A DNA stretch of 64,000 bases from Deltaproteobacteria bacterium (lineage in GTDB: Bacteria > Myxococcota_A > Polyangia > Polyangiales > JADJMO01). Of the stretch, positions 1 through 64,000 are shown one piece after another (position 1 is the first letter of the stretch; each line of letters starts with the position of its first letter). A model generated the notes under the pieces. That model did not search any database. It was not told the DNA's origin and worked only from the letters and a program-made list of their open reading frames with translations. The stretch is taken from assembly GCA_016182965.1 (NCBI GenBank), contig JACPFM010000104.1, forward strand, positions 1 to 64,000. The letters run 5' to 3'. The position numbers and the translations under genes were made by a program.

Positions 1-65
1 CGCTGACCGCTGCCGCCGCCGCTCACGCTTCCGCTCCCGCGCCCGCTACCGCTGCCGCTGCCGCG
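1..65. repeat. Degenerate CCGCTx hexamer tract
   Basis: The left edge is a low-complexity run in which CCGCT or GCCGCT recurs every six or so bases (positions about 5 to 62). It is open in several frames only because of its composition, and no protein-like reading was recognised. It may be the end of a longer array cut by the window edge. Confidence 0.4.
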
Positions 66-113
66 TACCGCGGCCCATCGCTCGAAGTATGCGGACACTT
101 CCGGCCGGCGGTA

Positions 114-174
114 CTAGCACCGCGCGTCGTCAGGCGCGGTCAGCCGGCGGCGGCAGCCGTCACTGGCTGTCGCA
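114..174. repeat. Left copy of an imperfect ~60-bp direct repeat
   Basis: CTAGCACCGCGC at 114-125 and CGTCACTGGCTGTCGCA at 158-174 reappear in the same order and orientation at 2085-2096 and 2123-2139 (one mismatch in the second block). The spacing is 44 versus 38 bp between block starts. The two copies bracket the decayed transposase and the PH-like membrane protein gene. Whether they are remnants of an element end or a chance family of intergenic repeats is not clear. Confidence 0.45.
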
Positions 175-429
175 CAAGCGGGCATCGCGGAGTGGCGGCG
201 GTCAGCGGCGAGGCGCGAGGACCTGTGTGCGGACGCGGCGCGCGAATGGGGCGTGGTCGGCGCCTCAGAATCAGACCGGGGACGTGCGTGACCTCTCTTC
301 GTCCCCCGCTCGATCGCTGCAAGAAATCGAGCTCCTACCGCGGAGGTGCGACGCCCTGCCAGCCAACGCGCAGCAGCCATGACCCGGGCGCCGCCACCAG
401 CGGTACGACGAGCGACGAGAACGGATCGG

Positions 430-831
430 CGCCCGCATGGGTCCACGGTGAGGCCGCGCCGCGCGCGGTGCGAGGCGCGGTTGCCGAACACGGCCGAGCG
501 CGCGCATGACGCCGTTGATGCCGCGCGCGACGCGCGAGAGCAGCGCACGCAGCCCGTTGCTCATGCCGCGGCGGTGATCGGCCTCGACGATCAGATGGAG
601 ATGGTCGTGCTGCACCGAGAAGTGAACGACGCGGAAGTCGGCTCTACCGCGCGCGAGCCGGAGTGCCACACGCGCGGCCGGGCGACGTGCGGAAGGCCCG
701 TGCCGCGGCGCACGCCGCCCTTCGGACGGCCTGCGCCGAGACGACGTCCTCCCCACGTGTTCGGGAATCTCAGCTCCTGCTGCTGCGCGCGCCATGCATC
801 TTGAATAGTGGCGGAGCAGGTACGCGACCAA
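430..831 (-). pseudogene. Decayed REP-associated tyrosine transposase (RAYT, Y1/HUH family)
   Basis: The minus-strand reading from 831 carries an N-terminal PRH..RRPAARVALRL-like stretch, then FRVVHFSVQHDHLHLIVEA, which matches the HUH (His-x-His) motif of IS200-like/REP-associated transposases. The family-typical amphipathic segment (LRALLSRVARGINGVM) follows. At about 490 the reading shifts frame: after ALGRV the match continues one frame over as GNRASHRARRGLTVDPCG (to about 430). Compared with the family as I know it, about 25 to 30 residues between these blocks are missing, which is where the catalytic Tyr (ADRYHA-like segment) should be. The rest of the C-terminus is unrecognisable. The gene is therefore broken by at least one frameshift and one deletion. 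Intact relatives mobilise or shape REP hairpins, and hairpin pairs of that sort occur at 48763-48929. Recognition is from motif memory, without alignment. Confidence 0.65.
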
Positions 832-968
832 CGCGACGACTCGGACCGCTGACGTAGAATGTCCGCGTCGCCTGTCGCTCGAGGCGCAGTGACACAGCGC
901 TCACGCCCCGCGAGCCCGGGCGCGTTCGCGTTCGCGTTCGCGAGCGTCCGCGTTCGCTTGGTCTCTCG
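832..968. other. Short intergenic stretch with GTTCGC repeats
   Basis: Between the transposase remnant and the next stop codon the sequence holds a CGTTCG-type hexamer run at about 921-958 (GCGTTC three times in tandem, then two looser copies). No gene or hairpin terminator was recognised. Confidence 0.4.
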
Positions 969-2075
969 TCAGGCAGACGCCCGATCGAGGTCCTGCAGCG
1001 CCTCGTCGAGGGCACCGTCGTCGGCGTCCACTCGCTCGAGGACGACGCGGAGCGGCGGAATCGTGGAGTGCTCCGCGACGGCGCGGAGGCGTGCGCGTGC
1101 CTCGTCGTCCGACGCCGACAGCACGACGGCGGCGCGTGCGCGGATCGGGGCCGGCGTCGAGGGCGTCTCGACGATGCGAAGCAACGTCTCGCGATCGATT
1201 CCGGTTTGGCGGAACGTCTCTGGACGATCGCCGAGGGTGCGCAGCTCCGCGGCCTTGCGTCCGGCGAGCAGATGCTCGGCGTTCGCGTTCGGGACTGCGT
1301 CGCGCTCGCGCGTGATCTCGGCGATGCGCGTCCGGAAGGCGCCTGCGTCCCACTCCGACATCCACAGCTCGAGGGGCCATCCACCGTCATGCGCGACGCG
1401 GACCAGGACTCCGCCCCGGCGCTCCTCGGCCACGGTGGCCTGGCGGATCGAGGAGAGGGGCAGGTGCATGGTTCGGAAGAACCGGCGCACGCACACGCCG
1501 TCCGGACCGACGTCGACGCGATTGGCGGCGGACGCCAACGCTGCGAGGGCGTACGCCGAGCAGACCAGGCCACCCCCCGCCCATCCTCCGAATGCGAAGG
1601 CGAAGTTGGTGACGAGGTTGAGGCCGAAGTGGAAGGCGTGGGTGTGCAGAACGCGGAGCGTGAGCCGGAAGCTGTCCCGCACGCGTCGAGAGTCGAGCCG
1701 TAGCTGCTCGACGATGAGCCCGGCGTCGTCGGCGGATGTCATCCGGAAACGGAGCGGCGGCCTGAGCTGTCCGCGTCGTATGTCGAGGAAGATCCAACCG
1801 TCCATCGGGACCACGCGCGCTCGCCGCAGCTGGCTGATCGGGAAGCGCTTTGCTCCGAACGTGATCCCGTCCGCCCCCGCCTCGAGGGAGTCTTCTTCGC
1901 ACGCAGCGTTCGGCGCGCGCACGCCGGACCACACGAGCAAGATGGCGAGCGAGAGCCCGAACGCGGCGAGCCCCAATGTTTCCGGGCCGCCCCGCACGGC
2001 CAGCGCGGCGAACACGATGCAGCCGATGGCGAGCGCGACCCGCCACGAAGCGATCCCGAGCCGCGTCGCGTGCAC
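969..2075 (-). CDS. Hypothetical membrane protein with PH-like segments
   Basis: A 368-residue protein of unknown function. Two adjacent hydrophobic helices lie at about residues 11-27 and 34-52, and a second pair at about 147-186 (FHFGLNLVTNFAFAFGG and GLVCSAYALAALASA). After each helix pair comes a soluble stretch with alternating strands (ITFGAKRFPISQLRRARVV; VCVRRFFRTMHLPLSSI) that looks like the PH-like domains of bacterial membrane proteins. That resemblance is inference. The last 100 residues are helical and Arg/Glu/Asp-rich (DDEARARLRAVAEH). GC at third positions is high throughout, which supports a real gene. It stands alone on this strand, and no strong ribosome site is visible upstream of the ATG at 2075. 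Confidence 0.8.
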   Translation of the reverse strand: MHATRLGIASWRVALAIGCIVFAALAVRGGPETLGLAAFGLSLAILLVWSGVRAPNAACEEDSLEAGADGITFGAKRFPISQLRRARVVPMDGWIFLDIRRGQLRPPLRFRMTSADDAGLIVEQLRLDSRRVRDSFRLTLRVLHTHAFHFGLNLVTNFAFAFGGWAGGGLVCSAYALAALASAANRVDVGPDGVCVRRFFRTMHLPLSSIRQATVAEERRGGVLVRVAHDGGWPLELWMSEWDAGAFRTRIAEITRERDAVPNANAEHLLAGRKAAELRTLGDRPETFRQTGIDRETLLRIVETPSTPAPIRARAAVVLSASDDEARARLRAVAEHSTIPPLRVVLERVDADDGALDEALQDLDRASA

Positions 2076-2084
2076 GCGACAGTT

Positions 2085-2139
2085 CTAGCACCGCGCCTGC
2101 TGTGCGATCATGCGGCGGCGTTCGTCACCGGCTGTCGCA
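2085..2139. repeat. Right copy of the imperfect direct repeat
   Basis: CTAGCACCGCGC (2085-2096) and CGTCACCGGCTGTCGCA (2123-2139) repeat the blocks found at 114-125 and 158-174. This copy starts 10 bp upstream of the minus-strand start at 2075 and fills much of the 2076-2288 intergenic region, where nothing else was recognised. Confidence 0.45.
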
Positions 2140-2288
2140 TCACCGAATCGAGGTGCTGCGGTCGCCCTCGGAGCCAGGGTGGTCATTTCGACGGACGCCT
2201 CTGGTGGGTTTGCGGCGTTGATCGACGACAAGCGCAAACGTAAGCTCCGTGTTCGGGCGCCTCGTGAGGCCGGCCGGACAGAGGCATC

Positions 2289-2723
2289 ATGACTCGCAAG
2301 TTCCTCCCGTGCGTCGTCGCGTTCGCCATGATGGGGTGTTCAGATCCCGTGTCCCCGACGGCGACCGATGGCGGCTCCTCGACCGGCGGCGACCCGTGCA
2401 AGCTCGCGGCTGGTCGTTATCAGATCGTCTACACATCGGCGGGCGGAGCGTGCTCCGCGCCGGCGCCGTCGACGTTCGAGTACGACGGCAGCGACCTCTC
2501 GGCCGATGCGCGATCGAGCTCCGACTGCAAGGTGACGGAGAACGCCGCGACCTGCACGATCTCGCACCGCTGCACGACCTACCTCGCGGGTTACAAGAAC
2601 GAGTCGTACTACTCCTTCTCGACGAAGACCCTTCGTGGCTCGAGCAGCTCGTCTTCGACGCCGATGTCGGGGTCCGGGTACTCGACCTCGTGCAGCCTGA
2701 CCTTCGAGTGGCGAAAGCTCTAG
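2289..2723 (+). CDS. Small Cys-containing lipoprotein
   Basis: A 144-residue protein with a lipoprotein signal: basic MTRK, a hydrophobic core and the lipobox-like AMMGC with Cys at residue 17. The mature part begins with a Ser/Thr/Gly/Asp linker (SDPVSPTATDGGSS) and continues as a compact, strand-rich domain with six further cysteines and a Ser-rich loop (SSSSSSTP). It probably sits at the envelope. No family is recognised. The stop codon TAG at 2721 lies inside an 11-bp sequence that is duplicated across the adjoining MITE-like insertion, so the end of the gene may have been a target site. Start at the ATG of 2289 because it gives the signal peptide. Confidence 0.75.
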   Translation: MTRKFLPCVVAFAMMGCSDPVSPTATDGGSSTGGDPCKLAAGRYQIVYTSAGGACSAPAPSTFEYDGSDLSADARSSSDCKVTENAATCTISHRCTTYLAGYKNESYYSFSTKTLRGSSSSSSTPMSGSGYSTSCSLTFEWRKL

Positions 2724-2727
2724 CTGG

Positions 2728-2884
2728 AGGCTGTCGCTTGCCCTCACCGAACCCTCTCCCGGTGGGCCCGGTGGGAGAGGGCTCGAGAATTCCTGCTCTT
2801 CTGGGCCCCTCTCCCTCTGGGAGAGGGGGCGGGGTGAGGGCAAATTGCCCGCGAGCGCAGCGAGCGGGCGGTCTTCCGCAACAG
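2728..2884. mobile_element. MITE-like insertion with nested inverted repeats and 11-bp flanking duplication
   Basis: About 157 bp lie between two copies of GCTCTAGCTGG (2717-2727 and 2885-2895), which looks like a target-site duplication. Inside, an outer inverted repeat TTGCCCTCACC (2738-2748) pairs with GGTGAGGGCAA (2833-2843). It encloses two CCCTCTCCC/GGGAGAGGG hairpins at about 2753-2784 and 2806-2828. A further GCCCGC/GCGGGC hairpin follows at about 2846-2869. There is no coding capacity. The class resembles small non-autonomous elements with CCCTCACCC ends that I associate with many GC-rich genomes. The family assignment is inference, the repeats are visible. Confidence 0.6.
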
Positions 2885-3021
2885 GCTCTAGCTGGTAGTA
2901 AGTCCGCACCGGCATCACGAGCGCGGACCTCGTGTTCGGTCGCCGAAGAGCTTCGGCACTCATCGCATGCGTCGGTTGGAGCGAACGTCGCGCTCGTCAG
3001 CGTGACGCGGGACGCCCCGCG

Positions 3022-3855
3022 CTACACCCGCCCCCGGTAGTACGCGAGCTTCCGCGCGTGCGCGCGCACCTTCGCCTCGAGCGCGCGCGCCTCGTCGTCG
3101 TCCATCGCCGGCCCGCGCGCGAGCGCCGCGTTGCGCGCGACCTCCTCGGGGCTGCCGCACCCGACGATCAAGACGTCGGCGGCCGAGCGCATCGCCCAGC
3201 GGAGACAATCGTCGGCGGCCAACCCCGCCTGCAGGAACATCCCGCCGCCCATCACCTTCATGCCGATGGTGGCGATGCCCCGCTGGCGAGCCTCCGGGAG
3301 CACGCGATCGAGGAAGCCGGTGAGCGCGCCCTCGACCACGTTGACCGGGAGCAGCACCGTGTCGACCGGCAGCTCGCGGATCGCGCGCAGGATCACGTCC
3401 GGATCGTGATGGCCGGTGACGCCGATGTGGCGCACGGTGCCCTGGCGCTTCGCCTCGACGAACGCGTCGAGCGCGCCGCCCGGGCGGGTGATCGTCGCGA
3501 GCTCTTCGTCGGTGCGCACGTCGTGGAGCTGCCAGAGATCGAGGTGGTCGACGCGCATGTTGGCGAGCGTCTCGGCGAGATCGCGCCGCGCGCCCGACGC
3601 GTCGCGCGAAGCGGACTTGCTCGCGAGGAACACGCGCGCGCGGGCCGCGCGATCTTCGCCCCACACGAGGCCGTGGTACCGCTCCGAGCCGGCGTACGCC
3701 TTGGCGCAGTCGAAGTAGCCGACGCCCTCGGCGAGCGCCGCGCGGATGACCGCGTTCGCTTCCGCCTCGCGGCCGAACGTGCGCAGCACGCCCTCGCCGC
3801 CGAGTCCGAACCGCAGCTTTTCCCCAAGTTGTGCGCGCGTCTGCACGTCGTCCAA
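3022..3855 (-). CDS. Aldo/keto reductase family oxidoreductase
   Basis: A 277-residue cytoplasmic protein of the NAD(P)H-dependent AKR superfamily. The catalytic tetrad can be read directly: Asp49 and Tyr54 in GVGYFDCAKAYAGSE, Lys80 in VFLASKS and His111 in LDLWQLHD. Later signatures fit the barrel: IGVTGHHDPDVI and the C-terminal VLIVGCGSPEEVARNAAL, where the cofactor phosphate loop is expected. It is slightly short for the family (usually 280 to 330), and the N-terminal barrel opening strands are brief. The substrate is unknown. It is divergent from recJ with only 48 bp between starts, so the two may share a promoter region. Confidence 0.9.
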   Translation of the reverse strand: MDDVQTRAQLGEKLRFGLGGEGVLRTFGREAEANAVIRAALAEGVGYFDCAKAYAGSERYHGLVWGEDRAARARVFLASKSASRDASGARRDLAETLANMRVDHLDLWQLHDVRTDEELATITRPGGALDAFVEAKRQGTVRHIGVTGHHDPDVILRAIRELPVDTVLLPVNVVEGALTGFLDRVLPEARQRGIATIGMKVMGGGMFLQAGLAADDCLRWAMRSAADVLIVGCGSPEEVARNAALARGPAMDDDEARALEAKVRAHARKLAYYRGRV

Positions 3856-3903
3856 TGTAGATCAAGCTGGCAGCGCCGCATCCAGCCGTGGTAGCCCGCG
3901 GTC

Positions 3904-5619
3904 GTGCAGCGCGCTTCCGCCTCCGGCTCCGCGGCCCGCTTGCGCGACGCGCTCGGCCTCACCCACTCCGTCGCTTCCGTGCTCGCGGCCCGCGGCCACG
4001 ACGATCCCGCGCGTACGCGCCGGTGGCTCGACCTGCGCCTCGCCGATCTCACGCCGCCCGAGCGGATGATCGATCGCGACGCCGCGTCCGAGCGCGTCGC
4101 CGACGCGGTCCGCCGCAAGGAGCGTGTGATCGTCTGCGGCGACTACGACGTCGACGGCATCACCAGCGCCGCCGTCGTCACCAGCGCCATCCGCGCGCTC
4201 GGCGGCGACGCGACGCCGCTCCTCGCCTCGCGGTTCGACGGCGGCTACGGCTTCTCCGATCGCGCGCTCCAGCGCGTGCTCGAGGCGAAGCCGACCCTGG
4301 TCGTCACCTGCGACTGCGGATCGAGCGATCACCCGCGGCTCGACGCGCTCCGCCGCGCCGGCATCGACGCGGTGGTCATCGATCACCACCTGGTGCCGCC
4401 GGAGCCGCTGCCGGTCGTCGCCTTCCTCAACCCGCACCGCCCCGAGTGCGGCTTCCCCTTCAAGGGCCTCGCCTCGTGCGGGCTCGCGCTGTCGCTCGCC
4501 GCCGCGGTTCGCGCGCGCCTCGCCGCGGCCCTCGATCTGCGGCCGCTCCTCGATCTCGTGGCGCTCGGCACCGTCGCCGACGTCGCCCCGCTCGAGGAGG
4601 ACAACCGCGCGCTGGTGAAGGCGGGCCTGGTGCGCATCGCCACGGCCCCGCGCGCGGGCATCGAGGCGCTTGCCGAGGTCGCGGGCGTCAAGCCGGGCGC
4701 GGCGATCTCCGGCGAGGACATCGGCTTCCGCTTCGCGCCCCGCATCAACGCGCCGGGGCGCCTCGGCTCTCCCGATCCGTCGCTGCAGCTGCTGCTCGCG
4801 AGCGATCGCGACGAGGCGCGCGCGCTCGCCGGCAAGCTCGAGCAGGACACCCGCGCCCGCCGCGAGATCGAGCGGAAGATCTTCGACGCGGCCGTGCAGC
4901 AGGTCGGCGAGACGGGGCAGATCGAGCGCCCCTCGATCGTCGTGGCCGCCGACGGCTGGAACGTCGGCGTGGTCGGCATCGTCGCCGCCCGCCTCGTCGA
5001 GCGCTTCGGCGTCCCGGTGATCGCGATCGGGCTCGACGGCGCGGAGGGCCGCGGCTCGGTGCGCGGTCCGGAGGGCTCTCGGCTGTACGACGCGCTCTCG
5101 CGATGTCGCGAGGCGCTCGTCGGGTTCGGCGGGCATCAGGCGGCGGCCGGGGTGCACGTCGCGGCGCGCGAGGTCGAGCGGCTGCGCGATCTGTTCGCCC
5201 AGGCGTGTGGCGATCTCGCCTCGGTCGATCCGGGGCTGGGCGAGGCCGGGCGCGGGTCGCACGTGCGCGGCCGCGTCGCCACCGCGTTCGAGGCCGCGCT
5301 CGATCCACGCGATGACCTCTGGTCCGTCATCGTCGATCTCGAGCGCCTCGAGCCGTGCGGTGAGCGAAACCGCGCTCCGACGTTCGGTGTCGTCGGCGCC
5401 GAGGTCCTCTCGGCCCGCGCCATGAAGGGCGAGCACCTCCGCCTCGCGCTGTCGTGGGAGGGGCGCGCGCTCGAGGCGTTCGGATACGGTCTCGCGCGCG
5501 AGGCACCGCAGGTTCGCAGCCGCATCGATCTGATCGGTCAGCTTCGCCGCGACGACTACCGTGGCCGCGGGGCCGTCGAGCTACGCATCGGGGCCATTCG
5601 GCCCCGGCCGACGGGCTGA
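3904..5619 (+). CDS. recJ: Single-stranded-DNA-specific exonuclease RecJ
   Basis: A 571-residue member of the DHH phosphoesterase superfamily. RecJ degrades single-stranded DNA 5' to 3' in recombination and mismatch/base-excision repair. Motif I is CGDYDVDGITS with Asp80, Asp82 and Asp84 as expected metal ligands. Then come the CDCGSSDH segment and the DHH triad in AVVIDHHLVPPE. GTVADVAPL and the family-typical INAPGRLGSP follow. The DHHA1 part is recognisable from WNVGVVGIVAARLVERFG and GFGGHQAAAGV, and an OB-like C-terminus ends the protein. Length matches bacterial RecJ (about 560 to 580). Start is a GTG at 3904. An upstream in-frame start is possible but brings no obvious ribosome site. 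Confidence 0.95.
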   Translation: MQRASASGSAARLRDALGLTHSVASVLAARGHDDPARTRRWLDLRLADLTPPERMIDRDAASERVADAVRRKERVIVCGDYDVDGITSAAVVTSAIRALGGDATPLLASRFDGGYGFSDRALQRVLEAKPTLVVTCDCGSSDHPRLDALRRAGIDAVVIDHHLVPPEPLPVVAFLNPHRPECGFPFKGLASCGLALSLAAAVRARLAAALDLRPLLDLVALGTVADVAPLEEDNRALVKAGLVRIATAPRAGIEALAEVAGVKPGAAISGEDIGFRFAPRINAPGRLGSPDPSLQLLLASDRDEARALAGKLEQDTRARREIERKIFDAAVQQVGETGQIERPSIVVAADGWNVGVVGIVAARLVERFGVPVIAIGLDGAEGRGSVRGPEGSRLYDALSRCREALVGFGGHQAAAGVHVAAREVERLRDLFAQACGDLASVDPGLGEAGRGSHVRGRVATAFEAALDPRDDLWSVIVDLERLEPCGERNRAPTFGVVGAEVLSARAMKGEHLRLALSWEGRALEAFGYGLAREAPQVRSRIDLIGQLRRDDYRGRGAVELRIGAIRPRPTG

Positions 5620-6021
5620 AGAATCACGGCTGCTGACCACCCGCGCGGGCCGACGCAGCGCCCGTGTCCCACGAACCGCTGGGTTCGGCCGAAATCGGGA
5701 GCGTTCTGTTCGTAGCGGGGCCGCGCCTAGCCGTTCCAGGAGTGGCCCCAGCGCGTACCCGGGTGCGCACCACTGTCGAGCCAGTCGTACGGACGAGCTC
5801 GAAGCGCGTTGCGCTTCATGGGTTCGAAAGCGTGATTCGACGGGTCGAGGTTGCCCCCGTCGCGTACGGCCGGGCCCGTTCCGAATCCGAACGAGGGACG
5901 GCTGTCTCCTACGGTACGGCCAATGCATCTCAACCACGTCGAACTCGGTGAACCGACTCGAGCCCCGCACGTCGAGGCCCGGCCCCTTCGCCGAAGCCCC
6001 GCCAAGACGGAGGAAATCCCG
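5620..6021. other. 402-bp intergenic region upstream of the KGG stress gene
   Basis: No convincing gene on the plus strand. On the minus strand a 30-codon reading, 5819 to 5727, has an unusual Trp-containing composition (PYDWLDSGAHPG, then RWGHSWNG before the stop) unlike the Arg/Ala-rich shadow frames around it; it is discussed as a finding. A GGTTCGAA at 5819 recalls a tRNA T-loop, but no acceptor or anticodon arms can be built. The promoter of the downstream stress gene must lie here, yet no clear -35/-10 pair was identified. Confidence 0.4.
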
Positions 6022-6345
6022 ATGACTCGCGAAGACGACAACCTGCACCCGGGCCACGAGCACGCTGGCGAGCACCACGGCGAGGTTGCACCTCCGCCCG
6101 CCCGCGTTGCAGAAGAGAAGGCTGCCGAGCAGCCGCGCAAGAAGGCGCGTCGCGGCTTCGCCGCGATGAGCCCCGAGAAGCAGCGAGAGATCGCCAGCCT
6201 CGGCGGCAAGGCTGCACACGCCAAGGGAACCGCGCACGAGTTCTCGCCGGAGGAGGCCCGAGAGGCCGGCCGGAAGGGCGGTCAGGCCGCGCAGCGGGCG
6301 CGCCAGGCCAAGCCCGAGGAAGCGGAGATCCCGACCAAGCACTGA
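6022..6345 (+). CDS. KGG-repeat general stress protein
   Basis: A 107-residue hydrophilic protein. The N-terminus is His/Glu-rich (DDNLHPGHEHAGEHHGE) and is followed by a basic patch. Two copies of the stress-induced KGG motif come next: GFAAMSPEKQREIASLGGKA and the degenerate FSPEEAREAGRKGGQAA. This motif (Pfam KGG, 'stress-induced bacterial acidophilic repeat') is found in small proteins induced by starvation, desiccation or osmotic stress; their biochemical role is unknown. Start chosen at the ATG of 6022 because GGAGG at 6010-6014 is correctly spaced. An upstream in-frame ATG at 5851 would add a non-conserved, Pro/Arg-rich leader without a ribosome site. The gene stands alone and is followed by a strong terminator. 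Confidence 0.85.
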   Translation: MTREDDNLHPGHEHAGEHHGEVAPPPARVAEEKAAEQPRKKARRGFAAMSPEKQREIASLGGKAAHAKGTAHEFSPEEAREAGRKGGQAAQRARQAKPEEAEIPTKH

Positions 6346-6430
6346 GTTCACCACCGCTCGACGCTGCGAGCCTTCACCGGCTCGAGCTCGAGTCATTTCC
6401 CCGCCGGGCGGGGCGCCCGATTGCATTCGG

Positions 6431-6475
6431 GAAAGACGGCGCGCGATTTCCGCATCGCGCGCTCCGTCTTTTTTG
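6431..6475 (+). terminator. Rho-independent terminator
   Basis: AAAGACGG (6432-6439) and the following GCGCGCGA pair with TCGCGCGC and CCGTCTTTT (to about 6474), with a loop of about 8 nt around TTTCCGCA. This leaves a long GC-rich stem followed by a run of six T on the plus strand. It lies about 90 bp after the KGG stress gene and would also separate it from the convergent yggS gene. The A-run on the other flank gives weak bidirectionality. Confidence 0.85.
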
Positions 6476-6523
6476 TCGCCACAAACGCAACTGCTGCGGT
6501 CGAGGCGCACGCAACGGATGCGA

Positions 6524-7210
6524 TCAGGTACGCGCAGTGCGTGCGCCGAAGATCGCAGTTCCTACGCGGACGATCGTCGCGCCCTCTTCGATGGCCACTT
6601 CGAGATCGTCGGTCATGCCCATCGAGAGCTCGGGCAGGCGTGCCGGACCGCCGTGCGCGTCGCGGATCGATCGCAGGAGATGATGAAACCTCCGCGAGCT
6701 TTCGGCATCGGGGGTCGGCGGCGGGATGGACATCAACCCGCGCAGGCGGAGCGACCCGATCGCCTCGATCGCCGAGAGCAGCGGCGCGAGATCGCCGGGC
6801 GCGACGCCTCCCTTCGACGCCTCGCCGCCGACGTTGACCTCGACGAGCACGTCGAGCGGCGCCTCGCGACCCTCGGCGCGCTTGCCCAGCTCGCGGGCCA
6901 GCCGCTCGCCGTCGACGGCGTGGACCATCTTGGCGATCTTCGCGACGACCTTCGCCTTGTTGGTCTGCAGCCGACCGACGAAGTGCCAGTCGAGATCCTT
7001 CAGGTGCGCGAGCGCCGCGTGCTTCGTCTCGAGCTCCTGCGCGTAGTTCTCGCCGAACGCGCGCTGGCCGGCCGCGTACGCCTCGGCGACGGCCTCGGCG
7101 GGCTTGGTCTTCGAGACGGCGAGCAGCTGGATCGAGGTGGGATCGCGCCCGGCGCGGGCCGCGGCGGCGGCGATGCGCGCGCGCACGTCGGCGAGGTTCT
7201 CGGCGATCAT
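6524..7210 (-). CDS. yggS: YggS family pyridoxal-phosphate homeostasis protein
   Basis: A 228-residue single-domain PLP-binding protein with the alanine-racemase-like barrel. It binds PLP and influences vitamin B6 and amino-acid homeostasis; no catalytic reaction is established for the family. Lys34 in LLAVSKTKPAE is the Schiff-base lysine. The other signatures are FGENYAQE, WHFVGRLQTNKAK, VNVGGEASKGG and the C-terminal LSMGMTDDLEVAIEEG followed by VRVGTAIFG. Length is normal (220 to 240). The ATG at 7210 overlaps the stop of the upstream lipoprotein gene (ATGA), so this is the last gene of a coupled operon with three Cys-rich lipoproteins, an unusual partnership. Confidence 0.93.
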   Translation of the reverse strand: MIAENLADVRARIAAAAARAGRDPTSIQLLAVSKTKPAEAVAEAYAAGQRAFGENYAQELETKHAALAHLKDLDWHFVGRLQTNKAKVVAKIAKMVHAVDGERLARELGKRAEGREAPLDVLVEVNVGGEASKGGVAPGDLAPLLSAIEAIGSLRLRGLMSIPPPTPDAESSRRFHHLLRSIRDAHGGPARLPELSMGMTDDLEVAIEEGATIVRVGTAIFGARTART

Positions 7211-7791
7211 GGCTCCTTCTCGCTCGCCGCCGCGCACGCCGCAACGGGGTGCGGCTCGGCACAGCTCCCGTCGCGCACGCACGTCGCGATGCCCGTCACG
7301 AGCTCCGGCCTGGCGACGGCGAGCGTCTTTCCCTGCGGCGAGTCGCGGAGCTTCGACGCGAGCGCCGTCGCGCACTCGTCGACGCTCTCGGTGCCCGGCT
7401 CGCAGCGCGCCGCGCGCTCGCACACCGCGCGCACCACCTCGGTGATCGCCGCCTTGCCGGCCTCCTTCGACCAACCCTCGAGCGTGGCCGTCCAGCACAG
7501 CGACACGAGCTGTCGGCGATCGGCGATCGGGCGCGCGTCGCAGCGCACGAGCTCGCGCTCGAGGCAGCTGGCGAACGCCGGCTGCACGCCCGGGCGCAGC
7601 CGAGCCTGATCGCGCGCGCACGACGGGGCGCAGCTCATCGGCGCGATGGCGCACTCGCCGAGCTGCTCGCAGACGCGCGCGCAGGCGTCCTCCTCCGTCG
7701 GCGCCGGCCGCGCGGGCGTCGCCGGGGGCCGCTCGACGCCGCACGACACGAGGACCATCGCGAGGCTCTTCAAGACGAGAAGGCGCCTCAC
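7207..7791 (-). CDS. Cys-framework lipoprotein, paralogue C
   Basis: A 194-residue lipoprotein whose signal ends LVSC with Cys17, followed by a Pro/Ala-rich linker. The body shows a cysteine framework shared with the next two genes: C-x3-C-x5-C-x6-C-x3-C near the start (CARVCEQLGEC), later C-x5-C-x9-C (CERAARCEPGTESVDEC), and C-x5-C near the end (CVRDGSC). The spacing suggests a conserved disulfide-bonded fold outside the cytoplasm; no known family is recognised. Start is the GTG at 7791, which overlaps the preceding stop (GTGA) and gives the signal peptide. The 3' end overlaps yggS. Translational coupling is likely throughout. Confidence 0.82.
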   Translation of the reverse strand: MRRLLVLKSLAMVLVSCGVERPPATPARPAPTEEDACARVCEQLGECAIAPMSCAPSCARDQARLRPGVQPAFASCLERELVRCDARPIADRRQLVSLCWTATLEGWSKEAGKAAITEVVRAVCERAARCEPGTESVDECATALASKLRDSPQGKTLAVARPELVTGIATCVRDGSCAEPHPVAACAAASEKEP

Positions 7792-8438
7792 CCGGCACCT
7801 CCGGCGATGGTCTTGCGATAGCAGTCGTCGACGGCATCGTCGTGGTGATCGAGCGCGGGGCAGGGCGCCTGGTCGACGCAGGCGCGGAACGCCTGCGCGC
7901 GCGCGCGGCGGAGCGCGTCGACGAGACGCTGGCCGCGCTTCACCTCGGGCTCCTGCGGATCGAGGGTCGCCTGCAGGCACGCGTCGCGACCGACCTTGCC
8001 GAGGCCCTGACAGCGGTCTCCGCGGTCGCACACCGCCTCGGCCATGTCGCGCTGGCTCGCGTCGTCGCGGGGGAAGGCCGACACGGCGGCGTCGAAGCAG
8101 CGATCGTGCGCCGCCTCGCGATCGGTCTCGCCGAACGCGCCGCCGTCGCCGCAGCGCCGGTCGAGCTCGGGGACGAAGCAGCGCACGAAGGCCGCGACGA
8201 AGCCGGGCTTCATCCGGCGCACGTCGGCTTCGCATGTCTCCTGGCACGTCGTCTCGCTCGTCTGGACGGCGCCGCAGGCGCGCTCGTGCGCGCACAGCCG
8301 TACGCACGCCTCGCGATCCTCGTCGACGGGGGGCTTCGCGGCAGGCGGCGCCGCGCCCCCCGAAGGGGCCGGTCGCGGCGAAGGACACGCGGCGAGCACG
8401 GAGGACGCGGCGAGCAGCATCGCCGCCGCGCTCCTCAC
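7788..8438 (-). CDS. Cys-framework lipoprotein, paralogue B
   Basis: A 216-residue lipoprotein. The signal is LLAASSVLAAC with a typical lipobox, and the mature N-terminus is Pro/Ala-rich. It repeats the framework of its neighbours: C-x3-C-x5-C-x9-C-x3-C (CVRLCAHERAC, then CQETC), C-x5-C-x10-C (CDRGDRC...C) and CVDQAPC near the end. The sequences between cysteines differ a lot from the flanking copies, so the three genes are old paralogues rather than recent duplicates. The GTG at 8438 overlaps the stop of the upstream gene (GTGA), and the 3' end overlaps the next start in the same way. Function unknown; extracytoplasmic by signal. Confidence 0.82.
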   Translation of the reverse strand: MRSAAAMLLAASSVLAACPSPRPAPSGGAAPPAAKPPVDEDREACVRLCAHERACGAVQTSETTCQETCEADVRRMKPGFVAAFVRCFVPELDRRCGDGGAFGETDREAAHDRCFDAAVSAFPRDDASQRDMAEAVCDRGDRCQGLGKVGRDACLQATLDPQEPEVKRGQRLVDALRRARAQAFRACVDQAPCPALDHHDDAVDDCYRKTIAGGAG

Positions 8439-9124
8439 GGCTTCGGCTCGGCGGCGCTCGCGAGGACGGCGTCGAGGCAGGTGCCGAGCTCCTCGGCGGC
8501 GTCGCTCGAGCGCTTGTCGCAAGGACTGCCTTTGATGCAGGTCACGATCGCGTCGACCGACGAGGGGCGCAGCGCGCCGTAGAGCGCGATCGAGCCGGAG
8601 CCGGCCTCCTCGGTCTTGCGGACCGAATCGCGCGCGCGGCCCATGCACTCGGCCTTCGAGAACACGCCGGCGACGCCGCACTCCTGCGTGCGATCGCAGT
8701 GCGCCTTGGCGAACAGATCGACGTTGGTGCCCGCCTCCGCGCGTTTGATCTCGGTCGCCTCGAGGGTGCACTCGCCGACCAGTCGCGCGCGGACCTTCAC
8801 GCCGGCTTCGGTGTTGTCGCAGACCGGCGGGGACTTCTTCTCGACGCAAGCGACCATGGCCTCGACCACGTCGGTCTGCAGCACCCGCGCGATCGGCAGG
8901 CACTTGCGCACGCACGGCTCCTTGGGCGCGCCGCACTTCGCCTGGGCGGCGCAGACGCGGCCGCAGAGCGCGTCCTCCCTCGCGAGCGGCGCTAGGGCGG
9001 GCGTGGCGGTCGGGGAGGGCGCGGTCGACGCCGCCGGGCCCGGGGTCGCGGGCGGAGGCGCGGCGTTGCCGCAGGCTGCCGGGGCAGAAGCGGTGAGGGC
9101 GAGGAGCGGGATCCAGAGGCGCAT
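8435..9124 (-). CDS. Cys-framework lipoprotein, paralogue A
   Basis: A 229-residue lipoprotein, the first gene of the operon. The signal is MRLWIPLLALTASAPAAC, followed by a Pro/Ala/Thr linker. The framework is C-x3-C-x5-C-x6-C-x3-C (CGRVCAAQAKC, CVRKC), then C-x5-C-x10-C (CDRTQEC...C) and CIKGSPC towards the C-terminus. The ATG at 9124 faces the ATG of the alpha/beta hydrolase gene at 9198 on the other strand, with 73 bp between them, so the operon promoter must lie in that short gap. No family is recognised. The shared cysteine spacing with the two downstream genes is the main evidence that all three are one family. Confidence 0.82.
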   Translation of the reverse strand: MRLWIPLLALTASAPAACGNAAPPPATPGPAASTAPSPTATPALAPLAREDALCGRVCAAQAKCGAPKEPCVRKCLPIARVLQTDVVEAMVACVEKKSPPVCDNTEAGVKVRARLVGECTLEATEIKRAEAGTNVDLFAKAHCDRTQECGVAGVFSKAECMGRARDSVRKTEEAGSGSIALYGALRPSSVDAIVTCIKGSPCDKRSSDAAEELGTCLDAVLASAAEPKP

Positions 9125-9197
9125 CGGAAGCCCGACGGTGGCACGGCGCCGGTCGGGGGGGGAAGCCCGCGGACTTCCGTGGCATGGTCGCCGCCGA

Positions 9198-9929
9198 ATG
9201 GTCGCGTCGGCTCCCCCTCGAATCGCAGCCTGGCCGCTCGCCATCCCGGGCGAGCGGCGCATCGAGGTGCTCTCGACCGACGGCACCCTGCTCGACGGGC
9301 GACTCGCGGTGCCGGAGCGCGCAAGCCGCGTCGTGGTCATCGCGCACCCCCACCCGTTGTACGGCGGCTCGATGGACGATCCGGTCGTCCGCGCGCTCGC
9401 CCGCGTGGCCTCCGAGCGCGGCGCGGCTACCCTGCGCTTCGACTTCCGCGGCGTCGGCAGCAGCGAGGGCCGCCATCGCGGCGGCGATCCGGAGATCGGC
9501 GATCTGCTCGGCGCCGTCGGCGTCGCCGCGCGCGCGCTGCCGGGCGCGACGGTGTCGCTCGCCGGGTATTCGTTCGGCTCGTGGGTCGCGCTGCAGGCGG
9601 CGCGCGCGTCCATGGTGTCCGAGAGCCGGGCGCCGATCGATCGGGTGGCGATGCTCGCGCCGGCCCTCGGCCTCTTCGCGTACGACGAGCTGCCCCGCCA
9701 CGCCGGGGCGCGGCGCTTCGACGGCGCGGTGGCGATCGTCGCCGGCGATCGCGACGGCCTCTCCGATCCCGTCCGCGCGCGCGTCCTCGCCGCGCGCATC
9801 GGCGCCTCGATCGCCGTCCTCCACGGCGAAGACCACTTCTTCTCCCGCACGCGCCGGCGCGTCGCGGAGCTCCTCGCGCCCTTCCTCCTCGGGGCGCGCG
9901 CACGCATCGACGAAGGAGATTTCGCATGA
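9198..9929 (+). CDS. Alpha/beta hydrolase (COG2945-like)
   Basis: A 243-residue predicted serine hydrolase. The signatures in order are the family-specific AHPHPLYGGSMDDPVV, LRFDFRGVGSSEG, the nucleophile elbow SLAGYSFGSW, an acid-loop candidate VAGDRDGLSDP and the C-terminal HGEDHFF with the presumed catalytic His. The arrangement fits the small cytosolic hydrolases annotated as COG2945, whose substrates are unknown. Start taken at the ATG of 9198. An ATG at 9184 is in a different frame and opens a long spurious reading. The stop overlaps the start of the cystathionine gamma-synthase gene (ATGA), which ties it to sulfur amino-acid metabolism by context. Confidence 0.87.
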   Translation: MVASAPPRIAAWPLAIPGERRIEVLSTDGTLLDGRLAVPERASRVVVIAHPHPLYGGSMDDPVVRALARVASERGAATLRFDFRGVGSSEGRHRGGDPEIGDLLGAVGVAARALPGATVSLAGYSFGSWVALQAARASMVSESRAPIDRVAMLAPALGLFAYDELPRHAGARRFDGAVAIVAGDRDGLSDPVRARVLAARIGASIAVLHGEDHFFSRTRRRVAELLAPFLLGARARIDEGDFA

Positions 9930-11197
9930 GCTCGTTCCTGCCGCCGCCGCCGAGGCACTCCGATACGCCCCTGCTCGACGAGCACGCCGGGCCCTCGACG
10001 CGCTCGGTGCACGCGGGCGTCGGCCGCCCCGAGCGGTTCGACGCCATCCCGGTGCCGATCGTCGAGACGGCGACCTACACCTTCCGCGACAGCGCGGAGG
10101 TCGCCGCGCACATGACCGGCGCGCACCCGGATCCGAAGCGCGAAGAATATGGACGTTATGGGAATCCGACGGTGCGCGCGCTCGAGGAGCGCATCGCCGC
10201 GCTCGAGGATCCGAGCGGTCAGGCGGAGTGCGCGGCGTTCGGCTCCGGCATGAGCGCGCTGACCACGGCGATGCTCGCGCTCCTCAAGACCGGCTCGCAC
10301 GTCATCCTGTTCCGCGACGGCTACCGTCGCACGCGGCAGTTCGTCGCCAAGACGCTCGCCGCGTACAGTGTCGAGCACACCATCGTCGAGCCGGGCGACC
10401 TCGCCGGCGTGGCCGCGGCGATCACCCCGAAGACGCGCCTGATCGTCGGCGAGTCACCGACCAACCCGTACCTCCACTGCACCGATCTGCGCGCGCTCGG
10501 CGAGCTCGCCCGCAAGGCGCGGGTGAAGACGATCGTCGACACCACCTTCGCCACGCCGATCAACCTGCGCGCGCTGCCGCTCGGGATCGATCTGGTGGTC
10601 CACAGCGCCACCAAGTACCTCGCCGGTCACCACGACGTGCTCGCCGGCGCGCTGGTCGGCAACCCGGCGCTGGTCGGGCTCGCGCGCGATCTGCGCGGCG
10701 TCGTCGGCGGGGTGCTCGATCCGCACGGCGCGTTCCTCGTGGCGCGCGGGCTCAAGACGCTGGCCCTGCGCGTCGAGCGCGCGAACGCCACCGCGATGAA
10801 GGTGGCCGCGCGGCTCGCCGAGCACCCGCGCGTGTCGCACGTCTTCTACCCCGGTCTGCCCATGCACCCGACGCACGCCGTCGCCGTCGAGCAGATGCGC
10901 GGCTTCGGCGGCGTGGTGTCGTTCCGCGTGAAGACCGAGCCGGAGGCCGAAGGCGACCGTTCGTCGCTCGCGGTCACCAGCCGCGTGGTCGACGCGTTCC
11001 GCCTCGCGCGCATCGCGCCGAGCCTCGGCGGGGTCGACACGCTGGTCGAGCAGCCCGCGATCATGAGCTACTACGAGCTGTCCACCGAGGAGCGGCGCGC
11101 GGCGGGGATCGAGGACGATCTGGTCCGTCTGGCCATCGGCATCGAGGACGAGTCCGACGTGATCGCCGACGTGATGCGTGCGCTGGAGGCGCCGTGA
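9926..11197 (+). CDS. Cystathionine gamma-synthase, plant-type (PLP Cys/Met metabolism family)
   Basis: A 423-residue PLP enzyme of the Cys/Met metabolism family. Cystathionine gamma-synthase joins cysteine to an activated homoserine on the way to methionine. Key segments: STRSVHAG, YGRYGNPTVRALEE, ESPTNPYLHCTD, and Lys230 in VVHSATKYLAGHHDVLAG as the Schiff-base lysine. Next come HVFYPGLPMHP, FGGVVSF, and APSLGGVDTLVEQPAIMSY in the substrate region. The last segments are closer to plant and cyanobacterial cystathionine gamma-synthases than to E. coli MetB, judged from memory. The N-terminal extension of about 20 residues is not conserved. It overlaps the hydrolase upstream (ATGA) and the second gamma-family gene downstream (GTGA). 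A related lyase activity cannot be excluded. Confidence 0.85.
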   Translation: MSSFLPPPPRHSDTPLLDEHAGPSTRSVHAGVGRPERFDAIPVPIVETATYTFRDSAEVAAHMTGAHPDPKREEYGRYGNPTVRALEERIAALEDPSGQAECAAFGSGMSALTTAMLALLKTGSHVILFRDGYRRTRQFVAKTLAAYSVEHTIVEPGDLAGVAAAITPKTRLIVGESPTNPYLHCTDLRALGELARKARVKTIVDTTFATPINLRALPLGIDLVVHSATKYLAGHHDVLAGALVGNPALVGLARDLRGVVGGVLDPHGAFLVARGLKTLALRVERANATAMKVAARLAEHPRVSHVFYPGLPMHPTHAVAVEQMRGFGGVVSFRVKTEPEAEGDRSSLAVTSRVVDAFRLARIAPSLGGVDTLVEQPAIMSYYELSTEERRAAGIEDDLVRLAIGIEDESDVIADVMRALEAP

Positions 11198-12420
11198 AGG
11201 TCGAGGATCGTCCGCCCACGTCGACCCTCTGCGTCCACGGGGGCGATCGGCCCGATCCGGCGACCGGCGCGGTCGAGCCGCCGCTGCACCTGGCGAGCGC
11301 GTTCGCCTTCGACGACGCCGAGCAGGCGGCGGGGGCGTTCCGCGGCGAGAACGAGCACTTCATCTACGGCCGCTGGGGCAACCCCACCGTCGACGCGCTC
11401 GAGGAGAAGCTCGCGATGCTCGAGGGCTCCGGGGCGCCTGGAGTCGCCGCCTGCGCGACCGCGAGCGGCATGGCCGCCATCGCCGCGACGCTCCTCACGC
11501 TGTGCGAGACCGGCGACGCGGTCGTCGCGCCGCGCTCGATGTACGGCGAGTCGGCGCGGCTGCTCCGCGAGCGGCTCCCGCGGCTGGGCATCGAGACCAC
11601 CTTCGTCGATCAGAGCGATCCGTCGAGCTACGAGCGCGCGATCGGTCCTCGCACCAAGGTGCTCTACGTCGAGACGCCGGCGAACCCGATGCTGACGATC
11701 ACCGACCTCGCGGCCGTGGTGGCCATCGCGCGGAAGCGCGGGCTCACCGTGGTCGCCGACAACACCTTCGCCACGCCGTACTGCCAGCGCCCGCTCTCGC
11801 ACGGCGTCGATCTGGTCGTCCACTCGATGACCAAGGCGATCGGCGGCCACGGCGACGCCATCGGCGGCGCGGTCATCGGCGACTCCGCGCGCATCCGCGC
11901 CATCAAGGAGACCGCGATCAAGACGTTCGGCGGCGTGCTCGCGCCGTTCAACGCGCTCCTGATCTCGCGCGGCGTGCGCACCTTCGCCCTGCGCGCGCGT
12001 CAGTCGTGCGCGACCGCGCTCGCGCTCGCGCAGGCTCTCGAGCGGCACCCGCGCGTGCGGCGCGTGTTCTACCCGGGGCTGCCCTCGCACCCGGGGCACG
12101 CCGTCGCCGCGCGGCAGATGTCCTCCTTCGGCGCGCTCGTCGCGTTCGAGGTCGAGAGCCTCGCCGTGGGGCGCGCGGTGCTCGAGGGCTGCCGCGTCGT
12201 CACGCACGCCGTGTCGCTCGGCGACGTGCGGTCGCTGGTGACGCACCCCGCCTCGACCACCCACGCGTCGATGCCCGCCGAAGCGCGGGTGGCCGCGGGG
12301 ATCGCCGACGGTCTCTTGCGCGTCTCCTGCGGAATCGAAGAGACCGAAGACGTCGTCGCCGATGTCGTCGGTGCGCTCGATCAGGCAACCAGCGCTCCCA
12401 GTCCTCGGGAAGCGCGGTAG
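11194..12420 (+). CDS. Methionine gamma-lyase / O-acetylhomoserine sulfhydrylase-type PLP enzyme
   Basis: A 408-residue enzyme of the same family as its upstream neighbour but a different subgroup. Visible: TLCVHGGDRPDPATGAVEPP, FIYGRWGNPTVDALEEKLA, YVETPANPMLTITD, and Lys214 in VVHSMTKAIGGHGDAIGG as the PLP lysine. Further on are VFYPGLPSHPGH and the C-terminal VSLGDVRSLVTHPASTTHASM, which is typical of methionine gamma-lyase and sulfhydrylase proteins. It may release methanethiol and 2-oxobutyrate from methionine, or sulfhydrylate an activated homoserine; sequence alone does not decide. Start is the GTG at 11194, overlapping the preceding TGA. The pair plus hydrolase form one translationally coupled operon. 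Confidence 0.87.
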   Translation: MKVEDRPPTSTLCVHGGDRPDPATGAVEPPLHLASAFAFDDAEQAAGAFRGENEHFIYGRWGNPTVDALEEKLAMLEGSGAPGVAACATASGMAAIAATLLTLCETGDAVVAPRSMYGESARLLRERLPRLGIETTFVDQSDPSSYERAIGPRTKVLYVETPANPMLTITDLAAVVAIARKRGLTVVADNTFATPYCQRPLSHGVDLVVHSMTKAIGGHGDAIGGAVIGDSARIRAIKETAIKTFGGVLAPFNALLISRGVRTFALRARQSCATALALAQALERHPRVRRVFYPGLPSHPGHAVAARQMSSFGALVAFEVESLAVGRAVLEGCRVVTHAVSLGDVRSLVTHPASTTHASMPAEARVAAGIADGLLRVSCGIEETEDVVADVVGALDQATSAPSPREAR

Positions 12421-12432
12421 ACAGCTTTACCA

Positions 12433-13503
12433 ATGAGGCTTCGCTCGACATTTGCGGTCCTGTCACTCGTTGCGTGCGCGCGGACCGCCGAGAGCCCTCC
12501 GGTCGAGACGCCGCCGCCGAAATCGCCCGGCTCGGTCGCGCCGGCGCCGGTGTCCGCGGCCTCGACGAGCGACGCGCCAGCCGCGTCTGCGTCCGCGCCA
12601 CCTCCGCCCTCCGGACCGTGGACGACGCTCTCCAAGCACTCTGTCGATCTCGAAGTCGCCGACGACGACGCGCTGTACGGCGTTCACTGGAACGACATCG
12701 TCCGCGTCGCCAAGAAGGGCGGCGCGCAGCAGACCCTCTCGAGCGGGTACCAGACCTTCGCCGGAGAGCAGCGAATCGCGGTCGACTCGACAGAGGTGTA
12801 CTTCGGAGCGTTCGACCACAACGCCGGCGGCCAAAGAGGACTATTTCGCGTTGCGAAGGAGGGCGGAACGACCAGCAAGCTCGCTGCGCTCGACTTCGAC
12901 GTCGAGGGGATCGCCGTCGACGACACGCGCGTCTATCTGACGCATCGCTACGATGGTGAGAAGCTCCGCGGCATCATGGCCGTGCCCAAGAAGGGGGGCA
13001 AGGTCACGATGCTGGTCGCGAATCGGAGCGCGGGGAAGGTGTTCGTCGAGGACGCCTTCATCATGTGGGCGAACTACGACGCCGCCGGCATCGTCTACGA
13101 CGGGAACATCGAGCGGATGCCCCGCAAGGGTGGCGCCGTGACGAACCTCACCGCGCATGGCCCCGCACCGTTCAACTTCATTCCCCTCACCAAGTCCGCA
13201 GCGTCCTACATCACGAAGAACTGCTGGGACACCAAGTCGACGCCGAAGCCGGGCTGTGCGGTCCACCTTCAGGCCGGCAAGACGTCGACGATGCTGTACG
13301 GAGGCTCGAGGCAGTTGTGTTACGGCGTGGGCCGGAATGAAGCCTTCGTCATCGACGACGGGAAGGCCTACGCCTACGGCGCCACTGGGAAGGAACGCAT
13401 CATCGCGGAGGGGGTGCCGACCTGCAGTGCTGACCACGCGCTCGCCGACGCGAATTACATCTACTGGTCGACGCCGACCGGCCTATTGAAGCTCCCGTGG
13501 TGA
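12433..13503 (+). CDS. Lipoprotein with beta-propeller-like repeats
   Basis: A 356-residue lipoprotein. The signal ends SLVACA (Cys15), and a linker of about 50 residues rich in Pro, Ala and Ser follows. The remainder shows six or so repeating units in which a strand and a 'KGG' turn recur: VRVAKKGGAQQTL, FRVAKEGGTTSKL, MAVPKKGGKVTML and ERMPRKGGAVTNL. Between these come 'VDSTEVYF' and 'VDDTRVYL' strands. This is the pattern of the 'DUF5050-like' or TolB-like propeller lipoproteins that are common in myxobacteria (inference). It starts 13 bp after the methionine gamma-lyase-type gene but probably belongs to a separate function. Confidence 0.82.
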   Translation: MRLRSTFAVLSLVACARTAESPPVETPPPKSPGSVAPAPVSAASTSDAPAASASAPPPPSGPWTTLSKHSVDLEVADDDALYGVHWNDIVRVAKKGGAQQTLSSGYQTFAGEQRIAVDSTEVYFGAFDHNAGGQRGLFRVAKEGGTTSKLAALDFDVEGIAVDDTRVYLTHRYDGEKLRGIMAVPKKGGKVTMLVANRSAGKVFVEDAFIMWANYDAAGIVYDGNIERMPRKGGAVTNLTAHGPAPFNFIPLTKSAASYITKNCWDTKSTPKPGCAVHLQAGKTSTMLYGGSRQLCYGVGRNEAFVIDDGKAYAYGATGKERIIAEGVPTCSADHALADANYIYWSTPTGLLKLPW

Positions 13504-13555
13504 GGTTCGATCACCGGGCCTGACCGGCTCCCTCACGATCGGGAGCGGGCAGGTC

Positions 13556-13789
13556 GTGAACACCTCCGACGACCCGAGGGCAGGGGCCACTCGCCTGGCC
13601 GGGGCGCAGGCGCTCGAGACCGCTCTGACGCGGCTGCCGATTGGCGAGCAGCTCTTCTGGGTGAAGCCGGGCGCGGCCTCCGTCGACGGCGAGGCCCAAT
13701 CCAAGCTCGCCACGCCGCCCGACGACGTGCGGAAGGAAGTGAAGGCCATCTGCGACGCACGGGGCCTGGACCTCCATGAACCGCTCTGA
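13556..13789 (+). CDS. Small open frame, possibly the remnant of a larger gene
   Basis: A 77-residue reading from a GTG at 13556. The frame stays open upstream to a stop at 13487-13489, and the residues just before the GTG (LTGSLTIGSGQV) look as protein-like as those after it. There is no ribosome site at the GTG. The composition (LETALTRLPIGEQLFWVKPG, then DDVRKEVKAICDARGLDL) is unlike the Arg-rich shadow frames, so it may be the C-terminal fragment of a decayed gene or a real small cytoplasmic protein. No family is recognised. The region 13790-13955 after it shows nothing else. Confidence 0.4.
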   Translation: MNTSDDPRAGATRLAGAQALETALTRLPIGEQLFWVKPGAASVDGEAQSKLATPPDDVRKEVKAICDARGLDLHEPL

Positions 13790-13955
13790 AGAGCGTCCAT
13801 GAGAAGCTCCGGGCGGTTCCGGGAGCGACGCCTCACGACCGCCAAAGCGCCCGGGCAGAACGCGCCACCGGTACGGCTGAACCGCCGCGCACGGTCGGGC
13901 CTGGTGCGCGCGAGAGATCGACCGCGGAGCGGTCAGCTACGATCGACGGACCACG

Positions 13956-14879
13956 ATGACCGCCCTCCGATCCGTCACCCGCGTTCGCGTCATGCCGCGC
14001 GGCGGCCGCTACGAGCTGCGTCTCGTGCTCGGCCGCCGCCGGATGCGCGCGCTCGCCGGCGGCGACGACGCGATCGTCGCGAGCTTCTCGGAGGACGACG
14101 ACGGGCAGGTCGCGATCGAGATCCTCGCGGCCGGCGCGGCGCCGCCCGAGGCGGTCGACCGTGCGATCGAGCAGGCGATCGGGATCGCCGGTCTCGACGA
14201 CGATCCGGGCGACTTCCCTCGGCTCGCCCGCGCGCACCCCACGCTCGCCCGGCTGCACCGCAGGTACGAAGGCGCACGGCTCGGGCGCACGGCGACGGTG
14301 TTCGAGTCGTTCGCCGCGTCGGTCATCGAGCAGCTGGTCACGTTCGACGAGGCGCGCGCCGCCCGCAACCGCATGGTGCAGCGCTACGGCGCGCGCGTGC
14401 CCGGGAGCACGCTGATCGCGTTCCCCACCGCCGAGGCGGTCGCGAAGATCCCGGCGTACGATCTGCGCGCGCTCGGCGTCGGTCTGCGCCGCGCGACGAC
14501 CCTGCTGCAAGGCGCCGCGCGCGGCCGAAGGCTCGAGGCGCTGCGCGCCCGCGCGCCGGACGACGCGATGGCCGCGCTGCAGTCGCTGCGCGGCGTCGGC
14601 CCGTGGACGGCGAACAAGGTGGCGATCGAGGCGCTCGGGCACGCCGACGGCGTGCTGGTCGGCGACGCCGGCGCGCCGTTCGTGGTGACGATGGCGCTGA
14701 CCGGACTCGCCGGGGGCGACGACGAGATGCTCGCGTGCCTCGAGCCGTACCGGCCGCACCGCGCGCGCGTGCTCGAGCTCTTCCACCTCGCGTTCGTCTT
14801 CGAGCACGCGGTGCCGGGCGTGCCGCGCCGCGCCCCGCCGACCATCGACCCGCATCGGCGCAGGCCCTGGGAGGGCTGA
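13956..14879 (+). CDS. AlkA-like DNA-3-methyladenine glycosylase (HhH-GPD superfamily)
   Basis: A 307-residue predicted base-excision-repair glycosylase. The N-terminal half is a strand-rich domain, and LARAHPTLARLHRRYEGAR is the typical start of the helical part. FESFAASVIEQLVTFDEARAARNRMV is the core helix pair. The helix-hairpin-helix reads LQSLRGVGPWTANKVAIEAL and binds the DNA backbone. The catalytic Asp is Asp237 in VLVGDAGAPF, spaced from the hairpin as in AlkA. Length is close to AlkA (282 residues) with a short basic tail. The C-terminus is convergent with the SDR gene, with 5 bp between stops. Substrate range cannot be read from sequence. Confidence 0.87.
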   Translation: MTALRSVTRVRVMPRGGRYELRLVLGRRRMRALAGGDDAIVASFSEDDDGQVAIEILAAGAAPPEAVDRAIEQAIGIAGLDDDPGDFPRLARAHPTLARLHRRYEGARLGRTATVFESFAASVIEQLVTFDEARAARNRMVQRYGARVPGSTLIAFPTAEAVAKIPAYDLRALGVGLRRATTLLQGAARGRRLEALRARAPDDAMAALQSLRGVGPWTANKVAIEALGHADGVLVGDAGAPFVVTMALTGLAGGDDEMLACLEPYRPHRARVLELFHLAFVFEHAVPGVPRRAPPTIDPHRRRPWEG

Positions 14880-14884
14880 GGTCG

Positions 14885-15844
14885 CTACGAGAGCAGCCGG
14901 CGCCCGAGCGGGATCAGCAGCGGCAGGGCGAGCGCGCCGACGAGGAACGCCCCCTTGGCACCGCCCGACCTCCGCTCCTTCCAACCGCCGTGCACCTCGT
15001 GCGGCCCGGTCGGCGCGTCGAAGTTCCCGGGCGTCGGCGCCACCGGCCCGGAGCCGAGGTGATCGCGCGCCACCGCCGCCGGCTGCATCCGCTCCCACAG
15101 CCAGGGCATGAGCATCTGCGACAACGAGAACACGCGCGGGGCCAGGCCGATCAGCACCTCGCGCCTCGGCCGCTTCGCGCACGAGACGATGGCGCGGGCG
15201 ACCCGCTCCGGCGCGTAGATCGGCTTCATCGCCTCGATCTCGCGCCCGGTGTAGTTCGCCGCGTGCTGGAACAGCGGGGTGTCGACGGTGCCCGGCGCGA
15301 CGATGCACGCCTCGATCGCGGTCCCGACCAGCTCCTGGCGGAGCGCCTCGGTGAACGCGTGGAGCGCGTGCTTGCTCGCGACGTAGGCGGAGGCGAGCGC
15401 GTAGGCCGACTTGCCGGCGACCGATCCGACGTTGATGAGCACGCCGCGGTCCTTCTTGCGGAACACCTCGAGCGCCGCCTGGCTGCCGCGGACGACGCCG
15501 AGGAAGTTCGTCTCGAGCACCCGCCGGTACGCTTCGAGCGGCGTCTCCTCGACCGAGCCCATCACGTAGTGGGCGGCGTCGTTCACCCAGACGTCGATCG
15601 TGCCGAACCGCGCCACCGCTTGATCGCGCAGCGCGCGCACCGAGGCGTCGTCGTCGACGTTCGTCGGGACCGCGATCGCCTCGCCCCCGCGCGTGTTGCA
15701 CTGCTGCACGACCTCGTCGAGCGCGGCCACGTCGCGCGCCGCGAGGACGAGCTTGCACCCCTCGTCGGCGAACTGCAGCGCCGCCGCCCGACCGATGCCG
15801 CTCGACGCGCCCGTCAGGACCACCACCGCGTTCCGGAGCTTCAT
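14885..15844 (-). CDS. Short-chain dehydrogenase/reductase with C-terminal hydrophobic tail
   Basis: A 319-residue classical SDR. The cofactor motif TGASSGIG is at residues 11-18. NDAA replaces the usual NNAG, and GSVAG carries the catalytic Ser. Tyr154 and Lys158 lie in YVASKHA, and PGTVDTPLF follows. After the Rossmann fold there is an extra 70-residue tail with Pro-rich text and a final hydrophobic helix (AFLVGALALPLLIPLG) that probably anchors it to the membrane. Start at the ATG of 15844, which has GGAG 6 to 9 nt upstream on the minus strand. An in-frame ATG 24 nt earlier is possible. Substrate unknown. Confidence 0.9.
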   Translation of the reverse strand: MKLRNAVVVLTGASSGIGRAAALQFADEGCKLVLAARDVAALDEVVQQCNTRGGEAIAVPTNVDDDASVRALRDQAVARFGTIDVWVNDAAHYVMGSVEETPLEAYRRVLETNFLGVVRGSQAALEVFRKKDRGVLINVGSVAGKSAYALASAYVASKHALHAFTEALRQELVGTAIEACIVAPGTVDTPLFQHAANYTGREIEAMKPIYAPERVARAIVSCAKRPRREVLIGLAPRVFSLSQMLMPWLWERMQPAAVARDHLGSGPVAPTPGNFDAPTGPHEVHGGWKERRSGGAKGAFLVGALALPLLIPLGRRLLS

Positions 15845-15881
15845 GGCCGCTCCGGTCGCAAACCCCACGCCGGTCGAAACG

Positions 15882-16751
15882 CTAGAGCCCGCGCGACCAC
15901 TCGGGGCGCAGCTCGATCTCTCCGGCGAGCGCGCGGTCGACGAGCGCGACGATGTGCTCGCGGTCGCGCGGCAGGCGGCCGCCGAGCGGCAGGTAGTTCG
16001 AGGCGTGATTGGTGCGGAACAGCGCGTCGGCAGGGCGCGCCCGGTCGACGATGGTGCGGAGCTCGCGCAGCAGACCGGGCACCTCGGGCACGGCGAAGCG
16101 GCCGCGCGTGCGCAGCGTGGCCAGCGGGGTGCCCGGCACGACGGTGACGGTCAGCGCGGCGAGGTACTCCGGGTCCATCTTCGTGACGAGCTCGGCGGTC
16201 GCGATCGCGTGCTCTTCGCTGCGCTCCATCGCGATGCCGAGGAGCATGATGACAGAGAGCTCCATCCCGGCCGCGTGCGCGCGCCGCGCCGCTTCGACGT
16301 GCGCCGCAGCGTCGTCGCCCTTGGCGATTCGCTTCAGCGTGACATCGTCGCCCGACTCCGGGCCGACGTAGAGGACCTTCAGCCCGGCCTCGCAGAGCGC
16401 CCGCAGCTCGGCGTCGGACTTGGCGAGGACGTTGCGCGCCATCGCGTAGCACGACACGCGACGGAGGTTGGGGAACGCGCGTCGGCACGCGTCGAGGAGC
16501 GCGAGCCAGTCGTCCGTCGGCAGCATCAGCGCGTCGCCGTCGGCGACGAACACCTTCTGCACGTCGTCGCCGAAGGCGCACCGGGCGGCCTCGACGTCCT
16601 GCAGCGTCTCGTCGAGCGCCCGGACGCGGAACTCCTTCTGCCGGTACATGTCGCAGTAGGTGCAGTGGTTCCACGAGCAGCCGATGGTCGCCTGCACGAT
16701 GTACGCGTCGGCCTCGGAGGGCGGTCGGTAGAGCTTGCCGGCGTACCGCAT
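15882..16751 (-). CDS. Radical SAM protein with CX4CX2C cluster motif
   Basis: A 289-residue radical S-adenosylmethionine enzyme. The cluster ligands are Cys25, Cys30 and Cys33 in TIGCSWNHCTYCDMY, so the spacing is CX4CX2C and not the usual CX3CX2C. This variant with a following MYRxKxFRxR belongs to a conserved, largely uncharacterised family sometimes labelled HemN/coproporphyrinogen-oxidase-like, as I recall it. FVADGDALML, KVLYVGPESGDD and ELSVIMLLGI are the expected barrel strands, including the GPESG that contacts SAM. It lies 37 bp upstream of the SDR start and could be cotranscribed with it. The reaction is unknown. Confidence 0.9.
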   Translation of the reverse strand: MRYAGKLYRPPSEADAYIVQATIGCSWNHCTYCDMYRQKEFRVRALDETLQDVEAARCAFGDDVQKVFVADGDALMLPTDDWLALLDACRRAFPNLRRVSCYAMARNVLAKSDAELRALCEAGLKVLYVGPESGDDVTLKRIAKGDDAAAHVEAARRAHAAGMELSVIMLLGIAMERSEEHAIATAELVTKMDPEYLAALTVTVVPGTPLATLRTRGRFAVPEVPGLLRELRTIVDRARPADALFRTNHASNYLPLGGRLPRDREHIVALVDRALAGEIELRPEWSRGL

Positions 16752-16803
16752 CCCGCGATTCGTAGCACGTCGCGAGCTACGCCGTGGTCGCCGACCTCCT
16801 CGG

Positions 16804-19800
16804 CTATCTCTGATCGATGCGACGCCGCGCCCGCGTGAGCGCGGCGGCGACGAGGAGCAGGAGCAGCGCGGAGGTCGAGCCGCGCGGCGAGCCCATCGTG
16901 CAGCCGCCCTCTTCGGGCGGCGGCGAGCCGCTGGCGGCGACGCACTTGCCGTCGCTGCAGAGGAACCCGCCGACGCAGTCGAGCGAGGATCCGCAGCTCG
17001 CCTTGCAGCCGTCGCCTTCGCAGCGGTACGGAGAGCAGTCCACGTCGGGCGCGCCGGGCGCCTGCAGCGTGCGATCGTTCGCGCAGTACGCGCCGGTCAC
17101 GCACTTGCCGGCGACGCACCGGTAGCTCGCCGCGCACTCGCTGTCGGCGGTGCAGCGCGTCAGGCACCCCTGATCGCCGCAGGCGAACGGCTCGCACGCC
17201 TTGGTGACGGCGCTCGGGCACGTGCCCTTGCCGTCGCAGGTCGAGGACAGCGTCTCGACGCCGTCGACGCAGCTCGCCGGGCGACACGCGGTCGTCGACG
17301 GCGCGAAGCCCTCGCACGACGCGCGCGCGGTGCCGTCGCAGGTGCGCGCGGCGCAGACGTCGCCGCCGGCGTCGCACGCGGGCCGCGGGCCCTTCGGCGC
17401 CCCGACCACCGGGACGCACTTGCCGGCGCTGCCCTCGGCGTTGCACGCCTCGCACTGACCGGTGCAGCGCGCGTCGCAGCACACGCCGTCGGCGCAGATG
17501 CCCGAGGCGCACTCGCCGTCGGCCGCGCAGGGCGCGCCCTGGAACAGCGCGCACGCGTCCTTCGCGTCCTTGCCGGGCGGGATCGCGCCGCACGCGCCGT
17601 CGGCGCCGGAGCCCTTGCGCGCGGTGGTGCACGCCTGACACACGCCGTCGCACGCGGCGTCGCAGCACACGCCGTCGACGCAGAAGCCGCTCGCGCAGTC
17701 GGCGGCGACCGCGCACGCGACGCCGTTGGTCGCAGCGGCGACCTCGACCAGCGTCCCCGGCCCGGTGACGCCCGCGACCGAGACGTGGAGGAAGCCCTTG
17801 CCGTGCAGCGCCGTCGCCGGCAGCCGCACCGTCGCCTTGACGTCGGAGAACGCGGTGACGGTGCCGATCACGGTGCCCTGTCCCGACGCGGGGACGAAGG
17901 CCACCGTCGGCGCGCGGGTGCTCGACGAGGCCGAGGTCTCCCGCGATCCCACGAAGCGCGTGCCCTCGAGCTCGAACGCGACCCCGGGCGCGATCGTCGC
18001 CGGAGCTTTGGCGATGGCCGCACGCTCCGCGATCGGCGGGCCCCACGGCTCGAACACGGCGGTGGTGGTGCTCGGATCGCCGAAGCAGCCTGCCGCGCAG
18101 CCGTCGCCGCCCGCGACCAGCAGGCCTCCGCGCGCCAGCGGCGTCACGATCGTCTCGCGCCGCGCGACCGGCGCGTTCCCAGTCTGCGCCGTCGCGCCGC
18201 GGCCGTCTTCGCCGAGGGGATCGAAGATCCACGCGCTGCCTTGCGTGGCGTACCCCGCCGCGTCGGTGCCGAAGCCGAAGAGCACGCGCCCGAAGGGGAG
18301 GCCGGCGGCGCTCTGCCCGCGGACCGTCTTCACGATCGGGCCGGCGAGCGAGAACGCGGAGGTCGCCTGGTCCCACCGTTCGAGCGGGAGCGTCAGCGAC
18401 TTGCCGCCGATCACCACGTCGCCGTTCGGCAGGAGGCTCGCGGTGCGGCCGTCGCGCTCCGCCGACAGCGCCGGTCCCTTGGTGAACGTCTCGGTGCTCG
18501 GATCGAACAGCTCGGAGGCCTGACCGTCGATGATCAGCACGCGCCCGTCGCCGAGCAGCACCGCGCCGTGTTGGGCGTGCGGCGCGCTCATCGTCGAGGG
18601 CAGGACCGTGAACTTCCCGGTCGCCTCGTCGTACAGCTCCGCCGTCGAGGTGCCGGAGCCGCCGGCGATGAGCGCCTTGCCGGAGGGCAGGAGCGTCGCG
18701 CTCGCGCCCTCGCGCACGACCGACAGGCTGCCGGTCGCCGTCGAGGCGCCGGTCGCCGGATCGAACAGCTCCGCGCTCGACGCGCCGCTGCCGCCCGCGA
18801 GCAGGACCTTGCCCGATCGCAAGAGCACCTGCGCGTGCGAGATGCGATCGGCGACGAGCGCGCCGGCGGTCGTCCAGGTGCCCTTGCTCGGATCGTAGGT
18901 CTCGCTGCGCCGGCGCCCGTCGGGGGTCACCGCTTCGGGCGGCGTGCCGCCGGCGAAGAGCACCCGTCCGTCGAGCAGGCGCGTCGTTCGTCCGCCGATG
19001 CGGCCGATGGAGAGCGGGCCGGTCGTGCTCCAGGTGCCGGCGCCGGCCGCGTCCGATGCGACGTACGCCGTCGCACCGCCCGCGCGGCCGCCGGCGACCA
19101 GCACGCTGCCCGTCGGCAGGACCGTCGCGGTGGCGCCGTCGTGATCGAACGGGAGGTCCTCGGCGGTCGACCACGCGTGCGAGGTCGGATCGAACACCTG
19201 CGCCTTCACGCCGACGTACAGGACCTTGCCGGAAGGCAGCGTCGTTCCCGCCGATCCGAGCGCCGGCTGCGCGACGTCGCCGCGCCGCACGAACGCGTTG
19301 GTCGCCGGATCGAAGGTCCACGCGCCCTTGGAGAAGGTGAAGTCGCTGCCGGTCGACGTGGCGGCGCCGGTGATGCCGTAGAGGAGCGCGCGCCCGTCGC
19401 GGAGCGGCGCGCCGAGCAGCGCCGGCGACACCTCGGCCGGGGCCGCGACCGCGACGAAATCACCGACCGCGGCGCGGTAGATCTCGGCGATGCCCTCTCC
19501 GACGAGGAGCACGTTGCCGTTCGCGAGGGGCACGATCGGGCCGCCGGCGCTCGTCTTCTTGGTGAGCGCCGTCCACGTCGAGGTGGTCGGATCGAAGCGC
19601 TCGGCGGTCTGCTTCCCCTCCCAATCGTTGGAGCGCGTGAGCAGCACCCTGCCGCCCGCGAGGCGCGTGGCGACGACGCGCCCCGAGACGGTGGTCATCG
19701 TCGGGCCGGCGGAGAACGCGCGCGTCTGCGGGTCGTAGATCTCGGTCGTCGAGAGCGATCCGCCGCCGACGATCATGACCTTGCCGTTCGGGAGCAGCGC

Positions 19801-20616
19801 GGCCGCGTGGCCCGGGCGGCCGTCGCTCATCGGGCCGACAGGGCGGAACCGGCCGCTCGCGATCTCGTACACCTCCGCGGTCGCCGACCCGCCACCCGCG
19901 AGCAGCACCTCGCCGTTCCCCATGAGCGTGGCGGTGTGCCCGCTGCGCAGACGCGTGGGGAAGGTGGCGGCGCTCCACGTCGGATCGACCACCACCGGGT
20001 ACGCCGCCTCCGCCGGCAGCTTCACGTCGATGCGTGCGCCGCTCACGCGTAGGCTTACCGGCACGCGACGGCCGTCGCGGTCCCACGCGGCGTCGGCGGT
20101 GACGCGCGCGCGCGGGACGCCTCCGCGATCGACGATCTCGACCGTGCCGCCGAGCCCGTCTTCGGTGCGCTTCAGGGTGTGGCCGGCGGGCAGCTCGACG
20201 ACGTACGAGAGCGGGGCGGGCGCGGCGAGCCGGTGGAGGATCTCGATCGCGGCGCCGCGATCGAAGGCTACGGTCGGCGTCGGTCCGTCGAACACGACGT
20301 GTCGGTCCTCGACGCGCGGCGCACCGGCGAGGCCCTCGACGCGGAACCCGAACGTGCTCTCGCCATGGAGCTCGAAGGCGAAACCCGGACCTGCGTCGAG
20401 CGCGAGGCCGCGGGTCGCGACCGCGACCCCGTTCGCGGTGACCCGAGGCAGGGAGCCGGCGCTTCGCAGGAGCGACTGCACCTCGGGACCGGCGGCGGCG
20501 AACGCCTCGACGACCGACCGCGGGGCGGCGCGCTCGGGAGCCGGCGGCGCAGCCGTGCAGGAGAGCGTGCAAGAGAGGAGGAGGAAGGGACCGATCGCGC
20601 CGAGTGCTCTCCGCAT
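16804..20616 (-). CDS. Giant Kelch-repeat surface protein with Cys-rich domain and MYXO-CTERM-like tail
   Basis: A 1270-residue secreted protein. The signal is LLLSCTLSC, so it may be a lipoprotein at Cys16 or Cys20. Residues about 60-210 form an unknown strand-rich domain. From about 215 to 870 there are a dozen or more Kelch units with the recurring pattern 'LLPNGKVMIVGGG...TEIYDPQT', one six-blade set plus extra. An IPT/galactose-oxidase-like segment follows (APGVAFELEGTRFVG). Then comes a Cys-rich block with repeated 'CASGFCVDGVCCDAACDG' units. The end reads GGCTMGSP, then a Leu/Ala helix and RARRR, a MYXO-CTERM-like sorting tail. It is probably exported and anchored at the cell surface; the ligand is unknown. 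The gene stands alone on the strand. Confidence 0.9.
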   Translation of the reverse strand: MRRALGAIGPFLLLSCTLSCTAAPPAPERAAPRSVVEAFAAAGPEVQSLLRSAGSLPRVTANGVAVATRGLALDAGPGFAFELHGESTFGFRVEGLAGAPRVEDRHVVFDGPTPTVAFDRGAAIEILHRLAAPAPLSYVVELPAGHTLKRTEDGLGGTVEIVDRGGVPRARVTADAAWDRDGRRVPVSLRVSGARIDVKLPAEAAYPVVVDPTWSAATFPTRLRSGHTATLMGNGEVLLAGGGSATAEVYEIASGRFRPVGPMSDGRPGHAAALLPNGKVMIVGGGSLSTTEIYDPQTRAFSAGPTMTTVSGRVVATRLAGGRVLLTRSNDWEGKQTAERFDPTTSTWTALTKKTSAGGPIVPLANGNVLLVGEGIAEIYRAAVGDFVAVAAPAEVSPALLGAPLRDGRALLYGITGAATSTGSDFTFSKGAWTFDPATNAFVRRGDVAQPALGSAGTTLPSGKVLYVGVKAQVFDPTSHAWSTAEDLPFDHDGATATVLPTGSVLVAGGRAGGATAYVASDAAGAGTWSTTGPLSIGRIGGRTTRLLDGRVLFAGGTPPEAVTPDGRRRSETYDPSKGTWTTAGALVADRISHAQVLLRSGKVLLAGGSGASSAELFDPATGASTATGSLSVVREGASATLLPSGKALIAGGSGTSTAELYDEATGKFTVLPSTMSAPHAQHGAVLLGDGRVLIIDGQASELFDPSTETFTKGPALSAERDGRTASLLPNGDVVIGGKSLTLPLERWDQATSAFSLAGPIVKTVRGQSAAGLPFGRVLFGFGTDAAGYATQGSAWIFDPLGEDGRGATAQTGNAPVARRETIVTPLARGGLLVAGGDGCAAGCFGDPSTTTAVFEPWGPPIAERAAIAKAPATIAPGVAFELEGTRFVGSRETSASSSTRAPTVAFVPASGQGTVIGTVTAFSDVKATVRLPATALHGKGFLHVSVAGVTGPGTLVEVAAATNGVACAVAADCASGFCVDGVCCDAACDGVCQACTTARKGSGADGACGAIPPGKDAKDACALFQGAPCAADGECASGICADGVCCDARCTGQCEACNAEGSAGKCVPVVGAPKGPRPACDAGGDVCAARTCDGTARASCEGFAPSTTACRPASCVDGVETLSSTCDGKGTCPSAVTKACEPFACGDQGCLTRCTADSECAASYRCVAGKCVTGAYCANDRTLQAPGAPDVDCSPYRCEGDGCKASCGSSLDCVGGFLCSDGKCVAASGSPPPEEGGCTMGSPRGSTSALLLLLVAAALTRARRRIDQR

Positions 20617-20656
20617 CGGCGCGGACGGTAGCTCAGCCCGCTCGCCTGGTCAGGCA

Positions 20657-20698
20657 CCTTTTGTGATCGACAGCAATGATATCGATCATCCCAAAAGG
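20657..20698. other. AT-richer imperfect inverted repeat
   Basis: CCTTTTGTGATCGA (20657-20670) pairs with TCGATCATCCCAAAAGG (20682-20698) except for a three-base bulge. The loop is 11 nt (CAGCAATGATA). It lies between the end of the SDR gene (20710) and the start of the Kelch gene (20616), both on the minus strand. It is noticeably AT-richer than its surroundings. It may be a terminator stem of the SDR gene without a good T-run, or an operator or leader hairpin for the Kelch gene. Confidence 0.45.
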
Positions 20699-20709
20699 GA
20701 GGAACGCCT

Positions 20710-21564
20710 CTAACGCGCGCGTGCGGCTCGTCGCGCGCGTTGCTTGCGCGCTCCGGCCACGAGGATGCGCTGATAGGCCTCGGGCAGCAGGCGCTGGAGC
20801 ACATCGATCACCCGCGCGTCGCGGCCGATCAGCTGCCGGCGACGGTTGCCGAGGATCGCGTCGACGATGTCGCGCGCGGCGTCCTCCGGCGTGGTCTTCG
20901 CGATCTCGTCGAACTTCGCGCCGGCGTCGGCGGCGTCTTCGACGCCCCAGTCCTCGCCGCCGCGCACGCGCGCGCGCCGCGCGATGTTGGTCTTGATGCC
21001 GCCCGGGTGCACCGAGGTCACGCCGACCGGGAAGCCCTCGATCTCCATCTCCTCGCGGAGGCACTCGGTGAACCCGCGCACGGCGAACTTCGCCGCGTTG
21101 TACGCGGCCTGCGTGGGCACCGCGATGAGGCCGAACACGCTGGAGATGTTCACCACGTGTCCTTCGCCGCTCGCCTTGAGGTGCGGAAGGAACGCCTTGG
21201 TCCCGTAGACCACGCCCCAGAAGTTGATGCCCATGAGCCACTCGAAGTCCTCGTAGGCCATCGACTCGATGGTGGCGCCGAGGGCGACGCCGGCGTTGTT
21301 CACGATGACGTTCACGCGCCCGTGCGCCGCGGCCGTCTCGTCGGCCCAGGCGTACACGGCGGCGCGATCGGCCACGTCGAGCGTCTTGGCCGTGACGGTG
21401 ACCCCGAGCGCGCGGCACTCCCGCGCCGTCTCCTCCGCGCTCGGTCCGTCGATGTCGGAGACCGCGAGGTGACAGCGATGGCGCGCGAGGAGGATGGCCG
21501 TCGCGCGGCCGATCCCCGATCCCGCCCCGGTGATGGCGGCGACTTTGTTCTCGAGGGTCTTCAT
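20710..21564 (-). CDS. Short-chain dehydrogenase/reductase
   Basis: A 284-residue classical SDR. AAITGAGSGIGRA is the cofactor loop and VSDIDGPS places an acidic residue after strand two, which favours NAD over NADP. NNAGVALGA and NISSVFG carry the catalytic Asn and Ser. Tyr155 and Lys159 lie in YNAAKFAV, and HPGGIKTN follows. The C-terminal 60 residues are helical and end in a strongly basic tail (ARKQRARRAARAR), which may bind membranes or nucleic acid. The segment TPEDAARDIVDAIL is typical of the SDRs annotated as acyl- or hydroxysteroid dehydrogenases. It is a different subgroup from the SDR at 14885. Substrate unknown. Confidence 0.9.
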   Translation of the reverse strand: MKTLENKVAAITGAGSGIGRATAILLARHRCHLAVSDIDGPSAEETARECRALGVTVTAKTLDVADRAAVYAWADETAAAHGRVNVIVNNAGVALGATIESMAYEDFEWLMGINFWGVVYGTKAFLPHLKASGEGHVVNISSVFGLIAVPTQAAYNAAKFAVRGFTECLREEMEIEGFPVGVTSVHPGGIKTNIARRARVRGGEDWGVEDAADAGAKFDEIAKTTPEDAARDIVDAILGNRRRQLIGRDARVIDVLQRLLPEAYQRILVAGARKQRARRAARAR

Positions 21565-21593
21565 GGGGCGTCCGTCGTCAGCTGGTGGGGTCT

Positions 21594-21804
21594 GGAGTCA
21601 AGAGTCAAGAGTCTAGAGTCTAGAGTCTAGAGTCGAGAGCGAGTCGGCAGCATCGAGAGGCGAGACGGCGTTTCTCAAGCGTTCTCGCGACTGGCGCCTG
21701 ACGGGTGACGACCCAAGCCCTTGCGCTACGACAGGCAGCGATGCCGGTCGAGATTCGCGAGCGGTGACCTGGACTCTAGACTCTAGACTCTAGACTCTAG
21801 ACTC
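21594..21804. repeat. Inverted pair of 7-bp-period arrays, AGAGTCT family
   Basis: Six tandem heptamers (GGAGTCA, AGAGTCA, three AGAGTCT, AGAGTCG) run from 21594 to 21635. The reverse-complement array GACTCTA occurs four times plus GACTC from 21772 to 21804. The arms could form a long stem with a loop of about 130 bp. The pair sits between the start of the SDR gene and the end of the FG-GAP lipoprotein gene, both on the minus strand. Its right arm begins 10 bp beyond that lipoprotein's stop codon. Confidence 0.85.
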
Positions 21805-21814
21805 ATTCGCGCGG

Positions 21815-24268
21815 TCACGCCGGCGTCGAGCACTTCACGCCCTTGATGAGCGTGCTCTTGTTCCCCTTGTTGCACTGACGCACGTGCCCCTCGGCGTCGA
21901 TGAGCACGTACACGTCGGTCTCGGTCTTCGGGGGCGCGGCCCACTCGCAGCTCAGCGTCTCGCACTCGGCGATCTCGAGCGGCTTGGTGGTCGTCGCGGT
22001 GCAGATGACCTTCGACGGATCGGCCGTCGAGCCCTCGTAGAACGACACCTTGTAGTTCGCCGGCGCCTTGGACGCGCCGCGGTTGCACACCTGCACCGCC
22101 AGCGTGAGCTTGCCGTCGGTGCACATGGCGTTGGTGCCCTTGGTCGTCAGATCGGGCGACTTGAGCGGATCGTTGGTGCCCGGCGTGTTCTTCCGGAAGT
22201 CGTTGTACTTCGGGGTCACGCTCGCCCAGTTCGGCACCCACTTGCTGGTCTGCGGGATGGTGCCGTCGTCGTTGACGTTGGTGATCGAGTAGGCGTGCTG
22301 GTTCCACAGCGGGCGGCTGCGCACCCAGCGATCGGCGAAGTCGTGGTAGACCCGCAGGCCCGCGAACCCGTGGGGGTGAGACGCGCGGCAGGTCTTGCCG
22401 GTGCCGGGCGTGCCGCTCGGCGCCGGCATGCAGATGAACCCGACCTCCATGCACTTGGCGGCGTCCTTCGCGGGGCAGCACTGCTCGTCGGCCGTGCAGC
22501 GGCAGAACCCCGAGTCGCACACCCCGGACACGCAGTCGGTCGCCTTGTCGCAGCGTAGACCGGAGAACACCGCGTCGACCGCGACGCCCGGGCGCGCGGT
22601 GTCGGGGTACTCGACCTCACCCGCTTCGCAGGTGCGCCCGGCGGTGCCCGTGCCGCAGTTGAGGTTCGAGGGGATGATCAGCTCCGCGCGGTCGTCGTTG
22701 TTCACGTCGGCGACGATGGGGTTCTCGTACCAGGTGCACGAGGACATGTACTGGCTGAAGACCACCTCGCCGGTCGTGCCCTTGTAGACGCGCGCGAAGC
22801 ACTCGTCGGCGTAGACCGCCTCGGCGACGCCGTCGGCGTCGAAGTCGAAGACCGACGAGCCGGTGATGTTGGACGAGAAGTCCTGCGACTTCTTCGACCA
22901 GAGGATGCTGTCGGTGCGGCCGGTGTTGCACTTGCCGCCCGGGCGCACGCTGGCCGCGACGCAGTCGGGGTCGAACACGGTGTACGAGTTGCTGCCGGCG
23001 ACGGCGATCTCGGGCTGGCCGTCGCCGTCGAAGTCCGCGACGGTCGGCGGTCCGCCGCCGGCGCTGCCGGGCAACGACAGCGGGCCCCACACCACGGTGC
23101 CGTCGTGGCTCTCGACGATCATCTTCCCGCCGTAGACGACGACGATCTCGGCGAGCTTGTCGAACACGCCGTCGACGCTCTTGGTGCCGAAGTCGGCGAG
23201 CGCCGTCAGGCCGGCGAACCCGCCGGTGACCGAGGCGACGACCGTGTCCCACTTCTTCGTGGTCTTGTTGAAGCGGTAGATCGCCGCGCCGTTGACCATC
23301 TCGACGCTGCCGTCGCCGTCGATGTCCGCGACGACCGGGAACTGCCCGGTGCCGTAGCCGTAGACGAACCCGGCGGGTTGGTCGGCGATGAGCGTGCCGG
23401 TGTTGGAGAACACGAACCCTTCGCGCAGCACCTCGGGCTTTCCGTCGTCGTCGAGATCGTGGATCGACGGCCCCGCCCACTCGGTGCGGGCGCCGGGCGC
23501 CGTCCACGCGGTGCCGTCGGGGCGCCGCGCGCGCCAGAGGATGGCCCAGCTGCCGCTCTTCTTGCTGAACGCGACGACCGAGCCGGTCGCCGAGGTCGGC
23601 TTCGAGTAGGCGACGATCTCCGGGATGGCGTCGCCGTCGAGATCACCGATGGCGACGGACGAAGAGGCGCTGACGATGGCGTTCTCGGGGCCGACCTTGG
23701 CGAGGTTCGCGGTCTGCGAGCAGTCCTTGCCGGAGAGCACGCGCAGGATGCCGTCCTGCTCGGAGCTGCCGTCGAAGCCGTTGTAGAACGGCACGACGAT
23801 GCTCGGCGTGCCGCCCTTCTCGAAGGTGGCGACCATCGGCGTCGCGAGCACGTTGAGGAACGTCGGGTGGGTGTCGCCGTCGGGCGCCTTGCCGAACTCG
23901 CAGTAGACCTCGGGCGCGAACAGACCGACGGGCACCACCGACGCGCAGTCGGGGTTGTTCACCTTGCCGGGCGCGCCGTACGGGATGCACTTGCCGAGCG
24001 CCGGGTCGCAGTACGTGTCGTTCTGGCACTCGTCGTCCTTGGTGCAGGGCTGCTCCTGGATGCAGGCGCCCTTCCAGCACGTGAACCCGGCCGCGCACGG
24101 CGGGTTGCACTCGCCAGAGTCGAAGGGCTCGAACGTGTCGGCCGACGTCTCTTCGGTGGTGCCGCCCGTGTCGGCGCCGGGTTCGAGCGTCTGGTCGCCG
24201 CCGCCGCCACACGCGATCGACGACGAGGCGAGGAAGAGCACCGAAAGCATCGGGAAGCGCAGCGACAT
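21815..24268 (-). CDS. FG-GAP/VCBS-repeat surface lipoprotein
   Basis: An 817-residue protein. The lipoprotein signal ends SSSIAC, followed by a Gly/Asp/Glu/Thr linker. A Cys-rich segment at about 50-95 has EGF-like spacing (CNPPCAAGFTCWKGAC, CTKDDECQNDTYC). The central part carries at least six FG-GAP calcium-loop motifs: DLDGDAIPE, DLDDDGKPE, DIDGDGSVE, DFDGDGQPE, DFDADGVAE and DVNNDDRAE, about 60 residues apart, so a seven-bladed integrin-like propeller is expected. A second Cys-rich stretch (CVSGVCDSGFCRC) and an Ig-like C-terminal domain of CARDB type (LTLAVQVCNRGASKAPANYKVSFYEG) complete it. It is located at the cell surface. Role probably adhesion or ligand binding, by family. Confidence 0.9.
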   Translation of the reverse strand: MSLRFPMLSVLFLASSSIACGGGGDQTLEPGADTGGTTEETSADTFEPFDSGECNPPCAAGFTCWKGACIQEQPCTKDDECQNDTYCDPALGKCIPYGAPGKVNNPDCASVVPVGLFAPEVYCEFGKAPDGDTHPTFLNVLATPMVATFEKGGTPSIVVPFYNGFDGSSEQDGILRVLSGKDCSQTANLAKVGPENAIVSASSSVAIGDLDGDAIPEIVAYSKPTSATGSVVAFSKKSGSWAILWRARRPDGTAWTAPGARTEWAGPSIHDLDDDGKPEVLREGFVFSNTGTLIADQPAGFVYGYGTGQFPVVADIDGDGSVEMVNGAAIYRFNKTTKKWDTVVASVTGGFAGLTALADFGTKSVDGVFDKLAEIVVVYGGKMIVESHDGTVVWGPLSLPGSAGGGPPTVADFDGDGQPEIAVAGSNSYTVFDPDCVAASVRPGGKCNTGRTDSILWSKKSQDFSSNITGSSVFDFDADGVAEAVYADECFARVYKGTTGEVVFSQYMSSCTWYENPIVADVNNDDRAELIIPSNLNCGTGTAGRTCEAGEVEYPDTARPGVAVDAVFSGLRCDKATDCVSGVCDSGFCRCTADEQCCPAKDAAKCMEVGFICMPAPSGTPGTGKTCRASHPHGFAGLRVYHDFADRWVRSRPLWNQHAYSITNVNDDGTIPQTSKWVPNWASVTPKYNDFRKNTPGTNDPLKSPDLTTKGTNAMCTDGKLTLAVQVCNRGASKAPANYKVSFYEGSTADPSKVICTATTTKPLEIAECETLSCEWAAPPKTETDVYVLIDAEGHVRQCNKGNKSTLIKGVKCSTPA

Positions 24269-24315
24269 GGGAAAAGAATGAACCGGGCGGAGCGCCGCGA
24301 CCAGCCTCGACCGAT

Positions 24316-24331
24316 GTCACGCCGGCGTGAC
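24316..24331. promoter_or_regulatory. Perfect 16-bp palindrome in a divergent promoter region
   Basis: GTCACGCCGGCGTGAC is a perfect 16-bp palindrome lying 47 bp upstream of the FG-GAP gene start (24268, minus) and 60 bp upstream of the small lipoprotein start (24392, plus). The position suits a dimeric repressor or activator acting on both genes. No regulator is encoded next to it, and in a GC-rich genome a palindrome of this size could still be chance. Confidence 0.35.
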
Positions 24332-24391
24332 GCCGCGGCGGCGGCCGGCCGCCCCGCTGGCGTCGGAGGCCGCGCGGCCTAGACTCGGCGC

Positions 24392-24694
24392 GTGTCCCGG
24401 GTGTCTCGGACGCTGGCCTCTATCCTGTCGGCCTCCCTATTGGCCTCCTTCGCGGTCGCGCTCGTCGGGTGCACGCCGAGCGCCGAGCGCCTCTGCGGGC
24501 GCAAGATGCGCCTCTCGGAGGACCGCTTCGGCAAGCTCGACCCGGCTTCCCGCAAGAAGGGCTTCGCCCACTGCATCGAGCTCGCGAACCAGGAGAAGCG
24601 CGACAACCCGAAGCGCTACCGCTGCCGCGCCTCGTGCGTGCTCGACGCGAGGCACCTCGACGACGCGATGGAGTGCGACAAGGGCTGTTCGTGA
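24392..24694 (+). CDS. Small lipoprotein
   Basis: A 100-residue protein with a clear lipoprotein signal: basic start, then a hydrophobic stretch to ALVGC with Cys27. The mature part of 74 residues is highly charged and has six cysteines (LCGRKM, FAHCIE, RCRASC, MECDKGC), so it is probably disulfide-bonded outside the cytoplasm. Start is a GTG at 24392; there is no strong ribosome site. It lies 27 bp before the DUF2452-like gene on the same strand and may be its operon partner. No family recognised. Confidence 0.72.
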   Translation: MSRVSRTLASILSASLLASFAVALVGCTPSAERLCGRKMRLSEDRFGKLDPASRKKGFAHCIELANQEKRDNPKRYRCRASCVLDARHLDDAMECDKGCS

Positions 24695-24721
24695 GCGTGC
24701 TAGAGTCGGCCCCGTTCTTTC

Positions 24722-25192
24722 ATGGCGGACGACGACAGGAAAGAGGGGCTCCCGCGCAGCGAAGCGAGCACCTCGGCGTACCCGCTCAGCCGGCTCTCCG
24801 CGCGGCACGATCTGGTCGACGTCGCGCGCGAGATCCAGGCGGCCGACGCGACGCTCGGCACGGTGACCGTCGCCAAGCTGCGCGTCATCGCCGAGCAGAT
24901 CCGCGCGCTGCAGGCGCAGGCCGCCCGCGTCCTCGACGAGGCGAAGCACGCCGGCGAGCTGCACCGCGCCGCGTGCAGCTTCAAGCGCCGCGCCGGGCAC
25001 GTCTATCACCTGTACCGCAAGCAGGCCGACGCCTCCCTGTACTGGTCGATGCTCTCGCCCGAGGAGTGGGGCACGCCGCCCGACGAGTTCCAGGGGAGCT
25101 TCCGGCTCGAGAACGACATGACCTGGACGCCGGTCGATCAGGCCGAGCAGCGCGACACGATCGAGGAGCCGCTCCGCAAGCTGCTCCGCTGA
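24722..25192 (+). CDS. DUF2452-like cytoplasmic protein
   Basis: A 156-residue soluble protein that I recognise as the DUF2452 type. A helical part is built on VAREIQAADATLGTVTVAKLRVIAEQIRALQ and AARVLDEAK. It is followed by the characteristic CSFKRRAGHVYHLYRKQ and SMLSPEEWG with conserved aromatic residues, and by an acidic and basic tail. The family occurs in bacteria and eukaryotes with no known activity. There is no signal peptide and no transmembrane segment. Coding statistics are typical of the window. Confidence 0.82.
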   Translation: MADDDRKEGLPRSEASTSAYPLSRLSARHDLVDVAREIQAADATLGTVTVAKLRVIAEQIRALQAQAARVLDEAKHAGELHRAACSFKRRAGHVYHLYRKQADASLYWSMLSPEEWGTPPDEFQGSFRLENDMTWTPVDQAEQRDTIEEPLRKLLR

Positions 25193-25280
25193 AGGGCGCG
25201 CCCGTGAGAGGCGATTTCCCCGTCGACGCTTCTTGATTGGAGCCGGACGCGAGCCAAGAGACAATCGTGGTGATCCCACG

Positions 25281-28200
25281 ATGCGCGAATCCCATGCAGC
25301 CCTCGCGTCCTCGACGTCGTCTCCATCCGACAGGCGCGCGCAGGTCGAGGTCGTCCTCGGTCCCAAGCAAGCCCTCCCGCGCGTGTTCTCGCCGCTGTTG
25401 CCGCCGCGCGCGGTGCGAGCCGCGCTGCACGGGCTCCCCGGTGAAGGGATCGAGTCGCTCCGAGCGTCGTTCTCGGTCGGACTCGTGTCGGGCGAGCATC
25501 GCATTCCCCTGTCGTCTCGCGCCCACGTTCGGGTGAGCGTCGAGCCGGGCACGCAGGCCCGCGGGGAGATCGTCGCGAGCCCGGCCGGCGCCGATCCGCG
25601 CACCATCGTGAAGAACCTCGCGATCGAGCTCTCCGACCCGCTCGTGTTCCACGACATCCTCCCGGTGCTCCTCGAGCTCCCGATGCTGTTCGAGGATCAC
25701 GCGTTCGGCCGCGTGCTCGCGCGCCTGCTCGGGCTCGACCTCGAGTGGGCCGGGGCCACCGTGGTCGAGCGCCTCGAGGCCGCGCGCGCCGCCGCCGGCA
25801 AGGCCGCGCGCGTGGCGCTCGAGCGCATCGACGCACGCCCGCGCGCGCACAAGGGCGTCTGGCTCCTCGAGCTCCACTTCACGGGGACGGCCTACATCGG
25901 CGGGACCTACCCGTTCCGATTCGAGGGATGGCGCCTGCCGCACGTGATCATCCCGGCCGTCCACGCGCACCTGGCGCGGCTGCTCTCCGAGGCGCCCTTG
26001 GCGTCGGCCGAGCTGCGCACGACAGCGGCCGTCGATCTGCTCGACGCGGTCCTCGGGCTCCTCGGTGAGGCGAGCGGGCGCCTCGAGGCGCGCGCTCGGA
26101 TCCCCGAGACGGCCTTGCGCGCGCTGCTCCACGACCGCAGCGATCTGCGCGCCCACGTGCGCGTCGAGGGGCCGCTCGACGTCACGTGCGCGTTCTCGGC
26201 GCGCGCGTCGGACGATCGGCTCGAGCTGTCGATGAACGAGCTGTCGCTGGAGAGCGACGGCCGGCGGCTCGGCGCCGAGGCGAGGGTCTCTCTCGCTCGA
26301 AGCGAGCGCCCTGGCCGCGCTAGCGAGCGCCCTGGCGGCCTCGCGGCGACGGACGGCACGGACGGTCCGCGGATGGCCGAGGCGCTGCGCCACGTCGCGC
26401 GGAACGGGACGGTGCCGCCCGGATGGGTGTTCGACGCCAACGCGAAGATCGCGCCCGACTCCTGTCTGTCGAAGCTGATCGTCGAGGGCGACATCCGTCA
26501 CGATCTGCTGCTCGGCGGGTTCGACGCGAAGACCGTCCTCGAAGACCTCCAGCTGAGCGGAGCGGCCGACCTCCGGGTCGACGCCGACGGCTCGCCGTCG
26601 ATCGTGACCGATCTCGAGTTCGGCTGCAGGGTGACCACCCTCGACCCGACCTCGCTGTCCGACGGCATCACGCGGGTCGGCGTGACCCGCAGCAGCGCCA
26701 CGCTCCGCGGCCGGCTGCGTGCCGACACCGACACCCCGCTCGACGTGTCGATCCACGGCGAGGCCACCGCGTGCCTCGAGGGCAGGGCGACGGTCACGCC
26801 GATCCCCGAGCTCTCCATCGAGACCGGCGAGGTGACGTTCACGTTCGACACGTCGGCGCGGTTCGATGTCGTCGCACGTGTGCGACGCGCGGATGGAGGC
26901 GCACGTGTGCGACGCGCGGACGGTCCGGACGCGGGCGATCACCACACGCTCGACGGCTCCGGCTCGACCTTCGCCGCGACCGTGCACCACGGCGAGCTGC
27001 GCCTCAGCGGGCGCACCCTCGAGCTGCCGAGCGACACCGAGGTCTCGTTCGCGATGCGCGAGGGGGTGATCGACGCCTCGGGGCTCGGGCGCAGCGTGGC
27101 CGAGGTCGCCTGGGACATGAAGGGCCGCTCGCCGGTGCTCTCGTGGGGTGGTCCGCGCGCGGGCGCGACGGAAACGCGCAGCACCGAGCTGTTCGTCGAG
27201 TCGCTCCGCAAGCGCGCGTTCGTGGTGTCGCTCGCGGCGACCGGCGGCCTCACCGTGACAGGCGAGGGTGGCGACAAGTACGGTCCGCGGTTCTTCAACG
27301 CGCTCCTCAACCCGGGCGCCGACCTCGACGCGCTCGTCGAGGTGCTCGACGACGACGAGTCGATCGAGCGGATCCTCGCCGCGCTCGAGCTCTTCTCCGA
27401 GGGCGCCCGCGATCTCGGCGGCAAGGTGCGCGACCTCGCGAAGAAGGCGCGCAGCGCGCTCGACGCCGAGGGCGTGAAGAAGCCTGGAGACGGCGTCCCC
27501 GCCCCGGTGCTCGCGCGCGTGCTCTCGCGGATCCTCTGCGGAACGCCCGAGCTCGAGGCGCGCATCCTCCCGCTCGTCCTCCGCGTGGTCGCCGGCGACG
27601 GCTTGGACGTCCTCGCGACCAAGCACCTCCTCGACGAGCAGCTCGGCGATCACCCCTATGCCTTCGAGCTCGATCGCGGGCTCCGTTGGATCGCCCACCT
27701 GCTCTCGCCCACCGATCCCCTCGCGCCCCTCGAGCCGGTCGCGCTCGGCGCCGTCGAGCTCGCCGACGAACATCGGAAGAGCCTCGTCGGCATCCCCTCG
27801 GCGCGGGAGATCTACGAGGGCATCGCGGCTGGCTACCCGGCGGAGAACGCGGGCGAGGACTTCCCTGCGCGCGTCGCCTGGGTCGCTCCCTACCTCCAGC
27901 TCGAGCAGCTCGACTGGATCCTCCCGCGCATCGGCGCGTGGCCGCGCGAGGCGCGTCGGCGCATCCTCCACGCCCGCGAGCTCAAGCGCCGCGTGCGCAT
28001 GATCTCCGAGAGCTACGGCGGCGTGGCGTTCTTCCCCCAGGCGATCGCGATCACGTTCTTCCTCGGCGAGACGTTGGCCATGGGCGGCGCGTGGACCCCT
28101 CCGCCTTCCGCGGCCGACGACCCGGCGCTCGATCGCCTCCCGATCGGCTCGCTGTTCGGTCCCGAGGACGTCGCCGTCCTGCTGCAAGCGAGCCTCGCAT

Positions 28201-29897
28201 CTCCGCTGCAGGGGCGCACGGAGCAGCTCAACGAGCGCATGCTGCTCGATCACACGTTCGCGCAGCCGCCTGCGTTCCTCCTGGGCGTCCTGGTGGAGCT
28301 CTCCGGCAGGAGCTCGTACGTGCTCGCTGGCGTGCTCAACGCGCTGCTCAACAACGATCAAGACTGCGTCCGCGCGCCGCTCGATCTCGTGGGCGAGATC
28401 TCGCGACGGCTCGGCTTCGAGCTCCCGCGCCTGTCGGACTACATCGCCGGCGGACGCTGGGCGAAGCTCAGCTACTTCGAGGCGCTCGACCGCGCCGCAC
28501 AGCAGGTGCTCGCGGCCGCCGACCCGTGGCTCGCGACCAAGTGCCACTTGCAGATCCGGCGGCCGCCCCCGAGCGAGAGCCCGGTCGTCCCGGCCGTCGC
28601 CGTCGATCCCGCGCCGGAGCGCGCCGTCGAGCGCGCCGACCACACCCGCGATCCCGCCGACTACGCGCGGGCCTTCGACGTGTGCAAGACGCTGCTGCGC
28701 CGCGACCGGCAGGCCTTCCAGCGTCCGTGGATGCGCGACTTCTGGCTCCGCAACTACGAGGCGCTGATGGTCCACTCCGTCGTGCGCAGCGTGCAGGGGG
28801 ACGTCGACGCGAGCCGCCGCTGGCTCGAGCGCCGCACGGCGCGCGCGATCCCCGAGCGAGAGCAGGAGCTGCTCGAGCTGGTCGTCGACTACCTCTACTA
28901 CCGCCCCGAGGATCGCGCCCGACTGAAGGCCGATCCGCTCGTGCGCCTGCTCATCGATCCCCCCGACGCGCGGTACGACTTCACGGTGGTCAGCGCGATG
29001 GGCGTCGTCACCGAGGGCGCGCGGGGTCGCGAGCTCGAGGAGACCTACCGCCGGCTCGAGGAGCGACGCGGCATCAAGGTCGTGCGCGCCGACACAGCCA
29101 CCGGACGCTCGCTCGAGTACAACGCGGTGCAGGTCGAAGACGCGGTGCGGAGCGTCGAAGGGCCGTGGGGGATCATCGGCTACAGCCAGGGGTGCGCCAA
29201 CGCGCTCGCGGCCGAGGCGCGCATGCTCGGCGGCACGCCCGAGCAGCAGGAGCTCGTCTCGCGGCTGCGCTGCCGGAACCTCCTGTTCGGCGCCTTCAAC
29301 GGCTCGGCGCACGGGACCTGCTCGAACGCCAAGTTCCTCCGCGGCATCGTCGAAGGCGAGCAGTTCCTCAAGCACTACCAGGGCGTCCTCTCCAGGGAGG
29401 CCGTCACCCACGCGCAGCGCGCGCTGCGCATGATGTTCGACTCGCGTCCCTTCGTGCACGGCACGCTCGGCTCGCTGTCGCTCGCGCACGAGGGCGTGCG
29501 GTTCCTCCAGCGAGAAGGGCAGTTCAAGCCCGACGTCCCCACGTCAACGATCCGCGGCGTGGTCGAACCGGAGACGCTCCCCGAGGAGCTCGAGTGGATG
29601 AGCAACCTGCTCACCCGTCAGATCGAGAGCCCCGAGCACGACACCCAGGTGAGCGCCCACGAGGCGGTGGGCCATCCCGTGTGGGTGCAGAACGAACAGG
29701 CCGAGGTGCTGCGGCGCTGCTCGCTCGACGGCGCCATCCAGCGCTGCTGCCACTGGTCGCCGCTCCGCTACGAGACCGAGTTCCTCGAGACCGAGCGCGA
29801 TCGCCGCCTCGCCATCTACGACATCCCGAAGGACCGCCACGTGTTCCCGTGGATCGACGTCAACGCGCGGTTCGGGATCATCGACGTGCGGGGGTGA
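25281..29897 (+). CDS. 1538-residue protein of unknown function with C-terminal GYSQG hydrolase motif
   Basis: No family recognised. Residues about 20-500 alternate short strands in long amphipathic ladders (LELSMNELSLESDGRRL; LQLSGAADLRVDADGS; ATLRGRLRADTDTPLDVSIHG), a style like AsmA/TamB repeats (inference). No signal peptide is visible. The middle (about 680-1180) is helical with conserved-looking text such as LFGPEDVAVLLQASLASPLQG. The last 300 residues include WGIIGYSQGCANALAAEAR with Ser1302 in a GxSxG elbow, so a serine-hydrolase-like domain is likely. His candidates are in HGTC and SAHEAVGHPVW. A 20-bp direct repeat with 27-bp period (26874-26893 and 26901-26920) doubles ARVRRADG. 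Start chosen at the ATG of 25281; one 48 nt upstream is possible. It is convergent with the kinase gene (14 bp apart). Confidence 0.8.
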   Translation: MRESHAALASSTSSPSDRRAQVEVVLGPKQALPRVFSPLLPPRAVRAALHGLPGEGIESLRASFSVGLVSGEHRIPLSSRAHVRVSVEPGTQARGEIVASPAGADPRTIVKNLAIELSDPLVFHDILPVLLELPMLFEDHAFGRVLARLLGLDLEWAGATVVERLEAARAAAGKAARVALERIDARPRAHKGVWLLELHFTGTAYIGGTYPFRFEGWRLPHVIIPAVHAHLARLLSEAPLASAELRTTAAVDLLDAVLGLLGEASGRLEARARIPETALRALLHDRSDLRAHVRVEGPLDVTCAFSARASDDRLELSMNELSLESDGRRLGAEARVSLARSERPGRASERPGGLAATDGTDGPRMAEALRHVARNGTVPPGWVFDANAKIAPDSCLSKLIVEGDIRHDLLLGGFDAKTVLEDLQLSGAADLRVDADGSPSIVTDLEFGCRVTTLDPTSLSDGITRVGVTRSSATLRGRLRADTDTPLDVSIHGEATACLEGRATVTPIPELSIETGEVTFTFDTSARFDVVARVRRADGGARVRRADGPDAGDHHTLDGSGSTFAATVHHGELRLSGRTLELPSDTEVSFAMREGVIDASGLGRSVAEVAWDMKGRSPVLSWGGPRAGATETRSTELFVESLRKRAFVVSLAATGGLTVTGEGGDKYGPRFFNALLNPGADLDALVEVLDDDESIERILAALELFSEGARDLGGKVRDLAKKARSALDAEGVKKPGDGVPAPVLARVLSRILCGTPELEARILPLVLRVVAGDGLDVLATKHLLDEQLGDHPYAFELDRGLRWIAHLLSPTDPLAPLEPVALGAVELADEHRKSLVGIPSAREIYEGIAAGYPAENAGEDFPARVAWVAPYLQLEQLDWILPRIGAWPREARRRILHARELKRRVRMISESYGGVAFFPQAIAITFFLGETLAMGGAWTPPPSAADDPALDRLPIGSLFGPEDVAVLLQASLASPLQGRTEQLNERMLLDHTFAQPPAFLLGVLVELSGRSSYVLAGVLNALLNNDQDCVRAPLDLVGEISRRLGFELPRLSDYIAGGRWAKLSYFEALDRAAQQVLAAADPWLATKCHLQIRRPPPSESPVVPAVAVDPAPERAVERADHTRDPADYARAFDVCKTLLRRDRQAFQRPWMRDFWLRNYEALMVHSVVRSVQGDVDASRRWLERRTARAIPEREQELLELVVDYLYYRPEDRARLKADPLVRLLIDPPDARYDFTVVSAMGVVTEGARGRELEETYRRLEERRGIKVVRADTATGRSLEYNAVQVEDAVRSVEGPWGIIGYSQGCANALAAEARMLGGTPEQQELVSRLRCRNLLFGAFNGSAHGTCSNAKFLRGIVEGEQFLKHYQGVLSREAVTHAQRALRMMFDSRPFVHGTLGSLSLAHEGVRFLQREGQFKPDVPTSTIRGVVEPETLPEELEWMSNLLTRQIESPEHDTQVSAHEAVGHPVWVQNEQAEVLRRCSLDGAIQRCCHWSPLRYETEFLETERDRRLAIYDIPKDRHVFPWIDVNARFGIIDVRG

Positions 29898-29911
29898 CGG
29901 AGCAGAAGTGG

Positions 29912-32377
<2,466 letters not shown>

Positions 32378-32452
32378 ATCGATCCTCCAGCACCAGCCTT
32401 ATCGTGGCGGCGCCGTCGCGTCACCAAGCGCGCGCTGGAAAACAGGCGCCGG

Positions 32453-32914
32453 TCAGGCCGGCATCGGGCGCGACGGGCGCGGGCTCCTCGACGCGTGCGC
32501 CGCGAGGTAGTGGTCGACCGACAGACGTCCGGCGCCGACCACCACGAACAGGCCGAGGAGGAAGAGCACGAGCAGATCGAGCTCGAGCGAGCCGGCGCGG
32601 GTGAAGAGCCCCTCGCGGCCGTGGACGAAGAGCGCGGCGCCGACGAGGATCGGGACGTTCGCGAGCGCGGCCGCGCGCGTCACGAGACCGATCGCGAGCA
32701 GGAGCCCGCCGAAGAGGTGTACCGGCACGAGGTAGTGCGCGGCCATGCCTGCGGCCCAGCTCGGCGCGTGGAGATCGACCGTCCCGACGCGCCACGCGAA
32801 GGCGAGACCTCGACCGATCAACGCGAACCCGAGGTACACGCGGATGAGGTCGAGGAAGATGTCGCGCCGCGCGTCGATCCAGCTCTTCGCCCGTTCGAGG
32901 TCGCCAGCGTTCAT
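32453..32914 (-). CDS. DoxX-like membrane protein
   Basis: A 153-residue protein with four predicted helices: LIRVYLGFALIGRGLAF, AHYLVPVHLFGGLLLAIGLV, AALANVPILVGAALFV and LLVLFLLGLFVVVGAG. The end LSVDHYLA matches the typical C-terminus of DoxX/DoxD proteins (GxxSLDxxL pattern). The family is poorly characterised; members associate with redox, sulfur or thiol-stress functions in some bacteria. Start at the ATG of 32914. It lies 75 bp upstream of the kinase start on the same strand and may share its transcript. Confidence 0.85.
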   Translation of the reverse strand: MNAGDLERAKSWIDARRDIFLDLIRVYLGFALIGRGLAFAWRVGTVDLHAPSWAAGMAAHYLVPVHLFGGLLLAIGLVTRAAALANVPILVGAALFVHGREGLFTRAGSLELDLLVLFLLGLFVVVGAGRLSVDHYLAAHASRSPRPSRPMPA

Positions 32915-33012
32915 GGTCGCATCCCCCCGAGGACCACGCCTGCAATGCGTGCACCATCGCGCTCGATGCGTTGACCTGCTCGAGGCCGCCGGCGAGCGAC
33001 TCGCGACTCGGC

Positions 33013-34146
33013 TCAGACGAGCTCGCGGTACGCCGCCAGCGTGCGCTCGGCCGTGGTGCGGCGCTGGAACGACGCCGCCCGTCGCAAGCCGCGCGCGCGC
33101 AGGTCCTCGCGCAGCGCCGGATCGTCGACGACCCGGCGCAGCGCCGCGACGATCGACGACTCGTCGGCGGGGTGCACGAGCAGCGCCGCGCCGCCGGCGA
33201 CCTCGGGCATCGCGCTGACGTCGGAGGTGATCACGGGGCAGCCGCAGGCCATCGCCTCGGCGACGGGGAGGCCGAAGCCCTCGATCCACGACGGGTGGCA
33301 GAGCGACGCGGCGCCCCAGAAGAGGGCGCGCAGCTCGTCGTCGGAGAGGCCGTGGAGGAAGAGCACGCGGCTGCCGATCCCGAGCTGCTTCATCAGCGGG
33401 ATGAGCCGCGAGGAGCTCCCGAGGCGGTGCACCATCACGAGGTGCACGTCGGGTCGATCGCGGAACGCGCGCGCGAACGCGCGCAGCACGCCCTCGTGGT
33501 TCTTGTAGCCCGAGAACTGACCCACCGAGAGCACGTAGGTGCCGACGCCGGCGAGGCGGTCTCTGCGCAGCTTGGCGAGGATGGCCTCGTCTTCGGGGCC
33601 GCGCATCGGGCGGAGCGTGGGATCGACGCCGAGCGGCGTGACGCGCGTGCGCGCGGCCGCCGCCGGATCGAAGGTGCCGATCGCCTGGCGGCTCGCCTCG
33701 GAGACGGTGAGCAGGAGCGCCGAGTCGCGGAGCGCGCGACGCAGGCCGTGCCCCCAGTAGAAGCTCTCGATGTGGCCCCAGGGACCGGGGCGGCGACAGA
33801 GCTCCGGCGTCTGCACCCACATCGTGTCGTGCACGGTGGTGATCACCGGCATCTCCAGCCACGCCGGGTGGATGTTGAACGGCGCGTGGAACACGTCGAC
33901 GCCGCGGAGATCGACCACCATCGGCAGCGCCCACATCGTCGTCGGCCCCGACGAGACGGCCCGCACCACCTGCTCGCGCACGTTGGGCCGGTTCGAGAGC
34001 GGGGCGGGCGCGGTGGGCGCGCGCAGGAGCAGGAACTCGAGATCGGGCGCGAGATCGGGCAGCCAATCGACGAGCCCCTGGACGTAGCTCCCGATGCCGC
34101 TCGGGCGGCCCGTGATGTAGCGGCAGTCGATGGCGAAGGTGGGCAT
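33013..34146 (-). CDS. Glycosyltransferase family 4 (GT-B)
   Basis: A 377-residue glycosyltransferase. The N-terminal Rossmann domain begins DCRYITGRPSGIGSYVQGL, typical of mannosyl- or rhamnosyltransferases acting on surface polysaccharides. The donor domain shows YVLSVGQFSGYKNHEGVLRAF and HGLSDDELRALFWGA. CHPSWIEGFGLPVAEAMACG then contains the EX7E pair (EGFGLPVAE) that binds the sugar nucleotide, followed by VITSDVSAMPEVAGGAALLV. There is no signal peptide, so it acts at the cytoplasmic face. Donor and acceptor are unknown. A heptamer array lies immediately upstream of its start. Confidence 0.93.
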   Translation of the reverse strand: MPTFAIDCRYITGRPSGIGSYVQGLVDWLPDLAPDLEFLLLRAPTAPAPLSNRPNVREQVVRAVSSGPTTMWALPMVVDLRGVDVFHAPFNIHPAWLEMPVITTVHDTMWVQTPELCRRPGPWGHIESFYWGHGLRRALRDSALLLTVSEASRQAIGTFDPAAAARTRVTPLGVDPTLRPMRGPEDEAILAKLRRDRLAGVGTYVLSVGQFSGYKNHEGVLRAFARAFRDRPDVHLVMVHRLGSSSRLIPLMKQLGIGSRVLFLHGLSDDELRALFWGAASLCHPSWIEGFGLPVAEAMACGCPVITSDVSAMPEVAGGAALLVHPADESSIVAALRRVVDDPALREDLRARGLRRAASFQRRTTAERTLAAYRELV

Positions 34147-34150
34147 CGGC

Positions 34151-34196
34151 GGAAGGTCGAAGTCGAGGGTCGGAGGTCGAAGGTCGAAGGTCGAAG
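34151..34196. repeat. 7-bp-period array, GGTCGAA family
   Basis: About six loosely tandem heptamers of the form AGGTCGA run from 34153 to 34196; the last three copies are exact, the earlier ones varied (AAGTCGA, GGGTCGG). They lie between the glycosyltransferase start and the end of the RCK protein gene, both on the minus strand. No inverted partner was found within this gap. A related inverted pair with the same heptamer lies at 50046-50089. Confidence 0.75.
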
Positions 34197-34242
34197 AGCC
34201 CCGGCCGCCTGGCGGCGCGAGAGGGTAGCCCCACGCGGCGCG

Positions 34243-35250
34243 TCACGCGAGCGCGGCCCGGACCTTCGCCAGATCGCCGGCCGCGACGTCGATCACGAGC
34301 CGCTCGCCCTTCGAGACCGCGTCCTGCGCGTGCGCCGCGAGGTGCGCGCCGCTGGCGAGCCGGGCGACCACGCGGCACGGCAGCGACGCCTCGATGTCGG
34401 CGACGCTGCTGCCGTCGCGGCCGACCTCGATCTCGGCGGTGACGCGCACCGCCCCCGCGACGCGGTAGGCGGAGAGCACGCCGGGATGCGTCGCCTGGAT
34501 GGCCACGAGCGGAGCCGCCAGCGCGCTGGTCGAGAAGCTCTCGTCGAGCTCCAGCGCGCCGCCGACCTTCCGCGCGAGGCGCTGATCGAACATGCGCATG
34601 ATCACGCGGATGCTCGGGTTCATGCGCTTGGCGTCGAGCGCCACCTCGACGTTCACCATGTCGTCGTTCGTCGCGCACACCACCGCGCGCGCGCGGGCGA
34701 TGCCGGTCGCGGCGAGCACCTCGTCGCGGCGCGCGTCGCCGAGGTGGACCGGCACCCCGAGCTCGCGGACCTCGTGGAGGAAGCTCTCGTCCTCGCGTCG
34801 CTCGAGGGCGACCACCGGCTGCTTCAGCCGATGGAGCTCCTCGACGACTCGGTAGCCGACGTGCCCGAGGCCGCACACCACGACGTGATCGCGCATCTGC
34901 TCGCTCACGATTCGCACCCATAGCTCTCGCCGCGCGGCGAGGTCGAAGAGGGAGGCGCCGACCTTGACGACGCCCTGCGCGATGAGGATCACCCCGACCA
35001 ACGGCGTGATCCAGAAGACCGTCCGCGCGACCGGCGTTACGGGGAACACCTCGGTCGGCTCGAAGAACAGCTGCGTGTAGATGCCGTACGCGCTCTGCTG
35101 GAAGTCGCCCGTGAGGAGGCCCGCGCGCGAGAGGTCCCATCGCACCAGCACCGTCGCCAGCAGCGTGTAGACGACCACCGCGATCAACGGCGGGCCGAGG
35201 CGCCACAGCACGTGGCGCGCGATGGCGAGGCGGATGCGCAGGGCGCTCAT
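34243..35250 (-). CDS. RCK/TrkA-N membrane protein, channel-like without canonical filter
   Basis: A 335-residue protein. Two hydrophobic helices lie at about 17-38 (PPLIAVVVYTLLATVLV) and 74-97 (VFWITPLVGVILIAQGVV), with a loop between them where a pore would be. A cytosolic RCK domain begins at HVVVCGLGHVGYRVVEEL (GxGxxG nucleotide motif) and includes VVCATNDDMVNVEVAL. A TrkA-C-like part ends the protein. The plan is that of a two-helix potassium channel with RCK domain, but no TVGYG-like selectivity filter can be read in the loop. It may therefore be a divergent channel or a regulatory subunit. Start at the ATG of 35250, 19 bp after the stop of the PQQ-propeller gene, with which it is probably cotranscribed. 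Confidence 0.85.
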   Translation of the reverse strand: MSALRIRLAIARHVLWRLGPPLIAVVVYTLLATVLVRWDLSRAGLLTGDFQQSAYGIYTQLFFEPTEVFPVTPVARTVFWITPLVGVILIAQGVVKVGASLFDLAARRELWVRIVSEQMRDHVVVCGLGHVGYRVVEELHRLKQPVVALERREDESFLHEVRELGVPVHLGDARRDEVLAATGIARARAVVCATNDDMVNVEVALDAKRMNPSIRVIMRMFDQRLARKVGGALELDESFSTSALAAPLVAIQATHPGVLSAYRVAGAVRVTAEIEVGRDGSSVADIEASLPCRVVARLASGAHLAAHAQDAVSKGERLVIDVAAGDLAKVRAALA

Positions 35251-35269
35251 CGGGCCCCGCCCATCGTAT

Positions 35270-37735
35270 TCAGCGCACGACCGACAGGCGAGGGCGGTTT
35301 CCGCCGCCGTCGACCACCTCGAGGCGCGCCGACGCGGCGAACGCGGCGACGTGGCCCGATTCCTCGGCGACATAGACGTCGCAGCGCTCGTCGACCCGCA
35401 GCATGTCGGGGACCAGATCGCTGCCGACGACGCCGAGGACCGCGCCGTCGGCGGGGCGGAGCACGCGCACCTTGTCCTGCGGCACGAACAGCGCGCCGGA
35501 GCGGAGGATGGGCTCGAGGCGTCGCGGGGCGTCGCCCTGCAGCGGCGCCTCGAAGACGTGGCGCCACGCGGTGTCGCCGGTGGTCGCCGACAGCGCGACC
35601 GTCTCGCCGGTCGGGAGGTTCAGCACCACGAGGCCGTCGAGCCCGAGGAGGCTCGTGCCGACCGGCCAGGTGCCCGGGCCAGCCGACCAGCGCTCGACGC
35701 CGCTGATCCGATCGACGCCGAGGAGGCCCACGCCGCGGCGATCGCGGGTGACGATCAGCGCCATCGAGCCGATCAGGATCGGCGCGAGCTCGGTCGCGAC
35801 CGAGGCCTCGAGCGCGCGCTCGTAGCGCCGCGCGCCGGAGAGCGCGTCGATCGCGTGTAGCCGCGCGAGGCCGCCCGGCTCGCCCGCGACGGCGAAGAGA
35901 TCCTCGCGCTCGATCGCGGCCGGCGCCGCGAAGCGCAGGCGATCGCGCACGCGCCACACCACGTGCCCGTCGAGCGCGTCGAGCGCGACCAGTTGCGCCT
36001 CGTCGCTGGAGATGATCAGGAGGCGCCCGACCCGGCGGATGCGGATGGCGCCGGGGCGCGTCAGCGCGTGCCGCCAGCGCGGCTCGCCGCTGGTGAGATC
36101 GTAGGCGACCAGGTGTCGATCGCCGTCGCTCGCGACCATCAGCCGCGGCAGGCCGGGCGCCACGACGGTGCACGCGGCGGGCGTCCCGCGCGAGCGCGGA
36201 GCGCACGTCGTCGACCACACGACCGAGCCGTCGCCGAAGTCGCGCAGCTCGAGGCGCCCGTCGCCGCGGATGCGGGCGAGGCCGCCGACGGTCGGCAGCG
36301 AGGTCGCGCGCACCGTCGGCACCTTCCACAGCGTGCGCCCGTCGCCACGATCGACGCAGGCGGTCTGGGTCGCGCCCGAGAGGATCAGTCGATCGCCGCA
36401 GAGGAAGGTCGCGCGCAGGTCGATGCCGGGGACCTCCGCGGTCCACCGCGCCTCGTACTTGAGCCTGCGCACCGGCGGCGCCGAGGGCGCGCGGGGCGGG
36501 ACGTCGCGCGGCACCGCGCGTGCGAGATAGGGCGCGTAGCTCGCGCGGTGCGGATTGACCAGGTCGCTCTCGCCGAACGGACCGACCGGCCGCGCCACCT
36601 CGCGGAGGCGCTCGCTCAGCTCCTTCACCTTGCGGCGGAGCGACGAGAGGCGGAGGTTCGAGGCCTGCGCGCGATCGCGCCGCACGATGCCGCGCAGCAT
36701 CGCGCGCGCGAACGACACCGCGGCGTCGACGAAATCGGGCCCCTCGATCGAGGGGAACGAGGTCGACTCGCGCTCCGGCTGAAACGAGACCAGCGTCAGC
36801 ACCAACGCGCCGGCGGCCTCGAGCTTCACGCCGACCAACGGCCCGCCCCAGCCGACGCCGGGCGCGTCGGCGTGCCCGAGCGACACGCGCGAGTGCAGCG
36901 GGCGGCCGCGCTCCCACGCCTCGAGCACGTTCTTGCCGAGATCGATCAGCCGCTCGGCGACGAGGAACGGGTGCACCTCGCCGAGATCCTTGGTGCGGCC
37001 ACGGACGACGGCGCGGAGGCGTCCGCGACCGAGCAGGGCGTGCACGTCGGAGGTCTCGACGGTCGGCGCGGCGGCGCTGTGCGCGACGCGCAGGGGCAGC
37101 TCGCCGCCGAACGCGCAGATGAGGCCCGGCTCCGGCTCGACGATCGCCTGCACCTCCTCGAAGCCGCGCGTCGCGGCGGGGGCGACCGAGAGTCGCGCCA
37201 GCGTGTCGCGCGCCGCCTCGAGCTCCGCAGAGAGCACGTCGGCGAGCGGCGAACGCGCGCGATCGGTGGGCGAGAGCATCGCGTCGATCGCGGCGCGCGT
37301 GCCGACGATCGCGTCGACGAGCAGCGTGCGGCGATCGTGGACCGCCACCTCCACGTCGGCGCCGTTGCGGATCACCGAGAGGGCCAGCTCGGCCGCGTCG
37401 CCTCCGCCGTCGGCCTTCCCGTGATCGAGGCGCTCGAGGCCCAGCTCCCACGGCGCGTCATAGAACCGCACGACCGCGCGCCGGCGGACCCCGCAGGCGA
37501 GATCGACGAGGGCGAGCGCCAGATCGCGCAGCACGCACGGCGCCTGATCGGGCTCGACGCGCGCGGTGAGGTTGACCCCGCCGACGACGACGTCGATCGC
37601 CTCTCGGACGCGCCCGTCCGGTGGTGTTGCCGCCCTGCGGACACCGCGCAGCGGGATCACGCGAGCCGACGGACCTTCTGCAGGGGCGACCGGAGCGCGG
37701 CGCTCGGCCGAGACGAGGATTTCGAATCCGTTCAT
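35270..37735 (-). CDS. PQQ/BamB-like beta-propeller protein with unknown N-terminal domain
   Basis: An 821-residue protein. Residues about 1-420 form a domain with no recognised family (REAIDVVVGGVNLTARVEPDQ; VRGRTKDLGEVHPFLVAERLIDLG). From about 440 there are at least seven propeller units with the PQQ/YVTN signature, for example 'TACVDRGDGRTLWKV', 'LVAYDLTSGEPRWRH', 'LVALDALDGHVVWRV' and 'TVALSATTGDTAWRH'. Many units end in a Trp-x-x-x docking motif, as in BamB and PQQ dehydrogenases. No signal peptide is visible from the chosen start, so it is probably cytoplasmic unless an upstream start is used. It precedes the RCK protein by 19 bp. A metal- or PQQ-binding role is not evident. Confidence 0.85.
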   Translation of the reverse strand: MNGFEILVSAERRAPVAPAEGPSARVIPLRGVRRAATPPDGRVREAIDVVVGGVNLTARVEPDQAPCVLRDLALALVDLACGVRRRAVVRFYDAPWELGLERLDHGKADGGGDAAELALSVIRNGADVEVAVHDRRTLLVDAIVGTRAAIDAMLSPTDRARSPLADVLSAELEAARDTLARLSVAPAATRGFEEVQAIVEPEPGLICAFGGELPLRVAHSAAAPTVETSDVHALLGRGRLRAVVRGRTKDLGEVHPFLVAERLIDLGKNVLEAWERGRPLHSRVSLGHADAPGVGWGGPLVGVKLEAAGALVLTLVSFQPERESTSFPSIEGPDFVDAAVSFARAMLRGIVRRDRAQASNLRLSSLRRKVKELSERLREVARPVGPFGESDLVNPHRASYAPYLARAVPRDVPPRAPSAPPVRRLKYEARWTAEVPGIDLRATFLCGDRLILSGATQTACVDRGDGRTLWKVPTVRATSLPTVGGLARIRGDGRLELRDFGDGSVVWSTTCAPRSRGTPAACTVVAPGLPRLMVASDGDRHLVAYDLTSGEPRWRHALTRPGAIRIRRVGRLLIISSDEAQLVALDALDGHVVWRVRDRLRFAAPAAIEREDLFAVAGEPGGLARLHAIDALSGARRYERALEASVATELAPILIGSMALIVTRDRRGVGLLGVDRISGVERWSAGPGTWPVGTSLLGLDGLVVLNLPTGETVALSATTGDTAWRHVFEAPLQGDAPRRLEPILRSGALFVPQDKVRVLRPADGAVLGVVGSDLVPDMLRVDERCDVYVAEESGHVAAFAASARLEVVDGGGNRPRLSVVR

Positions 37736-37853
37736 GCGAGCCTGACGCGAACGATCGTAGGGACGTCGAAGCGCGAGACCTACTTTTCGGGCGCGATTGC
37801 TGCGAAGTTGCGCGCGTCGCACGGAGGTGCCTCGGCGCGATACCCTGCACCTC

Positions 37854-38348
37854 ATGAACCGCCCTCTGCTGATGGCCGCGCTTTTCGCCTCGCTCACCGC
37901 CACGTCCTGCGGACTGCTCGGCAAACGCGTGAGCGAGGATGACTGCACGCGCTGGGACGAGCACTACCGGAAGGTGCTGGAGACCGGCGTCAAGAAGCGC
38001 CTGAAGCCGTGCAAGGACGAGCCGGCCGCCGAGGGCTACCTGAAGAGCCTCGACGACACGATCGCCACCGCCGGCGACGGCATGGCGCAGGGCTGCCACG
38101 CCGTCGTGAAGATCGGCTCCTACACCGCGGAGGAGGAGAAGTGCTTCATGGACGCGTCCGACCCCAAGGACTGGTCCAAGTGCACGCCCAAGCCGACCTC
38201 GGCGATGAACATGTACGTCAAGGCAGGCGCGGGGTTCGTCAAAGGCGCCGAGGGCATCTGCAAGGACGAGGGCTCCAAGGAAGCGGACGAAGAGGACGCG
38301 CCCAAGAAGAAGAAGAAGAAGAAGTCGAAGGCCGACGACGACGAGTGA
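37854..38348 (+). CDS. Small Cys-containing lipoprotein with poly-Lys tail
   Basis: A 164-residue lipoprotein. The signal ends TATSC (Cys19). The mature domain is helical with seven cysteines (DDCTRWDEHY, LKPCKDE, GCHAVVK, EKCFMD, WSKCTP, GICKDE). It ends in a strongly acidic segment followed by seven lysines and an acidic end (KKKKKKKSKADDDE). The same Asp/Glu-Lys tail style is seen in the lipoprotein at 58087. Tail composition suggests a surface or peptidoglycan contact, by inference only. Start at the ATG of 37854 because it gives the signal peptide. It is divergent from the propeller gene, with 118 bp between. Confidence 0.8.
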   Translation: MNRPLLMAALFASLTATSCGLLGKRVSEDDCTRWDEHYRKVLETGVKKRLKPCKDEPAAEGYLKSLDDTIATAGDGMAQGCHAVVKIGSYTAEEEKCFMDASDPKDWSKCTPKPTSAMNMYVKAGAGFVKGAEGICKDEGSKEADEEDAPKKKKKKKSKADDDE

Positions 38349-38351
38349 GCC

Positions 38352-38933
38352 TCAAAAGAGGCGCGGGCGCGCGAAGGCGCCGGCGACGTACTCGAGCTCG
38401 TAGACGGCGAGGTTCGGCACCGGCGGGACGTGCTCCGCGCAGGCGACCTCGAGGAACGCGCGCATCACGCCGCCGTGCGTGACGATGGCGATCCCACCCG
38501 AGAGGCGCCCGTGGGTCTCGACCACGCGGGTCACCCCGCGCACGATGCGCGCGGTCACCTCGGCGCGCGGCTCGGCGCCGGGCACGTCGACGAACTGCCC
38601 GCGGGCGTGGGCGGCCCACAGGTCCGGGAAGCGCTCGGCGCACTCCTCGCGGGTGAGCCCCTCGAAGCACCCGTAGCTGCGCTCGCGCAGATCGGCGTCG
38701 ACGCAGGCCAGCTCCGCGGGCAGCTCCGCGGCGAGGATCTCGGCCGTCTCGCGGGCGCGACGCAGATCGCTCGACGCGACTCGACGCACGGAGACCTCGC
38801 GCAGCCGCGCCGCCACCTCGCGCGCCTGCGCCCGACCGATCTCGCTCAGCTCGACGTCGGTGTGACCCTGGAACCGCCCCGCGCGGTTCCACGCCGTCTC
38901 GCCGTGGCGCACGAGCAGGACGCGGATGCTCAT
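38352..38933 (-). CDS. Histidine phosphatase family protein (phosphoglycerate-mutase-like)
   Basis: A 193-residue member of the histidine phosphatase superfamily. RHG is at residues 9-11 in VLLVRHGETAWN, and GRFQGHTDVELSEIGRAQA follows. RVASSDLRRARETAEI carries the second Arg, LRERSYGCFEGLTREE the conserved Glu, and VTHGGVMRAFL the second His. The sequence pattern is that of alpha-ribazole phosphatase and cofactor-dependent phosphoglycerate-mutase-like enzymes; the substrate cannot be assigned. Its ATG overlaps the stop of the HAD nucleotidase gene (ATGA), so the two are coupled and may act in the same salvage route. Confidence 0.93.
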   Translation of the reverse strand: MSIRVLLVRHGETAWNRAGRFQGHTDVELSEIGRAQAREVAARLREVSVRRVASSDLRRARETAEILAAELPAELACVDADLRERSYGCFEGLTREECAERFPDLWAAHARGQFVDVPGAEPRAEVTARIVRGVTRVVETHGRLSGGIAIVTHGGVMRAFLEVACAEHVPPVPNLAVYELEYVAGAFARPRLF

Positions 38934-40396
38934 TCCACCGCCTCGCCGCGCGCGGCGGCCAGCGGCGGGCCCGACGGCGTGCTCGGATCGTGCGGAAGGC
39001 TCCCGCGCGGCGAGCGGAGGTAGACGAACGGCGTGGCGAACAGGAAGTTCGACACCCGCGACGTGTAGATGTCGGCGTAGCGCTCGACCTGCCGCGCGAG
39101 GTGGCTCTTGTCGTTGCCGGCGCGCGTGAGCAGCCCCCACTGGCGGTTGCACAGCTCGGAGGCCTGCTTGGCGATCGGCGCGATCTCCTGATCGAGGACG
39201 CTGAGGCGCGCGCGCAGCTGGGCGATTCGCTCGAAGAGCGCACGATCGCTGGCTCTCGGCTTCGGGCCGTACCCCGCCTTCATTCGCTGCAGGCCGACGC
39301 GCGCGTGCGCGAGCTCGTTCTCGAGCGCCTCCTTCTCGATCATTCGGGTGGCGATGTCGTGCTCGGTCGCCTGGAACCGCTCGATGGCGCCGATCTCCTG
39401 CTCGAGCTCGCGGAGCACGAGGCCGGTGCGCCAGCGCAGCACGTTCTTGGTCACGTGCACGTCGCCGAACATGTGATCGCCGACGTAGAGGATCTCGTCG
39501 CCGGAGATGCCGAGGTGCTTCTCGATCTGCGTCGCGCTGCCGCCGAAATACGCCTTGCACGGCTCGAGATCGCCGATGACCGGCTTGAGGAGCCCCTCGT
39601 CGGTGACGATCTCGAACAGCGGGCTCCTGGTGGTGAAGAACTCCGGCTTGCGCGCGCCGACCACGATGACGTCGAACAGATCGCGCCAGGTGTCGCCGCC
39701 GAGGTAGCGGTCGAAGGTCCAGGTCATCATGGCGACCGTGTACGACCACTCGGAGTTGGTGATGAGCAGGAGCTTCTTGCCGGCGTTGCGCTGATCGAGC
39801 AGCGCGAGCGGCAGCTCGGGGTCGAGCTTCACGAAGCGCTCGGGGTCGGCGATGATCTCGGCCTTCAGGTCCCCCTCGACGTGCATCGCGTCGATCGTCC
39901 CGCGCACCTGCAGGTAGAGATCGCGGTAGCCGACGCCGGGCGGGAGCTTGCGCGCGTCGAGCAGGTCGACGAGCTGCATGTAGAGGCACGCCTCCGACAG
40001 CGAGAAGAGCGTGTTGATGAACACCCACCGCGGCTGCGCGAGGTCGACCATCGTGCGCATGTACGCGGTGCGCATCTGGTCGTAGTCGAGCTCGCGGGTG
40101 CCGTGCACGGCCTTCTTCACGAAGCCGAAGCGGTTGGCCTTCACCAGGTTGCCGAGCTCGACGTCGATCACGAGGCCGCGGATGATCGCCTCGGGATCGT
40201 ACTCGAGGCCCTGCACCGGCCACCCGAGCTCGCCGAGCTTGTCTCGCGCGCGCTCGTACGCCCGGCGCTCCCACTGCTCGACGTGGTAGTCGACCAGCGT
40301 GTAGTCCATGTCGTAGCCGATCGCCTTGATCGACCGCATGTTGAGCGTCCGGTTGCAGAACACGCCGCGCGCGCGCGGGGGCTTCTCGACCTCCAT
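38930..40396 (-). CDS. HAD-IG family 5'-nucleotidase
   Basis: A 488-residue protein of the HAD-IG (cytosolic purine 5'-nucleotidase-like) family. Motif I is IGYDMDYTLVDY with Asp29 and Asp31. Motif II is LLLITNSEWSY, motif III sits near VGARKPEF, and motif IV is YVGDHMFGDV. The N-terminal and cap segments (QWERRAYERARDKL; LYMQLVDLLDARKLPPGVGYRDL) are typical of this family, which is shared with animal 5'-nucleotidases. A helical coiled region at about 340-420 follows the core. The protein dephosphorylates nucleoside monophosphates in relatives. It is encoded upstream of and overlaps the histidine phosphatase. Confidence 0.92.
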   Translation of the reverse strand: MEVEKPPRARGVFCNRTLNMRSIKAIGYDMDYTLVDYHVEQWERRAYERARDKLGELGWPVQGLEYDPEAIIRGLVIDVELGNLVKANRFGFVKKAVHGTRELDYDQMRTAYMRTMVDLAQPRWVFINTLFSLSEACLYMQLVDLLDARKLPPGVGYRDLYLQVRGTIDAMHVEGDLKAEIIADPERFVKLDPELPLALLDQRNAGKKLLLITNSEWSYTVAMMTWTFDRYLGGDTWRDLFDVIVVGARKPEFFTTRSPLFEIVTDEGLLKPVIGDLEPCKAYFGGSATQIEKHLGISGDEILYVGDHMFGDVHVTKNVLRWRTGLVLRELEQEIGAIERFQATEHDIATRMIEKEALENELAHARVGLQRMKAGYGPKPRASDRALFERIAQLRARLSVLDQEIAPIAKQASELCNRQWGLLTRAGNDKSHLARQVERYADIYTSRVSNFLFATPFVYLRSPRGSLPHDPSTPSGPPLAAARGEAVE

Positions 40397-40503
40397 CCCG
40401 GCCTTGTCGCCCGAGATCGTCCGCGCGTCACGTCGGTTGCACGGGGCGCTTGCCTTCCTGGGGTGGAGTGGAGCCGGATCGCCGCTCGCGCGGGCCCGGT
40501 CGT

Positions 40504-40594
40504 GTCAGTCGTCAGTCGTCAGTCATCAGTCGTCAGCCGGAGACCGAGAGGGGCCGTGGCCGCGTCCGTACTGACGACCGACGACTGACGACTC
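40504..40594. repeat. Inverted pair of 7-bp-period arrays, GTCAGTC family
   Basis: Five heptamers (GTCAGTC three times, ATCAGTC, GTCAGCC) run from 40504 to 40538. The reverse-complement array ACTGACG, ACCGACG, ACTGACG, ACTC runs from 40570 to 40594. The gap of 31 bp would be the loop. The pair lies in the 225-bp region between the HAD nucleotidase start (40396) and the stop of the regulatory-like lipoprotein gene (40622), both on the minus strand. Confidence 0.82.
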
Positions 40595-40621
40595 AACCGA
40601 TGACTCGGGCGCCGCGACAGA

Positions 40622-42019
40622 TCACTTCGCGAAGAACACGCCCTTGAGGTCCTCGGTCATCGAGATGCGCGTGCGGCCGCCGGACTTGCCGTCGCTCTTC
40701 CAGGAGTACGCGCGGAACTGGTAGTAGAGGCCCGGGACGAGGTCGGGCCCCTCGTAGGCCTGCGAGACCGTCTTGGCGCCGCTGACGCTGGCGATGTCGG
40801 TCTTCTTCCAGATCTCCTTGCCGAAGGTGTCGAAGACGTAGACCTCGAAGCCCTCCTCGGAGGAGTCGTCGGCCCACGTGAACGTCGGCTTGCCGGTGAC
40901 GCCTTCGGGCCCGGACGCGCCCGGGCTCGTGACGGCGAGCGCGCCGGTGACCTTGAAGCCGGGGACGGTGACCGCGCCGTTGGCGACGGCGATCTTCTGG
41001 GTGGCGGTGCCGCCGATGGAGGTGTCCGGATCGCGCACCAGGCCGTCGTTCTCGAACGCCGCGAGCACCACGTAGTTGCCGTTGGGGACGCCGGTGAACG
41101 AGTACTTGCCGTTGGCGACCGTGGTGCGCAGGCCCTTGGGCACCTCGCCGCGACCGAGCTGGTTGATGAACGTCGACTCGACGACGAGCACGATCGAGGT
41201 GGTCGACGCGCCGGCCGCGTCGGCGAAGTTGATGTCGCCGCTGACCGAGCCGAGCGCGCCCGCGTCGGCGAGCAGCTCGACGCCCTTGGTCTCGGCGCCG
41301 GCGTTGACCGTCGCGGTCGCGGGCTTGAGCTGCAGGCCCTGCATGTAGCCGCGGACCTCCTGGCTGCCGGTCGGCACGTTGAAGATGGTGAACGTGCCGT
41401 CGCGACCGGCGATGCCGCTCGCGCCGCCGGCGACCACCAGCGTGCCACCGGAGCCGCTCGCCTTGATCACGCCGCTGAGGATGCCGAGCGTCGCGGGGTC
41501 GACCGCGTCGAGCGCGACGTCGGTCGAGCCGTTCTTGACGACGTAGCTGCCGTCGCCGGCCTTCACCGGGGCGGTGGTGTCGACCGGGAGCGCGACCCGC
41601 AGGCCGCTCGGGAACGTCGCGTAGCCGAGCGCGTCGGCGCGGAGCGAGAACGCGCCGATGGCGGGCGCGCCGTCGGACTTGCGGGTCGCTGGGAAGGCGA
41701 GGCGGTAGACGCCGTCGACGCCGCTGATCGCCACGTCGCGCGAGGCCATCGCGCCGTTGACGTCGCGCGCGACGACGCGCGCGTTGGCGATGCCGGTCTT
41801 GCCGTCGGCGGCCTTGATGACGCGGCCCTCGACGAACACGGGCGCGAAGCACGCCGGCTGTCCCCCGCCTTCCACCTGTTCGCAGACGAGACCCGCGCCG
41901 CAGCCGGTCTGCGCCTCCACGCTGCACCCCTCGGGCTTCTTCTCTTCGTCATCCCCGCCGCAAGCGGTGAACAGCGAGGCGAGGACGACCGGGATGAAGA
42001 GACGTGACATGGAATTCAT
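40622..42019 (-). CDS. Lipoprotein with carboxypeptidase-regulatory-like and Ig-like domains
   Basis: A 465-residue lipoprotein. The signal ends FTACGGDDEE with an acidic mature N-terminus and an EGF-like pair of cysteines (CSVEAQTGCGAGLVC). From about residue 60 there are several carboxypeptidase-regulatory-like units, the first reading VFVEGRVIKAADGKTGIANARVV with GVDGVYRLAFP. Others follow at LGILSGVIKASGSGG and LGSVSGDINFADAAG, ending in VANGKYSFTGVPNGNYVVLAAF. The C-terminal 110 residues look like a fibronectin-type domain (PTFTWADDSSEEGFEVYVFD). It is probably surface-exposed. Start at the ATG of 42019: GGAG lies at about 8 nt upstream. An alternative ATG 9 nt later is in frame. Confidence 0.87.
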   Translation of the reverse strand: MNSMSRLFIPVVLASLFTACGGDDEEKKPEGCSVEAQTGCGAGLVCEQVEGGGQPACFAPVFVEGRVIKAADGKTGIANARVVARDVNGAMASRDVAISGVDGVYRLAFPATRKSDGAPAIGAFSLRADALGYATFPSGLRVALPVDTTAPVKAGDGSYVVKNGSTDVALDAVDPATLGILSGVIKASGSGGTLVVAGGASGIAGRDGTFTIFNVPTGSQEVRGYMQGLQLKPATATVNAGAETKGVELLADAGALGSVSGDINFADAAGASTTSIVLVVESTFINQLGRGEVPKGLRTTVANGKYSFTGVPNGNYVVLAAFENDGLVRDPDTSIGGTATQKIAVANGAVTVPGFKVTGALAVTSPGASGPEGVTGKPTFTWADDSSEEGFEVYVFDTFGKEIWKKTDIASVSGAKTVSQAYEGPDLVPGLYYQFRAYSWKSDGKSGGRTRISMTEDLKGVFFAK

Positions 42020-42242
42020 GGAGTTCTCCGGTGATGTTTGGACCGAACGCCCCCACGCGCAGCAAGCGCCGTTCCCGACCCGAGCGACCTCGAAATCCCC
42101 GTAAATCGCGGCGCAGTGATGCCTGTCGTCCGCGTCGTGCGCACCTCAGTCAGCAGGCACCGATGTCACGGTTGGGGGTCGTGCATGTGGACGATGGGTG
42201 ACGGCGTTCGCCACAGGTCGCATGCTACCCTCCGCCCGGTCC

Positions 42243-42794
42243 ATGCGCGTGCTGGTCGTCACTGCCGTGCTCCTCGCCAGCGGCGCGCCGATGGCGATGG
42301 CCTGCTCGGCCTCACCCGATCTCGCGAGCAGACCCGACGCGAGCCGCAGCGAGTTCGCGCCTCCGCCGTGCGCCGTCGCCGCGCCCGCCACGTCCCTCGG
42401 GCCCGCGAGCTTCCAGAGCATCTACGTCGACCTGCTCGGACCGACGAGCGTCGCCCGCTGCGTGGACGCGACCTGTCACGGCGGATCGACGGGTCAGGCG
42501 GGGCTCGCGCTCGGAGCGTCGAAAGACGACTGCTACGCGGGGTTGAAGGCCTACGGTCTCGTCGCGCCGTCGTCGCCGACGGACGCCGGCGGGACCGACG
42601 CAGCCGCGGACGCGGGAGAGGCCGGCGCCTCGGACGAGACGCCCGAGAGCGTCCTCGCGCTGGTCAGCATCGTCTCGTCGATCGGAGGCGCGCCCCCGCC
42701 CATGCCCCGCGCGCTCTGCGGCAACCGCGCGCTGCGCGACGACGAGATCGCGCGCATCAAGGCGTGGGGCGCGCGCGGCGCGCAGAACGACTGA
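42243..42794 (+). CDS. Secreted protein with CX4CH motif
   Basis: A 183-residue protein. The signal is MRVLVVTAVLLASGAPMAMAC; the lipobox is weak (AMAC), so signal peptidase I or II both remain possible. The mature part contains ARCVDATCHGGSTGQAGLALG, a CX4CH arrangement common in myxobacterial proteins next to cytochrome-like domains; it is not the CX2CH needed for standard haem attachment. A Thr/Asp/Ala-rich linker follows, and the C-terminus RALRDDEIARIKAWGARGA resembles the last helix of a cytochrome c fold. Start at 42243; an upstream in-frame ATG at 42198 would add 15 residues. It is divergent from the lipoprotein at 40622. Confidence 0.75.
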   Translation: MRVLVVTAVLLASGAPMAMACSASPDLASRPDASRSEFAPPPCAVAAPATSLGPASFQSIYVDLLGPTSVARCVDATCHGGSTGQAGLALGASKDDCYAGLKAYGLVAPSSPTDAGGTDAAADAGEAGASDETPESVLALVSIVSSIGGAPPPMPRALCGNRALRDDEIARIKAWGARGAQND

Positions 42795-42800
42795 TTCGAT

Positions 42801-42849
42801 TCGTCAGTCGTCAGCCGCCAGTCGTCAGTCGTCAGTCGTCAGTCGTCAT
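42801..42849. repeat. 7-bp-period array, TCGTCAG family
   Basis: Seven tandem heptamers from 42801 to 42849: TCGTCAG twice, CCGCCAG once, TCGTCAG three times, TCGTCAT. The array is 7 bp after the stop of the CX4CH protein gene and 58 bp before the end of secF on the opposite strand. No inverted arm is present here. It shares its heptamer (as rotation and complement) with the arrays at 40504, 44304 and 48669/49089. Confidence 0.85.
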
Positions 42850-42907
42850 TCGAGACCGTGGACCGGCAGCGACGATCGATGCGCCAACGCAGCGACGCCG
42901 GGCGCGC

Positions 42908-44287
42908 TCACACCTGGTGCTGGACTTGGTGCTTCGCGCCGCCGGGGCCGGTGCCGGCCTTCTTGCGCGCGCCCTTCTTCTTCTGCGCGGCGGTGCCGCC
43001 GAAGAAGCGGCGGTCGATCCACTCGGTGAGCGGCGCGGCGACGAAGATCGACGAGTAGGTACCCGCGATGACGCCGACGAAGAGCGCGAGCGCGAAGTCC
43101 TTCAGCGGACCGGTGCCCCAGATGAACATGCCGGCGACCGACAGGAGCACCGACGTCGACGTCAGGATCGTACGCGAGAGCGTCTCGGAGACCGAGAGGT
43201 TGATGATCTCGTGGAACGTCACGCCGCGGTGCTTGTTCAGGTTCTCGCGGATGCGGTCGTAGATGATGACCGTGTCGGAGATGGAGTAGCCGACGATGGT
43301 GAGCACCGCGGCGATCGTCGAGAGGGTGATCTCGCGGCGGAGCAGGATGAACACGCCGATGACCACGATCGCGTCGTGGAACAGCGCGAGGATGCCACCG
43401 GGCGCGAACCGCAGGTCGAAGCGGAACGCGACGTACGCCATGATGAAGATGATCGCGAAGAGGACGCTCTTGATCGCGGCGTCGCGCAGCTGCTTGCCGG
43501 CGCGCGGACCGACCCACTCGACCTTGTCGGCGGCCATCGGGACCGTATCTGCGCCGAGCTGATCGCGCAGCTTGTCGAGCAGGAGATCGCCCTTCGACTT
43601 GAGCTGCACCTCGACGCGGTACTCGGTGGCCTGCGCGGCCTCCTTGCCCTTGACGCTGATGTCGACGTTCTGCCCCTTCTCGTCGACCGCGCCGCGGAGG
43701 TCGACGCCCGGGACGGCGGTGATCGCGTCCTTGATCTTCTGGATGAGGGCGTCGTCGGGCTTGAGCTCGTAGCGGACGGCGACCTTGTCGCCGCCGGGGC
43801 TGAACTTCACCTCGGTCGGGCGCGCCGCGCCCTCGGGGCACTTCGCTGGATCGAGCGGCGGATCGGGGACGAAGGTCCCCTTGGCGTCGTTGGTGCCGCC
43901 CTGGTTGCAGAGCGCCCCGCGCACCTCGCGCATCTTGTTCTCGTCGAGGCTCGAGTGCTCCTGCACGCGAATGAGGAAGCGCGCCTCGCCCGGGTTGCCG
44001 ACGGCGACGACGTCGGGGCGTGAGAAGCCCGGGATCGCCTCGACGGCGGCGCGGACGGTGCCTGCATCGACGGACTTCTTGAACTTGACCTCGAGCTCGG
44101 TGCCGCCACGGAAGTCGGTGCCGTAGTTCGGACCCAGGCCGACGGTCAGCGGGCCGAGCCTGGTCATCGCGCCCGGGGGCATGAACGACAGGATCAGCGA
44201 CACGGTCGCCAGGACCATCGACACCGTGATCCAGAAGCGACGCTGTCGCATGAAGTCGATTCGGGTGCCGTGCTTGATGAGTTCCAT
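42908..44287 (-). CDS. secF: Protein translocase subunit SecF
   Basis: A 459-residue membrane subunit of the SecDF complex, which uses the proton-motive force to help pull exported proteins across the inner membrane. The N-terminal helix RRFWITVSMVLATVSLILSF is followed by the family motif YGTDFRGGTELEV. A long periplasmic domain (about 45-270) is roughly twice that of E. coli SecF (323 residues in all). Five helices follow, including AIIFIMAYVAFRFDLRFAPGGILALFHDAIVVIGVF. The loop VGYSISDTVIIYDRIREN is the family signature. A Lys/Gly-rich cytoplasmic tail ends the protein. It lies downstream of secD with a repeat hairpin between. Confidence 0.97.
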   Translation of the reverse strand: MELIKHGTRIDFMRQRRFWITVSMVLATVSLILSFMPPGAMTRLGPLTVGLGPNYGTDFRGGTELEVKFKKSVDAGTVRAAVEAIPGFSRPDVVAVGNPGEARFLIRVQEHSSLDENKMREVRGALCNQGGTNDAKGTFVPDPPLDPAKCPEGAARPTEVKFSPGGDKVAVRYELKPDDALIQKIKDAITAVPGVDLRGAVDEKGQNVDISVKGKEAAQATEYRVEVQLKSKGDLLLDKLRDQLGADTVPMAADKVEWVGPRAGKQLRDAAIKSVLFAIIFIMAYVAFRFDLRFAPGGILALFHDAIVVIGVFILLRREITLSTIAAVLTIVGYSISDTVIIYDRIRENLNKHRGVTFHEIINLSVSETLSRTILTSTSVLLSVAGMFIWGTGPLKDFALALFVGVIAGTYSSIFVAAPLTEWIDRRFFGGTAAQKKKGARKKAGTGPGGAKHQVQHQV

Positions 44288-44303
44288 GCTCGCTTCCGCT
44301 CGC

Positions 44304-44394
44304 TCAGTCGTCAGTCGTCAGTCGTCAGTCGTCAGTCGCTCTCGTCTCCGGTCTTCGTCGTCTCGGCTGACGACTGAAGACTGAAGACTGACGA
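44304..44394. repeat. Inverted pair of 7-bp-period arrays inside the secD-secF junction
   Basis: Five exact TCAGTCG units (44304-44338) face an inverted set CTGACGA, CTGAAGA, CTGAAGA, CTGACGA (44367-44394), with 28 bp between. The pair fills almost the whole 110-bp gap between the secD stop (44398) and the secF start (44287), with both genes on the minus strand. The stem could form in the transcript between two genes whose products are needed in equal amounts, for instance to protect or to end a transcript. Confidence 0.85.
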
Positions 44395-44397
44395 CTC

Positions 44398-46275
44398 TCA
44401 TCCCACCGACAGCTTCTTCACCCGGCGCCCGAGCACCCACCAGTCGAACACCAGACGGGTGCACACGACGGCGGTGAAGAGCGAGGCGACGATGCCGATG
44501 ATCAGCGTGACGGCGAAGCCCTTGATGGGGCCGGTGCCGTACTGCATCAGCAGCAGACCGCCGATGAACGTGGTGACGTGGCCGTCGAAGATCGCGGCGA
44601 AGGCCTTGGCGTAGCCGGTCTCGACCGCGGCGCGTGGGGACCTGCCCTCGCGGAGCTCCTCGCGGATGCGCTCGTTGATCAGCACGTTGGCGTCGACCGC
44701 CATGCCGATGGTCAGCGCCAGCCCGGCGATGCCCGGCAGCGTCATCGACGCGCCGAAGAGCGCGAGCGCCGCGAGCTGCAGGAGCAGGTTGAAGAGCACC
44801 GCGCCGTTCGCGACGACGCCGCTCCAGTGGTAGTAGATCACCATGAAGACGAGCACGAGGCCGGCTCCGAGCAGCGCGCCCTTGAGGCCCTGCTTGATGG
44901 CGTCGCTGCCGAGCGAGGCGCCGATGCGCTGCTCGTTCGACTTCTCGATCGGCGCAGGGAGGGCGCCGGCGCGGAGCACCAGCTCGAGCTTCTTGGCCGC
45001 GTCGAGCTGCTCGCGCTTGTCGGCGAACGACCCGAGCGTGATCGACGCGTGGCCGCCGCCGATCTCGCTCTGGATGACCGGCGCCGAGTCGACCTTGTCG
45101 TCGAGGAGGATGGCGAAGCGGCGCTTCACGTTGGCGCCGGTGATCATCTTGAAGCGGTCGGCGCCCGTCGGCGAGAAGGTGATCGCGACGTAGTACTCGA
45201 CCTGCGGGCCCTTGTTGGTGTCGCTCGCGACCTGGGCGTCGGTGATGTACTCGCCGGTGACGTCGGCGCGGCGGAACAGGTAGTACGTGCGCCAGCCGAC
45301 CGGCTTGCGCTTGCCGGTCACGGCGTCGATGTCCTCGAACTCGCCGAAGGCGACCTGGTGATCGTCGGGCACGCCGAGGGTGGCGATCCACGTCTTGAAG
45401 CGCTTGAGCGCGTCCTGCTGCGACTCCTCGGGCTTCTTCACGAGGCGCACGAAGTGGCTGGGCGTCTGCTTGACCGAGCCCGACGCGCTCACGCCGGCGG
45501 GCGCGAGCTCGTTCTGCATGGTCGCGCCCTCGGGCAGCGGGTGCTCGTACTCGTTCACCTTGCCGAAGAAGTCGGCCTCGTCGTCGACGATCTTGAACTC
45601 GAGGCGCGCCGTCTGGCTGACGATCGCCTTGATCTCCTCGAAGGTCTTCTCGTCCTCGCCGGGGACCTCGATGATGATGTCCTCGTCGCGGGTGGTGATC
45701 GCCGCCTCGCGAAGACCGAGCTCGTCGACGCGGTTCTCGACCGTCTTCTTGGCCTGACCGACGGCGCGCTCGCGGATCGCGTTCTCGACCTCGGTGCGCA
45801 CCTTGAAGCCGACGACCGCGGGATCGCCCGGACGGTAGAGGAGCAGCTCCTCCTTCATGGGCCCGAGGAGGTCGTCGTTCACCTTGGGGACGTCGGCGAC
45901 GTCTTTGAACCTGAGCAGCAGCTTGTTGTGCTCGATCCGCTCGATCGTCAGCTTCTCGGAGATGGCCTTCTGCTCGTCGTTCGTGAGCGGCGCGTCACCC
46001 TTGTGGATGCCGAGCGCGGTGCCCACCTTGGCGCGCAGCTCGTCGGCGAAGCGATCGCGCTTGTCGCGGATCGCCTCGTCGACCTGCACCGTGTAGACAA
46101 GGCGGAGGCCGCCGCGGAGGTCGAGGCCGCGGTTGATGCGCGCCTTGACGTGCTCCTTCACCCAGGGCGGCGCCTTCAGGCCCGCCATCGACTCGAGGCT
46201 CGGCCAGACGGAGACGAATGCCCCGATGCCGAGGGCTAGGATCAGGATCAGCTTCGTGTACCACCAGCGGGACAT
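44398..46275 (-). CDS. secD: Protein translocase subunit SecD
   Basis: A 625-residue membrane subunit partnering SecF. The N-terminal helix LILILALGIGAFVSVW precedes LDLRGGLRLVYTVQVDEAI (family motif D-L-R/Q-G-G). The large periplasmic region contains the P1 base (KTVENRVDELGLREAAITTRDEDIIIEVPG) and the head. Then come five transmembrane helices, including LVFMVIYYHWSG, VLFNLLLQLAALALFG and PGIAGLALTIGMAVDANVLINERIREEL with the conserved Asp-Ala-Asn used in proton movement. Length is that of E. coli SecD (615). It follows yajC by 33 bp, and all three genes read on the minus strand as the usual operon. Confidence 0.97.
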   Translation of the reverse strand: MSRWWYTKLILILALGIGAFVSVWPSLESMAGLKAPPWVKEHVKARINRGLDLRGGLRLVYTVQVDEAIRDKRDRFADELRAKVGTALGIHKGDAPLTNDEQKAISEKLTIERIEHNKLLLRFKDVADVPKVNDDLLGPMKEELLLYRPGDPAVVGFKVRTEVENAIRERAVGQAKKTVENRVDELGLREAAITTRDEDIIIEVPGEDEKTFEEIKAIVSQTARLEFKIVDDEADFFGKVNEYEHPLPEGATMQNELAPAGVSASGSVKQTPSHFVRLVKKPEESQQDALKRFKTWIATLGVPDDHQVAFGEFEDIDAVTGKRKPVGWRTYYLFRRADVTGEYITDAQVASDTNKGPQVEYYVAITFSPTGADRFKMITGANVKRRFAILLDDKVDSAPVIQSEIGGGHASITLGSFADKREQLDAAKKLELVLRAGALPAPIEKSNEQRIGASLGSDAIKQGLKGALLGAGLVLVFMVIYYHWSGVVANGAVLFNLLLQLAALALFGASMTLPGIAGLALTIGMAVDANVLINERIREELREGRSPRAAVETGYAKAFAAIFDGHVTTFIGGLLLMQYGTGPIKGFAVTLIIGIVASLFTAVVCTRLVFDWWVLGRRVKKLSVG

Positions 46276-46308
46276 TCGGTGCGTCTCGAGGAAAGGTGTG
46301 ACGGGGAC

Positions 46309-46821
46309 TCAGGCGCGCTTCTCGGTCTTGGTGTCCTTGGCGTCCTTCTCGGACTTCGCCTCGGACTTGTCCGCGTCGGCCTTGGCCGGATCGGCCTCGT
46401 CGAGGCCGCTGATCGCGGAGCGCAGGAACACCATGTTCACGCCCTTGGCGACCTCGAGGGTCGCGCGCTTGTCGTTCAGCTCGATGATGCGCCCGACTAT
46501 TCCCGAGCTGGTGAAGACGCGGTCGCCCTTCTTCAGCTTGTTCTCGAGCTCCTTCTGCTTCTTCTGCTGCGGCCGGATCAGGAAGAAGTAGAACGCCGCG
46601 AAGATCAGCAGGGGGAACAGCAGCTGCAGCGCGCCGCTTCCACCGCCGGCCGGCTGGCCACCGCCGCCGCCGCCCGTGGGCGCGGCAGGTGCGGGCGCGC
46701 CGCCGCCGCCACCGGGCGCGACGGGCGCGACCTGCGCGAGGGCGCTCTGCACGTCGAACGCGCGGTCGCTGAGCCACGCAGGCGCCTCACGCAGGACGGA
46801 AACGAGATCGGAAACGCGCAT
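46309..46821 (-). CDS. yajC: Preprotein translocase subunit YajC with extended N-terminus
   Basis: A 170-residue protein. The family core is a single helix LLFPLLIFAAFYFFLIRPQQKKQKE followed by the small soluble domain LKKGDRVFTSSGIVGRIIEL with NMVFLRSAISG. YajC associates with SecDF at the membrane. E. coli YajC has about 110 residues; this one has an extra N-terminal part of about 75 residues containing Pro/Gly-rich repeats (GGGGGAPAPAAPTGGGGGG) and an acidic/basic tail (KADADKSEAKSEKDAKD). Start at the ATG of 46821, with GAGAGAG just upstream. It heads the yajC-secD-secF operon. Confidence 0.93.
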   Translation of the reverse strand: MRVSDLVSVLREAPAWLSDRAFDVQSALAQVAPVAPGGGGGAPAPAAPTGGGGGGQPAGGGSGALQLLFPLLIFAAFYFFLIRPQQKKQKELENKLKKGDRVFTSSGIVGRIIELNDKRATLEVAKGVNMVFLRSAISGLDEADPAKADADKSEAKSEKDAKDTKTEKRA

Positions 46822-47015
46822 CGGTACTCTCTCGCGGCGCCGGGTTGGCCTCTCGAAGGATTCGAGAGGCACGCTTGGGGCTCCCCGAGAAAAACTCGGC
46901 GGGCGCGACTCGGCTGGGCCGCGGACGGGTACACCACGCGGGGGGTATCGTCAACCCGCCGCGGTGCGAGGATCGGTTCTTGCTTGGCGTGGCGAGCGGC
47001 CGAAAGGTCGTGCGA

Positions 47016-47234
47016 TCACTCGCCGGCGTCGGTGGCGCGGCGACCGAGCTCGGTCGCCTCGCGGCGACGATCCGGCGTCGGACGCCAGAAGGCGCGACGA
47101 TCGAGCGGAGCGCGCCGACGGTCTTCGCCGTCGCGACGCTCCCCGCTGCCGCGCCGCTCCTCGGCGGCCGCGACCGCGCTCGTCGCGGGCGCGTCGAGGT
47201 TCGTGCGGCGGGGCCTCTTGCGATCACTCGGCAT
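47016..47234 (-). CDS. Possible small basic protein
   Basis: A 72-residue reading from the ATG at 47234. It is almost all Arg, Glu, Asp and Ala, in alternating charge clusters (EERRGSGERRDGEDRRRAPLDRRAFWRP, written here in parts as EERRGSGERRDGED and RRAPLDRRAFWRP). The GC-at-third-position pattern fits a real gene, and the DRR..RR..RP style recurs in linkers of bacterial regulators. There is no good ribosome site and no recognised family. It could equally be a shadow. The gap 46822-47429 otherwise holds nothing recognised except the promoter region of the VWA lipoprotein. Confidence 0.35.
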   Translation of the reverse strand: MPSDRKRPRRTNLDAPATSAVAAAEERRGSGERRDGEDRRRAPLDRRAFWRPTPDRRREATELGRRATDAGE

Positions 47235-47429
47235 GGCCGCCGTCTGCCACGCGCGCGGAGCACGAGCCAAGTTTCGGGCGCGGTCCCGCCGACGCGAGCG
47301 AGCGCGCACACGCACGCGTCCCGTACTTCGGCTCAGCGCGAACGCGCCACGAGCGTGCACCACGCCTCACGGACCACACGGGCATACCCCGTGAAAGCGA
47401 CCCTCGGGTCGTCACACGCGGAGGACTTC

Positions 47430-48662
47430 ATGAAGCGTTTCTATCTCGGTTCACCGAAGATGCGCTGCGGGCGGGCGGGCGCCGCGGCGGTGATCGGAGC
47501 GATGATCGGGGTGGCCGCGTGCAGCGGCGATGACGACGACGCCGGCCCCGGCGTCGGCTCGCTCGACCCGAACGCCACGTTCGGCGGCGCCATCCCGGGC
47601 GGCGGTCTCGACGCCTCGGTCAACGAGCCGAACGCCGACGCGACCGGCACGCCGGCCGTCGACGGCGCGTGCGGCGGCACCACCGTGAAGGCCTCGGCGC
47701 GCGGCGCCAACATCCTCATGGTCGTCGACGCCTCCGGCAGCATGCTGCAGAAGCCCGACGGCTTCCCGGTGCGCAAGTGGGACGCGATCTCGACCTCGCT
47801 GCGCGACGCGCTCGGACCGGTGCGAAGCCGGCTGTCGCTCGGGCTCGAGCTCTTCCCGCACGGCGCCGCGTCGAGCGACAGCGCGTGCTCGATGCCGACC
47901 GGTCCGGAGGCGATCGACGTCCCGATCGGCCCCGGCTCCACCACGCTCGACACGATCATCGCGAAGGTGTCCGACACGATGCCGGGCGGCGCCACGCCGA
48001 CGGCGAGTGCGATCGCCGCCGCGCGCGAGTACTTCACCGCCGGCGCCGGCAAGGATCTCGCGGGAGACAAATACGTCATCCTCGCGACCGACGGCGGCCC
48101 GAACTGCAACACCGCGCTCACCTGCGGCGCCGACGCGTGCACGACCAACATCGACGGCAACTGCTCGAGCGGCAACTGCTGCGATCCGTCGGTGAGCAGG
48201 ATCGGCTGCCTCGACGGCGAGTCGGTGAAGATGGAGCTCGCCGCGCTCAAGGACGCCGGGGTCAAGACGTTCGTCGTCGGCATCCCCGGCACCGAGGCCT
48301 ACCGCAGCTGGCTCGATCAGTTCGCCGAGGCCGGGGGGTTCGTCAGCACGACCGGTCCGGACAAGTACTACTCGGTCAGCGCCGCCGGCGGCGTCGCGGG
48401 TCTCACGTCGGTCTTCGCGCTGATCACCGGCGAGCTGATCACGACCTGCCGCATCGGCCTCGACGAGGCCGCGCCCGACGCGTCGCTCATCAACGTGTAC
48501 GTCGACGACAAGGCCGTCCCGCAGGGCGGCGACGACGGCTGGGAGCTCGATGCGTCGACCGATCCGCCCGCGATCGTCATCAAGGGCCGCACCTGCGAGA
48601 CCGTCAAGGATCGCGGCGCGCGGGTGATCTCGGTCGTCTACGGCTGCCCGACCATCCGCTGA
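47430..48662 (+). CDS. VWA-domain lipoprotein
   Basis: A 410-residue lipoprotein. The signal ends IGVAAC (Cys31), and a Gly/Asp/Asn linker follows. A von Willebrand A domain spans about 95-330. The MIDAS metal site can be read as VDASGSM (DxSxS), a Thr in PGGATPTASAI and Asp in LATDGG. An insertion with eight cysteines sits between (CNTALTCGADAC, CSSGNCCD). The C-terminal 100 residues contain a strand-rich module with GCPTI at the end. Metal-dependent protein binding at the cell surface is the likely role. Start at 47430 is fixed by GGAGGA at 47420-47425. Confidence 0.92.
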   Translation: MKRFYLGSPKMRCGRAGAAAVIGAMIGVAACSGDDDDAGPGVGSLDPNATFGGAIPGGGLDASVNEPNADATGTPAVDGACGGTTVKASARGANILMVVDASGSMLQKPDGFPVRKWDAISTSLRDALGPVRSRLSLGLELFPHGAASSDSACSMPTGPEAIDVPIGPGSTTLDTIIAKVSDTMPGGATPTASAIAAAREYFTAGAGKDLAGDKYVILATDGGPNCNTALTCGADACTTNIDGNCSSGNCCDPSVSRIGCLDGESVKMELAALKDAGVKTFVVGIPGTEAYRSWLDQFAEAGGFVSTTGPDKYYSVSAAGGVAGLTSVFALITGELITTCRIGLDEAAPDASLINVYVDDKAVPQGGDDGWELDASTDPPAIVIKGRTCETVKDRGARVISVVYGCPTIR

Positions 48663-48668
48663 GGCGAG

Positions 48669-48682
48669 GTCAGTCGTCAGTC
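48669..48682. repeat. Left arm of a split 7-bp-period inverted pair
   Basis: Two GTCAGTC units directly after the VWA lipoprotein stop (48662). The reverse-complement arm lies 406 bp away at 49089-49105, just before the stop of the receiver protein gene. A REP-like hairpin pair at 48763-48929 lies between the arms. The two arms are what the tight inverted pairs elsewhere in the window look like, but separated. Confidence 0.6.
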
Positions 48683-48762
48683 GGTCGGTTTCGACTCGCA
48701 GGCCGAGGCGCCCGCCGAGATGCACTCACCAGTCCCGCGAGCGTTTCCGTGAATTCCTCTAA

Positions 48763-48929
48763 CCGCGGGCTGAAGCCCACGGCAACTCGCCCAAGCCCCG
48801 CTTCGCGGGGCTCAGCGAACCATTTCGGGAGGGCGAGACCGGAGCTCCCGAGATCAAAACTGCGGCGGACGTCCGAGCAAGCCCAGCGAAGCTGGGCTTG
48901 AGAGGTATGCCGTGGGCTTCAGCCCGCGG
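48763..48929. mobile_element. BIME-like pair of REP hairpins
   Basis: A perfect 22-bp inverted repeat frames the element: 48763-48784 (starting CCGCGGGCTGAAGCCCACGG) and 48908-48929. Each end is itself a hairpin with GGGCT/AGCCC arms and a GA or TC loop. Two further hairpins sit inside: AGCCCCGCTTCGCGGGGCT near 48794-48812 and AGCCCAGCGAAGCTGGGCT near 48880-48898. The centre has no coding capacity. This architecture (two REP-like units facing each other) fits the BIME elements that REP-associated transposases act on; a decayed one lies at 430-831. Confidence 0.78.
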
Positions 48930-49088
48930 AGATCAGGAAGCTCCTCTCGTCCGGGGTCAGCGAGGGTGCTCTTGCGGGGCAAGAACCGGGCGAAACATCC
49001 GCCGGGTGGCACTGGTCCGAGCTGCGATCTCGAACCCAGCAGCGACGCCGACGGCGCGCGCGCGAGCGGCGAGTCGTCGTCAGGCTAA

Positions 49089-49105
49089 CGACTGACGACT
49101 GACGA
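49089..49105. repeat. Right arm of a split 7-bp-period inverted pair
   Basis: CGACTGA twice followed by CGAC, reverse-complementary to the GTCAGTC arm at 48669-48682. It sits 7 bp before the stop codon end of the receiver protein gene (49112, minus). Confidence 0.6.
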
Positions 49106-49111
49106 CTCGGT

Positions 49112-49921
49112 CTAGCCCAACGAGGCCTCGAGGAGCCTCCGCACGGCCTCGTGGATCTCCGAGCTCAAGGCGTTGCGCGCGACGACCCCGCACGCGCGCA
49201 CGCCGGCGACGCGGGCGACGTGCTCGGCGACCACCGGCGCCGACCTCGTCCACGCGAGCACCGGCACGTCCGGGCGCGCCATGACCAGCGCCTCGAGGAC
49301 GTGCGCGGCGCCGTCGGCGTCGACGTCGATGACCAGCAGATCGATGGGCGAGTGTCCGCGGATGACGTCGACGACCTCGCTGCCGCCGTCGAGCACGGTG
49401 ACGTCGCAGCGCAGCTGCAACAGCGCCCGCGCGAGCGCCGCCCGCTTGAAGCGATCGCCGTCGACGACGAGCACCGCCGGGCGCTCCCGGAAGGTGACCC
49501 GCGCGGCGATCTTCGGCATCGATGGCGCCTTGGGGATCTCTTGCGAGGGAGGCTCCTCGTCGCCGCCATCGTGCTCGGCAGCCGGCGCGGTGGGGATTTT
49601 GTCGGGGATCCGCGTGGCGATGGCCATGCGCGCCGAGCTGTTCGGGTCGTAGCCGAGCCGGGCGACCTCCGCCTCGGCCTCGAGGTCCTCGAGCACCGCG
49701 GTCACCAGCCACGGGCGATCGCTGTCGTCGAGGTGCGGCACCAGGTGTCGGCGGACGAAGAAGAGCAGATCTTCGTACTCCTCGGGCAGATCGTCGACCC
49801 GCGCCTCGAGGAGCGCGCTTCGCACCGCGCGCTCCCAGAGGGCGCGATCGGGGATGGTCGTCTCGAGGATCCGGAACAGCGCGCGCTGGGCGGGGCCTCG
49901 CGATGGGTCTTGCGCGTTCAT
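49112..49921 (-). CDS. Degenerate response-regulator receiver protein with N-terminal helical domain
   Basis: A 269-residue protein from the ATG at 49921; a TTG at 49981 would extend it by 20 residues and has a better purine-rich upstream region. Residues 1-100 are helical and acidic (YEDLLFFVRRHLVPHLDD), with no known family. From about residue 140 a receiver-like fold can be read: VLVVDGDRFKRAAL (acidic pair separated), LLVIDVDADG with the phospho-acceptor Asp position kept, and VLAWTRS with Thr. Where the conserved Lys-Pro should stand there is ARNALSSE. The switch lysine is therefore missing, and phosphorylation signalling may be altered. No output domain is present. Confidence 0.75.
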   Translation of the reverse strand: MNAQDPSRGPAQRALFRILETTIPDRALWERAVRSALLEARVDDLPEEYEDLLFFVRRHLVPHLDDSDRPWLVTAVLEDLEAEAEVARLGYDPNSSARMAIATRIPDKIPTAPAAEHDGGDEEPPSQEIPKAPSMPKIAARVTFRERPAVLVVDGDRFKRAALARALLQLRCDVTVLDGGSEVVDVIRGHSPIDLLVIDVDADGAAHVLEALVMARPDVPVLAWTRSAPVVAEHVARVAGVRACGVVARNALSSEIHEAVRRLLEASLG

Positions 49922-50045
49922 CTGGGCCGGAGGAGCCACGTCGCTCGTCTCAGTCTGCCGGAGCGAGCCGCTGCTCGCCAAGGATATCCCGCTTCCAAGT
50001 CAGCGGCCGCAATTGTGGGAGATCGACCCAGCGCTCGCTCGCCCG

Positions 50046-50089
50046 GGTCGAAGGTCGTTTTCTCCCGGGCTTCCTTCGACCTTCGACGT
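50046..50089. repeat. Short inverted pair, GGTCGAA family
   Basis: GGTCGAAGGTCG (50046-50057) faces CGACCTTCGACG (50078-50089), with 20 bp between that include another GCCCGGG/CCCGGGC pairing. It lies between the receiver protein start and the end of the next minus-strand gene. Its heptamer is that of the array at 34153. Confidence 0.7.
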
Positions 50090-50148
50090 TCGACTCCGGG
50101 CATGCGCACCCGGCGACGCGTATGGCCGCATCACGAACGCTGCCGACG

Positions 50149-50535
50149 TCAGCGAAGCGCGTACGTCCAGCGGATGGACACGTTCGGACCGCAGAACCCG
50201 GCGAACTTCGCGCCGCGCAAGGTCTTCTCGAAGCAGGAGCGCGCGCCCTTCTGGCCGCCGCCGCCGATGACCTTCGCGTCCGTCACTTCGCCGCTCGCGC
50301 CGATGGTCACTTCGACCTTCACGTCGGCGTCTCCACCACCCGTGGCGAGCGTGTAGCACTTGCGGATCTCCGCCTGCAGCGAGCCCATGCGCGCGCGCGC
50401 GTCTCTCGGCGCGCTGTCGCTGCCAGGCGCGCACGTGGCGGGTTTGCTCGCTTTGGCGGTCGGCTGCGTCGTCGGGGCAGGGGCGGCGCCGCCGCAGCCG
50501 ATCGACAGGAGGGAGAGCACGAGAGCGCGACGCAC
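50149..50535 (-). CDS. AgmX/PglI-type C-terminal domain lipoprotein
   Basis: A 128-residue lipoprotein from the GTG at 50535; the signal then reads MRRALVLSLLSIGC. A longer TTG start at 50571 would put 12 extra residues in front of it. The mature part has a Pro/Thr/Lys linker and then the compact domain RMGSLQAEIRKCYTLAT, VKVEVTIGASGEVTDAKV, RSCFEKTLRGAKF. This is the TonB-C-like 'AgmX/PglI C-terminal' module found repeatedly in myxobacterial gliding and secretion proteins. Two cysteines (in IRKCY and RSCFE) flank the sheet as is usual for that module. It may dock on another envelope protein. It lies 39 bp downstream of the next lipoprotein gene. Confidence 0.8.
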   Translation of the reverse strand: MRRALVLSLLSIGCGGAAPAPTTQPTAKASKPATCAPGSDSAPRDARARMGSLQAEIRKCYTLATGGGDADVKVEVTIGASGEVTDAKVIGGGGQKGARSCFEKTLRGAKFAGFCGPNVSIRWTYALR

Positions 50536-50574
50536 GAAGGCGAATCTGCCGCCGTCACGCGCGCGCGCCAAGCG

Positions 50575-51813
50575 TCAACGGCCGAACCACCCCTTCACGC
50601 CCTGCTTGGCGTCGTCGTACGTGGGCACCGCGCTCTTGGCCTTCTCGATCGAAGCGCCGCTCGCCGTCACCACCCCGACGACGGTCCGGGCGAGCTTCGT
50701 CGCGAGCAGCGCGTCGACCACGCCGGCTCGCTCGAGCTGATCGAGCGCGAGCATGGCGACGACGCTCGCCAGCGTCGCGCGATCGAGCGCCTTCGCGAGC
50801 GCCCCCTTCTTGCCGCAGCGCGCGAGGAGCAGCTCGGCGGAGTCCTTCTCGCGCTTGCTGGCCTGCTTGCTCGCGATCACCTCGCGCAGCTTCTTCTCGC
50901 CGAGCTTCGGATCGCCGTCGGCGCACTCGACGTAGCCGCGCAGGAAGTCGACGCCGTGCCCTTCGATGCCGAGGCGGTCCGTCGAGTCGAGCATGCGGCG
51001 GAGCGGTTTGTTCGCCTTGTCGGGCTCGTCGCGCTGCAGGTAGCACATCGCCGTCGAGCCGTTGGCGAAGGTGGAGACGAAGGCGCCGGCGTGCTCGGTG
51101 TCGCTCTTCTTCGGAGTGACCTTGGTGCCGGTGATGATCTCCAGGTCGTGCGCGATCATCTCCGCGGTGAAGACGTTGCCGTCGGCGGGGACGGCGTCGG
51201 CCTCCTTCGCCGCGAGATCGCAGAGCTCCGACGTGCCGTACACGTACGCCTTGAACGCGCGCGCGACCGGCGCGAACGTCGCGAACGAGATCTTCTCCGG
51301 GTCGGTCCACCACGCCTCGTAGAGCAGCAGCTCCGGCGGGACGGGGACCGCCAGCTTCGGGTGGATCTTGGCGATGGTCAGTCCGATGAGGAAGGCCGCG
51401 TGCTCGGTGCGCGCGTCGAGCAGCTCGTCGAGCTCGCCCTTCGGCGTGAGGATCGTGCGGAGGATCGGCTTGGGGATCGCCGCGTCGTGCTTGGCGAACG
51501 CCTCCTTGCCGAGGCCGCGGAGCTTCCACAGCGAGACGGCGATCGACGCCGCCTCCTTCGGACCGATGTCGACGGCGCCGGCGTCCTTCTTCTTGGCCGC
51601 GTCGACGAGCGCGAGCAGCGCCTTGCGCGCCTCGCGCGTGTCGCCGTCTTCGCCGTCGGGGTGCAGCGCGAGCTTGGCCGCGAGCCAGAGGTGCACCGGC
51701 GTCGCGTCGATCTTCGCCTGGAGGATCTCCTCGTCGGTCTTCTTGCGGCAGCTGCAGCCGTCGAGGACGGTCAGCGCCGCGAGGAGGAGGAGCAGGAGGG
51801 GGCGCGCGCTCAC
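50575..51813 (-). CDS. Large helical lipoprotein of unknown function
   Basis: A 412-residue lipoprotein. The signal is LLLLLLAALTVLDGC with lipobox LDGC, immediately followed by CRKKTDEE. The mature protein is almost entirely helical, Lys/Ala/Leu/Asp-rich, with about ten helix pairs. Visible text includes DTREARKALLALVDAAKKKD, LWLAAKLALHPDGED and LYEAWWTDPEKISFATFAPV. It is probably a TPR-like or alpha-solenoid scaffold, but no single TPR consensus is convincing. Start is the GTG at 51813, overlapping the preceding TGA (GTGA), so it is translated with the CBM9-like lipoprotein. No family is recognised. Confidence 0.8.
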   Translation of the reverse strand: MSARPLLLLLLAALTVLDGCSCRKKTDEEILQAKIDATPVHLWLAAKLALHPDGEDGDTREARKALLALVDAAKKKDAGAVDIGPKEAASIAVSLWKLRGLGKEAFAKHDAAIPKPILRTILTPKGELDELLDARTEHAAFLIGLTIAKIHPKLAVPVPPELLLYEAWWTDPEKISFATFAPVARAFKAYVYGTSELCDLAAKEADAVPADGNVFTAEMIAHDLEIITGTKVTPKKSDTEHAGAFVSTFANGSTAMCYLQRDEPDKANKPLRRMLDSTDRLGIEGHGVDFLRGYVECADGDPKLGEKKLREVIASKQASKREKDSAELLLARCGKKGALAKALDRATLASVVAMLALDQLERAGVVDALLATKLARTVVGVVTASGASIEKAKSAVPTYDDAKQGVKGWFGR

Positions 51814-52877
51814 GGCGCCTTGTTGGCGGTGGCGTTGGGCGCGGCGGGGGACGAGAGGTCGACCCGGAGGTACGACCCGACGGCCTTCGGCGCGGTGGCG
51901 AGGGATTCGCCGTCGGTGAACGAGCCCGAGTACAGCCCGGCGAACGTCCACTGGCCGCTGCTCGCCTCATTGATGAAGTAGCTGACGACGCCGACGTTCG
52001 CGACCGTCACGCCGAGCATGGCGAAGGGGATGCGCAGCTCGACGTACGAGCCGCTGCGATTCACGGTGACGCCGGGCGCCGTCACGTCCGACCACACGCC
52101 AGAGGCGTACTTCTTCGCCTGCGGATAGAGACCGTCGGTGCGCCACGCGTAGTAGGCGTCTGCGCCGAACCCGCTGGGGAAGGTCACCTTCTGCCCAGCG
52201 TACTGCTCGCTCGACGTCGCGCCGACGCCGGTGCCTGGATTGGCGTCGAGATAGACGAACAGCCACTTGGTCGCGCTGCTACTCGCCACGTCGGAGCCGA
52301 CGTAGCCGACGTAGAGCGCCGACGCGTCCCACGTGACGTACGCCTCGAAGCTCGAGGTGGTCGTCGTGAACTTCTCGCTGGCCGCGGTGAAGTCGTTGGT
52401 GCCGTCGATGGTGATCGTGTGGCGCCACGGCGCACCCGTGTCCGCTCCGGTGTCGACCGCGGTCGTGTCGGCGACGTAGGTATCGGCGACGTAGGTGTCG
52501 GCGACGTAGGTGTCGGCGACGTAGGTGTCGGCCTTCGCGGTGTCTGCTGCGGTCGTGTCGGCGGCCGTCGTGTCGGCCGAGCCGCTGTCGATCACGGCGG
52601 TGTCCGTCGTCGTGTCGCCGGTCGCGTCGCCGCCGGGCGCCGTGTCGTCGACGCTCGCGTCGCCGTCGGGCGTCGCGTCGTCGGCGCCGATCTCGATCGT
52701 GGGCACCTCGGGCTGGGCGTCGAGCTCCGGCACCACGTTGGGCGCGTCGTCGGACCCTTGCGCGCAAGCGCCCGTCGCCGCGAGCGCGATGACCACCGCG
52801 ACGTTCGCGATCCGGAAACCGACTCTGCGCGCGGTCGCGCGCTGCCCGCACGGCTGACTCTGCATGGCGCCGAACAT
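51810..52877 (-). CDS. Lipoprotein with [A]DTYV stalk and CBM9-like C-terminal domain
   Basis: A 355-residue protein. The signal ends LAATGAC. A low-complexity Asp/Thr/Ala stalk of about 110 residues includes four exact TYVAD pentads encoded by 15-bp tandem repeats (52470-52529). The C-terminal 200 residues read DGTNDFTAASEKFTTTTSSF, YVTWDASALYVGYVGSDV, FVYLDANPGTG and YVELRIPFAMLG. This is the pattern of family-9-like carbohydrate-binding and DOMON-type sandwich domains. It is probably displayed at the cell surface by the stalk. Start is the ATG at 52877; an ATG at 52865 is in frame. Its stop overlaps the next gene's start. Confidence 0.85.
   Translation of the reverse strand: MFGAMQSQPCGQRATARRVGFRIANVAVVIALAATGACAQGSDDAPNVVPELDAQPEVPTIEIGADDATPDGDASVDDTAPGGDATGDTTTDTAVIDSGSADTTAADTTAADTAKADTYVADTYVADTYVADTYVADTTAVDTGADTGAPWRHTITIDGTNDFTAASEKFTTTTSSFEAYVTWDASALYVGYVGSDVASSSATKWLFVYLDANPGTGVGATSSEQYAGQKVTFPSGFGADAYYAWRTDGLYPQAKKYASGVWSDVTAPGVTVNRSGSYVELRIPFAMLGVTVANVGVVSYFINEASSGQWTFAGLYSGSFTDGESLATAPKAVGSYLRVDLSSPAAPNATANKAP
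52470..52529. repeat. 15-bp coding tandem array (ADTYV stalk)
   Basis: Four tandem copies of GGCGACGTAGGTGTC on the plus strand (first copy GTATC at its end) encode (V)ADTY pentads on the minus strand inside the CBM9-like lipoprotein. Copies differ by one base at most, which points to recent slippage. Confidence 0.85.
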
Positions 52878-52920
52878 ACCTCGCGCACGGTCGCGTTACA
52901 CTGATGGAGGTGAGCCCGAA

Positions 52921-53847
52921 ATGAGCCAGGCGACCTTCACCTGCGCGCACGCGATGGCGCGCGGCGAGCCCATCGCTTGCATCGACGACGAGGAGGGCGC
53001 GCACGTCCCTTCGGAGGACCTGACCGGCGGCGAGGTCATCGACGCGCACGTACACCTCTTCCCGGCGCGGGTGCTCGAGGCGCTGTGGCGCTGGTTCGAC
53101 CGGCACGCCTGGCGCATCCGCTACCGACTCGACGCCGAGCAGACGATCGCCTTCCTCGCCGAGCGCGGCGTGCGGCGCCTGGTCGCGCTCCACTACGCGC
53201 ACGCTCCCGGGATGGCGCGGTCGCTCAACGCCTTCGTCCACGAGATCGCCCGCGCGCATCGCGACGTGGTGATCCCCCTCGGCACCGTATTGCCGGGCGA
53301 GCCCGACGCAGCGGCGATCGTGCGCGAAGCGCTGGGCCCGCTCGGCATGCACGGGCTCAAGCTGCACTGCCACGTGCAGAAGATGGGCGCCGACGATCGG
53401 CGGCTCGACGAGATCTACGCGCTCTGCCAGGAGGCCGGGAAGCCGGTGGTGATCCACGCCGGTCGCGAGCCGGCGAGCCCCGCGTACGGCGTCGACACGC
53501 GCGCGCTGTGCGGCGCCGATCAGGTCGATCGGGTGCTGCGGAGGTACCCGAAGCTCGTCATGGTGGTGCCGCACCTCGGCGCCGACGAGTTCGTGGAGTA
53601 CGCGGCGCTGCTCGAGCGGCACGAGAACCTGTGGCTCGACACCACGATGGCCGTCGCCGGCTTCTTCACCGAGCCCCCCGCGGACATCGTCGAGCGCAAC
53701 GTCGGCCGGCTGCTCTACGGCACCGACTTCCCGAACCTGCCGTTCGCGTGGGACCGCGAGATCCGGCGCCTCGTCGATCGCCCGCTCGATCGCGCGGGGC
53801 GAGCAGCGTTGTTCTCCGGCAACGCCCGGCGGGTCTTCGGGTTCTGA
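52921..53847 (+). CDS. Amidohydrolase-family (TIM-barrel) metal-dependent hydrolase
   Basis: A 308-residue protein of the amidohydrolase_2 type. Metal ligand candidates: IDAHVHLFPARV (HxH at strand one), LKLHCHVQ, VVIHAGREP, VPHLGADE and YGTDFPNLPF with the Asp at strand eight. The fold is that of cytoplasmic hydrolases and decarboxylases acting on small carboxylic acids; the substrate is unknown. An N-terminal stretch with two cysteines (FTCAHAM, IACIDDEE) precedes the barrel and is not part of the family core. Start at the ATG of 52921 with GGAGGT at about 52905-52910. It sits alone between two stalked lipoprotein genes. Confidence 0.88.
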   Translation: MSQATFTCAHAMARGEPIACIDDEEGAHVPSEDLTGGEVIDAHVHLFPARVLEALWRWFDRHAWRIRYRLDAEQTIAFLAERGVRRLVALHYAHAPGMARSLNAFVHEIARAHRDVVIPLGTVLPGEPDAAAIVREALGPLGMHGLKLHCHVQKMGADDRRLDEIYALCQEAGKPVVIHAGREPASPAYGVDTRALCGADQVDRVLRRYPKLVMVVPHLGADEFVEYAALLERHENLWLDTTMAVAGFFTEPPADIVERNVGRLLYGTDFPNLPFAWDREIRRLVDRPLDRAGRAALFSGNARRVFGF

Positions 53848-53915
53848 CCTCCCTCGGGACGATTGGCCTCCATCATCCGGTTGCGCCCGCGGCCGGATGC
53901 GCGATGCTCGTGGCC

Positions 53916-54650
53916 ATGCGGAGGTTCGCGCGGGGCTGGGTCGTTTCGGCGTTCGCCCTGGTGGTGGGCTGCAGCGGCGCCGACTTCGCCCTGGGACAGG
54001 GCGAAGACACGGGCGAGGACACGGGCGAGGTCGACGACGACGCCGTCGCCGAGACCGCCGCCGACACCTTCGAAGTCGACGCGTTCGACGGGTCGAGCGC
54101 CGACGTGACGGAAGACGACACGAGCGTGGTCGTCACCGACTCCGGTGAGACGAAGGACTCCGGCGCCAAGGACTCGGGCAAGACCGACACCGGGTCCGAC
54201 ACGTTCGTGGCCGACAGCTTCGTGGCCGACAGCTTCGTGGCTGACACGTTCAAGCCCGACACCTTCGTGCCCGACACCTGGGTCGCCGATACCTGGGTGG
54301 CCGACACGTTCGTGCCCGATACCTACGTGCCCGATACTTACGTGCCCGATACCTACGTGCCCGATACCTACGTGCCGGACACCTACGTGCCCGACACCTA
54401 CGTGCCCGACACCTACGTGCCCGACACCTCCGTTTCGGATTCGTCGAGCGACGACGGCGCCACGGCGCGCGATTCCGGCTTCAAATACGACGGCGGCAAG
54501 GACGCGATCGTCATCCTCGACGGCGGTGGGATCGACCTGTGCGACGGTGTCTACTGCACGACCTACTGCTGCCCGACCACCGGCGCGTGCGTGCCGCTCG
54601 GCTGCGTGGGCGACGAGTGCTGTTCGTCGTCGAGCAGCAGCGGCCCGTAG
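53916..54650 (+). CDS. Lipoprotein with sixteen [SAP]D[TS][FWY]V pentads
   Basis: A 244-residue lipoprotein. The signal ends LVVGC (Cys19 from this start). An acidic Gly/Glu/Asp/Thr segment of about 75 residues comes first. Then sixteen contiguous pentads (SDTFV, ADSFV, ADTFK, PDTWV, and seven PDTYV, PDTSV) span 54195-54434. A Ser/Asp-rich stretch and a small Cys-rich module with eight cysteines (CDGVYCTTYCCPTTGACVPLGC, here split as CDGVYCTTYCC and TTGACVPLGC) lead to a Ser-rich end. The array is not the AxLxx pentapeptide-repeat helix. It may be an extended stalk with an aromatic every fifth residue. Start chosen at 53916; the ATG at 53904 is also in frame. Confidence 0.82.
   Translation: MRRFARGWVVSAFALVVGCSGADFALGQGEDTGEDTGEVDDDAVAETAADTFEVDAFDGSSADVTEDDTSVVVTDSGETKDSGAKDSGKTDTGSDTFVADSFVADSFVADTFKPDTFVPDTWVADTWVADTFVPDTYVPDTYVPDTYVPDTYVPDTYVPDTYVPDTYVPDTSVSDSSSDDGATARDSGFKYDGGKDAIVILDGGGIDLCDGVYCTTYCCPTTGACVPLGCVGDECCSSSSSSGP
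54195..54434 (+). repeat. 15-bp coding tandem array (DTYV stalk)
   Basis: Sixteen 15-bp units. Seven near-identical copies of CCCGATACCTACGTG run from 54315 to 54419; the preceding units are more varied (GACACGTTCGTGGCC and similar). The same pentad, encoded on the opposite strand, occurs in the neighbour lipoprotein at 52470-52529. Confidence 0.9.
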
Positions 54651-54762
54651 CCGCCGCGTGGTCAGGAGTGCGACACGAAGCTCCGCGCAGCCGTTGCCCG
54701 TGCGCCTCGAAAGTCCCGTGGACGCGCGGGCGTGATCGCACCGTTCAGCTACTCTTGGCCGG

Positions 54763-56217
54763 ATGTACCTGCGAGGGAGGCTGGTCGCGTGGGTGTGCTC
54801 GCTGGGTCTCGTCGCGTGCGGCGGCGCGGCGGAAGAAGCGGGCGATCCCCTGGTCGCCGGTGGCGACGTCGGCCTCGACGGGGTTGAGGGCGCAGACGGC
54901 GCAGGTGACGCGCCGCTGACCGACGCCGCCGAGGACGTGCCCGAGCCCACGCCGGACACCGGGCCGACGAAGCCCGTATGGGACGTCAACGCCGAGAAGC
55001 GGAAGACCTGCCTCTTCGCGGCCGGCTCGCGGACGACCGAGACGATCGGTCCGGCCGTGCCGCACGGAGACGCGCTGCCGTTCGAGCACGTCGTCGTGCT
55101 GATGCTCGAGAACCGCAGCTTCGATCACTACTTCTCGGAGCTGCCCTCCTACGGCGTGACCGACGTCGACGTCGCGGGCGCAGACGACTCGAACCCCGAT
55201 CCGTCGACCGGCAAGCCGGTGAAGCGCTTTCACGAGACGCGCTACTGCGTCGTCGACACCGCGCACAACTGGGGGCCGGTGCACCTGCAGTACGACGACG
55301 GCCTGATGGACGGCTTCGTCATGACGTCGAACCCCGGCGGCGCGCGCGCGATGGGGTACTACGACCAGACCGACATCCCGTACTACTACTGGCTGTCGAA
55401 GACGTTCGCGATCAGCGATCGCCACTTCTGCTCGCTGCTCGGTCCCACCTGGCCCAATCGCTTCTACTTCTACGGCGCGACCTCGTGGGGCCGCACGCAC
55501 ACGCCCGATACGCCGCCGCTCGGCAAGCCGAAGATCACCGACCAGCTGCAGGGCATCGGCAAGTCGTGGAAGATCTACCGCAACGGCACGGTGTCGTTCG
55601 CGCTGGTCTTCGGGCCGTCCTATGCGGGCACCAACTTCACGAACTTCGGCGAGGACGTGAAGAACGACAAACTGCCGTCGCTCGCGATCATCGACCCGAA
55701 CTTCACCGGCGGCGAGAACGGCGCGCAGGACGACGAGCACCCGCCGGCGAACATCCAGAAGGGTCAGAAGTTCGTCAAGCGCGTGGTCGACACGCTCGCC
55801 TCGAACCCGGCGGTCTGGAAGAAGACCGTCCTGCTCGTCACCTACGACGAGCACGGCGGGTTCTACGATCACGTGGCGCCGCCCGAGGCCTGCGAGCCCG
55901 ACGGCGACCGGCCGCCGGACTACAAGTTCGATCGGCTCGGCATCCGCGTGCCGCTGTTCGCCATCTCGCCGTGGACGAAGCCGGGGTACGTGAGCCACAC
56001 GGTGACCGATCTCTCGAGCCTCACGCGCTTCATCCAGAACCGCTGGGATCTGCCCGCGCTCACGCGCCGCGACGCCAACGCGTGGCCGATGCTCGACATG
56101 TTCGACTTCTCGAAGATGTCGTTCGAGAAGGCGCCGGCCGGCGCGCCGTCGGCGGATCCGACGGCGGCCGGCCTCGATTGGTGCCGCGAGAACTCACCGG
56201 GGACGGGGCTGCCCTGA
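54763..56217 (+). CDS. Phosphoesterase-family lipoprotein (acid phosphatase/phospholipase C-like)
   Basis: A 484-residue lipoprotein. The signal ends LGLVAC (Cys19), and an acidic linker of about 50 residues follows. The catalytic domain of the phosphoesterase family (phospholipase C and AcpA acid phosphatase) follows. MLENRSFDHYF is the hallmark nucleophile and metal region (Glu116, Asp121, His122). Then come ISDRHFCSLLGPTWPNRFYF, LPSLAIIDPNF, and VTYDEHGGFYDHVAPP with the second metal ligands. Length of the domain is typical for the AcpA-like subgroup. It probably hydrolyses phosphate esters or phospholipids at the outer surface. Cys residues near HETRYCVVD and HFCSLL may form disulfides. 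Confidence 0.92.
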   Translation: MYLRGRLVAWVCSLGLVACGGAAEEAGDPLVAGGDVGLDGVEGADGAGDAPLTDAAEDVPEPTPDTGPTKPVWDVNAEKRKTCLFAAGSRTTETIGPAVPHGDALPFEHVVVLMLENRSFDHYFSELPSYGVTDVDVAGADDSNPDPSTGKPVKRFHETRYCVVDTAHNWGPVHLQYDDGLMDGFVMTSNPGGARAMGYYDQTDIPYYYWLSKTFAISDRHFCSLLGPTWPNRFYFYGATSWGRTHTPDTPPLGKPKITDQLQGIGKSWKIYRNGTVSFALVFGPSYAGTNFTNFGEDVKNDKLPSLAIIDPNFTGGENGAQDDEHPPANIQKGQKFVKRVVDTLASNPAVWKKTVLLVTYDEHGGFYDHVAPPEACEPDGDRPPDYKFDRLGIRVPLFAISPWTKPGYVSHTVTDLSSLTRFIQNRWDLPALTRRDANAWPMLDMFDFSKMSFEKAPAGAPSADPTAAGLDWCRENSPGTGLP

Positions 56218-56220
56218 CGG

Positions 56221-57102
56221 TCAGCGCCGTCGACGCACGCGGCGCACGGCGACGAACGCGAGGGCCGCGAGCGCCAGGCCGGTGCTCGTCTTCGAGGCGC
56301 TGCCGCTGCCCGGCGTGCTGCAGTCGCAGCCGTCGTCCTCCTCGACCGGCGTGACTCCGCCGGTGCCGGTGTCGGCGACCGCGCCGGTGTCGGCGAGCGC
56401 GCCCGTGTCCGTCACCGTCGTGCCCGTGTCCGTCGGCGCCGCGCCCGTGTCGGCGGCGGCGCCAGTGTCGGCGGCGGCCCCCGTGTCGGCGGCCGCGCCG
56501 GTGTCGGTGACCGCCGTGTCGGCGGCGGCGTCGCCCGCGCCGGCGTCGGGGCAGGTGATCGTGACGGCCAAGACCTTCGAGGCGGCGTTGTCGCCCGTGG
56601 CGCCGCCGGCGCCGTCGGTCGACGCACCCCAGCCGGTGAGGTTGAGCGTGGTGCCGCATGCGACGGTATCCGTCGGATCGAACGTGAAGCGGAACTCGGC
56701 GGCGCCGGACGTGTACGCGCGCGCCGCGGTGTGCGTCAGCTCGGTGGTCGTCCCGGCGGTGATCGTCTTCACGCCGGTGTCGGTGCTCACCTTCAACACG
56801 CCGGCGGTCGAGCCGACGCTTGGCGAGATGTTGAACGAGCCGTAGGTCTGGCCGCCCGTGATGCGCAGCAGCAGGTCGATCGTGGCGGTGCGGTCGACGT
56901 TGATCGTCGACACCTCGGTGCCGGCGGTGGTGCGGAACGACACCGTCGGGGCGGCGCCGCCGCTGTGGCACATCGTGCATCCCGCTGCCGGAGTCGCCGT
57001 CCAGCTCGTCGAGGCGATGCCGCCCGAGAAGGCGTGCGCGCGACCTGCGAGGCTCGCCGTCAGCGCGACCACCGAAGCGACGATCAAGTGCTTGCCATTC
57101 AT
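56221..57102 (-). CDS. Secreted CXXCH protein with TG-rich stalk and MYXO-CTERM-like tail
   Basis: A 293-residue protein. Signal peptide with cleavage after AHA (residue 24). Shortly after the cleavage site comes GCTMCHSGG, a CXXCH haem-binding motif at residues 42-46, then a strand-rich domain of about 130 residues (FRTTAGTEVSTINVDRTATIDLLLRI). It resembles the myxobacterial 'choice-of-anchor V' proteins, as I recall that family. A stalk of repeated DTGAAA units covers about 200-255. CDCSTPGSGS, a hydrophobic helix and RRVRRRR follow as a MYXO-CTERM-like sorting signal. AAAGGA lies upstream of the ATG at 57102. A single-haem cytochrome or a structural Cys pair are both possible. Confidence 0.88.
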   Translation of the reverse strand: MNGKHLIVASVVALTASLAGRAHAFSGGIASTSWTATPAAGCTMCHSGGAAPTVSFRTTAGTEVSTINVDRTATIDLLLRITGGQTYGSFNISPSVGSTAGVLKVSTDTGVKTITAGTTTELTHTAARAYTSGAAEFRFTFDPTDTVACGTTLNLTGWGASTDGAGGATGDNAASKVLAVTITCPDAGAGDAAADTAVTDTGAAADTGAAADTGAAADTGAAPTDTGTTVTDTGALADTGAVADTGTGGVTPVEEDDGCDCSTPGSGSASKTSTGLALAALAFVAVRRVRRRR

Positions 57103-57371
57103 CGATGAAGTCCTTTCCGCGACCCGAGCAGGCGAGCTGCTCCGTTGGGGCAGCCCCGATCTGCAGCGCCCATGCCCGGTCCCGCGGTGAGCACACGCCG
57201 GCGCTCGCGTGCGCAGGGCGCGAGCGCGCGACGTACCCAGAGCCTCGACGCTGGCAGCGCGTCGCCCTTGGTGCGACCGCTCGCGTCGTAACCATGATGC
57301 GCTCGCCCCGCGCACGCCCCGCACGGAGCGCTTCCGACGCGCGCCGCTGCGCGGCGACCAACCGCAGTGCG

Positions 57372-58040
57372 TCAGAAGTGATACGTGATCTCGTACGGCA
57401 CGCAGGCCGTCGCGGTCGGCGCGTCGACCCGCAGGTACACGTCGGCGCCGTCGTCGGCGCCCGGCAGCGGGCACGTGTGCTCGACCTCGACCTCGCCCGG
57501 CCCGTCGCTGCAGCAGCCGTTCACGCCGCCGGGCGACGTCGCCGGGGTGCCCTTCGGGCAGCTCTTGATCGACGTGGTCCCCGCCGAGCACGAGACGAAC
57601 ACGCACACGCGCACGCCGCTGGTCTTCGTCGAAGCGGTCGGGTCGACGACGCACCCGAGCTTGTCGCTGCCCGTGAAGTGCCAGAAGTCGGGGTCCGTCG
57701 CGCCGGCGACCACGCCCTTGAACGACCCGCCGCTCGAGTCGCAGTCGTCGATGTCCTTCAACGACACCGCGCTCGGGAGGCTGTTGTTCGGCTCGGACTC
57801 GGAGCCCTCGCACACGAGCGGCCCGTCGCCTGCCGTGTCGGTCGGCGCCGCGTCGCTCGTCTCGGCGCCCGCGTCGGCGGCGGCGTCTTCATCTCCGGGG
57901 GGAGGCTCGCCGGTGTCCTCGTCGGCATCGCCCGACTCGCGCGCTGCGTCGCGCACCGGATCGACGTCGACGGGGGCCTCGCCGGCGCAGGCGAACGTCA
58001 GGGTGCCGATCAGCGCGACGAGCGACACGGCGACACGCAT
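57372..58040 (-). CDS. Secreted protein with pre-peptidase-like domain
   Basis: A 222-residue protein. The signal is MRVAVSLVALIGTLTFAC; the lipobox is weak. An Asp/Ala/Glu/Pro linker covers about 20-75. The domain from about 78 to 220 begins CEGSESEPNNSLPSAVSL and continues GVVAGATDPDFWHFTG with VCVFVSC. This is the pattern of pre-peptidase C-terminal (PPC) sandwich domains, but it has eight cysteines (CPKGTPATSPGGVNGCC among them). The domain is normally an appendage of secreted enzymes; here it stands alone. It is divergent from the Lys-rich lipoprotein with 46 bp between starts. The 57103-57371 region before it on this strand shows no gene. Confidence 0.78.
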   Translation of the reverse strand: MRVAVSLVALIGTLTFACAGEAPVDVDPVRDAARESGDADEDTGEPPPGDEDAAADAGAETSDAAPTDTAGDGPLVCEGSESEPNNSLPSAVSLKDIDDCDSSGGSFKGVVAGATDPDFWHFTGSDKLGCVVDPTASTKTSGVRVCVFVSCSAGTTSIKSCPKGTPATSPGGVNGCCSDGPGEVEVEHTCPLPGADDGADVYLRVDAPTATACVPYEITYHF

Positions 58041-58086
58041 CGACGGAGGATACCGCGCGGCTCCGGAGTCTGGTAATCGAGGGCCC

Positions 58087-58617
58087 ATGACGGCGCTCCC
58101 CCGATTGCTCGCGTTCCTCCTTCCGCTCGTGCTCGTCGTCCCGGTCGTGGGCGGAGGGTGCAGCAAGGAGGAATCGGCCGAAAAAGAGGCGGACGAGAAG
58201 TCCGCCAAGTCCGAGAAGGACGAAGAAGAGGGCAGCAAGAAGAAGAAGAAGAAGGCTGCCGACGACGAAGAGGACGAAGAGGGCAGCAAGAAGAAGAAGA
58301 AGAAGGCTGCCGACGACGAAGAGGCCGACGAGAAGAAGCCCTCCTCGTCCGACGAAGAGCCCGCCGAGCCGCTGCCGGGTGAGCCGGAGAACAAGGCCAA
58401 GGTCGGCGCGACGACGACCACGAAGACCGACGCTGGCGTGAAGACCGACGCGGGCGCCAAGGCCGACGCGGGCGATGCCGGTGCGAAGGTCGACGCGGCG
58501 GCCGCCGACGCCGCCAAGGCGGCAGACGCAGCGAAACCCGCCGATGCCGCCGCTCCCAAGCCGACCACGACCACCACGGGGCTCGTGCCGCTCAAGCCGA
58601 GCGTCGGCGGAAAATAG
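58087..58617 (+). CDS. Low-complexity Lys/Glu/Ala-rich lipoprotein
   Basis: A 176-residue lipoprotein. The signal ends VGGGC (Cys25). The mature part is without globular domain: two copies of an acidic-and-Lys unit (EEEGSKKKKKKAADDEE and EDEEGSKKKKKKAADDEE), then a Pro/Glu segment, and an Asp/Ala-rich region (TDAGVKTDAGAKADAG) ending in Thr and LVPLKP. The repeat is coded by a tandem duplication of about 51-54 bp (58219-58323). Similar Lys tails end the lipoprotein at 37854. Likely an unstructured envelope or surface polymer; function unknown. Confidence 0.75.
   Translation: MTALPRLLAFLLPLVLVVPVVGGGCSKEESAEKEADEKSAKSEKDEEEGSKKKKKKAADDEEDEEGSKKKKKKAADDEEADEKKPSSSDEEPAEPLPGEPENKAKVGATTTTKTDAGVKTDAGAKADAGDAGAKVDAAAADAAKAADAAKPADAAAPKPTTTTTGLVPLKPSVGGK
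58219..58323 (+). repeat. Tandem duplication of about 51-54 bp in coding sequence
   Basis: Two consecutive copies, 58219-58272 and 58273-58323, encode EGSKKKKKKAADDEE with near-identical codons. The poly-AAG stretches explain slippage. Confidence 0.8.
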
Positions 58618-58661
58618 CTGCGCATCTCGTCGAGGCATGCGCGCTGCACCCGATCGCGCGC

Positions 58662-59195
58662 ATGCCCGCGTACGAACGTCTCGCAGACGACACGACCACT
58701 CCGGTGGTCGTGTGCGGCGTGCTCGCCGGGCTCGCCGGAGGCGTGCTCGGGATGATCCCGAGCGCGCTGGTCGCGCTCGCGCGCGGCGAGGGCCTCGGGT
58801 ATCCGAGCAAGCTGGTCGCCGCGTCGCTCATGGGGCGTGAGGCGCTGGCGAACGGCAACGCGCTCGGGGCGAGCATGCTCGGCGCGCTGATGACGGTCGT
58901 CGCCTCGTCGGCCGCAGGGGCGGCGTTCACGTGGCTGCGGCGGCGCGAGGCCCGCTTCAAGCTGCTCGTCGCGGAGGGGATCGGCTTCGGTCTCGTGCTC
59001 TTCGGCCTGCTGTGGGCGGCGCTGCCGCTGCTCGATGCGACGATGGCCGAGCGTCCCTCGATGGCGGCGCTCGCGGTGTCCTACGCGCTCTTCGGCGCCT
59101 CGCTGTCGCTGCAGCTTCCGCTGCGCATCGGCTCCTTCGACGTGACCGATGCGGACCGCGTGCGCGCGAGCCTCGACGAGGTGGAGGGGCTCTGA
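58662..59195 (+). CDS. Small integral membrane protein
   Basis: A 177-residue protein with about four hydrophobic helices: VVVCGVLAGLAGGVLGMIPSALVAL, ASMLGALMTVVASSAAGAAF, LLVAEGIGFGLVLFGLLWAAL and MAALAVSYALFGASLSL. The loop LGYPSKLVAASLMGREAL resembles YagU/DUF1440-type membrane proteins (weak, from memory). No catalytic motif. Its stop at 59195 lies 23 bp before the TreT start, so the two are probably one transcript. Confidence 0.75.
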   Translation: MPAYERLADDTTTPVVVCGVLAGLAGGVLGMIPSALVALARGEGLGYPSKLVAASLMGREALANGNALGASMLGALMTVVASSAAGAAFTWLRRREARFKLLVAEGIGFGLVLFGLLWAALPLLDATMAERPSMAALAVSYALFGASLSLQLPLRIGSFDVTDADRVRASLDEVEGL

Positions 59196-59218
59196 TAAGC
59201 GCCGGAGGAGAGCGGCGG

Positions 59219-60676
59219 ATGGGGACCCTCGTCGAAGTCGAGCTCAGGCCGGAGTCGGTCGAGCGCTTCTCCACGATCACCGGCCGCGACGCCATCCAGG
59301 CGTTGCAGGAGCTCTCGGCCCGCATCCGCGCCGAGGCGCCGGGCCGCATCGTCTGGAACGTGAACTCGACCGCGGTCGGCGGCGGCGTCGCCGAGATGCT
59401 GCGTCCTCTCCTGTCGTACGCCCGCGGCCTCGGGATCGACGCACGCTGGGTGGTCATCGGCGGCTCGCCCGAGTTCTTCCGCATCACCAAGCGGCTCCAC
59501 AACGCGCTGCACGGCGAGCTCGGCGACGGATCACCGCTCGGCGACGCGGAGCGTCGGATCTACGAGGCGAAGATCCACGAGAACGCCCAGGATCTCCTCG
59601 CGCTCGTGCGCCCGGGCGACGCGGTCATCCTGCACGATCCGCAGACCGCGGGTCTGGTCCACGGGCTGCACGCCGCCGGCGCGATGATCATCTGGCGATG
59701 TCACATCGGCGCCGACGATCGCAACGAGCAGACGGCGCTCGGCTGGCGGTTCCTCGAGCCGTACGTCACGGCCGCCGACGTGTGCGTGTTCTCGCGCGCC
59801 GCCTACGCGCCGGAGCTGCTCGACCCGGACCGCGTGGTCGTCATCCAGCCGTGGATCGATCCGTTCTCGGCGAAGAACCAGGATCTGGACCCGGACACCG
59901 TCCGCGGCATCCTCGTGCACGTCGGCGTGATCACCGGCGAGGCGGGGCCCACCTCGTTCGTGCGCTCCGACGGCTCGCCAGGGCGCGTCGATCGTTGCGC
60001 CGACGTGGTGCGCCTCGGGCCTCCGCCGCGCGCCGACACGCCGCTCGTGGTGCAGGTGTCGCGCTGGGACGATCTGAAGGATCCCATCGGCGTGATGCAC
60101 GGCTTCGGCGAGCTCGGCCCGGCCACCTGTGGAGCGCACCTGCTCCTCGTCGGCCCGAACGTGCACGCCGTCGCCGACGATCCGGACGGCGCGCGCGTCT
60201 TCGAAGAGGTCGTTACCGCGTTTCGCGCGCTGCCGCACCACGCGCGCAGCATGGTGCACCTCGTGTGTCTACCGACGCGCGACGTCGAGGAGAACGCCGC
60301 GATCGTGAACGCCATCCAGCGCCACGCCGCGGTCGTCGTCCAGAAGAGCCTGCGCGAGGGCTTCGGCCTGACGGTGACCGAGGCGATGTGGAAGGCGCGT
60401 CCGATCGTCGCCAGCGCCGTCGGCGGCATCGTCGATCAGATCGACGACGGCGTGCACGGGCTCCTGCTCCGCGACCCGCGCGATCACCCGGCGTTCGCGC
60501 GGGCGGTCGAGCGCCTGCTCTGCGATCGTCCGTTCGCCGAAGCGCTCGGCGCCGCCGCGCGCAGACGAGCCCGGGAGAGGTTCGTCGGGCTGCGCAGCCT
60601 CGTCGAGTACGCCGCGGTGATCGAGCGCGGCGTCGCGGCGGGTGCTCCGCCGCGCGCCGCTGCGCGGGATCAGTAG
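59219..60676 (+). CDS. treT: TreT-like trehalose synthase (GT4 glycosyltransferase)
   Basis: A 485-residue glycosyltransferase of the GT-B fold. TreT reversibly joins glucose and an NDP-glucose to give trehalose, an osmoprotectant. VNSTAVGGGVAEML at about 48-61 is the family-typical loop. RWVVIGGSPEFFRITKRLHNAL follows, then the DP/HDPQTAGLV segment. The donor site is QKSLREGFGLTVTEAMWKARPIVAS with the EX7E pair Glu380 and Glu388. The match to archaeal and bacterial TreT is from motif memory. Start at the ATG of 59219, with GGAGGAG at 59204-59210. The last codons overlap the convergent 3D-domain gene by 7 bp. Confidence 0.88.
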   Translation: MGTLVEVELRPESVERFSTITGRDAIQALQELSARIRAEAPGRIVWNVNSTAVGGGVAEMLRPLLSYARGLGIDARWVVIGGSPEFFRITKRLHNALHGELGDGSPLGDAERRIYEAKIHENAQDLLALVRPGDAVILHDPQTAGLVHGLHAAGAMIIWRCHIGADDRNEQTALGWRFLEPYVTAADVCVFSRAAYAPELLDPDRVVVIQPWIDPFSAKNQDLDPDTVRGILVHVGVITGEAGPTSFVRSDGSPGRVDRCADVVRLGPPPRADTPLVVQVSRWDDLKDPIGVMHGFGELGPATCGAHLLLVGPNVHAVADDPDGARVFEEVVTAFRALPHHARSMVHLVCLPTRDVEENAAIVNAIQRHAAVVVQKSLREGFGLTVTEAMWKARPIVASAVGGIVDQIDDGVHGLLLRDPRDHPAFARAVERLLCDRPFAEALGAAARRRARERFVGLRSLVEYAAVIERGVAAGAPPRAAARDQ

Positions 60677-61569
60677 CCGCGCTCGATGTGGATGCCGCAC
60701 TTGGCGGCCCCGTCGTAGACGGTGATCGTGGAGCGGCCGGCCATCGTCGTGCTGCCGTTCATCAGCGTCGAGTACGCCGACTTCAAACCGGCGAAGAAGT
60801 CGATGTGCTTGCCGAAGATGCCGTAGCCGGTGTCGACCGCGCGCACGCAGCCGTCGTGGATCAGCGACGAGCGCGGCGACGGCATCTTCACGCCGTCGAG
60901 CTCCTTGACGTAGTACCAACGGCCGATCTGGAGGACGCTCTTGTCGACGGCGATCGAGCGGAACGGGCGCAGCTTGTACGAGGTGCCGCTGATCGGGCTC
61001 GGGACGCCCATGCCCCAGTCGTAGAAGGAGCTCATCAGCTTCCAGCAGCCGCCCGCGTCGTTGAACACGCGCTTGGTGCCGTCGCTCGCCGTGAAGCGGC
61101 CGGTCATCTCCATGCGGACCGCGTCGCGCCAGGCATAGGACGCGTAGGTCAGGAAGCGGCCGTCGCAGTCGCGGAGGGTCACCTGGTTGGGGTCGTCGGC
61201 GGGACGGTTGGCCACCCAGTAGTACGTGAGGTCGAACGTCGTGCCGTACGAGGTCGAGAGCGCGGCCTCGCTCTTTCCGACGCCGTCGACGACGGGCTTG
61301 CCGGGCGCGCCCGGGTCCTCCGGCGTCGCGTCCTCCTCGCCGTTCTCCTCGGTCGCCTGGCCGGTCGTCTCGGTGGGCGCGTCGGTCGCCGGCTCGTCGT
61401 CCTTCCACGCCTCGGCAGGCGTGGGCGCGCGGCCGTGCGGGCTCTGCGCTTCGTCCGCCTGCACGGCCGGGCCGCCGGCGCCTCGCGTGTCGCCGGTCGA
61501 ACCGGAGCCTCCGCAGGCGACGAGGGAGAGTGTGCACAGGGAGAATGCAGTGATGTACGCCAATCGCAT
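60670..61569 (-). CDS. Lipoprotein with C-terminal 3D (double-psi barrel) domain
   Basis: A 299-residue lipoprotein. The signal ends LSLVAC (Cys19 from the ATG at 61569); an in-frame ATG 21 nt upstream is possible. A long acidic/Pro linker follows (ATDAPTETTGQATEENGEE). The structured part begins at FDLTYYWVANRP. It ends with the 3D signature SLIHDGCVRAVDTGYGIFGKHIDFFAG, whose Asp residues define the family of the lytic transglycosylase MltA C-terminal part and related peptidoglycan-processing proteins. It probably acts on or binds the cell wall. Cys in RDCDGRF and GGCWKL may form a disulfide. It is convergent with treT, overlapping by 7 bp. Confidence 0.88.
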   Translation of the reverse strand: MRLAYITAFSLCTLSLVACGGSGSTGDTRGAGGPAVQADEAQSPHGRAPTPAEAWKDDEPATDAPTETTGQATEENGEEDATPEDPGAPGKPVVDGVGKSEAALSTSYGTTFDLTYYWVANRPADDPNQVTLRDCDGRFLTYASYAWRDAVRMEMTGRFTASDGTKRVFNDAGGCWKLMSSFYDWGMGVPSPISGTSYKLRPFRSIAVDKSVLQIGRWYYVKELDGVKMPSPRSSLIHDGCVRAVDTGYGIFGKHIDFFAGLKSAYSTLMNGSTTMAGRSTITVYDGAAKCGIHIERGY

Positions 61570-61757
61570 GGGGGTGCTTCTTGTGAGCACTCCCCCCGAT
61601 CGCCAGTGCTCCTACATGGTGCACTGCGAAGTTTCGTGCGCACCGGCGGCACACGAACACCCATGGTGCGCCGCTGCCGTCGACGCGCCGCCGAGCCGTC
61701 TCCGTGGGGCCCGCCGGTTGCTCCGCTGCGTCTCGTCGAAGCGAGACCAGGTGCCCC

Positions 61758-62684
61758 ATGAGCGCGTTCGAGGTCCTCTGCGGAACGGCGCATCCCGAGC
61801 TCGGGGAGGCGGTCGCGCGTGAGCTCGGGCGCGCGCCTCTCGGACGCAGCATCGAGCGCACGCCGGACGGCGAGCTCCTGGTGCGCGTCGACGAGAGCGT
61901 GCGCGGCCGTGCCATCGCCGTCGTCCAGCCGACGCACGCGCCCGTCGGTGATCACCTCATCGAGCTGCTGCTCATCGGAGACGCGTGCGTGCGCGCGGGG
62001 GCGCGGACCGTGGTCGCGGTCGTCCCCTACCTCGGGTACGGCCGGCAGGATCGCCGCGCCGCGCCCGGTGACGCGCTCGGCGCGCGCGTCTTCGGCGCCG
62101 CCCTGGGCGCCGTGCGGTTCGGTCGGGTCCTCGTCGTCGATCCGCACGATCCCGGCGTCGAAGCGGGCTTCAGCTGCCCTGTCGACAGCCTCTCCGCGAT
62201 GACCACGCTGACCGAGGCGCTCGAGCCGATCGACCACGAGAAGAGCGTCGTGGTCGCGCCCGACCTGGGCGCGGCGAAGCTGGCCGAGCGCGTCGCGCAC
62301 CGACTACGGCTGCCGTTCGCCATCGTCCACAAGCGGCGCATGTCGCCGGTCGAAGCGCGCGCCGGGCGCATCGTCGGGGAGGTGCGCGGCCTGCGGCCCA
62401 TCCTCGTCGACGACATCATCTCGACCGCCGGCACCATCGCGTCCGCGATCGAGCGGCTCCTCGACGAAGGCGCGGCGGAGCCCATCACCGTGGTGGCGAC
62501 GCACGGTCTGTTCGCCGATCCCGCGGCGGCGAGGCTCGCCGCGCTGCCGATCGCGCGGGTGATCACGACGGACACCGTTCCTCGTCCCGCCCAACCTTCG
62601 TTCGTGCACGCGAGCGTGTCGATCGCGCCGTTGCTCGCCGAGGCCATCCTTCGCCTCGGCGCCGGCGGCGCGCTCGAGGTCTGA
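61758..62684 (+). CDS. Ribose-phosphate pyrophosphokinase-like protein (divergent)
   Basis: A 308-residue protein of the PRPP synthetase family, which makes PRPP from ribose-5-phosphate and ATP. VPYLGYGRQDRRAAPGDALGAR is the flexible-loop region (the canonical RQDRK is kept as RQDRR). VVVAPDLGAAKLAERVA and HKRRMSPVEA follow, and LVDDIISTAGTIASAI is the PRPP-binding loop. The pyrophosphate-site segment reads VVDPHDPGVEAGF where housekeeping Prs has DLHA-x-QIQGFF. The catalytic specificity may therefore differ from the housekeeping enzyme. Start at the ATG of 61758. A strong hairpin follows its stop. Confidence 0.85.
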   Translation: MSAFEVLCGTAHPELGEAVARELGRAPLGRSIERTPDGELLVRVDESVRGRAIAVVQPTHAPVGDHLIELLLIGDACVRAGARTVVAVVPYLGYGRQDRRAAPGDALGARVFGAALGAVRFGRVLVVDPHDPGVEAGFSCPVDSLSAMTTLTEALEPIDHEKSVVVAPDLGAAKLAERVAHRLRLPFAIVHKRRMSPVEARAGRIVGEVRGLRPILVDDIISTAGTIASAIERLLDEGAAEPITVVATHGLFADPAAARLAALPIARVITTDTVPRPAQPSFVHASVSIAPLLAEAILRLGAGGALEV

Positions 62685-62696
62685 AGACGTGTCAGA

Positions 62697-62728
62697 GAAT
62701 CCCCCCGGACTTCAGTCCGGGGGAATTC
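62697..62728. terminator. Hairpin after the PRPP synthetase-like gene, REP-like
   Basis: CCCCCGGAC (62702-62710) pairs perfectly with GTCCGGGGG (62715-62723) around a TTCA loop, and the stem is extended by GAAT/ATTC on both sides. There is no T-run. It can serve as a stabilising or weak terminating structure. The stem-loop style (GGAC-TTCA-GTCC) is related to the hairpins of the BIME-like element at 48763-48929. Confidence 0.6.
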
Positions 62729-63396
62729 TGCCCGAGGGCCTCGCAACGCGTGCGCGCCTACGGCCGGGGTGGTCCAGCGAGGAACCCCCCGAGCGTGGCG
62801 CCGCGCGCGAGCGCATCGAACCGGCGCTCGCGAAATATGATCGCTCTTCGGCGAACGCCCGTCGTCGGACCGACTGCGCGATGCGCCACACACTGTCGCA
62901 TTGATGCGTGCGCCCGACGCATGCGGGCGAACCTTCGTGAAAGCGTGGCCCAACGCGTTCTTGGCTCGAACGACGACGTCGGCGACGAGAGGAGTCGTCA
63001 CTCGAGCGCCACGCTCGGCGCGCGCTGATCGCATGTGACCCGCGCGGTCACATCGCGAAACGACTGCGGACGATCGGGGCTCAGCAGGTACATCGTGCGG
63101 CCTGCGAGCTCGCGCGGACGGAACAAATCGTCGCGTTCGCCTGCGCCGCGAACGGCACCACCAATGCAGGCGCGACCGCTCCCTGATCCGGGGCGTTGCG
63201 CGGCCCGACCGGAATGACTCCGTGCGAGCACGCGCTCGTGAGTTCGGTCTCGAGGTGTTCGTCGCGCGTTTGCCTGGTTCCGATTGGGAGCGCGGGGGGC
63301 TCGATGCCCGTCGCGACACCGGACCCGGTCTCGGGCCCTCAGGCTCTGGTTCGACGCACGGCGCACCACGTTCGACCCGTGAGGAGGCGCATAGCC
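62729..63396. other. 668-bp intergenic region without a supported gene
   Basis: No frame with protein-like composition was found on either strand; all open readings are Arg/Ser/Pro-rich shadows. GAGGAGG at 63381-63387 is the ribosome site of the collagen-like gene. Its promoter should lie within the last 200 bp but no clear box pair was identified. Confidence 0.5.
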
Positions 63397-64000
63397 ATGA
63401 AGTGCATCACCCGGAGCTTGTCGTGCTTGATCCTGGCCACCGTCGCGTCGGTGGCCGTTGCCTGCAGCGGCGCCGATGGCGCAGACGGCGCCATGGGCCT
63501 GCCCGGCGCCGACGGAGAGGCGGGCGTCAAAGGCGATCCCGGCGCGGCTGGCGAGAATGGCGACAAGGGAGATCCCGGCACCGCCGCGGCGACCGAAGGG
63601 ACGCTGACCGGTACGGTGACCGACGCGGTCCTGAAGGATCCGCTCGCCGACGTGACCGTCACCGTGAAGGACTCGGGCGGAGCGACGCTCGGCACGCCGG
63701 TCAAGACCGGCGCGGACGGCAAGTTCTCGGTCAAAGCGCCCGTCGGAACCGTCGTCCTGAAGCTGACCAAGACGTACTACACCGACTCGGCCGACATCAT
63801 GGTCGGCGTGATCGCCGGCACCACGGTCTCCATCGCCGCGACCATGTCCGAGGCGGCGACCGGCGCCCCGACGGTCACCCTGGCGTGGACCGGCGACGAC
63901 TTCGGCTACGGCAAGACCGCGACCCTGACCGCGACGGCCAGCAGCCCGACGGGCAGCACGCTGACCTACGCTTGGGCGAACAACACCGCCACGAAGATCG
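63397..64000 (+). CDS. Collagen-like repeat lipoprotein (partial, cut by window end)
   Basis: Reading from ATG 63397, preceded by GAGGAGG, runs to the window edge without a stop (201 codons). The signal ends SVAVAC. The mature start is a collagen-like Gly-x-y run of about 13 triplets (GADGADGAMGLPGADGEAGV, then KGDPGAAGENGDKGDPG). A carboxypeptidase-regulatory-like unit follows (LTGTVTDAVLKDPLADVTVTV, then GADGKFSVKAPVGTVVL). Then comes an Ig-like segment, PTVTLAWTGDDF. The order (lipid anchor, flexible collagen stalk, adhesive domains) suggests a surface adhesin or sensor. The C-terminus is unknown. Confidence 0.88.
   Translation, partial: MKCITRSLSCLILATVASVAVACSGADGADGAMGLPGADGEAGVKGDPGAAGENGDKGDPGTAAATEGTLTGTVTDAVLKDPLADVTVTVKDSGGATLGTPVKTGADGKFSVKAPVGTVVLKLTKTYYTDSADIMVGVIAGTTVSIAATMSEAATGAPTVTLAWTGDDFGYGKTATLTATASSPTGSTLTYAWANNTATKI

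Follow-up and report, generated by a model that had tools for sequence, protein, structure and literature searches.

What kind of protein is encoded by a long gene whose product resembles no catalogued family, and what might such a protein do in the cell? This question is raised by the frame at positions 25281-29897 (+ strand) in a stretch of 64,000 nucleotides (here referred to as the window) from the Deltaproteobacteria bacterium assembly GCA_016182965.1. The predicted product has 1538 residues and matched 0 families in Pfam and NCBIfam at E<=10 and 0 in PADLOC at E<=1, so that the earlier note on this DNA, which recognised no family for most of the protein's length, is borne out. Computation yielded the gene, its family, an architecture of three modules (a curved β-sheet or "ladder", a helical middle and an α/β hydrolase), the amphipathy of the ladder strands, the hydrolase fold, invariant candidates for a catalytic triad, and no signal peptide. 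On this basis an intracellular role in binding and cleaving fatty or polymeric substrates is possible for the ladder-hydrolase protein.

The frame starts with an ATG at 25281 and ends with a stop codon at 29895-29897. The coordinates and residue numbering reported previously are exact, with the GYSQG motif occupying residues 1300-1304 and its serine at 1302. GC contents at the three codon positions are 74/49/93 %, which is the coding pattern expected at 71 % GC. An antisense ORF (24981-29489) overlaps the gene and represents the usual high-GC shadow, since homology sits on the + frame. A TTG codon lies in frame at 25233, 16 codons 5' of the ATG. Full-length relatives, together with dN/dS values of 0.10-0.23 in all three modules (the four pairs with unsaturated dS, of five computed), identify 25281-29897 as a real gene, beyond chance, and the selection acting on each of the three modules is purifying.

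The protein is a member of a family that is conserved over its full length of ~1550 residues, in which complete frames comprise about 1500-1670 residues and some frames are longer, being open upstream without a stop. Relatives aligning over the full length, with 29-44 % identity in tblastn segments, are found in other families of the phylum. The window's own genome carries one gene copy. With the single protein as query, matches were obtained in 3 of 96 genomes of the order, in 2 of 5 genomes of the family (own genome counted), and in 27 of 235 genomes of the phylum. A profile of the hydrolase domain (alignment A4) matched 35 of 377 phylum genomes, with 33 strong matches (E<=1e-140) and 2 weak ones, and a profile of the N-terminal half (A2) matched 32 of 282, 31 strongly and 1 weakly; judged from both ends of the protein, the family is present in roughly one tenth of the sampled phylum genomes. 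Among the 31 genomes with a strong A2 match, 30 also matched A4 strongly, and the exception (G231) holds a 673-residue frame beginning at base 7 of its contig. Ladder and hydrolase were thus found only together in the strong matches, which share one fixed three-module architecture throughout, save for pieces on short contigs. The earlier reading of the protein had anticipated the ladder and the hydrolase core, both of which the structure predictions bear out, and had missed the helical middle and the fixed three-module family. Searching Pfam with 22 full-length members singly gave scattered lone matches (best E 0.026), and the only hydrolase family among them was FSH1 (E 0.19, one member), none exceeding the curated cut-off.

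Beyond the phylum sample, an alignment-based pattern scan of 84,980 bacterial and archaeal species genomes, which requires an exact peptide pattern and may miss members, retrieved 48 relatives, all in assemblies titled as MAGs or metagenome bins. A single-sequence scan of the genome collection confirmed no relative, and a plasmid search gave no match to the family. When the 13 GTDB-family labels are mapped onto a tree built from 34 hydrolase domains, 12 changes suffice, the minimum possible. Forcing the window's order-mates together was rejected (p-AU 0.0032), as was forcing its class-mates together (p-AU 0.00035); these groups are taxonomic, although they were tested after the tree had been seen. 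The gene thus appears to be inherited stably inside families and to have been transferred or lost between orders and between classes, and the conflict of the gene tree with order and class suggests transfer between classes of the phylum. Two otherwise full-length members are split by a single in-frame TAG (L051:3551-3553 and L062:6155-6157), for which sequencing error, decay or a real split are all possible.

The C-terminal part of the protein is the most readily interpreted. An AlphaFold2 model of residues 662-1538, built from a 50-row family alignment, is confident (pLDDT 91.7, pTM 0.93), and in it residues 1111-1538 (28611..29894, + strand) form an α/β hydrolase module with leading helices. 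Foldseek returned 11 PDB matches to this half at E<=0.001, with lipases and esterases at the head. For the best of these, the metagenomic carboxylesterase/lipase MGS0156 (5d8m; Foldseek E 8.3e-6), a structure comparison gave Z 26.6 and rmsd 3.7 with 305 of 332 residues aligned; next came lipases from several different families (Z 17.5-20.7). The 50 best fold matches in the list consist of lipases, esterases, thioesterases and similar hydrolases, a few other fold relatives, and a ribosomal chain. Searches by sequence against solved structures found no significant match for the family protein; the A4 profile matched 6 PDB sequences at E<=10, with no lipase and not 5d8m among them, and the kinship with hydrolases therefore rests on fold. 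Judged by the modelled fold, the GxSxG elbow and the Ser-acid-His order, residues 1111-1538 are assigned to the α/β hydrolase superfamily. The serine-hydrolase elbow that had previously been placed at Ser1302 is accordingly found within a confidently modelled hydrolase core.

The nucleophile elbow GYSQG with Ser1302 lies at 29178..29192, the proposed catalytic acid Asp1454 in a D-x-Q-V motif at 29640..29642, and the proposed catalytic base His1491 in an (H)HW motif at 29751..29753, all on the + strand. In an alignment of 51 rows, fragments included, Ser1302 is conserved in 50/50, Asp1454 in 49/49 and His1491 in 48/48 non-gap rows, the serine count partly reflecting selection because the 48 collection loci were picked partly by the pattern GYSQGCAN. 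A fairer test of conservation is therefore the BLAST-found set A1, in which none of the 22 rows, 21 of them BLAST-found homologues, departs from Ser1302 or Asp1454. Ser1302-Asp1454-His1491, which occur in catalytic order, are proposed as the candidate catalytic triad.

The hydrolase domain also occurs without a ladder, as indicated by short relatives that keep its motifs. The two weak A4 matches are frames of ~500-560 residues whose N-terminal region contains a hydrophobic stretch and a cysteine, and both retain the GYSQG, D-x-Q-V and NH[WF] motifs; one of them reaches lipase C12 at E 0.021 and MGS0156 (5d8m) at E 0.026. These stand-alone relatives are located at L108:1655-3157 (-) and L109:1112-2788 (+) and have no Pfam match over the cut-off. 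They are apparently exported lipoproteins.

For the N-terminal part, residues 1-790 were modelled by AlphaFold2 in a separate job from residues 662-1538, with a 40-row family alignment (pLDDT 85.1, pTM 0.77). Residues 21-651 (25341..27233, + strand) form a curved β-sheet of ~25 long strands, the longest of 26 residues, with few helices interspersed; the β ladder expected by the earlier note is thus present in the model. The two faces of each strand differ in mean hydrophobicity by 2.33, as compared with 1.08 +/- 0.15 and a maximum of 1.63 in 2000 within-strand shuffles; one side of the sheet is therefore hydrophobic and the other polar. Within the ladder, two short in-frame near-duplications are found at window positions 26301-26339 and 26880-26924 (SERPGRASERPGG and VRRADGGARVRRADG, respectively), at positions that are present in few relatives and are insertions built of micro-repeats. 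The ladder is followed by an all-helical middle module (residues ~669-1115; 27285..28625, + strand), which appears in the models of both halves, and after which the hydrolase begins in the model of 662-1538.

Foldseek gave no PDB match to the N-terminal half at E<=0.001, its barrel matches having a probability of at most 0.18 and a TM of about 0.1, and the best entry in a viral structure library had a probability of 0.15 and a TM of 0.06. The best VIA match, a weak one, is the outer-membrane channel CymA (Z 14.0, rmsd 6.9, 230 residues), followed by further barrels and, lower down, the middle region of ApoB100 (Z 9.9, rmsd 11.5). The barrel matches are taken as indicating a curved antiparallel sheet, with no kinship implied. 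Structures of RBG, VPS13 and AsmA proteins are absent from the fold matches listed for this half, from which a difference in fold does not follow. Membership in the AsmA/TamB group, tried by profile, was rejected, as the A2 alignment reached a probability of 7.1 % against TamB and 2.7 % against AsmA in hhalign (alignments from related genomes); TamB against AsmA reached 99.6 %, but since these two alignments cover overlapping stretches of one set of proteins, this is no fair positive control. None of the 22 members has an AsmA/TamB match in Pfam. Of the "lipid-transport-like ladder" described earlier, the β ladder thus stands in the model, and kinship with lipid-transport proteins is not supported by these hhalign values or by the fold matches examined, among which no RBG structure appears. 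A ladder that carries lipid may nevertheless be envisaged from the model.

The protein is probably cytoplasmic, as none of the 22 full-length members has a signal peptide, i.e., a hydrophobic N-terminal segment, in agreement with what had been stated for the window's protein. Averaged over 15 residues, hydropathy within the first 60 residues peaks at 1.30 across the 22 members, whereas the two lipoprotein relatives reach 2.6 and 1.91.

Gene neighbourhoods offer no common theme. In the window, a DUF2452 gene (24722-25192; Pfam E 9.5e-50) lies directly upstream on the same strand, and a kinase-TPR gene (29912-32377) lies downstream and convergent with 25281-29897. In a search of 93 loci, four window neighbours (DUF2452, a 100-residue ORF, kinase-TPR and FG-GAP) recurred at none of the 92 other loci; the only match was at L099, which is the window's own genome. 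The neighbours at ~20 loci, part of whose genes were called with a custom codon-usage script, are diverse, e.g., carbamoyl-phosphate synthase, an SNF2 helicase, a glycosidase, a repressor and a radical SAM protein, among others. As no partner is common to the ~20 loci scanned, an operon or functional neighbourhood for the family was rejected. Nor is a lipid-metabolism neighbour conserved at these loci. A gene for a three-domain aminopeptidase P (M24) stands beside 6 of the 43 loci with 2 kb or more of flanking sequence on one side (L071:8104-9894, L073:4298-6052, L077:7751-9523, L078:13431-15200, L083:13056-15065 and L086:3231-4991), where it lies ~30 bases or less from the ladder-hydrolase gene or overlaps it. 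It is found upstream on the same strand three times, downstream on the same strand twice, and downstream on the opposite strand once. Its recurrence in different arrangements may point to a functional link; a search of the window's genome for PF16189, the family of the aminopeptidase's N-terminal domain, gave no match.

The reading preferred here, to which we would give an even chance, is that the protein acts inside the cell as a serine hydrolase of lipase fold, with a ladder that binds a hydrophobic acyl substrate or feeds it to the Ser-Asp-His centre. In such an enzyme, the curved sheet at the N-terminus, hydrophobic on one face and polar on the other, would bind the hydrophobic acyl substrate or the surface of a lipid or polymer body, the helical middle would hold the ladder-bound substrate beside the active site, and the C-terminal domain would cleave, or transfer, an acyl ester via Ser1302-Asp1454-His1491. 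Catalysis, an ester substrate, a ladder acting as conduit or holder, and a cytoplasmic site of action are what we infer from the computed features. Rather doubtful is a cytosolic lipid-conduit enzyme, in which an anchor-free, bridge-like hydrophobic groove would slide lipid from a membrane or storage body into the fused lipase-fold site, the N-terminal fold then being outside the known RBG families. A role as depolymerase or granule-surface esterase inside the cell, cutting polyhydroxyalkanoate (PHA), another polyester, or wax-ester/triacylglycerol bodies, with sheet and helices serving as a granule-binding platform and not as a conduit, is also unlikely. The missing signal peptide and the amphipathic sheet would suit such an enzyme, as would its nearest fold, MGS0156, which is reported to degrade polylactate and polycaprolactone (PMC5341072 and PMC11236915). 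However, polyester activity is common among lipases and is a poor guide to the natural substrate, no PHA gene is present among the neighbours examined, and there is no PHA-depolymerase match in Pfam.

The α/β hydrolase folds include acyltransferases, and the ladder could present an acceptor that takes the acyl chain in place of water at the same Ser-Asp-His centre. Such an acyltransferase is judged quite improbable, the top 50 fold matches listed being mostly lipases, esterases, thioesterases and similar hydrolases. The VIA ranking, which is headed by porins, an autotransporter barrel and TonB receptors, and the lipoprotein-like appearance of the two short hydrolase relatives could be taken to mean that the protein is exported and that the ladder is an outer-membrane β-barrel carrying the enzyme, as in autotransporters. 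This is very unlikely, as no hydrophobic N-terminal segment exists in 22/22 members, the ladder is N-terminal and broken by helices, and Foldseek gives barrels only the low scores cited above. The least probable explanation, credited with a very slim chance indeed, is that the protein serves in defence or antagonism as an effector, degrading membrane lipid once triggered. A patchy distribution and the cross-class conflict of the gene tree would fit an effector, but the gene is single-copy and strongly constrained in all domains, PADLOC gave no match, and no defence genes adjoin it in the loci read, save for one SNF2 helicase.

The modules of the intracellular hydrolase preferred here, a lipase fold and a curved amphipathic sheet, are known in kind. 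Their fixed combination without an export signal was not encountered in Pfam, NCBIfam or PADLOC, and no description of the family came up in the literature searched on GYSQG in Myxococcota, lipid droplets, bridge-like lipid transfer and vitellogenin/MTP. Lipid-transfer proteins of the bridge-like or groove type are described as conduits with a passive role, and the known bacterial ones are membrane-anchored in the envelope. To our knowledge, no fused machine for lipid transfer and cleavage is known in any organism. If the proposed mechanism is true, a soluble ladder with a lipase-fold site would allow substrate channelling from groove to catalytic centre to be tested directly within a single polypeptide. 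As a minimum, an unnamed and strongly constrained family of ~1550 residues, found here in metagenome bins only, has been delineated, and its catalytic domain merits a family model.

Several known systems resemble single modules of this protein. Vitellogenin, ApoB and MTP combine wide β-sheets with a helical domain, and the middle region of ApoB100 is among the weak VIA matches; in contrast to the ladder family, they are animal secretory proteins and contain no hydrolase. True bacterial lipases (I.1/I.2, I.5 and staphylococcal) share the fold, at the Z-scores given above, and the GxSxG elbow. In these lipases the acid precedes the histidine, as in the ladder-hydrolase. They differ in being secreted proteins of 300-400 residues without N-terminal modules, and they show no sequence match. 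Closest in fold is MGS0156, which is described as having lipase and polyester-degrading activity, including on long-chain lipid, and as belonging to no known hydrolase family (PMC5341072), with a triad of Ser232, Asp350 and His373 (PMC11236915). Both proteins thus stand outside the Pfam hydrolase families and have the same Ser-Asp-His order within an α/β hydrolase fold (305/332 residues), whereas identity is 14 % and the 332-residue 5d8m chain has neither a β-ladder nor a long helical module. With AsmA/TamB and the eukaryotic VPS13/BLTP lipid-transfer proteins (RBG type), the family shares a long sheet of amphipathic strands, and with TamB also a similar total length; two genuine TamB-type frames, of ~1530 and 1711 residues, are present in the window's genome. 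Unlike these proteins, the ladder family carries no membrane anchor, and its ladder is followed by an enzyme.
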